In this document: piece by piece, positions 1 through 39,485 of the stretch
How the letters are laid out: each line of letters opens with the position of its first letter
How positions within the stretch are numbered: position 1 is the stretch's first letter
Source of the DNA: an uncultured Methylophaga sp.
Lineage (GTDB): Bacteria > Pseudomonadota > Gammaproteobacteria > GCF-002020875
Assembly (NCBI GenBank): GCA_937877715.1
Contig: CALEHW010000017.1
Span: forward strand, 1-39,485
Direction: 5' to 3'
DNA length: 39,485 nt
Notes under the pieces: model-generated
Seen by the model: only the letters and a program-made list of their open reading frames with translations
Told to the model about the DNA's origin: nothing
Databases searched by the model: none
Program-made: the position numbers and the translations under genes

Positions 1-540
1 GGTCAGATCAAAAATGCTGTGAGCATTGATAAGAGGCCAGCAATAGTCGATGAGAAGAACCGGATTGGAGACTGGGAGATCGATACAGTGATAGGCAAAA
101 ATCACAAGCAGGCCCTAGTTACAATCGTTGAAAGGAAGAGCAAATTTACAGTGATGAAAAAGGTAGAAAACAAGACAGCAGAACTGGTGGCTGCCGCCAC
201 CATCGAGCTACTACGCCCCTACAAAGATCTGGTTTTCACGATTACGGCAGACAGAGGCAAAGAGTTTGCCTATCATGAGAAGGTGATTAAGGCGCTAGAG
301 TGTGGTTACTATTTTGCTCATCCATACTCATCCTGGGAGCGAGGACTGAACGAGAATACCAATGGCTTGATCCGCCAGTTCTTTCCCAAGGGGAGTCGGT
401 TTGAGGAGATCACCGATAGATCGGTAAAAAGGGCCAAGGGGCTGCTCAACAGAAGGCCAAGAAAGACCCTTGGATTTGCGACACCTACAGAGGTGTTTTT
501 TGGGAAATCATTCGGAGAAAATTTTGCGTTTCAAGGTTGA
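1..540 (+). CDS. IS30-family transposase, C-terminal part (cut by window edge)
   Basis: The reading frame is open to base 1, so the N-terminal helix-turn-helix region lies outside the window. What remains is the retroviral-integrase-type catalytic core of an IS30-family transposase. Counting from the GTG at base 19, the catalytic triad is D22 (in GDWEIDTVIG), D78 (in TADRGKEF) and E112 (in GLNENTNGLIRQ). The 33-residue gap between the second D and the E is the usual IS30 DD33E spacing. The C-terminal part (RRPRKTLGFATPTEVF) also matches the family. The frame is intact to its TGA, so nothing inside the window shows it to be dead. Only the right half of the element is visible. It marks the left border of the accessory block holding the helicase operon. 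Confidence 0.93.
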   Translation, partial: GQIKNAVSIDKRPAIVDEKNRIGDWEIDTVIGKNHKQALVTIVERKSKFTVMKKVENKTAELVAAATIELLRPYKDLVFTITADRGKEFAYHEKVIKALECGYYFAHPYSSWERGLNENTNGLIRQFFPKGSRFEEITDRSVKRAKGLLNRRPRKTLGFATPTEVFFGKSFGENFAFQG

Positions 541-547
541 ATCCGCC
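522..547. repeat. Probable right end (terminal inverted repeat) of the IS30-family element
   Basis: IS30-type elements usually end a few bases past the transposase stop, with a terminal repeat that overlaps the last codons. The TTGAATCCGCC stretch across the stop codon (536-547) fits that pattern. The partner left repeat is outside the window, so the exact boundary and any target duplication cannot be tested here. Confidence 0.35.
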
Positions 548-882
548 TTCTGAAATCAACCCAAAGCGGCTGTTCGATTACTGATTAGTCTGATGCAAAT
601 GTAAAGACATGATCCTGTGGGTGCGGTTGTTACAAAAAAATCACACCAATCCCCCTTCGTGTTAGCCTTTCTTGGGGTGTTTCAGGAAGCTATAAAATGA
701 CGATGACATCTGAGCACAACACGGTGTGTTGTGTATGTGGCAAAGAAAATCTGCAGCCAGTAATTTTGAGCACAAATGCTGTAGGGGAGGGTGATCTTGA
801 TGAGCTGGAAAATTAACGTGTTAGCATTTGATGTTGTGGTAATAAGAAGTAGTCTTTCGCAATATCAAGAACGGTAATTTTT
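541..882. other. Spacer between IS30 element and helicase gene
   Basis: The 342 bases contain the 39-codon ORF at 697-816 and otherwise no coding potential that I can support. AT-rich stretches are present (for example around 630-645), but I see no convincing -35/-10 pair. The sequence directly before the helicase start at 883 lacks a strong Shine-Dalgarno motif. Confidence 0.5.
697..816 (+). CDS. Small Cys-x2-Cys (zinc-ribbon-like) protein, 39 aa, possibly a truncated gene
   Basis: This short ORF begins with ATG behind a good ribosome site (AGGAAG at 684-689, 7 bases upstream). It encodes a product with CCVCGK at residues 11-16 followed by STNAVGEGDLD. A Cys-x2-Cys knuckle followed by STN-x-(F/V)-G-x-x-DLD recalls the first strand pair of longer bacterial zinc-ribbon proteins that I know only as hypotheticals. 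The second cysteine pair expected for zinc binding is absent, so this may be an N-terminal remnant. The stop lies 66 bases before the helicase gene on the same strand, so co-transcription is possible. Function unknown. Confidence 0.4.
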   Translation: MTMTSEHNTVCCVCGKENLQPVILSTNAVGEGDLDELEN

Positions 883-3800
883 ATGACGATATTTCTGGAA
901 CAATTCGGCAGCGAACTAAGTCTGATTAGATCTGGAAGTATGCTATGCAGCTGGAATCGCGGATTGCATTTCTGTCGCATGGAATACTCGGATAGCCAGA
1001 CAGATTACGTTCCATCTCCACAAGATAATCTGCTGCATGATTTGTTGTTGAAAGGCCTTCAAAGGGGAGTAAGGCCATTTCCATCTTATTACACAGAAGA
1101 AACAATTATATCTCTTTATGGCTGGCCATTTGGCATAGAACATCTATCACATGAGCTAGGAAGCATAACCTACTCCTATGATAGTTCGCTTGTAACAGCA
1201 TATGAGGATTTCAACGACATCATTGAGCCATGGAGAGGCGATTCTGGTGATATAGATTTTGACCCAGAACACCCAGAAAATGAGAGAAAGCTGTTCGATC
1301 GCCTTATTGATCGATTTGGAGATAGGTTAGGTAATTGTATAGAGACACAAGTAGATATTCCGTCAATCATAGACGCAAAAAAGTCGGATGATTTCTTGGC
1401 ACAACGTGCTGATTTACTGCTCAGCTTTCCTAACCATAAAGGCCTATTGTTGGAGCCTGGAGACCATGAGGACAATCAACTTAACCATGATAATAAAAGG
1501 GATCGTGCATTCAGGGGTATTGGAATTGAGACACTGCGTCCTCGTAATTCAGAAATCAATGAGGAGCAACTTTACAAAAAAATAGAGGAACACATTTCAC
1601 TTCTAGATGCTAATCGTTACCTAGATGCTCCTGTTGATAGATCAGAAAAAGCACTTGCGGCTAATTATCTGTTTCTATTGCCTTCATTGATTGCTCGTGT
1701 CGAACGTCTTCTATTACACTTTTTTCTTCATCAAGGATTAATGCATAAAGAAGAACTACGTATTGGAATTATTGAGAGAGACCTAGAGTGTGCGGAAATA
1801 TCAATTATTGGTTTTCTGGAGAAATTGAAACGGCTAATTGCGCTTTATGGTCTTTCATATCAAATCCCATCTGTTCGTTTACATGTTCAGCGCAATCCTG
1901 CATATAGATTTGGCAAGATAGAAAACCTAGAAATAACCGCAGTTCAGCATGATGACTTTTTAGATGTGCGCCTTGATCTTGTTCTGGATGTGGGCATTAA
2001 GTGCAATAGTCTCACTAAGGTCGATAGCCAATTAACGGCACATCATGGTTCAGTAAGGCAATGCTTTCCTCATAACAGGACCATTCGTTTCGCATATCGT
2101 TCTCAAGCAGTCCCCATTTCCGTAACTGATGCAACGAATAAACTACTCTCTACATTTGTACAAGATTACTTTAGAAAACATTCTCTACGTTCTGGACAAG
2201 GTCCGGTTATTCGTAATGTGTTATCTCAAAAGCCAACAATTGGGCTCTTACCTACCAGTGCTGGTAAATCCATGTGTTATCAGCTTGCATCACTATTGAC
2301 GCCGGGGACAACTATCATTGTTGATCCACTGGTTGCGTTAATGAGGGATCAAGTACAAAGCTTGAAAGAACAATATGGAATTGATCGTGTTATAGCGTGG
2401 CATGCTAGCGCAGGACTGCACACCAAAGACGTTCCAGCAATATTGAGTGAAAACTCAATGATCTTTATTTCACCAGAACGGCTACAAAGGAATTCTTTTC
2501 GTTCTGCAATGAACACTCTTGGTGCTAGTGATATTTTTATAAATTATGTGGTTATTGATGAGGCGCATTGTGTGTCGATGTGGGGGCATGATTTCCGTCC
2601 ATCCTACTTGACTTTAAAAAGGAATTTTCAGGAGTTCTGTACATTTCAAGGGAGAGAGCCAGTGTTGGTTGCACTAACCGGCACAGCATCTCAGCTTGTG
2701 CTGATCGATCTTAAACGTGAACTTGATATCCAGAATTTTGAGTCAATAATCAGGCCCGATACTTTTGATCGCCCAGAACTTAATTTCAATATTGTAAAAT
2801 GTCCTGAGTCTGAAAAGGCCCAGACGTTAGAACAGGTAACAGTGTCAATTGCCGGACGTCTGAATGTTCAAAGATTAGATATAGATGCGCATGGGATTAT
2901 TTTTACCTACACACCAAACGAAGTATGGAAACTGTTCGGGCAACAAGTTGGTAATGCAGAGGGATTGATACGTACAGTGCTAAGCGATGATGACACCAAT
3001 CTTCGTTATGGCATCTATACAGGAAGCTCTCCAAAACAGAATACAGTTCCACTATTTTACCGTGACAAGTGGGAGAAATATAAGGAAAAAACTCTGTTGG
3101 CATTCAAACGTGGGCAAATCCAAATGCTTTTTGGAAATACGGCTGTAAGTGTTGGTATTGATAATGAGCGTCTGAACTATGTAATTAACTATCGAATGCC
3201 ACAGTCAATGGAGTCTTATTATCAACAATGTGGACGTGCCGGACGTAGTAGGCAACATGCCGAATGTTTTCTTATATTTTCCGATGATGAGCCTAATACT
3301 ACACAGCGTTGGCTCGATAGAGAGATCATGGAAATGCCGCAACGCTTTGATGACTTGGGCACCATCTCGTATTTTCACCAAAACAGCTTTCCTGGACAGG
3401 TGATCGACAGCAAGGGTACAGAGAGTATTTTCAGGTATCTTTTTAGTGAGCCAAATGGGCAATACATGATAGAGATCCCTATGATCGAGGGATATAGAAC
3501 TGAACGATACATCTCACATTGCCTCATACTTGGATTTATCGTTGATTATGAGGTCAGTGGTACAGGAATGAACACCACTTATCAGGTTCGTCGCCATCCA
3601 TCCGTTGATGATTTCATGGTGAATCGGAATAAATCAGTTATAGAGTCTAGCATCATCGATAATCTCCATAGCTATCTATCACGTTATAGGCCAATCTCAC
3701 GGTCTGATGTAAAGCAAAGACTCAATGAGCGGGAAGAGAAGAATCTTAGTGTGCGAGGGATAGGGCTGCTTGTTAGCTTTATCTATGAACAGATTGAATA

Positions 3801-4428
3801 TCAGAGACGGGAATCAATCCGTACGATGGTTAGCTTTTGTAACGAAGCTGACACCTCTCCAGAACTTTTGCGTACTCGCATCAGAGGGTATTTTGATACA
3901 TCTGACAAGTTCTCCGCACTCCTTCTTGATATGTCTGAAAGACTTCCAGATTTCAATATTGTTGCAGAGCTTCTAGATCTGGTTGATGGTTTTGATGATG
4001 TTGAACATCTTTACTGGGAAACTAGGAGACTATTGGATGAGCGTTTCCGTCCTGACTGGGCATCAATTAGCTTGTATGCTGTAGCGTATAGAGAGAAGGC
4101 TGTAGTCAGCAACACCTTTATGCGCCTGTTTGGAGATATGATCAAGGGTCTACGAGATGAGCTCATACCTAATGAGTCTGGCAAATTGTTTCTGGGTCGT
4201 TTTCTTGGTTACTTAACGAAATTTGATGATGTATTTAATGCAGAATTAAGCTGCGAAGTTCTTGCAAGAGCCTTTATTTATCTATACCGAAATTTTGGAC
4301 TAGAATACCTTGATATCATTAATGATCTGGATGTTAGTACTGACATGAAGGAGTACATTCATGCGTATGTTGCCGTAGAACAACTGGGGAGAATTACAAA
4401 TGCCGGATATGCACAAATTACTGGATGA
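883..4428 (+). CDS. Large RecQ-like DEAH helicase with nuclease-like N-terminal region (candidate defence protein)
   Basis: The product is 1181 aa. The central region (about 430-790) has RecQ-type superfamily 2 motifs: a motif 0-like LRSGQGPVI (435-443), Walker A PTSAGKS (457-463; Ala replaces the usual Gly), DPLVALMRDQ (481-490), DEAH (559-562), TGTAS (599-603) and QQCGRAGR (781-788). The N-terminal part (about 120-225) contains RADLLLSF (D177), LLLEPGDHE (E191) and KRD followed by GIETLR. That layout resembles a PD-(D/E)xK or Vsr-like nuclease fold, but this part is inference. The roughly 390 C-terminal residues show no RQC or HRDC domain that I recognise. Codon use is AT-richer than in the housekeeping genes downstream, and an IS30 end lies upstream, both consistent with horizontal acquisition. 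The stop overlaps the next gene by 29 bases. DNA unwinding is likely; the biological role is not known. Confidence 0.85.
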   Translation: MTIFLEQFGSELSLIRSGSMLCSWNRGLHFCRMEYSDSQTDYVPSPQDNLLHDLLLKGLQRGVRPFPSYYTEETIISLYGWPFGIEHLSHELGSITYSYDSSLVTAYEDFNDIIEPWRGDSGDIDFDPEHPENERKLFDRLIDRFGDRLGNCIETQVDIPSIIDAKKSDDFLAQRADLLLSFPNHKGLLLEPGDHEDNQLNHDNKRDRAFRGIGIETLRPRNSEINEEQLYKKIEEHISLLDANRYLDAPVDRSEKALAANYLFLLPSLIARVERLLLHFFLHQGLMHKEELRIGIIERDLECAEISIIGFLEKLKRLIALYGLSYQIPSVRLHVQRNPAYRFGKIENLEITAVQHDDFLDVRLDLVLDVGIKCNSLTKVDSQLTAHHGSVRQCFPHNRTIRFAYRSQAVPISVTDATNKLLSTFVQDYFRKHSLRSGQGPVIRNVLSQKPTIGLLPTSAGKSMCYQLASLLTPGTTIIVDPLVALMRDQVQSLKEQYGIDRVIAWHASAGLHTKDVPAILSENSMIFISPERLQRNSFRSAMNTLGASDIFINYVVIDEAHCVSMWGHDFRPSYLTLKRNFQEFCTFQGREPVLVALTGTASQLVLIDLKRELDIQNFESIIRPDTFDRPELNFNIVKCPESEKAQTLEQVTVSIAGRLNVQRLDIDAHGIIFTYTPNEVWKLFGQQVGNAEGLIRTVLSDDDTNLRYGIYTGSSPKQNTVPLFYRDKWEKYKEKTLLAFKRGQIQMLFGNTAVSVGIDNERLNYVINYRMPQSMESYYQQCGRAGRSRQHAECFLIFSDDEPNTTQRWLDREIMEMPQRFDDLGTISYFHQNSFPGQVIDSKGTESIFRYLFSEPNGQYMIEIPMIEGYRTERYISHCLILGFIVDYEVSGTGMNTTYQVRRHPSVDDFMVNRNKSVIESSIIDNLHSYLSRYRPISRSDVKQRLNEREEKNLSVRGIGLLVSFIYEQIEYQRRESIRTMVSFCNEADTSPELLRTRIRGYFDTSDKFSALLLDMSERLPDFNIVAELLDLVDGFDDVEHLYWETRRLLDERFRPDWASISLYAVAYREKAVVSNTFMRLFGDMIKGLRDELIPNESGKLFLGRFLGYLTKFDDVFNAELSCEVLARAFIYLYRNFGLEYLDIINDLDVSTDMKEYIHAYVAVEQLGRITNAGYAQITG

Positions 4429-4663
4429 ATGCCAGTCTCAGAGCCAGTCACTGGTTAATGAGATAGAGACATTCAAGGAGTCACGGGTTCTGCATCAACA
4501 AGCTACAGAGGCTTTAGAAGCTACTGCTATTGCACTCAGGAGAACCTTAAAAGAGATGAAGCCGTTAACTGAAAAACGGATCAGGAACTTGTCGATTATT
4601 ATTCTGAGCGCAACATTGGTTAACTTGTTGTTATTTTTGATTGTTTTGTATCATATCATATAA
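4400..4663 (+). CDS. Small coiled-coil protein with C-terminal membrane anchor, partner of the helicase
   Basis: The product is 87 aa. Residues 5-58 are hydrophilic and helix-forming with heptad-like spacing (LLDECQ, LVNEIETF, TEALEATAIALRRTLKEM). Residues about 63-86 form one hydrophobic span (LSIIILSATLVNLLLFLIVLYHII) ending at the C-terminus, so it looks like a tail-anchored inner-membrane protein with its coiled coil in the cytoplasm. The ATG at 4400 lies inside the helicase gene behind GGGGAGA (4386-4392), and the 29-base overlap implies translational coupling. I do not recognise a family. The pairing suggests that it tethers the helicase or acts as a membrane effector, but that is inference only. 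Confidence 0.75.
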   Translation: MPDMHKLLDECQSQSQSLVNEIETFKESRVLHQQATEALEATAIALRRTLKEMKPLTEKRIRNLSIIILSATLVNLLLFLIVLYHII

Positions 4664-4740
4664 CCTAGACCACCTTGGTAGAATCGCCGCCTTATCATCT
4701 ACTACTTGTCTAAGCAGCTGATCCTTTCATGGTAGTACAA

Positions 4741-5298
4741 TTACCACCGCCCACGCCTGCCGCGCATCTGCTGCATCATCTTCTCTCTCATGTTGGTGCG
4801 GAAATCATCCAGCTCCTCATCTGTCATATCACTCGCCCCCTGGTTTCTGCCAGACCATAGCCCCTCTCCGGTATCCGGGTCTCTCACATGTAGTGGCTCG
4901 GCAAGGGTGGGCGCGTTTATGGTTGCAGCATATATGTTCCTGCCGCTGATCCATCCTCTGCGGGCATAAAACTCGGAGCCTGATATCTTGATTTTGTCAC
5001 CGGTTCTGAATGTGATCTGTTCCTGGTCTATATACCACTGGGGGGATACATGGACAGTGTATGTGCCTGAGGAGGTTTTTACTTTCAGATGGAGCCCCTT
5101 TTCTCGCATTACCGGATTAAATGATGAGTCATCAATACCAACAATGGTTCCCTCTTTTGTGACAAATGAGTCTTTATCGTATGGCGCCATGCCACCACCT
5201 CCACCAAAACCGCCTCCAGGGCCAAAGGCATTGGCTGATGACAGCGATGTACACAACACCACCATCACTATGGCTTTTAGTTTTCTGGTTATCTGCAT
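4741..5298 (-). CDS. Secreted glycine-rich protein with OB-fold-like core, unknown function
   Basis: The product is 185 aa. Residues 1-25 form a typical Sec signal peptide (KLKAIVMVVLCTSLSSANA, with likely cleavage after ANA), followed by a Gly-rich stretch (about 26-36). The core (about 47-130) alternates short strands and ends in GDKIKISGS and GRNIYAATI, a pattern like periplasmic OB-fold (BOF-like) proteins. The last 30 residues are charged and Arg-rich (MREKMMQQMRGRRGRW). The ATG has a GGGAG site 8 bases upstream. The protein should be periplasmic. It is divergent from the DUF2238 gene, with a gap of about 160 bases that must hold both promoters. I do not recognise a named family. Confidence 0.7.
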   Translation of the reverse strand: MQITRKLKAIVMVVLCTSLSSANAFGPGGGFGGGGGMAPYDKDSFVTKEGTIVGIDDSSFNPVMREKGLHLKVKTSSGTYTVHVSPQWYIDQEQITFRTGDKIKISGSEFYARRGWISGRNIYAATINAPTLAEPLHVRDPDTGEGLWSGRNQGASDMTDEELDDFRTNMREKMMQQMRGRRGRW

Positions 5299-5460
5299 CT
5301 CATATTCTCCCGAAATAAGGCATCTTTAATGGCGACCCAATAGAGGTGACACCCATATCAAGGTACAACATGGATTGAGGTTGCGCAAATAAAGAGGCTA
5401 CTTTTCGTGAGGCAGTCTGGTATTCTGGCTTGGTAAGAAAGGTTGAGGGCGGGATTTGGT

Positions 5461-6144
5461 ATGGCATTAACGGCAAACAGAAGATTTTATCTGCTGTTCT
5501 CTCTGTTTATGGTTGAATGGATTGCGCTGGCAATCAGCCCACTTCATCCTGAGGATTGGCTACTGGAGAATGTGCTGGTAATTATTGCAGTGCTTCTACT
5601 CCTATATGGTCGCAGATCTCTGCCATTCTCAAACACCTCTTATCTGATGATCTTCATATTCCTTGGTCTGCATGAGATCGGGGCGCACTACACTTACTCT
5701 GAGGTGCCGTATGATCAGTGGGTCCAGTGGCTTACAGGCTCAACCCTGAATGAGATTATGGAGTGGGAGAGAAACCACTTCGACCGCATTATCCACTTCT
5801 GCTATGGTCTTCTGATCGCCTATCCGATTCGTGAGATCTTTCTCTATGTGGCCAATGTGCGGGGCTTCTGGGGCTATTTTCTGCCCCTCGATCTGGCTAT
5901 GTCCAGCTCCATGTTCTTTGAGTTGATTGAGTGGGGAGCGGTCGGGATCTTTGGCGGTGACCTCGGAATGGCATTTCTTGGAACCCAGGGGGATATCTGG
6001 GATGCCCATAAGGATATGGCGCTGGCCAGTCTGGGTGCATTGATAGCGATGCTGATCACCGCCACCATCAACTACCGTATGCAGAAGGATTTCTCCAGCG
6101 AGTGGGCTGAGAGCCTGCGAGTCAAGAGAGGACGCCATAGCTGA
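5461..6144 (+). CDS. DUF2238 (YjdF-like) integral membrane protein
   Basis: The product is 227 aa from the ATG at 5461. A TTG at 5443 is in frame but less likely, because GAGGGCGGG then serves as the ribosome site for the ATG. There are about six hydrophobic spans. Hallmarks of the DUF2238 family are present: HEIGAHYTYSEVPYD, the NHFDRIIHFCYGLLIAYP segment, FELIEWGAV and AFLGTQGDIWDAHKDM. The many conserved His, Glu and Asp residues within membrane-proximal segments are typical of the family, whose function is not established. It appears monocistronic; the following 180 bases are AT-rich with no clear terminator hairpin. Confidence 0.85.
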   Translation: MALTANRRFYLLFSLFMVEWIALAISPLHPEDWLLENVLVIIAVLLLLYGRRSLPFSNTSYLMIFIFLGLHEIGAHYTYSEVPYDQWVQWLTGSTLNEIMEWERNHFDRIIHFCYGLLIAYPIREIFLYVANVRGFWGYFLPLDLAMSSSMFFELIEWGAVGIFGGDLGMAFLGTQGDIWDAHKDMALASLGALIAMLITATINYRMQKDFSSEWAESLRVKRGRHS

Positions 6145-6325
6145 CTTTTTAGGTGTTTTTTTCTGTTATATGGATTATGTTTCTTTATAGGGGTGAAGGA
6201 TAATTTTTAGTTACTTAAGAGGTGCAAGTCTAGTCTGATAATTATACAATACTGGAGTAAATTACATGGTTTTTATAATAATTGATATAGACTGAGTTTT
6301 GTTTAATTTAAGATAGGAAAATGAA

Positions 6326-6745
6326 ATGCATAAGAAAATTGTTACTATATTGGGTGTAGCTGTATTGTTTAGTCTGGCAGGATGTGGTGATACATCTTCT
6401 CCAGAGAAGGCTGCTGCTCCGGCTGCTACATCATCAACACCAGCACCAGCTGTAGAGAAGGCAGCTCCAGCTGCGCCAGCAGCAGGTGGTTCTGCAGATG
6501 GGGCAGCATTGTACCAGACTAACTGTTTTGTCTGTCATGGACCTACAGCACCTGCAGTGCAGGCACCACAGGTTGGTGTAAAGGCAAACTGGGAGGCACG
6601 TATTGCTAATGGAATGGATGCTCTTTACACAACAGCAATTAATGGTTCCACAAAAAATCCAGTAATGGCTCCACGTGGTGGAACCGCATTGAGTGATGGT
6701 GAGCTTAAGGCAGTTGTGGATTACATGGTGGCACAGTCCAAGTAA
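6326..6745 (+). CDS. Lipoprotein c-type cytochrome (cytochrome c5-like)
   Basis: The product is 139 aa. The lipobox SLAGC (lipidated Cys20) is followed by an Ala/Pro/Lys-rich linker (about 22-55) and one cytochrome c domain. Haem attaches at CFVCH (C67, C70, H71), and M114 in NPVMAPRGG is the likely distal ligand. The end (LSDGELKAVVDYMVAQSK) matches the terminal helix of cytochrome c5/c553-type proteins. It should be a monohaem electron carrier anchored to the outer or inner membrane on the periplasmic side; residue +2 is Gly, which does not suggest inner-membrane retention. The gene is single and ends at a strong bidirectional terminator. Confidence 0.92.
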   Translation: MHKKIVTILGVAVLFSLAGCGDTSSPEKAAAPAATSSTPAPAVEKAAPAAPAAGGSADGAALYQTNCFVCHGPTAPAVQAPQVGVKANWEARIANGMDALYTTAINGSTKNPVMAPRGGTALSDGELKAVVDYMVAQSK

Positions 6746-6788
6746 TTGAAAAAATCAATTAGGTAGTTTTAGTTTTTTCCTAATTGTT

Positions 6789-6826
6789 AAAATGCCAGCC
6801 ATCATAAAAGATGGCTGGCATTTTTT
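6789..6826. terminator. Bidirectional intrinsic terminator between cytochrome c gene and uvrA
   Basis: A 13-bp perfect stem (AATGCCAGCCATC at 6791-6803, complement at 6810-6822) has a 6-base loop. It is followed by a T tract on the plus strand and preceded by an A tract that serves the minus strand. It sits between the convergent cytochrome and uvrA genes. Confidence 0.93.
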
Positions 6827-6831
6827 GTGGC

Positions 6832-9657
6832 TCAGCTGTAGATATGATCCTTCAGGTATCTTCCAGTATGGGAGTTAGGATTTTTTGATACTTCTTCTGG
6901 TGATCCAAAGGCAACAATTTCACCACCACCTGCACCACCTTCAGGTCCCAAATCAACAATCCAGTCAGCGGTTTTGATTACATCCAGATTGTGTTCAATG
7001 ATCACAATGGTATTTCCATGGTCACGTAGCCGGTGGAGTACGTGGAGTAGCTGTTCGATATCGTGAAAGTGGAGCCCAGTGGTTGGCTCATCGAGGATAT
7101 AGAGGGTCTGCCCAGTATCTCGTTTTGAGAGTTCACGTGAGAGCTTAATGCGCTGGGCCTCACCGCCGGAGAGGGTGGTGGCGTTCTGTCCCAGCCGGAT
7201 GTAGCTTAGCCCCACATCCATCATGGTCTGCAGTTTGTTGGCAACTGTTGGAATGGGATCAAAAAAGACACGTGCATCCTCGACGGTCATCTCTAAAATA
7301 TCGTGGATATTTTTGCCCTTATAATGAATCTCCAGGGTCTCGCGGTTGTAGCGCTTGCCTTTGCAGACGTCACAAGGGACATAGATATCGGCCAGAAAAT
7401 GCATCTCTACCCGGATTACCCCGTCCCCCTGGCACGCCTCACAACGGCCGCCTTTGACGTTGAAGGAGAAGCGTCCCTGGTTGTAACCACGGGCCCGAGA
7501 CTCCTCGGTTCCCGAGAAGAGATCACGGATGGGGGTAAAGAGTCCGGTATAGGTTGCAGGGTTTGAGCGAGGGGTACGGCCAATTGGGCTCTGGTCTATA
7601 TTGACCACCTTGTCCAGCAGCTCCAGCCCCTCTATGCTTTCATGCGGTGCTGGCTCCTCTTTCGATCTATTGAGATATTGTGCGGCGGCACGATAGAGGG
7701 TGTCGTTGACCAGGGTCGATTTTCCGGAACCTGAGACCCCGGTGATGGCGACCATCAATCCGGCGGGAATGGCCACATTGATAGCCTGCAGATTGTTTCC
7801 TGTGGCCTTGCGGATAAGCAGCTGTTGACCTCTGGTGGGGGTAGTGCGTTGGGCAGGCATGGGGAGCGAGCGTACCCCCGACAGATACTGTCCGGTCAGT
7901 GATTGTCGGTTTGCCATCACCTCCTCGGGGGTTCCCTGGGCCACAATCTGCCCGCCGTGGATTCCGGCGCCGGGACCTATATCGACCACATGGTCTGCAC
8001 TCTTGATTGCCTCCTCATCATGCTCGACCACAATGACGGTATTGCCCATATCCCGCAGACGAATCAGGGTATCGAGTAGCCTCTGGTTATCTCTCTGGTG
8101 CAGTCCGATGGAGGGTTCATCCAGTACATACATCACCCCGACCAGTCCGGCCCCGATCTGGCTAGCCAGGCGGATTCTCTGTGCCTCACCGCCGGAGAGG
8201 GTATCGGCGCTGCGTTCCAGAGAGAGGTAGTTGAGCCCTACATTTACCAGAAAACCGAGTCTTTGGGAGATCTCCTTGATAATCTTGGTTGCGACCTCAC
8301 CTCGCCATCCAGAGAGGGAGAGCTGGTCGAAAAAGCGGGCACTATCACCGACGGAGAGTCTGCTGATCTCATGCAGTGGATGCCCATCGATAAAGACATG
8401 TCTCGCCTCTTCCCGCAGGCGACTCCCTTGGCACTCTTGGCAGGAACGGCTATTGAGATACTTGGAGATATCCTCTCGTACCGAGTTCGAGTCCGTCTCC
8501 CGATAACGTCGCTCCATATTGGGCAGGATCCCCTCAAAGGGGTGCTCTTTGCGGGTTACTCCGCCACGCCCGTTGAAATAACTGAACTCTATGGTCTCAT
8601 CTTCGGATCCGTAGAGGATGATATGTTGGATATCTTCCGGGAGCTGGTTAAATGGGGTCTCAAGGTCAAACTTATAGTGGTCGGCCAATGATCTCAGGGT
8701 CTGGTGGTACCAGGCATTTCTACGGTCCCACCCTCTTATTGCCCCACCGGATGGAGGCAGTTCTGGATGGGTTACAACTCGCTCGGGGTCGAGGAACTGC
8801 TGCATCCCAAGTCCCTCACAGCTGGGACATGCCCCGGCCGGATTATTAAACGAGAAGAGGCGCGGCTCCAGCTCCTCCAGACTGTATCCGCACTCTGGAC
8901 AGCTGAAGTGGGCAGAGAAGGAGAGCAGGGTCTTGTCCGGCTCATCCAGCGATGAGATTGAGGCCAGTCCATCAGAGATGGCAATTGCAGTTTCCAGTGA
9001 TTCTGCTAGGCGCTGACGGATATCTGGCCTCACTTTAAGGCGGTCAACAACCACCTCAATGGTATGTTTTCTCTTTCCATCAACCACAGGTAGCTGATCC
9101 AGTTCGTGAAGGGCTCCGTCAATTCGTACCCGCAGGAACCCATGGGCACGCTGCTCTTCAAGCAGCTGCTGGTGCTCTCCCTTGCGTCCCCTAACCAGTG
9201 GTGCAAGTAGCATGATTTTGCTTTCGTCCGGTAGGCCCAAAATCTGATCAACCATCTGGCTAATGGGTTGTGCCTCAAGTACTGTATCGTGTTGTGGACA
9301 GTGTGGTGTTCCAACACGAGCGTAGAGCAGGCGCAGGTAGTCATGGATCTCAGTTACTGTCCCAACTGTGGAGCGCGGGTTATGAGAGGTTGATTTCTGT
9401 TCAATTGAGATGGCAGGGGAGAGCCCCTCAATATGGTCAATATCTGGCTTTTCCATAACCGAGAGGAACTGACGAGCATAGGCAGATAGTGACTCCACAT
9501 AACGACGTTGGCCTTCTGCATAGATGGTGTCAAAGGCCAGTGATGACTTCCCCGATCCGGATAGACCAGTCAGTACAATCAGCTTCTCTCTAGGGAGATC
9601 TAGATTGATATCCTTAAGATTATGTGTGCGGGCACCGCGAATGAGAATCTTATCCAT
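6832..9657 (-). CDS. uvrA: UvrABC excinuclease subunit A
   Basis: The product is 941 aa, full length for UvrA (about 940). It is the DNA damage-recognition ATPase of nucleotide excision repair; it dimerises and loads UvrB. The first ABC module has Walker [10 protein letters not shown] at residues 31-39. The second has GVSGSGKST near residue 640. Two LSGGEAQRI signatures are present, each followed by a Walker B with LDEPSIGLH or LDEPTTGLH. Zinc modules are visible as [10 protein letters not shown]...CPSCEGLG and CEACQGDG...CDVCKGKR. It is divergent from the yajR-like gene, with about 145 bases between. I looked for a LexA box (CTGT-N8-ACAG) there and found none that is convincing. Confidence 0.99.
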
Positions 9658-9803
9658 GAGCTATCTTCAACTATGACTTTTTGTCTGCGGAAAACCTGAT
9701 AATATAACTCAGCTTTTATTCTGGCTCGACATATTATTGTCATGCTGGAGACGGATGGAGTAACAAAAATCGTGCTTTCAGGGAAGAGTGACCGGAGGTC
9801 TGG

Positions 9804-11186
9804 ATGAAGAGAAGTAAGGAGCATGGGATGTTGCCGGCTGAGCTCAGGGCTGCAGGGGCATTGTCGGGAATCTTTTCCATGCGCATGCTTGGGCTGTTTA
9901 TGTTGCTTCCCGTTCTCTCACTTCAGGCAGAGACATTTGATGGCTCAACACCGCTTCTTATGGGTATTGCTCTTGGTATCTATGGGCTGACTCAGGCTCT
10001 GTTGCAGATCCCGTTCGGGATGCTCTCGGATCGACTGGGGCGCAAACGGGTAATCGCCATGGGGCTGGTTCTGTTTGCAATAGGTAGTGTGATTGCTGCA
10101 ATGGCAACCACAATTGAGGGGATTATTATCGGGCGTGCTATTCAAGGGTCTGGGGCAATTGCTGCTGCCACCATGGCGCTGTTGGCTGATCTGACCCGTG
10201 AAGAGTATAGAACCCGTGCCATGGCCACCTTTGGCATGAGTATTGGTGTTTCATTTACAGCAGCAATTATTCTTGGTCCGGTTATTAATGGCTGGATCGG
10301 GCTATCAGGAATTTTCTGGATGACTGCATTGTTGGCCGTGTTCGGGCTCGTGCTCCTGTTTCGTGTGGTTCCTACTCCTGTTCATAGTCATATGCACCAT
10401 GATGCAGAGGCAGATCTGGCACAGTTCAGCAGTGTGCTTGGTGATTCACAATTATTGAGGCTGGATTTTGGAATTTTTATCCTCCATCTAATCCTGACCG
10501 CTACATTTGTGGTGATTCCGATAGGTTTAAGAGATGCGGGAATGGTTCCAGAGAGCCACTGGATGGTATATCTGGGGGTTGTACTGGTTGCTGTCATGAT
10601 CATGGTACCGATGATCATTCAGGCTGAGAAGAGGGGGAGGATGAAAGAGATATTCTCGATAGCAATTGGCATGATTGCACTGTCCCAATTTGGTTTGTGG
10701 CAGATGTCTGGGTCACTATGGAACATCATTCTCCTTATGGTTCTGTTTTTTGGTGGATTCAACCTGCTGGAGGCGGTACTGCCATCATTGATCTCGAAGA
10801 TGGCTCCGGCTGACAAAAAGGGAACCGCCATGGGGCTCTACTCCAGCTCCCAGTTTTTCGGTGCTTTTATGGGAGGTGTTATTGGAGGATGGGTTCTTGG
10901 TTGGTCAGATGGGCAGGATATTGCTCCAGTATTTCTCGTCTCCGGTGGGTTGGCTCTGGTTTGGCTGGTTGTGGCAAATAGTATGCAGCGTCCACAGGCA
11001 GTAAAGACTCGATTGGTTCGTGTTGGAGAGATGGATCAGGCACAGGCGGCACTGCTGGCAGCGCAGTTCTTGGAGGTGACCGGTGTAAGTGAGGCAGTGG
11101 TAATTGCTGAGGATCAAGTTGCGTACCTGAAGGTAGATGAGAAGCTTCTGGACCGAAAATCACTGGAAGCGATTGCTCCGGCATGA
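9804..11186 (+). CDS. yajR: YajR-type major facilitator superfamily transporter with C-terminal YAM-like domain
   Basis: The product is 460 aa with 12 predicted hydrophobic spans. MFS motif A is clear (GMLSDRLGRKRVIAMG, about residues 72-87). After the last span (about residue 395) comes a soluble tail that includes AALLAAQFLEVTGVSEAVVIAEDQVAYLKVD. It fits the ferredoxin-like YAM domain that distinguishes YajR from other MFS exporters. It is an inner-membrane proton-coupled antiporter; its substrate is unknown. The ATG has GGAGG 5 bases upstream. The uvrA / MFS / ssb neighbourhood is common in gammaproteobacteria. A 7-bp hairpin overlaps its stop codon. Confidence 0.88.
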   Translation: MKRSKEHGMLPAELRAAGALSGIFSMRMLGLFMLLPVLSLQAETFDGSTPLLMGIALGIYGLTQALLQIPFGMLSDRLGRKRVIAMGLVLFAIGSVIAAMATTIEGIIIGRAIQGSGAIAAATMALLADLTREEYRTRAMATFGMSIGVSFTAAIILGPVINGWIGLSGIFWMTALLAVFGLVLLFRVVPTPVHSHMHHDAEADLAQFSSVLGDSQLLRLDFGIFILHLILTATFVVIPIGLRDAGMVPESHWMVYLGVVLVAVMIMVPMIIQAEKRGRMKEIFSIAIGMIALSQFGLWQMSGSLWNIILLMVLFFGGFNLLEAVLPSLISKMAPADKKGTAMGLYSSSQFFGAFMGGVIGGWVLGWSDGQDIAPVFLVSGGLALVWLVVANSMQRPQAVKTRLVRVGEMDQAQAALLAAQFLEVTGVSEAVVIAEDQVAYLKVDEKLLDRKSLEAIAPA

Positions 11187-11199
11187 GAACATATGCCGG
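11178..11199. repeat. Perfect 7-bp inverted repeat at the end of the yajR-like gene
   Basis: CCGGCAT (11178-11184) pairs with ATGCCGG (11193-11199) across an 8-base loop and covers the TGA stop. There is no T tract, so this is a weak or factor-dependent terminator, or a mRNA end stabiliser, rather than a classical terminator. Confidence 0.45.
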
Positions 11200-11220
11200 T
11201 TGAGTAGGCATTGTAGTTAC

Positions 11221-11248
11221 TAGACTCCGGCTATTCGGGGCAGATAAT
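11221..11248 (+). promoter_or_regulatory. Possible ssb promoter
   Basis: TAGACT (11221-11226) and GATAAT (11243-11248) are separated by 16 bases, upstream of ssb with a leader of about 17 bases. The match to the sigma-70 consensus is fair only. No LexA operator is visible. Confidence 0.3.
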
Positions 11249-11271
11249 AGATTTAAAGAGGGGAAGGGTAG

Positions 11272-11724
11272 ATGGCAAGAGGTATAAACAAGGTTATTCT
11301 GGTTGGTAATCTGGGACAGGATCCTGATGTGCGGTATACGGCTGATGGGCGTGCAATTACCAATATTTCGGTCGCGACAACTGACAGCTGGAAAGACAAG
11401 AATACTGGCGAGCGTCAGGACAGAACAGAGTGGCATCGTGTCGTATTTTTCGGCAAACTGGCAGAGATCGCAGCAGAGTATCTGAAGAAGGGATCCCAAG
11501 TATATATCGAGGGACGCCTACAGACTAGAAAATGGCAGGACAAGAGTGGTCAGGATAGATATACCACTGAGGTGGTGGTTGATATCAATGGAACCATGCA
11601 GATGCTCGATAGCCGTTCCGGTGGAGCCTCCAGTTTTGATGGGGGCAAGGCGGCGGCAGCGCCTGCGGCGGCACCCGCACCGGCGCCAACCATGGGCGAT
11701 CTGGATGATGATATTCCGTTCTAG
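11272..11724 (+). CDS. ssb: Single-stranded DNA-binding protein
   Basis: The product is 150 aa. The OB-fold (residues 1-112) begins [21 protein letters not shown] and carries the conserved [20 protein letters not shown] and [15 protein letters not shown] segments. A short Gly/Ala/Pro-rich linker leads to the acidic tip DLDDDIPF, which docks partner proteins of replication and repair. It functions as a homotetramer coating ssDNA. A GAGGGGAAGG purine run precedes the ATG. It is slightly shorter than E. coli SSB (178 aa) because the linker is short. It is followed by two hairpins, the second an intrinsic terminator. Confidence 0.98.
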
Positions 11725-11729
11725 CGGAC

Positions 11730-11766
11730 ACAATATTTAGAAAGTTGTAAATACTTTCAGTATTGT
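11730..11766. repeat. Interrupted hairpin directly after ssb
   Basis: ACAATA (11730-11735) pairs with TATTGT (11761-11766), and GAAAGT (11740-11745) pairs with ACTTTC (11753-11758). This makes a two-part AT-rich stem just upstream of the ssb terminator. Confidence 0.55.
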
Positions 11767-11772
11767 TCATTC

Positions 11773-11798
11773 AAGGCCCCGTACAACGGGGCTTTTTT
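11773..11798 (+). terminator. Intrinsic terminator of ssb
   Basis: GCCCCGT (11776-11782) pairs with ACGGGGC (11786-11792) across a 3-base loop. The flanking AA/TT pairs extend the stem, and TTTTTT follows. The ogt start codon is only 8 bases beyond the T tract. Confidence 0.93.
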
Positions 11799-11806
11799 GT
11801 TTGGTT

Positions 11807-12286
11807 ATGAGTAAATTACTTCTTCAATCGCCAATTGGTGTTCTGAGAATAAGTTCCAAAGGTGGAGTAGTCGAACATATCGAGTTTCTCGGTACGAGCA
11901 AAACCAGCCTGCCCAATGGTGAGGTAGCTCCATTTCTCAGAGAGTTGCGTGGGCGGTTTGAGGATTATTTTCAGGGTGCCTGTAGTATGGCCGATATTCC
12001 ACGTATGCAACAGGGGACACAATTCCAGCAGCGTGTCTGGCTCGCGCTGGGAGAAATACCTGTAGGTGAGGTTGTGACCTATGGTGAGTTGGCTCGCCAT
12101 CTGGGGAGCGGGGCAAGGGCGGTGGGTGCCGCCTGTCGTGTCAATCCAACACCGCTTATTGTCCCCTGCCATCGAGTGGTCTCCAGCAGTGGTATAGGGG
12201 GGTTCTCCGGGGAGACGGGAGGAGATATGTTGGGAATCAAACGGTGGCTACTACAGCATGAAGGGGCGTCACTTCCTGCACAGTAG
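11807..12286 (+). CDS. ogt: Methylated-DNA-protein-cysteine methyltransferase
   Basis: The product is 159 aa from ATG 11807 (a TTG at 11801 is also in frame). It repairs O6-alkylguanine by transferring the alkyl group irreversibly to its own cysteine. The active site is PCHRV with Cys121, preceded by a helix-turn-helix-like segment (TYGELARHLGSGARAVGAACRVNP). A short N-terminal domain without zinc cysteines fits Ogt/YbaZ-class proteins rather than the bifunctional Ada. No Shine-Dalgarno is visible, and the start lies just past the ssb terminator, so expression probably relies on a promoter overlapping the ssb 3' end or on readthrough. The last 18 bases overlap cmoM tail to tail. Confidence 0.94.
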   Translation: MSKLLLQSPIGVLRISSKGGVVEHIEFLGTSKTSLPNGEVAPFLRELRGRFEDYFQGACSMADIPRMQQGTQFQQRVWLALGEIPVGEVVTYGELARHLGSGARAVGAACRVNPTPLIVPCHRVVSSSGIGGFSGETGGDMLGIKRWLLQHEGASLPAQ

Positions 12287-13027
12287 GTGGATATAGCGCC
12301 CCATGCTGCGGTAGGGTTCCACTTTTCGTATGGCCAATTCCTGTTCAACTATATCGTTCAGCGGAATTTTGTTTCGCGGATTGGCATCCATCAGATCATA
12401 AAAAGTTCGCACTCCACTGTGAGACAGGATGGTGAGGCCGAGATCCTCTATCCATGAGATTACATCGGCAGGATCCAGTGGATTGGATGGGGTCAGACTT
12501 CCGGAATCACCCCCGAACCGGTTGCTTTTCACCTTTCTCAGATTGCCTCTGACAAGGTTTCGAAGTCGAATACCATGGATATTGTAGAACATCAGAGAGA
12601 TGGCGCCACCAGTTGCAAGCAGTGCATAGAGTGTGGAGATAATCTCACGTGGGTTCTCAGTCCACTCCAGAACTGCGTGGTTGAGAATCAGGTCAAACTG
12701 GAGATGGTTAGGTAGCTCCTGGATTGAGGAGTGGATGAATGTGGCCTCTACCCCACTATTTCCAAAACGCTCTCTGGCGGCATTCAACATCTCCTCCGAG
12801 ATATCACTCATCCAGAGATTGTGTCCCTCTTTTGCCAGCTGCAGGGAGAATTGACCAAGCCCACATCCGGCATCCAGGATTGCAGACGGCTGACTGGAAA
12901 GCTCTGGGAGTGTCTCCCTGAAATCCTCCTCAAGTACCCGAAGACGAATTTTCCCTTTTGGGGAGCGGTAGATCTTATTCTGGAAGTGGCTCCCTATGCC
13001 GTCAAAGTTTTTATCTCCAGACTTCAA
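12269..13027 (-). CDS. cmoM: tRNA 5-carboxymethoxyuridine methyltransferase CmoM
   Basis: The product is 252 aa. It is a class I SAM methyltransferase with motif I ILDAGCGLGQFSLQLA (about 50-65) and acidic strand-2 end SDIS. It shows the CmoM-specific stretches HAVLEWTENPR, LMFYNIHGIRLRNLVRGN, LDPADVISWIEDLG and EPYRSMGRYIH. CmoM methylates the cmo5U34 carboxyl group in several tRNAs to give mcmo5U. The only start that fits the family's N-terminus is TTG at 13027, 2 bases after the moeA stop, with no clear ribosome site, so translation is probably coupled to moeA. It is the last gene of the mobA-mobB-moeA-cmoM run and converges on ogt with an 18-base overlap. Confidence 0.92.
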   Translation of the reverse strand: MKSGDKNFDGIGSHFQNKIYRSPKGKIRLRVLEEDFRETLPELSSQPSAILDAGCGLGQFSLQLAKEGHNLWMSDISEEMLNAARERFGNSGVEATFIHSSIQELPNHLQFDLILNHAVLEWTENPREIISTLYALLATGGAISLMFYNIHGIRLRNLVRGNLRKVKSNRFGGDSGSLTPSNPLDPADVISWIEDLGLTILSHSGVRTFYDLMDANPRNKIPLNDIVEQELAIRKVEPYRSMGRYIHLLCRK

Positions 13028-13029
13028 GG

Positions 13030-14259
13030 TTAGAGAAATGGTTCCACCTCAACCCAATCTCCAGCCTCTACACCACCATTGTCCTCAGGAAGAACAATAA
13101 AGCAGTCGGCAATGCTCATGGAGCGGAGGATATGAGAACCCTGAGCCCCTGCGCCACGGACAACTGTCTCTCCATTCTCCCCCTTCTCCAGGATTCCGCG
13201 CTGGAACTCCAGCCGACCTGGGCGTTTTTTAAGTTTGTTGCTGCAGTGTAGCGGGATACGGAATGGGGTTGCGCGCTCTTTTCCGGCCAGGTGGTTGAGT
13301 GCAGGGCGGACAAATTGGAGGAATGTAACCATCGCGGAGACGGGGTTTCCCGGTAGCCCAAAGAACCAGGCGTCGTCCAGTTTTCCGAAGGCGAGGGGCT
13401 TTCCAGGCTTCATTGCGATACGCCAGAAGTTCACCTCACCCAGCTTGTCTAGGGTCTCTTTGACAAAATCAGCCTCACCAACGGAGACACCGCCGGAGGT
13501 AATAACAACGTCAGCTTGGGCAGCAGCATCCTTAAAGGCCTGTTCAATCAGCTCACGTTTATCACGAATAATACCAAGATCAATCAGCTCTACCCCAAGA
13601 TCACTCAGCATGCTGAATACGGTATAGCGGTTACTATCATAAATCTGGCTATCTCCTAGTGGCTCACCGGCAGAGCAGAGCTCATCACCTGTCGAGAAGA
13701 AGGCAACCTTGATTCTCTTTTTAACCTTGATGGTTCCATAACCGAGGGAGGCAACCATCCCCAGCTCGGCGGCCCCCAGCTTCTTGCCTGGATGGAGTAC
13801 AGTTTCACCGGTTTTCATATCCTCACCAGCCATCCGTACATTTTCTCCAGCATTGTGGTTATCCTCACTGGAGAAGGTGACCTGATCATCCTCTCTGGTG
13901 GCCTTCTCCTGCATGATTACAGTATCCGCACCATCCGGGATTTTGGCCCCAGTCATTATTCTGACAGACTGGCCCGCCTGCATAGTGCCATCAAAAGGGG
14001 TTCCGGCAAATGATGAACCAATTACATTCAGGGTGACAGTACCGCTCTCTGGGAGATCTGCCCCCTGCATTGCATAGCCATCCATTGCGGAGTTGTCGTA
14101 TGCAGGGACATTGATGGGGGAGACAATCTCTTCCCCCAGCGTGCGATTGAATGCTGCCATAACCCCGACAGATTCACTCTCTTCAATTGGGGTAATCTCT
14201 TGGAAGATCTTTTCCAGTGCCTCGTTGACCGGTAAGAGTCCTTTCTTTGGTGCGTCCAT
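13030..14259 (-). CDS. moeA: Molybdopterin molybdenumtransferase MoeA
   Basis: The product is 409 aa from ATG 14259 (an in-frame TTG at 14265 overlaps the mobB stop). It inserts molybdate into adenylylated molybdopterin. Conserved segments are NVPAYDNSAMDGYAM (domain I), MTGAKIPDGADTVIMQE, STGDEL, TSGGVSVGEADFVKETL, MKPGKPLAFGKL and GLPGNPVSAMVTF, in the usual order. Length matches MoeA (about 410). It starts 2 bases after mobB and is followed 2 bases later by cmoM, so the whole run is one tightly packed operon. Confidence 0.97.
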   Translation of the reverse strand: MDAPKKGLLPVNEALEKIFQEITPIEESESVGVMAAFNRTLGEEIVSPINVPAYDNSAMDGYAMQGADLPESGTVTLNVIGSSFAGTPFDGTMQAGQSVRIMTGAKIPDGADTVIMQEKATREDDQVTFSSEDNHNAGENVRMAGEDMKTGETVLHPGKKLGAAELGMVASLGYGTIKVKKRIKVAFFSTGDELCSAGEPLGDSQIYDSNRYTVFSMLSDLGVELIDLGIIRDKRELIEQAFKDAAAQADVVITSGGVSVGEADFVKETLDKLGEVNFWRIAMKPGKPLAFGKLDDAWFFGLPGNPVSAMVTFLQFVRPALNHLAGKERATPFRIPLHCSNKLKKRPGRLEFQRGILEKGENGETVVRGAGAQGSHILRSMSIADCFIVLPEDNGGVEAGDWVEVEPFL

Positions 14260-14261
14260 TG

Positions 14262-14801
14262 TCAATTTTTCCTAATGATTGTTGTCTCAATAAAATCTGC
14301 AATCTGCTCTATATTATCCAGATCCAGCCGGGTGATTGAAGGATTGATAGCCTCACTTGAGGGCATGGCAACAGAGATGATGCGTGGGTCATCCGGATAG
14401 AGGAGTGGCTTCCCAACGGCAGATCGATGGAGCTCGATGCGTGGGATTGGCTCATGCTTGAACCCCTCAATCAGGATCAGGTCAATACCATCATGATCAA
14501 GATGTGAGAGTAGTTGCTGAAGATCGGCTTCATCGGTGGCAGTCTGGTTTTCGGTAACCAGTGCCCAGCGTTTGGCAGAGGCAACAAGTACCTGATCAGC
14601 ACCAGCCTTTCTCAGTTCATAACTATCCTTTCCTGGATGGTCGATATCAAAATCATGGTGTGTATGTTTGATCGCAGCAACCCTGAGTTCCCTCTTTATG
14701 AGTAGAGGGATCAACTCTTTCAGTAGAGTTGTTTTGCCAGTGCCACTCCATGCAGCAAAGCCAAGAAGTGGTGTAGGGCTCTCAAGTGGGGTGGTGTTCA
14801 T
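14262..14801 (-). CDS. mobB: Molybdopterin-guanine dinucleotide biosynthesis adaptor MobB
   Basis: The product is 179 aa. It is a small P-loop GTP-binding protein with Walker A AAWSGTGKTTLL (about 16-27), followed by VAAIKHTHHDFDIDHPGKDSYELRKAGA, which is characteristic of MobB. The LILIEGFKHEPIPRIELHR segment is also diagnostic. It assists MobA in making the guanine dinucleotide form of the cofactor. It lies 5 bases after mobA and directly before moeA. Confidence 0.96.
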   Translation of the reverse strand: MNTTPLESPTPLLGFAAWSGTGKTTLLKELIPLLIKRELRVAAIKHTHHDFDIDHPGKDSYELRKAGADQVLVASAKRWALVTENQTATDEADLQQLLSHLDHDGIDLILIEGFKHEPIPRIELHRSAVGKPLLYPDDPRIISVAMPSSEAINPSITRLDLDNIEQIADFIETTIIRKN

Positions 14802-14806
14802 GGTCT

Positions 14807-15388
14807 CTATTGCAGCATCTGCTCAATTGTCGACTGCTGCTCCGGGGTATTGATATTGAAAAATGGCATAGAGGAGTCAAAATGACACACAGCAGGGTTC
14901 AGTGAATCCAGCCAGCGGTAGACGCGACGTTGATCTTGCTCAAGTTGTTCTGTAATGGATTTGAGGATGGTGCGAGAGGCAAGAAAACAGAGCTGCTGCA
15001 TCCGCTCTCCATCATGTGCCACAGCAATCTGTGAAGATGAGCTCTTCAATGCACCGTTCAGTTTTTCAGCCAGGTTGGCAGGAAGTAGCGGGGTATCACA
15101 TGGGGTAACAAGAACAAGTGGGCTGTCGGTCATCTGGATGGCGCTGGCAATTCCGGCAAGTGGGCCATTGAATTGATCATCCATATCGGAAACCACAGGG
15201 TAACCAAACTCCTCGTATCTCTGCTGGTTACGGTTGGCACTGATAACAATGGAGCTAACCTGTGGTCTCAACAGCTCAATGACATGCTGCACCATGGGGC
15301 CACCATGGAGCAGGGTCAACCCCTTGTCCTCCCCCCCCATTCTCTGAGCTCTGCCACCAGCAAGTATGATTCCGGTAATCTGTTCCAT
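14807..15388 (-). CDS. mobA: Molybdenum cofactor guanylyltransferase MobA
   Basis: The product is 193 aa. It is a nucleotidyltransferase that joins GMP to molybdopterin. The N-terminal GTP-binding signature is ILAGGRAQRMGGEDKGL (about 8-24), with SDMDDQFNGPLAGIASAI and VTPCDTPLLP further on, as in E. coli MobA (194 aa). It is the first gene of the operon. The start at 15388 fits the family, but no Shine-Dalgarno is obvious. It is divergent from the DUF2939 gene (79-base gap). Confidence 0.97.
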   Translation of the reverse strand: MEQITGIILAGGRAQRMGGEDKGLTLLHGGPMVQHVIELLRPQVSSIVISANRNQQRYEEFGYPVVSDMDDQFNGPLAGIASAIQMTDSPLVLVTPCDTPLLPANLAEKLNGALKSSSSQIAVAHDGERMQQLCFLASRTILKSITEQLEQDQRRVYRWLDSLNPAVCHFDSSMPFFNINTPEQQSTIEQMLQ

Positions 15389-15467
15389 CGCGCGCGAGTA
15401 TATACTGTGATAAGGTGAATCGTAAAAAATAATAGGGAATTATACTGCCACCAAGGAGTTAAAAACC

Positions 15468-15926
15468 ATGCGCTGGATCGTACGCTTGCTTTTTCTTGCG
15501 ATTATCACCTATGGCATCTTGCCATACTACAGTCTCTATAGACTAAATCATGCGTTAACCACAAATGATGTGGTGCAACTGGATCGATATATCGATCTTG
15601 CACATGTGCGGGAGAACTATAAACGTGGATTACATATAGAGAAAGGGAACCAACAGGAGGGGATGGCCTCAACCATGTTCCGTGGAGCCGCAAATTCCAT
15701 GAGCGCATTTACCGTGGACCAAGTGGTAACAATCGACTGGATTCGTATAGAGTTGACAGGCGCAGGTCAGAACAAGGCAGGCAACTCCCTGTTTGATACG
15801 CTGGACCATGCCTTTTTTGAGTCACCTAACAGGTTTCTGGTGAGGCTGGGAGAGCTGGGGGATAACCCAATTATGTTGATGTTGCGGCGTGATGGCCTGG
15901 TCTGGAGGCTCACTGAACTTTACTGA
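15468..15926 (+). CDS. DUF2939 family protein
   Basis: The product is 152 aa. One N-terminal hydrophobic segment (about 4-20) acts as a signal anchor. It is followed by LPYYSLYRLNHALTTNDVVQLDRYIDLAHVRENYK, a stretch characteristic of DUF2939 proteins of unknown function. The rest is predicted to be periplasmic. AAGGAG is well spaced before the ATG. The last 7 bases overlap the end of the DUF523 gene on the other strand, so transcription converges. Confidence 0.85.
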   Translation: MRWIVRLLFLAIITYGILPYYSLYRLNHALTTNDVVQLDRYIDLAHVRENYKRGLHIEKGNQQEGMASTMFRGAANSMSAFTVDQVVTIDWIRIELTGAGQNKAGNSLFDTLDHAFFESPNRFLVRLGELGDNPIMLMLRRDGLVWRLTELY

Positions 15927-16426
15927 TCGTGGTATCTGTTTACCTCAGCCATAAACTCCTCAAATGCCGCGTTTGAGGCCAGCTGCTCGACTCCGGTAAT
16001 CGGAATGGCTGGATAGCATCTCCTCAGGGTTGCGGCAAAGAACCCATCTCTCTCCCTAAGCCTCTCTCCATTAGCTGAGAAGAGGGGGGCGTCACCGTTG
16101 CCACAGCTTGGAGAGCGGTTCTGCAGGATGGCACCGGAGAGGGTTGGGTGAAGGGCGCAGAACTGGTCAGCAAATCTGTTCAGTTGGGGAGTTACATCAA
16201 GCAACCTCTCCTTTTTTCCCAAGACAGAGATAATCCCGTTTTGATTCTGCACCAGCTCTACCGGGGGGCGGGGTACTGAGAGGCCAGCCTCAACTTCAGG
16301 ACAGACAGGAACTATTGAGAGATATGTGGAGATTGCATTGATCAGATCCGGAACAGCTTTATCGCTGCCATCGTAACGTACCTTCTCTCCAAGCAGGCAG
16401 CGACTGATAGCAACAACTGGCCGCAC
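15920..16426 (-). CDS. DUF523 family protein
   Basis: The product is 168 aa. Conserved DUF523 elements are present: SRCLLGEKVRYDG (Cys10), VCPEVEAGLSVPRPPVEL and QNRSPSCG. The conserved cysteines suggest metal or Fe-S binding, and the family has been linked to 2-thiouracil breakdown in a few proteins, but the role here is unknown. The start is GTG at 16426, sharing one base with the hemH stop (TAGTG), so it is translationally coupled to hemH. Confidence 0.88.
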   Translation of the reverse strand: MRPVVAISRCLLGEKVRYDGSDKAVPDLINAISTYLSIVPVCPEVEAGLSVPRPPVELVQNQNGIISVLGKKERLLDVTPQLNRFADQFCALHPTLSGAILQNRSPSCGNGDAPLFSANGERLRERDGFFAATLRRCYPAIPITGVEQLASNAAFEEFMAEVNRYHDQ

Positions 16427-17403
16427 TATTCTCCCCAGTGATCCAGAATGATCCCTGATAGTGTCTCAATATGGTCTTTACGGCTGTTGAGTGCGGGGAT
16501 ATATCTGTACTCTCTGCCACCGGACTCCAGGAACAGATCACGGTTCTGTATGGCAATCTCCTCTAGGGTCTCTACACAGTCTGCGGAGAAGCCGGGGCAT
16601 ACAATATCGACATCTCTCACCCCCTCGGCAGGAAGCATTCGAAGTGTCTCTTCAGCGTATGGCTTGAGCCACTCATCCTTACCAAAACGGGACTGGAATA
16701 TGGTCTGTAGTTCTCCGTCCTGTAGCCCAAGTCGCTCTGCTAGGGCAACAGCAGTTGCGTTGCACTGCCCTTGATATGGATCCCCTGCATCGTGATAGCG
16801 CTGTGGTAGTCCATGAAAGGAGAGGAGCAGGCGATGATCGGCAGGTCCATGCCCACTCCACTGCTCCTCGATAGAGTTGGCCAGGGCATCAATATAACCG
16901 GGATGTGAGTGGTACTGGTTGATGAAGATTAGCTCCGGTACCCGGCGCCACTGCTGCAGAACCCGGGAGACTGCATCAAAGGTGGAGCCTGTTGTTGCTG
17001 CAGAGTATTGGGGGAATAGAGGGAGCACAATAATGCGTTCAACTCCCTGCTGTTGTAGTTTATCCAGTGCAGAGGAGATGGACGGGTTGCCGTAGCGCAT
17101 TCCCAAGACAACAGGAACTGGACCTCCCAGCTTATCCTCAAGCAGCTGTTGGATTGCCTTCCGCTGCTGTTGAGAGATAATCAGCAGTGGGCCTCCGTCC
17201 TCGGTCCAGACCTTGCGGTATGATTCTGCTACCCGTTTTGGGCGCATCCGAAGGATAATTCCATGGAGAATCAGCCACCATTTCAGGCGCGGCATATCGA
17301 CTACTCGTCGATCCCACAAAAATTCTGCAAGATAGCGCCTCAGTGCACCGGTGGTTGCATCATCCGGAGTGCCAAGGTTGGTGATCAATACGCCAGTAGT
17401 CAT
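16426..17403 (-). CDS. hemH: Ferrochelatase
   Basis: The product is 325 aa, normal for the family. It inserts Fe2+ into protoporphyrin IX in the last step of protohaem synthesis. Signature segments are VLITNLGTPD (5-14), LRYGNPSIS-like MRYGNPSISSAL, LPLFPQYSAATTGS, LLLSFHGLPQRYHDAGDPYQGQC (with the metal-site His) and VDIVCPGFSADCVETLEEI (with the conserved Glu). It is divergent from nadE across 89 bases and followed by the coupled DUF523 gene. Confidence 0.98.
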   Translation of the reverse strand: MTTGVLITNLGTPDDATTGALRRYLAEFLWDRRVVDMPRLKWWLILHGIILRMRPKRVAESYRKVWTEDGGPLLIISQQQRKAIQQLLEDKLGGPVPVVLGMRYGNPSISSALDKLQQQGVERIIVLPLFPQYSAATTGSTFDAVSRVLQQWRRVPELIFINQYHSHPGYIDALANSIEEQWSGHGPADHRLLLSFHGLPQRYHDAGDPYQGQCNATAVALAERLGLQDGELQTIFQSRFGKDEWLKPYAEETLRMLPAEGVRDVDIVCPGFSADCVETLEEIAIQNRDLFLESGGREYRYIPALNSRKDHIETLSGIILDHWGE

Positions 17404-17492
17404 TGTCTTTGTCGGTTATTTCATGTGCCGTGAGTAGAGTATTGTTACAATTTTGCCACTGAACCGCTACCTGGGAATTTGTTGGAGAATTA

Positions 17493-19208
17493 ATGAGTGT
17501 CCTGACCGATCTGCTGCGCCCCGATCCAGAGGGGGCGGTACGCCCGCGACCAGAGGTTGATGGTGGCCCCAGTCTGGTCATTGCCTTGGCTCAGACCAAT
17601 CCCCATGTTGGGGCACTGCAAGAGAATATCGATCAGATGGTTGAGTTCTCAAACCACGCAAAGAGAGAGGGCGCAGATCTTGTGCTCTTTCCAGAGCTCT
17701 CTCTGACCGGTTATCCGCCGGAGGATCTGCTGCTGCGCCCAGGTTTTCTGTGCCAGGTTGAGGAGGGGCTTGAGAAGTTGCTGGAGGCGGCAGATGACAT
17801 CAGTCTGGTGGTGGGTCACCCTCTGCAGGGGGCAAATGGAGAGGTCTGTAATGCTGCCTCCCTGTTGAGAGGCGGGCAGCTGGAGTTGAGTTACTGTAAA
17901 CAGGAGTTGCCAAACTACGGGGTATTTGATGAGAAACGTTATTTTTCTGCGGGCAGCTCCCCGGCTCTGTTTGAGCTTAAGGGAGAGTTACTGGCTATAA
18001 CAATCTGCGAGGATCTCTGGCATCCAACCGTGATGCAGCAGGCTGTAGATGCGGGCGCCACCATGGTTCTCAATCTCAATGCATCCCCGTATCATGCCGG
18101 GAAGAGGGGGCAGCGTGAGGAGATTATCCGCAAGCGGACCGAGGAGAGCGGGGTTCCTGTTGTCTATGTCAACCAGGTGGGCGGCCAGGATGAGTTGATA
18201 TTTGATGGGGGCTCCTTTGTGATGAGTGGCCGGGGCGAGCGGTTGGTGTGTGGCGAATACTTTACCGAGGGGCTCTATCTCTATGATAGTGCAGAGGCGT
18301 ATCGCTGCAGCAATGCACATGTAGCCACAGATCATACGGCAGAGTCAGAGGAGGCGGAGATCTATGATGCACTGGTGTTGGCGGTGAGGGACTACGTTGG
18401 GAAAAATGGCTTTCCCGGGGTAATCATGGGGCTCTCCGGGGGGATTGACTCTGCACTGACCCTTGCTGTTGCAGTGGATGCATTGGGTGCGGATCACGTT
18501 GAGGGGGTTGCGATGCCGTCCCTCTACAGCGCAGACATGAGTGTGGAGGATGCACAAAAGGAGGCGGAAAGGCTTGGTATCGAATTTCGGGTTATCCCGA
18601 TCAAACAGACATTTGATGCCTTTACCGAGACCCTGAGTGGCGAGTTTGAGGGCTATGGGGTTGATGCCACGGAGGAGAATATTCAGGCTCGCTGTCGCGG
18701 GGTGATCCTGATGGCAATTGCCAACAAGAAGAACAGGATGTTGCTGACTACCGGTAACAAGAGCGAGATGGCGGTGGGATATGCCACCCTCTACGGTGAT
18801 ATGGCTGGTGGTTTTGCTCCCCTCAAGGATATCTCCAAGATGATGGTGTACAGACTGGCAGATTGGAGAAACCGCAAGGCCCGGGAGCAGGGGGAGGAGG
18901 AGATTATTCCGCAACGGGTGATCGAGCGCCCACCATCTGCAGAGCTGGCACCCGAGCAGAAGGATTCCGATTCACTACCACCGTACGAAATTCTGGATCC
19001 GATCCTGGAGCGTTATGTGGAACAGGAGCAGTGTGCCGAAGAGATTATCGCCGCCGGTTTCGATTATGTGGTGGTAAAGCGGATCATCGGTATGGTCAAT
19101 GGCAATGAGTACAAGAGGCGTCAGGCACCGCCAGGGGTAAAGATTACCGCTCGGGCATTTGGCAGGGACAGGCGCTACCCCATCACCTCAGGTTTTCGTT
19201 CACAGTAG
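17493..19208 (+). CDS. nadE: Glutamine-dependent NAD+ synthetase
   Basis: The product is 571 aa. The N-terminal nitrilase-type glutaminase domain carries the full triad E68 (FPELSLTGYPPEDL), K136 (YCKQELPNYGVFDEKRYF) and C172 (ITICEDLWHP). The C-terminal synthetase domain has the PP-loop SGGIDS at 315-320 and TTGNKSEMAVGYATLYGDMAGG. It amidates deamido-NAD+ using glutamine. It is about 25 residues longer at the N-terminus than many relatives, but GGAG precedes this ATG and no internal start sits before the glutaminase domain. Confidence 0.97.
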   Translation: MSVLTDLLRPDPEGAVRPRPEVDGGPSLVIALAQTNPHVGALQENIDQMVEFSNHAKREGADLVLFPELSLTGYPPEDLLLRPGFLCQVEEGLEKLLEAADDISLVVGHPLQGANGEVCNAASLLRGGQLELSYCKQELPNYGVFDEKRYFSAGSSPALFELKGELLAITICEDLWHPTVMQQAVDAGATMVLNLNASPYHAGKRGQREEIIRKRTEESGVPVVYVNQVGGQDELIFDGGSFVMSGRGERLVCGEYFTEGLYLYDSAEAYRCSNAHVATDHTAESEEAEIYDALVLAVRDYVGKNGFPGVIMGLSGGIDSALTLAVAVDALGADHVEGVAMPSLYSADMSVEDAQKEAERLGIEFRVIPIKQTFDAFTETLSGEFEGYGVDATEENIQARCRGVILMAIANKKNRMLLTTGNKSEMAVGYATLYGDMAGGFAPLKDISKMMVYRLADWRNRKAREQGEEEIIPQRVIERPPSAELAPEQKDSDSLPPYEILDPILERYVEQEQCAEEIIAAGFDYVVVKRIIGMVNGNEYKRRQAPPGVKITARAFGRDRRYPITSGFRSQ

Positions 19209-19212
19209 GCCG

Positions 19213-19249
19213 GGTCAGCCGACTTGTGGGCTATTCGGTTACGCTGACC
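19213..19249. terminator. Inverted repeat between convergent nadE and bamD
   Basis: GGTCAGC (19213-19219) pairs with GCTGACC (19243-19249), with an inner CCGA/TCGG pair. It starts 4 bases after the nadE stop and covers the last bamD codons. No T tract is present, so intrinsic termination is uncertain. Confidence 0.45.
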
Positions 19250-19995
19250 TGTTGGGAGTAGTTGTGGTTGTAGACCCGCTGGGTATCCGCAGCCAGCTCC
19301 TCCATACCCATCCTGCTGTAGATATCGACCAGTAGCAGAAGTGCCTCTTTGACCGCCGGGGTTTTCTGGAAATTCTCGATCACATAGTTGGCACGCTTGG
19401 AGGCGGCGACATAGGCATCACGTTCCATGTAGAAGAGGGCAACGTGGAGCTCATGTTTTGCCAGCATATTACGGGTAAAGACCATTCTCTTTCTGGCATC
19501 ATCACTATATCTGCTCTGTGGAAAACGCTCGACCAGTTTGGAGAAATAATGGAACGCCTCACGCATCGCCTTGGGGTCACGCATCGAGGAGTCTGTTGGA
19601 GCAACTTTTGATAGCAGGGTCTGCCCCTGATTATAGTGGACCAGACCACGCATGTAGTAGACATAATCTACGCTGGGATGGCGCGGGTGCTGTTTGATGA
19701 AGCGATCAGCCGCGGCAATTGCAGACTCTGGCTCCCCCCATCTGTAGTAGGTGTAGATGGTTTCGATCTGCGCCTGCATCGCGTGCTTATCGTAGGGGAA
19801 GCGGGCCTGCAGTTTTTCGAAGTTTTCAATCGCCTTCTCGTAATTACCACTGACCATCGCCTCGTGGGCTTTAAAATAGAAGCGGTTGGCGGACCAGTCC
19901 TTGGTCATGTCGATCTGTTCTGGCAACAGAGAGCAACCAGAGAGGATGGAAACCAGCAGTAGGATAGTGGAGAATGGGGCGTAGTTACGAATCAT
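19231..19995 (-). CDS. bamD: Outer membrane assembly lipoprotein BamD
   Basis: The product is 254 aa from ATG 19995. A longer frame is open to 20058, but only this start gives a proper lipoprotein signal ending LSGC (Cys21). TPR repeats follow: ANRFYFKAHEAMVSGNYEKAIENFEKLQARFPYDKH, TYYRWGEPESAIAAADRFIKQHPRHP, and the YVYYMRGLVHY and LVERFPQSRYSDDARKRM segments, all as in E. coli BamD (YfiO, 245 aa). It is a core subunit of the BAM complex that folds outer-membrane beta-barrels. The position divergent to rluD-pgeF is the classic gammaproteobacterial arrangement. Confidence 0.97.
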   Translation of the reverse strand: MIRNYAPFSTILLLVSILSGCSLLPEQIDMTKDWSANRFYFKAHEAMVSGNYEKAIENFEKLQARFPYDKHAMQAQIETIYTYYRWGEPESAIAAADRFIKQHPRHPSVDYVYYMRGLVHYNQGQTLLSKVAPTDSSMRDPKAMREAFHYFSKLVERFPQSRYSDDARKRMVFTRNMLAKHELHVALFYMERDAYVAASKRANYVIENFQKTPAVKEALLLLVDIYSRMGMEELAADTQRVYNHNYSQQVSVTE

Positions 19996-20043
19996 GAGTG
20001 ACCATTGCAATGTATAGAGATAGGGAAGGGTAGCGAAAAGAGT

Positions 20044-21021
20044 ATGGATCCGCAACAAAACTCAAATAGTTCAGAGAGGTATCAGGCCACCATTCCGGAG
20101 ACGCTCTCCGGAAAACGGTTTGATGTTGCCCTAGCGAAGCTGTTTCCGGAATTTTCACGGAGTCGACTACAGTCGTGGATCCGTTCCGGCGGTGCGTTGA
20201 TTGCGGGGGAGAGACGTCGCCCGAGAGACTCCGTTAAAGAGGGTGAGGAGGTGGTATTGGAGGTGGAGCGTGAGGAGGAGGTTCAGTGGGAGGCTGAAGA
20301 TATTCCACTCAATATCCTCCATGAGGACGACTCCCTGCTCTTTATCGATAAGCCTGCTGGAATGGTGGTACACCCCGCTGTCGGGAATTGGAAGGGGACG
20401 CTGGTCAATGCGCTGCTGCACCATGATTCGACCCTGGCAGAGGTGCCACGTGCGGGGATTGTTCACCGTCTGGACAAGGATACTAGCGGGGTGCTGGCGG
20501 TAGCCAAAACCCTGGAGGCTCATACCCATCTGGTGAGGCAACTACAGGAGCGGGCAATGCAGCGCGAGTACCAAGCCATCTGTAAAGGGGTGATGACAGC
20601 TGGCGGCACGGTAGATGCACCCATCGGCAGACACCGAGTTGATCGCAAGAAGATGGCTGTTACTGAGGGCGGAAAAGTGGCAGTCACCCACTACCGGGTA
20701 ATGGAGAAATTCCGCTCCCATACCCATATTCGACTAACCCTGGAGACTGGAAGAACTCATCAGATCCGTGTCCATACGGAACATATCCGTTTTGCCCTGC
20801 TGGGGGATCCGGTTTATGGACATCGTCTGCAGATCCCTGCTGCCAGTTCTGAGAGGATGGCCACGACCCTGCGGGGCTTCAGGAGACAGGCTCTCCATGC
20901 CGCCAGATTGGGGCTGGAGCACCCACTATCTGGTGAATATATAGAGCTTGAATCCACTCTGCCAAATGATATGGCAGAGTTGATCGAGGTGCTTAGAGAG
21001 GATAGGGAAGCCCATTCATGA
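20044..21021 (+). CDS. rluD: 23S rRNA pseudouridine synthase RluD
   Basis: The product is 325 aa from ATG 20044. An upstream in-frame start at 20005 would run into the bamD leader and lacks family support. The S4 RNA-binding domain is about residues 18-75, followed by the synthase domain with catalytic Asp144 in HRLDKDTSG (141-149). The segments LLFIDKPAGMVVHPA and LETGRTHQIRVH complete the RsuA/RluA signature. RluD makes pseudouridines in helix 69 of 23S rRNA. The stop overlaps the pgeF start by 4 bases (ATGA). Confidence 0.96.
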   Translation: MDPQQNSNSSERYQATIPETLSGKRFDVALAKLFPEFSRSRLQSWIRSGGALIAGERRRPRDSVKEGEEVVLEVEREEEVQWEAEDIPLNILHEDDSLLFIDKPAGMVVHPAVGNWKGTLVNALLHHDSTLAEVPRAGIVHRLDKDTSGVLAVAKTLEAHTHLVRQLQERAMQREYQAICKGVMTAGGTVDAPIGRHRVDRKKMAVTEGGKVAVTHYRVMEKFRSHTHIRLTLETGRTHQIRVHTEHIRFALLGDPVYGHRLQIPAASSERMATTLRGFRRQALHAARLGLEHPLSGEYIELESTLPNDMAELIEVLREDREAHS

Positions 21022-21758
21022 CCCCAGACAGGCCTGGGTTTGAGGCTGACTGGCCCGCCACAAAAGGGGTCAGAACCTGGATTACAGTGCGTAGTGGCGG
21101 GGTCAGCAGCCCGCCCTACAGCTCCCTTAATTTAGCAACCCATGTGGGAGATCGGCCAGAAGATGTAGCTGCAAACAGGGAGCTGTTGCAGCAGCAGATT
21201 AAGCTGCCGAGTGCTCCAGTATGGTTGCAGCAGGTGCACGAGAAGAGGGTTATAGAGCTGCCCACCACTGCCCCAACTCCGCTGGCAGATGGTTCATGGA
21301 GTAACAAAAAAGGAGTGGTCTGTGCGGTATTGAGTGCGGATTGCCTGCCTATTCTGCTCACCAACCGCTCAGGAACCATGGTGTCTGCGCTTCATGCCGG
21401 ATGGCGTGGGCTCGCTGCCGGGGTGATAGAGCAGGGGGTTGGGTGCTTTACACAGCCGGGGGATGATCTGCTGGCCTGGTTGGGGCCGGCAATTGGGCAG
21501 AGCTCATATGAGGTTGGTGCGGAGGTGCGAGAACAGTTCTGCCGGCAAGCAGAGGAGTCCGAGGAGATGTTTCTGCCCTCTACAGAGGGGCGTTGGTTAG
21601 CCTCGATGGCCGGCCTGGCCCGGCAGCAACTGGAGCGTCTTGGGGTCTCCTCCATTCATGGTGGATGGAGGGATACATTTGCCGATGAAGAGCAATTTTT
21701 CTCCTACCGGAGAGATGGCGAGACAGGACGATTTGCTACACTCATCTGGCTGGAATAG
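21018..21758 (+). CDS. pgeF: PgeF/YfiH (LACC1-like) protein: purine nucleoside phosphorylase / peptidoglycan editing factor
   Basis: The product is 246 aa of the multi-copper-polyphenol-oxidase-like YfiH family. Metal-site motifs are visible: WLQQVHEKRV (His), VCAVLSADCLPILL (Cys) and VSALHAGWRGLAAGV (His). Members act on purine nucleosides, and E. coli PgeF is reported to correct misincorporated serine in peptidoglycan precursors. It overlaps rluD by 4 bases, so it is translationally coupled, as in E. coli. Confidence 0.94.
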   Translation: MTPDRPGFEADWPATKGVRTWITVRSGGVSSPPYSSLNLATHVGDRPEDVAANRELLQQQIKLPSAPVWLQQVHEKRVIELPTTAPTPLADGSWSNKKGVVCAVLSADCLPILLTNRSGTMVSALHAGWRGLAAGVIEQGVGCFTQPGDDLLAWLGPAIGQSSYEVGAEVREQFCRQAEESEEMFLPSTEGRWLASMAGLARQQLERLGVSSIHGGWRDTFADEEQFFSYRRDGETGRFATLIWLE

Positions 21759-21782
21759 CTCGAATATCGAGAGGAAGAGAGT

Positions 21783-22301
21783 ATGAGAAATTGGTACATG
21801 ATGGCGCTGGTCGGCAAGGATCGTCCAGGAATTGTTGCAGAGGTAACCGAGGCACTGTTCGCTGCGGGGGGGGTGCTGGGAGAGGCCTCAATGATGCGCC
21901 TTGGGAGTAATTTCACCATTATGATGATGGTGGAAATTGAGGGCGATGAGAAGCAGCTGTGTGAGGCTCTGCAGCCGGTAACAGAGAGGTTGGAGCTCCA
22001 CCTCCATCTGGATAGTATCGACCCAGGACTCCATCAGCACCAGATCCCTGATCTCAGGGTGCTGGTATATGGTGCAGACCGTCCCGGAATTGTGGCTCAG
22101 GTAACTGGGGCATTGGCTGAATCCGGTTTTGATATCACTGATCTTGACTCCCAGGTGGGTGGTGATAGTGAGAAGCCAATTTATGTATTGATGATTGAGG
22201 GGGTGGCGAGTGCAGGGGTTGAGGTAACACACCAGGCACTGGAGCCACTTTCGGAATCGGTTGATTTCCGGGTGGAGGAGATCGAGACCCTTATTGGTTA
22301 G
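21783..22301 (+). CDS. gcvR: GcvR-like double ACT-domain protein
   Basis: The product is 172 aa with two ACT domains: residues about 4-80 (VGKDRPGIVAEVTEALFAAGG) and about 90-165 (YGADRPGIVAQVTGALAESGFDITDLDSQV). This matches GcvR, the glycine cleavage system repressor-type regulator, which works by protein contact (with GcvA in enteric bacteria) rather than by binding DNA. There is a GAGGAAGAG ribosome site. It is the third gene of the rluD-pgeF-gcvR-def run. Whether a GcvA partner exists is not visible here. Confidence 0.85.
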   Translation: MRNWYMMALVGKDRPGIVAEVTEALFAAGGVLGEASMMRLGSNFTIMMMVEIEGDEKQLCEALQPVTERLELHLHLDSIDPGLHQHQIPDLRVLVYGADRPGIVAQVTGALAESGFDITDLDSQVGGDSEKPIYVLMIEGVASAGVEVTHQALEPLSESVDFRVEEIETLIG

Positions 22302-22322
22302 GCAGAGATTAGAGACCGAACC

Positions 22323-22823
22323 GTGGAGATCCTGACCTATCCAGATGCACACTTGAAGCAGCAGTGTGCTCCTGTTGAGACTTTTGATAATGAGCTGCGC
22401 CAGTTTGTAACTGAACTGGAGGCTTTTATGCGTACCCAGCCAGGTGGTATTGGTATTGCTGCTCCCCAGGTGGGCAGGGCAGAGCGTGTCTGCATCATTG
22501 ATCTGACCGGGATGACCAGAGGGAAAAAGAAGAGGCCGGTTCCCAACCAGGGGCGCCTGATTTTACTCAACCCAGAGATTACCGAATGGGATGGTTATGA
22601 GCTAGGGCGTGAGGGCTGTATGTCAGTGCCGGACTACACCGGTAATGTGATTCGTGCCACTAGGATCAATTTTACCGCAGATGATGCATTTGGCAAACAG
22701 CATGAATACACAAGTGAGGGATTCGAGGCGAGGGCGATCCAGCATGAGGTGGATCATCTCGATGGACTGCTGTTTCTTGATCGACTGGTGAGCCGCCGAA
22801 CTGACCTGTTTCAGCGTAAGTAG
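22323..22823 (+). CDS. def: Peptide deformylase
   Basis: The product is 166 aa with a GTG start. It removes the formyl group from the N-terminal Met of nascent proteins. The three motifs are GIGIAAPQVG (43-51 region), EGCMSVP (metal ligand C99) and QHEVDHLDG (ligands H141 and H145, catalytic E142). The second motif has Met where EGCLS is most common. An insertion, TRGKKKRPVPNQGR, sits between the first two motifs. It ends immediately at a long palindrome shared with the convergent nadC gene. Confidence 0.96.
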   Translation: MEILTYPDAHLKQQCAPVETFDNELRQFVTELEAFMRTQPGGIGIAAPQVGRAERVCIIDLTGMTRGKKKRPVPNQGRLILLNPEITEWDGYELGREGCMSVPDYTGNVIRATRINFTADDAFGKQHEYTSEGFEARAIQHEVDHLDGLLFLDRLVSRRTDLFQRK

Positions 22824-22873
22824 TGGGGTCAGGCTTGCGCATTTGACTAATTGTTGTGCAAGTCTGACCCCAC
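22823..22873. repeat. REP-like 19-bp imperfect palindrome between def and nadC
   Basis: The left arm (22823-22841) and right arm (22855-22873) match at 17 of 19 positions, and the two differences are G-T wobbles; the loop is 13 bases. The core GGGGTCAG(A/G)CTTG resembles palindromes that I associate with REP/RAYT-type elements in other proteobacteria; that link is from memory. It starts at the last base of the def stop codon and encodes the last eight residues and the stop of nadC. It can act as a terminator or mRNA stabiliser for both genes. Confidence 0.75.
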
Positions 22874-23701
22874 CGATAGCCTCATGGAGAGATCGATCGC
22901 CTGAATATGTTTGGTTAGTGCCCCGACAGAGATGTAGTCAACCCCGGTTTCTGCAATCTCTCTGATCTGCTCCAGGGAAACATTTCCTGAGACCTCAAGC
23001 AGGGCACGATGTTGGTTGATGGAGACAGCCTGGCGCATCTCCTCTTGCGAGAAGTTGTCGAGCATGATGATGTCGCTTCCAGCATTTAGCGCCTGCTCCA
23101 GCTCATCGATTGACTCTACCTCAACCTCCACCTTCTGCTCCGGGGCAATACTGCGTGCGCTCTCTACAGCCTCTACAATCGAGCCGGCAGCGGCAATATG
23201 GTTCTCCTTGATCAGGAAGGCATCGTAGAGTCCCATTCTGTGGTTGGTACCGCCACCGCAGTGGACTGCATACTTCTGTGCCTCTCTCAGTCCCGGGAGG
23301 GTTTTTCTGGTATCCAGAATCTTTGCACCACTCTCCCCAAGCTGTTGTACATACTGCCGGGTTACTGTTGCAGTGGCAGAGAGAGTCTGCAGAAAATTCA
23401 TCGCAGTTCGTTCCACACTCAACAGGGCCCGGGCAGAGCCATGAATCGTGACCAGGGTACTGCCGGCAGATACATCAGCACCATCCTCCATCTCCCATCT
23501 TAGTGAGATCTGCGGATCCAGCTGACGAAAACTCTCATCTACCCAATCCATGCCACAGAGCACCATCTCCTGTCGTGTCCGGATGGTTGCAGTTGCCATG
23601 GTCTCCTCTGGAATCAACTGCGCAGTGATATCACCGGAGCGGATATCCTCCTCCAGGGCCGCGGATACGGATTGTTGGATGGTTAGATTATGCGGGTTCA
23701 T
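22847..23701 (-). CDS. nadC: Nicotinate-nucleotide pyrophosphorylase (quinolinate phosphoribosyltransferase)
   Basis: The product is 284 aa. It converts quinolinate and PRPP to nicotinate mononucleotide in de novo NAD synthesis. Conserved segments are LEEDIRSGDITAQLIP, RTAMNFLQTLSATAT, DTRKTLPGLREAQKYAVHCGGGTNHR, LIKENHI and YISVGALTKHIQAIDLSMRL. Relatives typically end just after LSMR; here VGSDLHNN and the stop are encoded by the palindromic repeat at 22823-22873. The start overlaps the end of the GspE-like gene by 14 bases. Confidence 0.97.
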   Translation of the reverse strand: MNPHNLTIQQSVSAALEEDIRSGDITAQLIPEETMATATIRTRQEMVLCGMDWVDESFRQLDPQISLRWEMEDGADVSAGSTLVTIHGSARALLSVERTAMNFLQTLSATATVTRQYVQQLGESGAKILDTRKTLPGLREAQKYAVHCGGGTNHRMGLYDAFLIKENHIAAAGSIVEAVESARSIAPEQKVEVEVESIDELEQALNAGSDIIMLDNFSQEEMRQAVSINQHRALLEVSGNVSLEQIREIAETGVDYISVGALTKHIQAIDLSMRLSVGSDLHNN

Positions 23702-25178
23702 GTTGTTGGCTCTCTTGAGCAGTCGTAATCTGTTGTCTTATGAGTTCGGCAGCATGCAGTTCCATCGGCACCATACCATGTTCCAGAGCAGCTGCCCGGA
23801 TCTCGTTTGCAGTGACCCCGTTGCCGACCAGTTCCCGGATGGCCGCATCCATCTTCATCAACTCATAGATTGGAACCCTGCCGTGGAAGCCGGTTTGGTT
23901 ACAGTGGTGGCAGAGGTCAAGCTGTGGGGATTTTCCACTACACTGGCTGCAGACCTTGCGCACCAGTCTCTGAGAAAGTACCCCAAGCAGCGTGTCCTTG
24001 AGCATATAGGGCTCTATGCCCATCTCCAGCAGCCTGGTGATGGCGCTTGGCGCATCTCTGGTATGTAGCGTGGTAAGCACCAGGTGGCCGGTATAGGCAC
24101 TCTGCAGAGCGATCTTTGCAGTCTCCTGATCCCGTATCTCTCCAATCAGGATAACGTCTGGATCATGACGCAAAATATGGCGTAGATTCTTCGCAAAGGT
24201 ATTGTTTGTCGCCTCATTAACCTCAATCTGACGGACGCGATCAATTCTGTACTCAACCGGGTCCTCGATACTGATGATATTGAGCGCCCTATCCCGCAGG
24301 ATATCCATGGCAGCGTACATGGTTGTTGATTTGCCGGAACCAGTGGGGCCAGTAACCAGAATCAACCCGTTTTTCTGCTGCAGCATGTTGCGAAGGAGCC
24401 GTTCATCATCAGCACGGAAACCGATAGTAGAGAGCTTGCGTAGACCCATTTTCGGATCGAGGATGCGTATCACCACGCTCTCCCCCTCCAGTGTCGGTAC
24501 GGTGGAGATGCGTAGATCAACTCTGCGTCCACCAATTGAGAGGTGGTGTGACCCATCCTGGGGTAGGCGATGTTCTGCAATATCCATATCACCCAGGATT
24601 TTTATTCTACTGACAATAGCGGAGTAGTGGTCACGGCTGATCTGGTGTGCCGGCAGCATCACCCCATCAATTCGGTAACGAATATCAACCACCGACTGCA
24701 GTGGTTTCAGATGGATATCAGAGGCGCGTTGATTGATTGCCTCATGGATCATCTGCTCCACCAGGGAGACAATTTTTTCGCCACCCACTTGCTCCCTATT
24801 TTCCGCCTCTGCAGTCGAATCGATTGTGAGCCTGTGCGGACTCTCCATCGGGATGAAGAGATGTATCCCAGCGGTTGAGCCGCCAACATTGTAGAGATGG
24901 TCACCACTGGAGTCATGCTGGTGGTGTTCGGCAGAGGCATCCAGCACCTCACCATTTGCAAACTCTATATGGAAGGAGAAGGGCTCCTTTTCGAGTTGTG
25001 GATGATAGTGGTAGAGGTGGCTTATCTGGTCGAAATCGAGTTGTTGAATCGGGTCTGATTCCCCGGGTTGAAAGTGGATGGAGCGGGATACGGGGTTGAT
25101 GTTCTGTAGTCTGCCGTTGATGGTTGTGCCATCGATCAACCGGCAGGAGAAGGGGGAGCTATCCATGGAGCTACTCAT
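23688..25178 (-). CDS. GspE/PilB-type secretion or pilus ATPase with atypical N-terminus
   Basis: The product is 496 aa. The C-terminal about 360 residues are a type II secretion / type IV pilus ATPase: ASDIHLKPL, Walker A GPTGSGKST (about 288-296), Asp box ISIEDPVEYRIDRVRQIEVNE, Walker B DPDVILIGEIRDQETA, His box TGHLVLTTLHTRDA, and the zinc tetracysteine CSQC...CHHC. The first 130 residues are not the usual GspE/MshE N1 domain. They hold two copies of a short beta-rich pattern (LIDGTTINGRL...FQPGE and FANGEVLDAS...IPMESPHR), which I read as a small beta-barrel-like or PilZ-like adaptor (inference). It overlaps the PilX-like gene by 8 bases and nadC by 14. Confidence 0.88.
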   Translation of the reverse strand: MSSSMDSSPFSCRLIDGTTINGRLQNINPVSRSIHFQPGESDPIQQLDFDQISHLYHYHPQLEKEPFSFHIEFANGEVLDASAEHHQHDSSGDHLYNVGGSTAGIHLFIPMESPHRLTIDSTAEAENREQVGGEKIVSLVEQMIHEAINQRASDIHLKPLQSVVDIRYRIDGVMLPAHQISRDHYSAIVSRIKILGDMDIAEHRLPQDGSHHLSIGGRRVDLRISTVPTLEGESVVIRILDPKMGLRKLSTIGFRADDERLLRNMLQQKNGLILVTGPTGSGKSTTMYAAMDILRDRALNIISIEDPVEYRIDRVRQIEVNEATNNTFAKNLRHILRHDPDVILIGEIRDQETAKIALQSAYTGHLVLTTLHTRDAPSAITRLLEMGIEPYMLKDTLLGVLSQRLVRKVCSQCSGKSPQLDLCHHCNQTGFHGRVPIYELMKMDAAIRELVGNGVTANEIRAAALEHGMVPMELHAAELIRQQITTAQESQQHEPA

Positions 25179-25587
25179 CTTGACTCCAGCTATCGATGGT
25201 TGGGGCTGCCCCAGCTGCCCCGGAGAGCACCATTGTAAGCTGCTGCCGTGAACCAGAGTTGGAGTGAGACCCCTCGCTGGAGATGGTATATATGCCTGCC
25301 GATTCCGTAACCGAGGCGCTGAAACTGCTCTGCTCCAGGGTCCCGGTAATGGAGCTGGATATCTGGTTATTGGTATGGTTCACGATCGCCTGCTGCAGAC
25401 CAGCCTCGGCAGCATAAAATGCAGCCACCCCGTAACGAAAATTTGAGGCCATCTTCTCCTCCAGTTGGGCGGCTTGCATCGCCCCCAGCCCTAGCAGACT
25501 CATCAAGGTTAGCAGCAACAGGCTGACCACCAGGGTGCTGCCTTGGGATGAATGGTTGGAGAGTGGTCTGGGTAGTGAGTATGACAA
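25171..25587 (-). CDS. PilX-like type IV pilus minor pilin / assembly protein
   Basis: The product is about 138 aa from a TTG at 25587. The frame is open further upstream to 25770, but that part overlaps cobU and has no family resemblance. It has a PilX N-terminal domain: QGSTLVVSLLLLTLMSLLGLGAMQAAQLEEKMASNFRYGVAAFYAAEAGLQQAI, a hydrophobic helix followed by the MA-N-x(4)-AFYAAEAGL signature. It should be an inner-membrane pilin-like subunit. The start codon is unsure (no ATG near the expected N-terminus). The usual partners pilV, pilW and pilY1 are not next to it; instead it is translationally linked to a GspE-like ATPase. Confidence 0.8.
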   Translation of the reverse strand: MSYSLPRPLSNHSSQGSTLVVSLLLLTLMSLLGLGAMQAAQLEEKMASNFRYGVAAFYAAEAGLQQAIVNHTNNQISSSITGTLEQSSFSASVTESAGIYTISSEGSHSNSGSRQQLTMVLSGAAGAAPTIDSWSQDE

Positions 25588-25667
25588 GCCTGGTATCTGA
25601 ATTTGTGAGCTGAAAAATAGGTTATGATTTCGTGGATGAGAGATAGATTCTACTGCAAGATTACACC

Positions 25668-26183
25668 ATGAGAGAACTGATTCTGGGTGGTACCCGTTCG
25701 GGGAAAAGCAGCTATGCAGAAAAGGTGGCACTGGGAGGGGGTAAAGAGCTCCTCTATCTGGCCACCGCAACTGTGGAAGATGCCGAGATGGAGCAGAGAA
25801 TCATTCACCATCAGCAGAGTCGTTCATCTGCCTGGAGAGTGATTGAGGAGCCACTACATCTGGCAGAGGTACTGCAACAGGAGGCCAGGGATGGGCGCAC
25901 CATTCTGGTTGAGTGTCTAACCTTATGGTTGACCAATTTGCTTCTGCAGGAAGATGAGACAGTATTGCAGCAGGAGACAGAATTACTTATTAATGTCATT
26001 CCAGATCTTCCTGGAACTACACTGCTGGTCGGTAACGAGACCGGAATGGGGGTGGTGCCAGCAGATGCACTGAGCCGAAAATATTGTGATGAGGCAGGAA
26101 GGCTTCATCAGCGGCTGGCAGCTATCTGTGAGCGGGTCACACTGGTAGTTGCTGGTCTGCCGCAAACCTTGAAGGAGCCGTAA
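25668..26183 (+). CDS. cobU: Adenosylcobinamide kinase / adenosylcobinamide-phosphate guanylyltransferase
   Basis: The product is 171 aa. The P-loop GGTRSGKS is at residues 7-14, followed by the guanylylation-site histidine region RIIHHQQSR (H47/H48) and SSAWRVIEEP. LVECLTLWLTNLL and VGNETGMGVVPADALSRKYCDEAGRLHQRLA complete the family signature. It phosphorylates adenosylcobinamide and transfers GMP to give AdoCbi-GDP. It is the first gene of cobU-cobT-cobS and shares one base with the cobT start (TAATG). The ribosome site is weak. Confidence 0.97.
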   Translation: MRELILGGTRSGKSSYAEKVALGGGKELLYLATATVEDAEMEQRIIHHQQSRSSAWRVIEEPLHLAEVLQQEARDGRTILVECLTLWLTNLLLQEDETVLQQETELLINVIPDLPGTTLLVGNETGMGVVPADALSRKYCDEAGRLHQRLAAICERVTLVVAGLPQTLKEP

Positions 26184-27232
26184 TGGATAACAAATGGTGG
26201 GACTCTCCAGTCCAGCGGCTGGATCGGGAGATTGGGAAACAGGCAGAAGCACGTCAACTGCATTTGACCAAACCACCCGGGGCACTGGGCCGTCTGGAGG
26301 CTGTGGCAATCCAGCTATCTGCCATGCAGGGACGAGTAAAGCCATCCATCAACACCTCGTTCATCACCGTCTTTGCAGCTGACCATGGGGTGGCAGAGAT
26401 GGGAGTATCAGCCTTTCCGCAAGAGGTGACAGCAGAGATGGTGCGCAACTTCTCGCGTGGCGGAGCTGCAATTAGTGTCTTGGCAAACAGTCTTGGCGCA
26501 ACCCTGGAGGTGGTCAATGTAGGTACGGTACATCCAGTCGAGCCGCTAAACGGGGTGTTGGATAGGCGGATATCTTCCGGAACCAATAACTTTGTCTCCC
26601 AGCCGGCAATGGATAAGGATGAGCTGGAACGTGCCCTTGAGTTAGGGGCAGAGGCGGTTGAACGTGCCATTAGCCAGGAGGCAGATATCTATATTGGTGG
26701 AGAGATGGGGATAGCCAATACAACCTCGGCCTCTGCAGTAGCGGCCGCACTACTTGGGAAGAGTGGTGCATCCGTCGCTGGTGCAGGAACCGGCCTCGAT
26801 TCCGATGGGGTCTCCCGTAAAGGCGAGGTTATAGAGCAGGCACTTGACCTCCATAAAAACAATCTGGGTAATCCAATGGATATCCTGCAACATCTGGGTG
26901 GTTTTGAAATCGCTGCCCTGGCAGGCGCATATATCAAGGCGTCACAGTCAGGAGTGCCGATACTTGTTGACGGCTTTATAACATCGGTTGCAGCACTTGC
27001 TGCAGTCAGAATCAATTCAGGTGTCAGGGGGTGGCTGATCTTCTCTCACCGCTCTGCAGAGCATGGACACGGCAAAGTGCTTGATGCCATGGATGCGAAC
27101 CCTCTGTTGGATTTGGGGATGAGACTGGGTGAGGGGAGTGGTGCCGCAGTAGCTGTTCCCATCTTGCAGCAGGCCTGTCAGCTGCATGGAGAGATGGCCA
27201 CCTTCGGTGAGGCAGGGGTCTCTGAGGGGTAG
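26183..27232 (+). CDS. cobT: Nicotinate-nucleotide-dimethylbenzimidazole phosphoribosyltransferase
   Basis: The product is 349 aa, the normal length. It makes alpha-ribazole phosphate from NaMN and the lower-ligand base. Characteristic segments are KPPGALGRLEAVAIQL, FAADHGVAEMGVSAFPQEVTAEMVRNF, GGEMGIANTTSASAVAAAL, GAGTGLDSDGVSRK, HRSAEHGHGK and the C-terminal GEGSGAAVAVPIL bearing the catalytic Glu. It overlaps cobU by one base and ends 6 bases before cobS. Confidence 0.98.
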   Translation: MDNKWWDSPVQRLDREIGKQAEARQLHLTKPPGALGRLEAVAIQLSAMQGRVKPSINTSFITVFAADHGVAEMGVSAFPQEVTAEMVRNFSRGGAAISVLANSLGATLEVVNVGTVHPVEPLNGVLDRRISSGTNNFVSQPAMDKDELERALELGAEAVERAISQEADIYIGGEMGIANTTSASAVAAALLGKSGASVAGAGTGLDSDGVSRKGEVIEQALDLHKNNLGNPMDILQHLGGFEIAALAGAYIKASQSGVPILVDGFITSVAALAAVRINSGVRGWLIFSHRSAEHGHGKVLDAMDANPLLDLGMRLGEGSGAAVAVPILQQACQLHGEMATFGEAGVSEG

Positions 27233-27238
27233 TCCTGC

Positions 27239-27973
27239 ATGAATATGCAACCACTCATAATCGCCTTCCAGCTACTGACCAGGATTCCAATCCCTGTTGA
27301 TGTTGAGTCTACACCACAAAACCGTGGTTACTCTATCCTCTTCTATCCACTGGTTGGGGCAGCTATTGGAGGATCTCTGTTGCTGCTCGCATCCATCCTG
27401 CCGACATTTCCTGTCTCACTCCAGGCATCACTGATTCTGGTTCTGTGGGTCGCCCTGACTGGGGGACTCCACCTGGATGGACTGGCAGACAGTGCAGATG
27501 CATGGGTTGGGGGGATGGGGGATCGAGAGCGGATGCTGGAGATCATGAAAGATCCAGCCTCCGGCCCCATGGGGGTTACAGCAATTATTCTGATCCTGCT
27601 GGTTAAATGGAGTGCAATTGTAGCCCTGATTGAGAGTGGATCGTGGATGCTGCTATTGTGGCCACCACTACTGGCACGAACACTGTTGATCGGACTGTTC
27701 CAGACAACCACCTACCTGCGTGCAGGGGGAATGGGTGAAGAGTTATCGGCAAATATCCCACAAGGGGCTGCAACTGCCATCCAGATATTGATACTTGGAC
27801 TTGCCATCTACCTTGGGGTGCACTGGGTCACCATACTGATATTGGTTGGAGCCGCCTTGCTGTTTCGCTGGCTGGTGGTTCATAAGTTGGGTGGAATTAC
27901 AGGCGATATTGCCGGGGCAATGGTGGAGAAGATGGAGGTGTTATTGTTGCTGTTGTTGGTTTTGTTGCAATAA
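27239..27973 (+). CDS. cobS: Adenosylcobinamide-GDP ribazoletransferase (cobalamin synthase)
   Basis: The product is 244 aa with several hydrophobic spans. It joins AdoCbi-GDP and alpha-ribazole(-phosphate) at the inner membrane. Family motifs are LLTRIPIP near the N-terminus, YPLVGAAIGG, LTGGLHLDGLADSADAWVGG-type acidic motif (about 74-92), and MKDPASGPMGVTAIILILLVKW. It ends with a Leu-rich tail (EVLLLLLLVLLQ). It is the third gene of the operon; a hairpin follows 16 bases after the stop. Confidence 0.96.
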   Translation: MNMQPLIIAFQLLTRIPIPVDVESTPQNRGYSILFYPLVGAAIGGSLLLLASILPTFPVSLQASLILVLWVALTGGLHLDGLADSADAWVGGMGDRERMLEIMKDPASGPMGVTAIILILLVKWSAIVALIESGSWMLLLWPPLLARTLLIGLFQTTTYLRAGGMGEELSANIPQGAATAIQILILGLAIYLGVHWVTILILVGAALLFRWLVVHKLGGITGDIAGAMVEKMEVLLLLLLVLLQ

Positions 27974-27988
27974 ATTGTCAAAATTTTA

Positions 27989-28018
27989 CTTTGAGCGTCT
28001 ATCAGACTGTGCTCAAAG
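27989..28018 (+). terminator. Hairpin after cobS
   Basis: CTTTGAGC (27989-27996) pairs with GCTCAAAG (28011-28018), and the inner GTCT pairs with AGAC. The stem is strong but no T tract follows, so this is a likely but unproven end of the cobUTS transcript. Confidence 0.5.
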
Positions 28019-28094
28019 CAGATATTGGATAGATGTCGCCAGTCTGCTACTCTCAGGGGGTGAAATAGTACGGAAATGTTGACTGGATCGGTAA

Positions 28095-28136
28095 TAGGCG
28101 GAATCCGCATAGTACAATATTTAGTGATTCCGTCTA
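28095..28136. repeat. 11-bp inverted repeat
   Basis: TAGGCGGAATC (28095-28105) and GATTCCGTCTA (28126-28136) are complementary except for one G-T pair, with a 20-base AT-rich loop. The repeat lies just before the nested structure at 28144-28317. Confidence 0.6.
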
Positions 28137-28143
28137 ATATGCT

Positions 28144-28317
28144 GATAAGCGCGGCCGCTTCGCGCCCACGCTTATCGGTGAGCTGAGCAGCAAGCTGCTC
28201 CATCATCTTGAAAGGCTCCGCTCCGCTGCGCCTATCAAGACGCTGGAGCAGAAATCTCCCTAATACCGGTTACGAGCAAGCTCGAACCGGATTAGAAAGA
28301 TTCTGCTCAGCTCACCG
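28144..28317. repeat. Nested multi-hairpin element (possible mobile repeat or structured RNA)
   Basis: A perfect 15-bp inverted repeat (28176-28190 with 28303-28317) encloses two further hairpins. In the first, CTGCTCCA (28195-28202) pairs with TGGAGCAG (28244-28251), with inner TCTTGA/TCAAGA and AGGC/GCCT. In the second (28260-28295) a 16-bp stem carries two single-A bulges. A separate 8-bp hairpin, GATAAGCG/CGCTTATC, sits at 28144-28176. The right arm could alternatively pair with 28247-28257. The GC-rich and symmetric layout looks like a palindromic repeat unit or a folded transcript. Confidence 0.7.
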
Positions 28318-28327
28318 TTAGCAGAAA

Positions 28328-29842
28328 CTACAGATTCAATATTTCATCCAACCTCAGGTGGCTATCCATCTCATCAGCCAGCCGGTTCAGGCTCTCCTCC
28401 CGTAGTGCGGTAATGCCCAGTTGCTGCTGTCCATGTTCCATTCCTGCCCAGGAGAGCAGTGCATCCATGCCATCCGGATGGTCAAACAGTCCGTGTAGAT
28501 AACACCCTGCAACCTGTTGATTATCCGAGATTGCCCCATCTGGTTCCCCGTTGCTGAGTTCTATCAATGGGGTATGCAGGGCGTTTCCAGTGGTGATTCC
28601 GGCATGGATCTCATAGCCCTCAACTGATGGCGGTTGTTCGGTGGTTGTAGTCTGTTGCAGGCAGAGTGTGCCGGAGACGTTTCTCAACTGTTTTTCGGAC
28701 TCAAGGCGGGTCTCTATCTCCAGCAGCCCAAGTCCCGGTGTGGTTCCTGCCTCTCCCTCTATACCATCAGGGTCATGGATCTTGTTCCCTAATATCTGGA
28801 AGCCGCCACAGATACCCAACACCTTTCCGCCATAGCGGAGATGTCTCTGGATCGCACTCTCCCATCCCTGTTCACGAAGCCACTGCAGATCGGAACGAAC
28901 GCTCTTGCTGCCAGGCAGAATAATCAGGTCAGCTGGAGGAGGAGCGGTATTGGGAGGAATTATTTGCAGATCAATCTCAGGGTGGTGTCGTAGTGGGTCA
29001 AAATCTGTGTGGTTGCTGATTCTTGGTAATGCGGGAATTATTACCTTTAGCTTGGCGGCACCATTGGTGGTCTGCTCTATCTGCAGTGCATCCTCTGCAT
29101 CAAGGTGAAGGCCATGAAGATATGGCAGCACCCCAATGACCGGTTTTCCTGTTCGCTCTTCCAGCCAATCTATACCGGGTTGCAGCAGCGAGATATCACC
29201 ACGGAAGCGATTGATGATGAATCCACGGATTCGATCCTGTTCACTTTGTGATAGAAGTTCAAGCGTGCCGACTATATGGGCAAATACCCCGCCACGGTCG
29301 ATATCTGCCACCAGAATCACAGGGCAGTCAATGGCCTCGGCAAATCCCATATTGGCAATATCGTTATCTCTCAGATTGATTTCTGCAGGGCTACCAGCTC
29401 CCTCAACAATAATGGTCTGGTATTGTTGCGATAGTCTCTGGTGGGCTGCAACCACCTCACCGAGCAGTTGGGGTTTCAACTGGTGGTAACTCTCTGCATT
29501 GCGGTTACCAAAAACCTTGCCATGAAGAATGACCTGGGCACCAATATCTGTTGTTGGCTTGAGCAGGATTGGGTTCATGTCGGTGGTTGCAGGAATTCCA
29601 GCAGCAGTGGCCTGTAGTACCTGGGCACGTCCGATCTCTCCACCATCGGCGGTGACTGCACTGTTGAGAGCCATATTCTGTGGCTTGAAGGGGGCAACAG
29701 ATCGCCCCTTACGATGAAGCAGGCGGCAGAGTCCGGCAGTGATGATGCTTTTACCAGCATCTGAGGTGGTGCCTTGAATCATTAAGGTGAATTGGCGCGA
29801 AGTGCCAAGAGAGGATGCCCTGGGGTATAGGGTGAAATTCAT
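28328..29842 (-). CDS. cobQ: Cobyric acid synthase
   Basis: The product is 504 aa. It amidates four carboxylates of adenosyl-cobyrinic acid diamide. The N-terminal P-loop-like domain has [12 protein letters not shown] (about 21-32) and [44 protein letters not shown] and DIDRGGVFA follow. The C-terminal class I amidotransferase-like domain has [13 protein letters not shown] (nucleophile Cys) and [12 protein letters not shown] (His). An alternative start at 29782 (Met21) would match shorter relatives and leave more room for a promoter. It is divergent from cbiB with only 24 bases between the annotated starts. Confidence 0.97.
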
Positions 29843-29850
29843 ATCTGTCC

Positions 29851-29856
29851 ATTATA
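29851..29856 (-). promoter_or_regulatory. Possible -10 box for cobQ
   Basis: A perfect TATAAT on the minus strand lies only 8 bases upstream of the annotated cobQ ATG. If it is used, the transcript would be nearly leaderless, or translation would start at the internal Met at 29782. No good -35 is visible. Confidence 0.3.
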
Positions 29857-29866
29857 CGATAGCCCA

Positions 29867-30802
29867 ATGTTGGAGATTGCCATCATTGTTACCGTTGCTC
29901 TGCTGCTCGATATGCTGATTGGGGAGGTGAAGAGATTTCACCCTCTGGTTGGATTTGGCTGGGTTGCCAGCAAGGTAGAGAAGATTCTATTTAGAGGTGG
30001 AGAGAACTCAACCAGAGTCTGTGGTGTGGTTGGTTGGGCGGCAATGGTGATACCAGTCCTCTTTCTGGCACTGTTGTTACGACATCTTGATGGATATTGG
30101 AGCATGGCTATACAGATTGCAGGGCTATACCTTGTGATTGGGAGTCGCAGTCTGATTTCTCACGCCATGCTGGTTGGTAATGCACTCAATAACCAAAACC
30201 TGCCTTTGGCTCGGGAGCGTGTGGGGCGGATTGTAAGTCGCGATACTGATCAACTGGATGAGAGTGGTGTGGTAACGGCAACTGTAGAGTCGGTTCTGGA
30301 GAATGGCAATGATGCCATCTTTGGGGCCATCTTCTGGTTTGTGGTTGCTGGTCTGCCTGGGGCGCTACTATTCAGGGCGGTGAATACCCTGGATGCGATG
30401 TGGGGTTACAAGAGTGAGAGGTTCCTCAACTTTGGATGGTTCTCGGCCAGAGTTGATGACTGGATGAGCTGGATTCCGGCACGTCTAACGGCACTGAGTT
30501 ATGCGCTGTTGGGTGACAGATCCAGGGCATTTTCAAGCTGGAGAGAGCAGGCTGCACTCTGCAAAAGCCCCAATGCAGGGGCGGTAATGTCATCTGGTGC
30601 TGGCGCACTTCAACTCCAGCTTGGGGGTAGATCGAGTTATCACGGAGAGGTTGAAGAGAAGCCGTTGCTTGGTAGTGGTAGAGCGGCAGAGGCGGGGGAT
30701 ATCTGCCGCACCCTCTCTCTGGTCAATAGAAGTGCAATACTGTGGCTGGCAGTGTTGTGGACTATAGCCACTTTTTCAGAGATTTTCAGACTATATGGAT
30801 AG
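29867..30802 (+). CDS. cbiB: Adenosylcobinamide-phosphate synthase
   Basis: The product is 311 aa, an integral membrane protein that attaches (R)-1-aminopropan-2-ol phosphate (or aminopropanol) to cobyric acid. Family landmarks are LLLDMLIGEVKRFHPLVGFG near the N-terminus, RIVSRDTDQLDESGVVTATVESVLENGNDAIFGAIFWF (about 123-160), and NTLDAMWGYKSERFLNFGWFSARVDD followed by CKSPNAGAVMSSGAGALQLQLGG. It overlaps the cobD gene by 8 bases, as expected for the two consecutive steps of the aminopropanol arm. Confidence 0.97.
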   Translation: MLEIAIIVTVALLLDMLIGEVKRFHPLVGFGWVASKVEKILFRGGENSTRVCGVVGWAAMVIPVLFLALLLRHLDGYWSMAIQIAGLYLVIGSRSLISHAMLVGNALNNQNLPLARERVGRIVSRDTDQLDESGVVTATVESVLENGNDAIFGAIFWFVVAGLPGALLFRAVNTLDAMWGYKSERFLNFGWFSARVDDWMSWIPARLTALSYALLGDRSRAFSSWREQAALCKSPNAGAVMSSGAGALQLQLGGRSSYHGEVEEKPLLGSGRAAEAGDICRTLSLVNRSAILWLAVLWTIATFSEIFRLYG

Positions 30803-31811
30803 AGATAACAGACCACAGCATGGTGGCAACAGACGCTACTGGGCTGAACGGAATGGATTCCGAGAGAGCGAGATGGTGGATCTCTCTACCGGGATAAATC
30901 CACATGGCTGGAGTGTCCCGGAGATTCCGCCGGAGGTCTGGCAACGCCTGCCGGAACCTGACCCCGAGCTGCTGGGAGTTGCAGCCGACTATTATGGAAC
31001 AGATATGTTGCTGCCTGTGGCAGGTTCTCAGGCAGCCATCCAGGCACTTCCAAGACTCAGGCCCCATAGTCGGGTTGCTGTTCTTGCTCCGTCATATTCT
31101 GAGCATATGAGAGGGTGGGAGTCAGCTGGTCATGATGTAACTACGCTGCATCGAGAGGATATTGAGTCAGCTATTTCCGGCCTGGACGTGCTGATTATGG
31201 TCAATCCTAACAATCCTACGGGGGAGCGTTTTTCTCCAGAGTTGCTGCTGCATTGGCACCAACAGCTTGCAGATCGTGGTGGCTGGCTGATTGTGGATGA
31301 GGCATTCATGGACGCCACTCCAGAGCAGAGCCTCTGCCATCTTGGTGAGTTGAGAACAGGGCTGATCATACTGCGCTCTGTTGGCAAATTCTTTGGTCTT
31401 GCAGGGGTACGGTCAGGTTTTGTCTTTGCGACCACGCAGCTTCTGAAGCGACTGGATAGTGAGCTTGGCCCATGGTCTTTGAACCATCCGGCACAATGGG
31501 TCACCAAGAGAGCTCTAGAGGATAGGTTATGGCAGCAGGAGATGAGAGGGCGGCTTATGGGCGATAGTGAGCGTCTCTGCAGAGTGCTTGAGTCGGTCAA
31601 TCTAACACCAGATGGTGGAACCATGCTGTTTCAGTGGGCGAAAACGCCACAGGCTGCAGCAGTTGCCAACCAGATGGCTAAACAGGGTATTCTGATTCGG
31701 CTGTTTGATGATCCATCCTCTCTCCGTTTTGGCCTTCCCGCCAATAAGGGTGAGTGGGAGCAGTTGCAGCAGGCACTCTCTGCAATCGATCTGCTACGGG
31801 ATGTTGCCTGA
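30795..31811 (+). CDS. cobD: Threonine-phosphate decarboxylase CobD (PLP enzyme)
   Basis: The product is 338 aa. It is a fold-type I, aspartate aminotransferase-like enzyme that decarboxylates L-threonine phosphate to aminopropanol phosphate for CbiB. The N-terminus HGGNRRYWAER and LSTGINPHGW is typical; VNPNNPTGE and VDEAFMD precede the PLP lysine in SVGKFFGLAGVRSGF (about residues 198-212). It shares 8 bases with cbiB and one base with the mak start. No PduX-type threonine kinase is visible in the window. Confidence 0.95.
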   Translation: MDRDNRPQHGGNRRYWAERNGFRESEMVDLSTGINPHGWSVPEIPPEVWQRLPEPDPELLGVAADYYGTDMLLPVAGSQAAIQALPRLRPHSRVAVLAPSYSEHMRGWESAGHDVTTLHREDIESAISGLDVLIMVNPNNPTGERFSPELLLHWHQQLADRGGWLIVDEAFMDATPEQSLCHLGELRTGLIILRSVGKFFGLAGVRSGFVFATTQLLKRLDSELGPWSLNHPAQWVTKRALEDRLWQQEMRGRLMGDSERLCRVLESVNLTPDGGTMLFQWAKTPQAAAVANQMAKQGILIRLFDDPSSLRFGLPANKGEWEQLQQALSAIDLLRDVA

Positions 31812-32776
31812 TGGGCAAGATAACCTGCAGGATAGGGATCGATCTTGGAGGGACGAAAATCGAGGCGATCGTCATCGATCGTAATGGGGCAGAGCTGGTT
31901 AGAAAGCGTGTAGCTACTCCACAGGGTGACTACAGGGGAACGCTGCAGGCGATTCATGAACTGGTCGAGGCAGTTGAACAGGAGAGTGGCCTCTTTGGGT
32001 CGGTTGGTATAGGGGTGCCGGGGGCAATCTCACCTGCAACCGGGCTGATAAAGAATGCCAACTCCACGATATTGATTGGCCACCCACTGGATCGTGATCT
32101 GGAGAAGTTGCTCCAGCGCCCAGTCCGAATGACCAATGACGCAAACTGTTTTGCCCTCTCCGAGGCGGTGGATGGGGCGGCAGCAGGGGCAGATAGTGTG
32201 TTTGGGGTTATTCTCGGAACCGGGGTGGGAGGTGGGATAGTAATAGATAGAAAGGTTGTGACCGGGGCCAATGCAATCGCCGGGGAGTGGGGCCATAACC
32301 CTCTGCCATGGCCAAAACCATCAGAGATTCCGGGGACTGAGTGTTACTGTGGAAAAGAGGGCTGTATAGAGACATTTCTCTCTGGATCTGCCCTGCAGAT
32401 GAGTTATTATCGGCAGACAGAAGTTACACGACTTCGTTCCTCAGTTCAGATATCGGCGCAGGAGATTGCCGACAGAGCACAACATGGAGAGCATGATGCA
32501 AATGAGGTTATGGAGAGATATGAACATCGATTGGCACGAGGGCTTGCAACTGTGATTAATCTAATGGATCCAAAAATTATTGTTCTTGGCGGTGGTCTTT
32601 CAAATATCGATCGCCTATATCCAAATGTAAAAAACCTCTGGGGCGAGTATGTATTCTCCGATGAGGTAAGAACAGAGCTGCTCAAGGCAAAACATGGAGA
32701 CTCAGGTGGAGTCCGTGGCGCGGCCTGGCTCTGGTCAGATCATGAGATCTGGGGAGACAATGGCCCCAGCGAGTGA
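31811..32776 (+). CDS. mak: Mak-type fructokinase (ROK family)
   Basis: The product is 321 aa from the ATG at 31811, which shares one base with the cobD stop (TGATG). Family features are GIDLGGTKIEAIVID (ATP-binding phosphate 1), GIGVPGAISPATGLIKNANST, the NDANCFALSEAVDGAAAGA stretch, ILGTGVGGG, AGEWGHNPLPWP, the ROK zinc motif CYCGKEGCIETFLSG, and the C-terminal KAKHGDSGGVRGAAWLW. The last two closely follow E. coli Mak as I remember it, so a hexose (fructose/mannose) kinase is the best call. Its place in a cobalamin operon is unexpected, and the physiological substrate here is not proven. Confidence 0.9.
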   Translation: MGKITCRIGIDLGGTKIEAIVIDRNGAELVRKRVATPQGDYRGTLQAIHELVEAVEQESGLFGSVGIGVPGAISPATGLIKNANSTILIGHPLDRDLEKLLQRPVRMTNDANCFALSEAVDGAAAGADSVFGVILGTGVGGGIVIDRKVVTGANAIAGEWGHNPLPWPKPSEIPGTECYCGKEGCIETFLSGSALQMSYYRQTEVTRLRSSVQISAQEIADRAQHGEHDANEVMERYEHRLARGLATVINLMDPKIIVLGGGLSNIDRLYPNVKNLWGEYVFSDEVRTELLKAKHGDSGGVRGAAWLWSDHEIWGDNGPSE

Positions 32777-33104
32777 CCGGAAGCTGGGGAGTATTGGTGA
32801 GCTTAACCAGGCTCTAGTTAGTCATCCCGGAGTTCTCCTCTACTTCAGTACCCCACAATGCAATGTTTGCAAGGTGCTCCGTCCCAAGTTGATGGAGCTG
32901 TTTGAGCAGAACTATCCGGAGATTGGCCGCTACTATATCGACTCTACTGAGACCCCTGAGATCTCTGGGCAGTACTCGGTTTTTGCAGTCCCCACTATTA
33001 TCCTGTTTCTCGATGGTAAGGAGTTTGCGCGTAAATCCCGCAACTTCAGCCCTGCCGAATTGATTGAGGAGATCCGTCGCCCATGGGAGATCATGAACTC
33101 CTGA
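32760..33104 (+). CDS. Thioredoxin-family protein
   Basis: The product is 114 aa from ATG 32760, preceded by GGGGAG. An in-frame start at 32694 would lie deeper in mak and adds residues unlike the fold. The active site is CNVC in FSTPQCNVCKVLRPKL (Trp/Gly-Pro of classical thioredoxin replaced), with the cis-Pro in FAVPTIILFLDGKE. No signal peptide, so it is cytoplasmic. It overlaps the mak end by 17 bases and is the last gene of cbiB-cobD-mak-trx. It may be a redox partner or chaperone; its specific target is unknown. Confidence 0.88.
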   Translation: MAPASDRKLGSIGELNQALVSHPGVLLYFSTPQCNVCKVLRPKLMELFEQNYPEIGRYYIDSTETPEISGQYSVFAVPTIILFLDGKEFARKSRNFSPAELIEEIRRPWEIMNS

Positions 33105-33134
33105 CGGATACCAGTAGCCCCTTATCTCCTTGGT

Positions 33135-34430
33135 TTAGAGGTTATACATCCCGGGAAACAGCAGAATTGACCCCAGTACCGCAATCTGAATCAGAATGAA
33201 TGGGGTAACACCTTTGTAGATGTCCGTGGTCTGGATTTCCGGTGGAGCAACCCCTTTCAGATAGAAGAGGCTGAACCCGAATGGTGGGGTGAGGAAGGAG
33301 GTTTGCAGGTTCATCGCAATCAGGATTGCATACCAGAGTAGTGGGATTCCAAGAATCTCTGCAATGGGTAGTAGGATTGGCACTACAATAAAGGCGATCT
33401 CTACAAAGTCTATGAAGAATCCAAGAATCAGGATGAAGAGCATGGAGAAGATCAGGAACCCCCATTTCTCCCCAGGAAGCTGAAGCAGATACTCCTCAAC
33501 GATCCTGTCCCCACCGGTATAGGTAAACGCCATTGAGAAGGCAGTTGCCCCGACCAGAATTGCGAAGACCATTGCAGTTATCTTAACGGTCTCCTCGGCG
33601 CTTTCCAGCAGGGCAGATAGGGAGAATTTTCGATAGAAGATGGATAGCAGAATTGCTCCAACTCCTCCAACCGCAGAGGACTCAGTTGGGGTGGCAATGC
33701 CGGCAAAGATCGAGCCTAGCACCACAATAATCAGAATCATTGGGGGGATGATTGCTTTCATCGCATCCAGGTACTGCCTGCGGATTGATGCCTGCTCTTC
33801 CGAGGTCTGGTCAAAGGGGATTGCAGGTGCACTCCCTTCGACAATATGGGTGTAGAGCAGCACATAGAGGATGTAAAAACCAACCAGTACCAGCCCGGGA
33901 ATTACAGCAGCCCTGAACAGATCACCAACTGGTATTCCCATTACATCCCCCAGAACAATCAGGATGATGGATGGTGGAATGATCTGTCCTAATGTTCCAG
34001 ATGCACAGATAACCCCGCAGCTTAGAGGGCGGTTATAGTGGTACTTGAGCATGACCGGAAGTGAGATTACTCCCATTGCTACTACGCTGGCTCCAACTAC
34101 GCCGGTTGAGGCTGCGAGCAGAGTTCCCACCAATATAGTTGAGATTGCGAGCCCACCCGAGACCTTGCCAAAGAGTCTAGCCATCGACTCCAGTAGTTGC
34201 TCAGCCAGCTCTGTTTTTTGCAGCATGATTCCCATGAAGATAAAGAGCGGGACTGCCATCAGGGTGGAATTCTCCATGATGGATTGGATCCGGAATGGCA
34301 TAAAGGCAAAAATCTGAACACCCTCTGAGAGAGCCCCAAAGAGCAGAGCAATGCCACCAAAGGTAAATGCGACCGGAAAACCGAAAAGCAGAAATAGTAG
34401 TGCTGTGGCAAACATCAGAAGCCCAATCAT
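33135..34430 (-). CDS. dctM: TRAP transporter large permease (DctM)
   Basis: The product is 431 aa from ATG 34430, which overlaps the dctQ stop by 4 bases (ATGA) and has AAGGA upstream. It is a polytopic protein with about 12 hydrophobic spans. DctM hallmarks are MLQKTELAEQLLESMARLFGKVSGGLAISTILVGTLLAASTGVVGASVVAMG, ASGTLGQIIPPSIILIVLGDVMGIPVGDLF, and IAMNLQTSFLTPPFGFSLFYLKGVAPP near the C-terminus. It is the Na+-driven translocation subunit. It is last in dctP-dctQ-dctM and converges on the thioredoxin-like gene 30 bases away. Confidence 0.97.
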   Translation of the reverse strand: MIGLLMFATALLFLLFGFPVAFTFGGIALLFGALSEGVQIFAFMPFRIQSIMENSTLMAVPLFIFMGIMLQKTELAEQLLESMARLFGKVSGGLAISTILVGTLLAASTGVVGASVVAMGVISLPVMLKYHYNRPLSCGVICASGTLGQIIPPSIILIVLGDVMGIPVGDLFRAAVIPGLVLVGFYILYVLLYTHIVEGSAPAIPFDQTSEEQASIRRQYLDAMKAIIPPMILIIVVLGSIFAGIATPTESSAVGGVGAILLSIFYRKFSLSALLESAEETVKITAMVFAILVGATAFSMAFTYTGGDRIVEEYLLQLPGEKWGFLIFSMLFILILGFFIDFVEIAFIVVPILLPIAEILGIPLLWYAILIAMNLQTSFLTPPFGFSLFYLKGVAPPEIQTTDIYKGVTPFILIQIAVLGSILLFPGMYNL

Positions 34431-34939
34431 GGTTGATCCTTCTCTCCAAAGCGCCAACTACGTAGCATAAAGCCGACACTACTTATCAGCACCAACAGGA
34501 AGGAGAGTGGAATCATTGATTTGATAATCCAGCGATAGGGGAGTCCACCAGGGTCTCCACTGCTCTCACCAAGCTGGTATGACTCTGCTACAAATCCAAC
34601 TCCATACCAGGTAATAAGTGTGCAGAATGGGATTAGTAGAAGCAGGGTTCCCGTAATATCTATCTGGGCTCGCCGTTTTGCAGATAGTCTGTCATAGATT
34701 AGATCAACCCGAACATGACCATCCATACTCAGGGTATAAGAGATTCCCAGAAGAAAGAGAGATGCATAGAGGTGCCACTCCATCTCTTGCATTCCAATAG
34801 AGACATCATTAAAGAGGTAACGCATGATGACATCGTAGAAGACGTTGGCCAGCAACAGCAGCAGCAGAATGGCGGATAGCCTGCCGGTAGCAGCTGAGAG
34901 GCCACCAATCTTGCTTTCAATGTTATGGATGGTTGTCAT
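34427..34939 (-). CDS. dctQ: TRAP transporter small permease (DctQ)
   Basis: The product is 170 aa from ATG 34939. A longer frame to 34975 would run into the terminator hairpin and is unlikely. There are four hydrophobic spans. The MQEMEWHLYASLFLLGISYTLSMDGHVRVDLIYDRLS segment is the typical DctQ signature (EW...GH-R-D). It pairs with DctM in the membrane. It is separated from dctP by 73 bases containing a strong hairpin, so permease genes are probably expressed below the binding protein. Confidence 0.95.
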   Translation of the reverse strand: MTTIHNIESKIGGLSAATGRLSAILLLLLLANVFYDVIMRYLFNDVSIGMQEMEWHLYASLFLLGISYTLSMDGHVRVDLIYDRLSAKRRAQIDITGTLLLLIPFCTLITWYGVGFVAESYQLGESSGDPGGLPYRWIIKSMIPLSFLLVLISSVGFMLRSWRFGEKDQP

Positions 34940-34961
34940 GGATGTTGAGATTATACAGAAC

Positions 34962-34988
34962 AAAAAAGGGGGCATTGTTGCCCCCTTT
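34962..34988 (-). terminator. Intrinsic terminator/attenuator between dctP and dctQ
   Basis: On the minus strand AAAGGGGGCA pairs with TGCCCCCTTT (10-bp stem at 34979-34988 and 34965-34974, 4-base loop) and is followed by a run of T. It lies 24 bases downstream of the dctP stop and before dctQ. It would stop most transcripts after dctP. Confidence 0.9.
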
Positions 34989-35012
34989 GTATCACTTTAA
35001 TAAGTTGTGAAA

Positions 35013-36134
35013 TCAGTTTAGCTGTTCCATGGCCTCATAGTAGCTTTGGTCTGAAATCCTGGTCCAGGCTCGTGCCTTCTTTAGGTAAGCTGTCTGTGAT
35101 TCGATAATCTCCTTGGCAAGAGGGTCTGCAGCAGCACGCTCGGCAATCAGCTCGTCATTGGCGCTTTTCATTGCCTGCAGTACCTCGGTAGGGAATGACT
35201 TAACCTGAATGTTTGGGTATTCACTCTTCATCGAGGCCCAGTTCTCTGCGCTCTCATGGTAAGAGTGAGCGTACATGTCGTATGCCGCTACCCGCATTGC
35301 AACTCGGAGAATCTCCTGGATATCGACAGGGAGGGAGCCCCATTTTTCCTTATTAAACATGAACTGCAGCTCAGAGCCAGGCTCGTGCCATCCAGTGTAG
35401 TAGTAGGGGGCAATTTTGTGGAACCCCATACGTAGGTCAAGGGAGGGGCCAACCCACTCTAAGGCATCAATGGTGCCACGCTCCAGTGCTGTATAGAGTT
35501 CACCTGCAGGGATATTAGTTGGTTTTGCGCCAACCTTTGCAAGAACCTCACCTGCAAAGCCAGGGATGCGCATTTTCAGCCCCTGAAGATCCTCAATGGA
35601 ATTGATCTCCTTCTGAAACCAGCCACCCATCTGGTTTCCGGTATTTCCTCCAGGGAAGGAGACCATATTATGAGGAGCATAGACCTTCTGGGTTAGATCA
35701 AACCCGCCACCATGGTAGAACCAGGCATACTGCTCCATGGCGGTCATTCCGAAGGGCATGGATGTGAAATAGAGGGTATTTGGAACTTTTCCTTTCCAGT
35801 AGTAGGAGCCGGAGTGGCCCATGTCATACTGACCAGACTTCACCATATCGAAGATCCCAAGTGGTGCCTTGTGCTTGTTCTTGGAGTCGATGGTGATGTT
35901 GATGCGTCCATTGGACATCTTGTTGGCCATCTCAGCCATGTTGTGGATTGCATCCCCAAAAATCGGGAATTTAGTGGGCCAAGTGTGTGCCAGGCGCAGG
36001 TTGTAGGTTTCGACCGGGACAGAAATTGCTGTCGGTGCCGTTTTCTGGGTGTCGCCACAGCCGGTCAGAGTGAGTGCTGCCAGCACCACCAGGGTAACTG
36101 TAGAGGCAGTTTTCCTAAAGAGTCTGTTCATCAT
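35013..36134 (-). CDS. dctP: TRAP transporter substrate-binding lipoprotein (TakP-like DctP)
   Basis: The product is 373 aa. A signal peptide with lipobox LTGC (Cys26) means that it is membrane-anchored rather than freely soluble. The fold is marked by YNLRLAHTWPTKFPIFGDAIHNMAEMANKMSNGRI and by IPGFAGEVLAKVGAKPTNIPAGELYTALERGTIDALEWVGPSLD (about 210-255), then APYYYTGWHEPGSELQFMFN. The ALERGTIDALEWVGP and YYTGWHEPG stretches resemble TakP-type proteins that bind 2-oxo acids such as pyruvate with a cation; ligand is therefore a guess. AGGAAGAG precedes two consecutive ATGs, either of which may start translation. Confidence 0.95.
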   Translation of the reverse strand: MMNRLFRKTASTVTLVVLAALTLTGCGDTQKTAPTAISVPVETYNLRLAHTWPTKFPIFGDAIHNMAEMANKMSNGRINITIDSKNKHKAPLGIFDMVKSGQYDMGHSGSYYWKGKVPNTLYFTSMPFGMTAMEQYAWFYHGGGFDLTQKVYAPHNMVSFPGGNTGNQMGGWFQKEINSIEDLQGLKMRIPGFAGEVLAKVGAKPTNIPAGELYTALERGTIDALEWVGPSLDLRMGFHKIAPYYYTGWHEPGSELQFMFNKEKWGSLPVDIQEILRVAMRVAAYDMYAHSYHESAENWASMKSEYPNIQVKSFPTEVLQAMKSANDELIAERAAADPLAKEIIESQTAYLKKARAWTRISDQSYYEAMEQLN

Positions 36135-36296
36135 CTCTTCCTATCTTTTCTTCTCGTTATCGGATAAATTGCCTGGCCATCTTACCTGAAAGGCCATATA
36201 GATTCTTCAGCCAATCCAGCTATACCAGAGCGGTAGAGTGAAAAGGGCTAGCTCCGTAGAGAGGGTACCGGCCATAATCAGCATGGCATCAGGAGG

Positions 36297-37445
36297 CTAG
36301 AAATATACCGCCCGGATCCGTTTGATCTCTGGATCATCCACAATGCAACGGTTGAGTGTTTCGGAGAGTTGTTGGGCTTGCCCTTTTGACACCATCTTGT
36401 CGAGTGGAATCCACGCCTCCAGCTCCAGCTCACCGTCGAGATAGTGGAGGGTAAGATCCTCTATCAGCTGACTTTCGGGAATATTTGCCCAACACCCCTC
36501 CATCCGCTGCAGTAGTTCGCTACGTGTCGGCAGAGAGCGGCAGGGGGTAACCTTCTCATCGTTCTCCGGGTCGATATGGATCGTCACATCAGTGATATCC
36601 TCAATATGTTCGTATAGTTTTGTCTCGACACGGTCGGCAATATGGTGCCCCTCGGAGACACTTAGTCGTGGATCGACCAGGATATGGACATCCACCAGAA
36701 TATTAGCTCCCATCTTTCTGGTGCGGAGGCGGTGCATGGCAAGTACCCCCTCAACATCCCTGATCTGTTGCTTAATGGCATTAATCTTGTCCTGCTTGAG
36801 TCCGGTATCGATTAGCTCTTCGATACTCTCCCAGACCAGTTCAACACCTACCTTTGCAACCATCAGTGAAACCCCAACGGCAGCAATTGCATCCAGGTAC
36901 TCCAGTCCAGCCATGGTTCCCATTACCCCGACTAGAACAACAATGGAGGAGAGTGCATCACTCCGGTGGTGCCAGGCATTGGCACGTAACAGATTGGAGC
37001 GAATTCGGTTGGCGACTGCAAAGGTGTAGCGGTAGAGCCCCTCGTTTGAGATGATGGAGATGAGTGCAGCAAATAACACAATCATTCCTGGATTGGTTAG
37101 TTGCTCAGGGTTGAACAGCCGATTGATGGCATCAAACGAGATTCCCGCAGCTACGGCAATAAGGAGGATACCTACAGCAACAGTAATCAGGGTTTCGATC
37201 CGTCCATGGCCATAGGGGTGGTCATCATCAGCCGCCTTGTCGCCATGCTTGGTTGCGTAGAGCACCATGACATCAGAGATCAGATCAGAGAATGAGTGAA
37301 CACCATCAGCAACCAGAGCCTGGGATTGACCAATGATCCCAATGACTATCTTGATGATACTTAGCAGCAGGTTGACCACTCCGCCGATCAGGGTTGCTCG
37401 GCGAGCCTGATGGTAGTTGGAGTTGGTGGGGTTCAGATCATGCAT
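36297..37445 (-). CDS. Cation diffusion facilitator family transporter with long C-terminal extension
   Basis: The product is 382 aa. The CDF domain (1-210) has metal-site residues in ALVADGVHSFSDLISD (D47, H50, D54) and the second site HHRSD in NAWHHRSDALSS, plus DDDHPYGHGRIETL in the loop. The cytoplasmic dimerisation domain (about 210-300) contains the His-rich VDVHILVDPRLSVSEGHHIADRVE and HIDPEND. About 85 further residues (PCRSLPTRSELLQ...) follow, longer than FieF-type proteins (about 300 aa), with a second small alpha/beta module. It should export a divalent cation (Zn, Fe, Co, Mn or Ni); which one cannot be read. It is last in the tonB-pduO-dehydrogenase-CDF run, 8 bases after the preceding gene. 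Confidence 0.92.
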   Translation of the reverse strand: MHDLNPTNSNYHQARRATLIGGVVNLLLSIIKIVIGIIGQSQALVADGVHSFSDLISDVMVLYATKHGDKAADDDHPYGHGRIETLITVAVGILLIAVAAGISFDAINRLFNPEQLTNPGMIVLFAALISIISNEGLYRYTFAVANRIRSNLLRANAWHHRSDALSSIVVLVGVMGTMAGLEYLDAIAAVGVSLMVAKVGVELVWESIEELIDTGLKQDKINAIKQQIRDVEGVLAMHRLRTRKMGANILVDVHILVDPRLSVSEGHHIADRVETKLYEHIEDITDVTIHIDPENDEKVTPCRSLPTRSELLQRMEGCWANIPESQLIEDLTLHYLDGELELEAWIPLDKMVSKGQAQQLSETLNRCIVDDPEIKRIRAVYF

Positions 37446-37453
37446 GGTTCGAT

Positions 37454-38221
37454 CTACAGACTCTCCGCTATCTTTTTCATCTCGGGCAGATCGATCTCCG
37501 CCTCTGCGGCTAGTTGCAGTGCACGCTCTAGGCGTACCGGGGCACTGCGTCCCATGCAGTTGTGGTTTAGATCACCCTCGAAGGCATTTACCATACCGGC
37601 AATCAGGGCCTCCCGATCCATGGTCTCACCAGTCAGCCACTGCTGCAGATCTATAACCTCATTGGCGATGGTGCGGGCAAGTGGCTGGTGGTTATCCCAG
37701 AGCTCACCAACTGTTCCACCGGTGACTAGCCCAGCTATATTGGTGGTTAGAATATAGACATTCTTCAGCACCAGCTCCTGAAGCAATTCCGGTTGTGAGC
37801 TCAATGTATTGACCGGGATATCAAGCTCTCCAAGTGCATCGGCAATAGTCTCTGCATGTGGCCCAAATACCGAGGAGGGGATGATTACCTTGAAATCCAT
37901 TCCCCGTTTTTTCTCGAACCAGACGGAAATCACGGTTGGATTTTTCAACGAATGCTGCTCCCAGTCTCTTGGTAGTAGTTCATTCTGCAGTAGTACCAGT
38001 CGATCTCTCCATTGGGTTGGGATAGTCTCCAGGACAGGGTGGAGGTCATTTTCAGCCACCGCAACCAGAACCAGTTCTGGGTCGGTTATGGATGAGGCAG
38101 TATCGTCAATTGGAGTTGCTCTGGTGGCAGGGTGAACAGTGTATCCGGCCCGTAGAAACCCACGTGCAAAGACACCACCCATCTCTCCAGCTCCAATCAG
38201 TATGATTGATTTGTTATTCAT
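37454..38221 (-). CDS. NAD(P)-binding dehydrogenase-like protein (6PGDH / ketopantoate reductase superfamily)
   Basis: The product is 255 aa from ATG 38221. A frame open to 38305 overlaps the adenosyltransferase gene, but the Rossmann motif follows this Met directly. The nucleotide-binding signature is ILIGAGEMGGVFARGF (5-20). The helical C-terminal domain (about 165-255; LVLKNVYILTTNIAGLV, IDLQQWLTGETMDREALIAGMVNAFEGDLNHNCMGRSA) is like that of 6PGDH/KPR-type enzymes. The catalytic Lys/Glu pattern of PanE is not clear, so I do not assign ketopantoate reductase. Substrate unknown. It sits between a cobalamin adenosyltransferase and a metal transporter. Confidence 0.7.
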   Translation of the reverse strand: MNNKSIILIGAGEMGGVFARGFLRAGYTVHPATRATPIDDTASSITDPELVLVAVAENDLHPVLETIPTQWRDRLVLLQNELLPRDWEQHSLKNPTVISVWFEKKRGMDFKVIIPSSVFGPHAETIADALGELDIPVNTLSSQPELLQELVLKNVYILTTNIAGLVTGGTVGELWDNHQPLARTIANEVIDLQQWLTGETMDREALIAGMVNAFEGDLNHNCMGRSAPVRLERALQLAAEAEIDLPEMKKIAESL

Positions 38222-38271
38222 GATTACAGGTTGTCGATTAACTGTTTTCTTCAATAGGTTATACAGAAAGG

Positions 38272-38829
38272 TCAGGATAATGTGCCACGATTCCCCGGTT
38301 TCCACAATATCTCCTCACTATCTGTCCTGGCCAGAATTCGGGCCATCACGAAGAGCAGGTCAGAGAGTCTGTTCAGATATTTCATAACCTCATCCGCCTT
38401 GTCACCCTGCTGAACCAGACTTACCATTCCTCTCTCGGCTCGCCGACACACTGTACGAGCATGGTGACAGGCTGCAGCAGCAGGTGATCCCCCGGGAAGA
38501 ATAAACTCCTTTAGTGGGGGCAGGTCATTGTTGAGTCTGTCCAGCGTCTTCTCAAGCCACTCTGTATAGCCAGAGTTAACTCTGTTACGTTGCGGAACAC
38601 TTAGATCACTGCCCAGATCAAATAGATCATTCTGTATAGTGTTCACGATGGAGACAAATGTCTCCGGAAGGGTGTGTGTGGCAAGCATCCCAATAATTGC
38701 ATTGAGTTCGTCAATCTCTCCAATGGACTCAATTCTGGGATTGTTCTTGGGTAACCTGCTGCCATCTCCCAGACCAGTTTCACCACGGTCTCCTGTTCTG
38801 GTATAAATTTTTGTCAGCCTCTTTTTCAT
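38272..38829 (-). CDS. pduO: PduO-type cob(I)alamin adenosyltransferase
   Basis: The product is 185 aa. It forms adenosylcobalamin from cob(I)alamin and ATP. The ATP-binding N-terminus is IYTRTGDRGETGLGDGSRLPK (about 8-28). PRIESIGEIDELNA, GGSPAAAACHHARTVCRRAERGMVSL and KYLNRLSDLLFVMARILAR complete the PduO/MMAB signature (conserved Arg/Asp/Glu residues present). The start lies 12 bases after the tonB stop, so the two are very probably co-transcribed. Confidence 0.96.
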   Translation of the reverse strand: MKKRLTKIYTRTGDRGETGLGDGSRLPKNNPRIESIGEIDELNAIIGMLATHTLPETFVSIVNTIQNDLFDLGSDLSVPQRNRVNSGYTEWLEKTLDRLNNDLPPLKEFILPGGSPAAAACHHARTVCRRAERGMVSLVQQGDKADEVMKYLNRLSDLLFVMARILARTDSEEILWKPGNRGTLS

Positions 38830-38841
38830 GAGTAACTGTTC

Positions 38842-39485
<644 letters not shown>

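Follow-up and report, generated by a model that had tools for sequence, protein, structure and literature searches.

A gene-less multi-hairpin unit recurring at integron recombination sites is a candidate minimal cassette

Our analysis suggests that the folded spacer between cobS and cobQ in a 39,485-nucleotide stretch of an uncultured Methylophaga sp. genome (hereafter the window) is probably a member of a family of minimal integron cassettes that carry no gene and are moved by the integrase IntI. The repeated unit is 174 nt long, contains no gene and is followed by TTA (Table 1). As far as sequence can establish them, the existence of further copies, their exact boundaries, their recurrence at att sites of unrelated genomes, their conserved fold and the bias of this fold toward the bottom strand form the basis of this proposal. 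From them we infer movement by IntI, a circular intermediate, and single-stranded DNA rather than RNA as the selected form.

The structure itself is real. An earlier note on this DNA had described a perfect 15-bp outer inverted repeat that encloses two long hairpins, with a third hairpin at its left border and a competing partner for the right arm, and every one of these structural claims was borne out. The arms of the left-border hairpin (28144-28158 and 28162-28176) are 87% complementary, and the competing partner, GAGCAGAA at 28246-28253, pairs perfectly with 28301-28308. Folding placed this structure beyond chance on both strands: as DNA, the top strand reached -57.0 kcal/mol (z -9.9) and the bottom strand -69.1 kcal/mol (z -12.7), and as RNA the top strand reached -99.2 kcal/mol (z -11.2), with none of 200 shuffles as good in any of the three cases. 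The interval 27950-28350 contained no promoter-like or terminator-like sites, an absence that says little because shuffled sequences average only 0.7 and 0.4 of them, and no intrinsic-terminator feature (a G+C stem followed by a T-run).

Table 1. Features of the unit and its surroundings in the window.
Feature	Position	Strand	Remarks
Orphan attI-like site	28090-28143	+	Directly left of the unit; 40/45 identical to attI beside intI
Unit, gene-less cassette-like element	28144-28317	+	174 nt; from left crossover G to the G before TTA
Hairpin 1	28144-28176	+	5' core GATAAGC(G) pairs with R''-like (C)GCTTATC; other sequences in relatives
Outer stem, left arm	28176-28190	+	15 bp, perfect
Inner hairpin 2	28195-28251	+	TATCAAG-type stretch recurs in relatives
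Inner hairpin 3	28253-28302	+	From folding
Outer stem, right arm	28303-28317	+	Partner of left arm
Right junction GTTA	28317-28320	+	Integrase-type core G^TTA; alignment with G004 resumes at 28322
cobS, flanking	27239-27973	+	PF02654, 1.1e-49
cobQ, flanking, convergent	28328-29842	-	PF07685, PF01656

The element is not confined to this spacer. A search of the window's own assembly (G000, 1.89 Mb) with positions 28100-28360 found eight places. Five are full units, one on the window's contig (C17), two on C42 (C42a and C42b) and one each on C13 and C54; the others are a two-hairpin short form on C19, a remnant at C54:45492 with little beyond hairpin 1, and, at the start of C1, nothing but the left 45 bp. 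The units of the window, C42a, C13 and C54 are identical over 174 nt, and C42b has one additional base. These copies contradict the lack of a second copy that the earlier note had listed under what would refute its observation. The options of that note included a mobile palindromic element and the remnant of an integron-like recombination site. Both were in the right direction and seem to come down to one thing, a repeated unit bounded by integrase-type crossovers, but the word remnant does not suit the full copies, of which four are identical in a genome whose intI is intact. The short form on C19 (L026:2163-2231) starts at the stop codon of the upstream gene (the TAA inside TAAC) and is oriented opposite to that gene.

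Contig C1 encodes the integron integrase (464 aa; TIGR02249, 479 bits for a cut-off of 265), and priA comes after it. The profile covers only residues 151-464 of this protein (L021:160-1554), which leaves an N-terminal extension of ~150 aa over which several relatives also align. An exact overlap of 55 nt between C1 and C42 suggests that the two contigs are linked, in which case the order would be intI, attI, unit, cassette 1, unit, cassette 2. On C42, one unit is at attI; the other separates the attC of cassette 1 from cassette 2. Cassette 1 starts with GTTAGGC and its attC with the complement GCCTAAC, while cassette 2 starts with GTTATGTG and its attC with the complement CACATAAC; both thus show the complementarity of R'' to R' that is given for ordinary cassettes in the accessible part of PMC6557892. 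Once the units are removed, the C42 junctions read GTTAGGC and GTTATGTG, the neighbours' own cores. The units therefore sit exactly between their neighbours, which neither gained nor lost a base. The assembly breaks exactly at the attI crossover (the starts of C1 and C42, L021 and L022, where the overlap ends ...ATATACTG), as if the population had more than one continuation there, which is only suggestive. Further ORFs follow 3' of cassette 2 (L022:2136-4554), which we take to resemble Doc/AbrB-type and HipA-type toxin-antitoxin modules, and then metH.

The units of the window, C13 and C54 are each preceded by an attI-like sequence, and no IntI match was found on these three contigs. Over the 45 positions ending at the crossover G, the attI beside intI (C1/C42) is identical to the window's site at 40 (87% over 45 nt by BLAST) and to those of C13 and C54 at 36 and 34; the window's site shares 39 and 37 positions with the two other orphan sites, and identities among all four sites range from 34 to 41. 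The layout of the window's site is as on the attI side of IntI relatives. A search of G000 for the attI pattern returned the four known sites in five places, one of them lying within the contig overlap. The similarity of C13 and C54 extends further, at 75% over positions 18-152 of a 152-nt query that ends with the attI-like site. The attI-like sites have diverged while the units are identical, which implies that the units are younger or were homogenised. The attI box TCTG[TC]CTAAT also occurs inside four of 22 listed copies (one of the four partial) and was therefore not relied on. Behind the orphan copy on C54, an ORF (L024:5365-6190) starts ~22 nt from the GTTA; the beginning of its product presumably resembles T5orf172-type proteins, and it is perhaps a stranded cassette gene.

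Comparison with relatives of the genus bears on how the unit reached the cobS-cobQ locus. DNA searches found no unit in G001-G005, and the cobS-cobQ spacers of G004, G003 and G001 (L089, L057 and L058) are short and gave no match to our second covariance model (R2, see below). The window and G004 align up to 27976 and again from 28322, just past GTTA. The attI-like site and the unit, both missing from the relatives, may thus have come together; the comparison does not separate their arrivals, because the relatives lack both. Likewise, neither BLAST, in the unit region, nor R2 gave a match at the place corresponding to the C54 junction in G004 and G001 (L085, L086).

Covariance models revealed units of like architecture and different sequence in six other genomes. 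A MAFFT alignment (A1) misplaced the 3' half of the units, and we built a first model (R1) from the G000 copies and a second (R2) from a cmsearch alignment (A3), whose five rows from outside G000 were fitted to the structure of R1 and include two near-identical rows of L099 and two of G222. Reverse-strand matches of both models, which reflect the symmetry of the units, were not counted as copies. In 91 sources, R1 gave two matches in L099 and one in L121 (4e-7 to 5e-6), with a weak one in L118 (0.07); over 369 genomes of the class it matched two, G000 and G222, the latter with both units 3' of an attC and one of them lacking hairpin 1. R2 scored 158-164 bits on the full G000 copies and, outside its training rows, matched L118 (2.8e-7), L097 (9.9e-7) and L208 (3e-11). 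It matched four of 40 genomes holding IntI relatives (G373, G392, G395 and G396), these 40 coming from 40 of the 80 loci described next. This search missed the G392 C213 unit and the partial units on the contigs of L118 (G392) and L097 (G371), all recovered by cmsearch on the loci.

We found 574 loci with IntI relatives and kept 80. Many contigs end near attI and the attI side was read in 27 loci, four of which have a unit there: a Desulfobulbaceae MAG (L099) and a Nitrospinae MAG (L121) have full units, differing in sequence, at the attI crossover, and those of a Desulfocapsa (L097) and a Nitrosomonas MAG (L118) are cut by contig ends. L099 has a second copy directly 3' of an attC. Altogether, like architecture at attI, at an orphan attI or after attC was seen in L099, L121, L178, L192, L189, L186, L190, L208 and L194. 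Weak covariance matches occurred in L173, L135, L105, L150, L156 and L169, with one descriptor match in L152, and R2 found no unit in the intI loci L199, L201, L204, L205, L207, L209 and L218. A DNA search of 56 genomes including G000 gave a single match outside G000, 36 nt long and, by eye, apparently within a coding stretch. The exact 21-mer of hairpin 1 was absent from a set of genome contigs that may exclude its own genome, and the unit was absent from plasmids and phages (blastn) and from viral contigs (one pattern). All seven carriers encode an intI above the TIGR02249 cut-off, a count in which only G222 is independent of how carriers were found.

We catalogued 24 copies: seven in G000 (including the short form and the remnant), seven in G392, three in G373, two each in G395, G396 and G222, and one in G371. 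Eighteen lie at attI, at an orphan attI or directly after attC, and 19 when a site recognised by motif only (G396 C197) is included. Six are at an attI beside intI (G000 C42a, G373, G395, G392 C137, G392 C213 and G371); from its matching coordinates, G392 C137 appears to be the contig of L118. Five are at an attI-homologous site without intact intI, namely the window, C13, C54, G392 C95 (86% over 59 nt to the attI of L118) and G392 C99 (95% over 186 nt to the attI of C213, with a 120-aa intI fragment). Seven directly follow an attC (G000 C42b, two in G373, G395 C261, G392 C19 and two in G222), these attC sites having been read by eye and not with a trained model. No att site was recognised at the remaining five (the G000 C19 short form, G000 C54b, G392 C219, the decayed G392 C208 and G396 C150). 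By eye, the copies at attI beside intI and those after attC, 13 in all, share one orientation relative to the array.

The fold is conserved across these divergent sequences. The earlier note had proposed covariance analysis as a check. In A3, 32 of 69 pairs changed on both sides, a number reached by none of 500 shuffles, and pairing held in 88.9% of cells against 33-41% when slid. Four of the five pair measures were reached by none of the 500 shuffles and the fifth by one. When 15 copies were folded individually as DNA, with 60 shuffles for each, z lay between -5.3 and -16.3; in 14 of them the bottom strand had the more stable fold, once by a margin of only 0.3 kcal/mol. Wobble positions point to the same strand. 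Among non-Watson-Crick stem positions flanked by Watson-Crick pairs, the top strand of the 15 copies has 32 A-C against 2 G-T, and that of 12 less redundant copies 25 against 2, with a p of 5.6e-6 that is too small because copies within a genome are related (other mismatches number 46 and 33). Copy by copy, A-C exceeds G-T in ten of the 12, with two ties. An A-C on the top strand is a G-T on the bottom strand, so wobble-type positions of the stem pair on the bottom strand. The strand label was taken from the polarity of the integron and not from the fold, and one sequence in the folding and wobble tests (G222_C72) is short at its 3' end.

As a control, we took 12 canonical attC sites from the arrays that hold the units: only five folded more stably as the bottom strand, and G-T stood at 1 against 3 A-C. 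The strand bias of the units is thus not simply an attC habit, and the measure does not mark attC sites. The bias fits a single-stranded DNA substrate such as IntI uses in attC, whose bottom strand it takes in folded form (PMC2727003, accessible part), and it fits a bottom-strand RNA too.

Under the cassette reading, the unit would span one IntI-type crossover (CTG^ATAAGC) to the next (CACCG^TTA). In the excised circle, its right end would be joined to its left end to give a perfect 21-bp stem, GCTTATCGGTGAGCTGAGCAG with CTGCTCAGCTCACCGATAAGC, in which R'' would pair with the 5' core of the unit itself, just as it does in ordinary cassettes. The substrate of IntI would be the bottom strand folded as single-stranded DNA, joined at G^TT or G^AT and inserted at attI, beside attC or at orphan attI-like sites such as that between cobS and cobQ. 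In the array, the 5' core and R'' of the G000 unit are 19 nt apart and give rise to hairpin 1, and R'' is the exact complement of the copy's own 5' core over 7-12 nt in 13 of 15 copies (G373_C18 and G222_C72 being the exceptions). The integrase crossover points expected on both sides of a cassette are found in that 18 of the 24 copies are at att sites. We saw neither an excised form nor a unit-free variant of the same attI, and the small number of carriers and the five copies away from any recognised att site likewise speak against this reading.

The unit resembles an attC site, as far as the accessible part of PMC2727003 describes these, in the pairing of an R''-like sequence with the 5' core and in a right junction that is mostly GTT (ATT in some copies). 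It departs from attC in several respects. Of 15 copies, 11 have GAT as the left core triplet and only three have GTT (one is a 5' variant), where a GTT/AAC core would be expected. Its outer stem is unbroken, without the unpaired central spacer and the extrahelical bases that are named features of attC. Measured from R'' (28170) to where R' ends (28323), the unit is ~154 nt long, more than the published attC lengths of 57-142 nt, and two conserved hairpins are present on top. According to the same partial source, losing the extrahelical bases does not prevent attC x attI recombination and weakens strand choice, and cleavage between G and A of GAT is described for secondary sites of the integron integrase in the accessible part of PMC10127599.

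An RNA could account for part of these observations. The unit would then be a non-coding RNA carried as a cassette, with the bottom strand transcribed, the RNA fold under selection and movement by IntI secondary. This we regard as unlikely, even if bottom-strand wobble pairs suit RNA no less than DNA and the bias is lacking in canonical attC sites; if the folded RNA among the options of the earlier note exists, the wobble pattern points to the bottom strand. Two copies match the full length of the Rfam model Clostridiales-1 (RF01699) on the bottom strand, at 41.9 bits (window) and 44.3 bits (L187), just below the gathering threshold of 48. An integron cassette bearing an sRNA, sRNA-Xcc1, is known (PMC12444791, accessible part) and resembles the unit in that its non-coding content is spread by integrons and runs opposite to the array; it differs in also encoding symE. 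Yet, the fold of the unit begins and ends at recombination points. Clostridiales-1 had no match in the units of L099 and L186 in Rfam scans of short stretches, nor in L192, L186, L193, L178 and L194 in a larger scan. The negatives of a further Rfam scan count little because it also missed a unit (L002) identical to the window's, which is why L099 and L186 were scanned again as short stretches. The whole window had no Rfam match at the gathering threshold. Scans at an E-value threshold gave Clostridiales-1 (window and L187) and hairpin-type or short sRNA matches, all sub-threshold. The lack of promoter-like sites around the unit argues weakly against an RNA.

The recurrence at attI might also mean that the unit belongs permanently to the integron platform, for instance as a cap or insulator that stops or diverts insertion at attI, and that it spread mainly by duplication with attI. 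The six units at attI beside intI agree with this, as do the relatives whose cobS-cobQ spacers lack the attI-like site and the unit alike, and the left site could be poorly targeted owing to a GAT junction. The Nitrosomonas MAG has two pairs of attI and unit (L208 and L194), whose left flanks are 95% identical over 186 nt. The L194 copy has a 120-aa intI fragment beside its attI (L194:683-1045 and 1395-1589), and fragment, attI and unit are a partly duplicated integron platform. But seven copies lie inside arrays directly after an attC, and in G000 the units are identical where the attI sites have diverged. We consider a fixed platform part quite improbable.

Short palindromic elements derived from IS200/IS605, and REPs, fold strongly and insert without target duplication. 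The unit is like them in being short, in folding strongly and in showing no target duplication, and it could conceivably be moved by a Y1 transposase of IS200/IS605 or REP type that inserts 3' of TAAC on the bottom strand. All five full units of G000, as well as its short form, indeed have a TAAC-type right junction. Y1 genes occur in all seven carriers, and their presence therefore does not discriminate either way. Against this, the four Y1 places of G000 that were compared, of five in all, had no match to the unit longer than 10 nt (BLAST, E up to 10), and these four shared no ends with it. That 18 of 24 copies gather at integron att sites and that 13 share one orientation relative to the array also make transposition by Y1 very doubtful. 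Finally, an ordinary bidirectional terminator or a chance palindrome, as the position between convergent genes might suggest, is scarcely tenable given the absence of any terminator-like site, the relatives without a unit at cobS-cobQ and the like-shaped units at integron sites of unrelated bacteria, and as a full account it is refuted by the identical copies elsewhere.

It is possible, and we put this forward tentatively, that the unit is a selfish gene-less passenger of IntI: its folded single-stranded DNA would imitate a recombination site, load attI and spread both inside arrays and, with a single IntI acting in trans, to orphan attI sites. The genome would then have one integron and several satellite platforms, and the GAT junction might cap attI and change the entry of cassettes. 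An integron array is usually seen as a string of genes with attC sites. A gene-less structured unit at integrase crossovers under at least three phylum-level labels (Pseudomonadota via Nitrosomonas, Desulfobacterota-type names and Nitrospinae) would, if confirmed, be a parasite or a regulator of integrons. The orphan attI-like sites raise the question of whether one integrase serves several platforms per genome, and the unbroken stem and GAT core bear on which features of attC are needed by IntI.

Cassettes without ORFs and off-target insertion of cassettes are already known. Loot et al. are said to have described attG or secondary-site insertion of cassettes in 2024. The unit is like the secondary-site insertions of PMC10127599 (accessible part) in being cassette-like DNA outside an integron array with a crossover at G(A/T)T, and unlike attG or secondary sites in that three of the five full units in G000 come after attI-like sites that are full-length and diverged, not minimal. 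It is like the ORF-less cassettes in the accessible parts of PMC6557892 and PMC11014356, which have integrase-type crossovers at their ends, occur in arrays, sometimes in first position, and are treated there as promoters (in Treponema and Vibrionaceae) or as regulatory. It is unlike what those parts describe in that the whole unit forms one conserved multi-hairpin fold, occurs under several phylum-level labels and is also found at orphan attI-like sites. The literature searched, with few subscription papers within reach, contained neither a conserved family of multi-hairpin gene-less cassettes nor pairs of orphan attI and unit.

The Clostridiales-1 consensus has matches of its own outside integrons, at 72-77% identity in six unannotated phage records of 4.2-7.7 kb from human faeces (MT837342, MT837314, MT837347, MT837121, MT839471 and MT839615), and one may speculate that Clostridiales-1 is itself a folded DNA element of small replicons.
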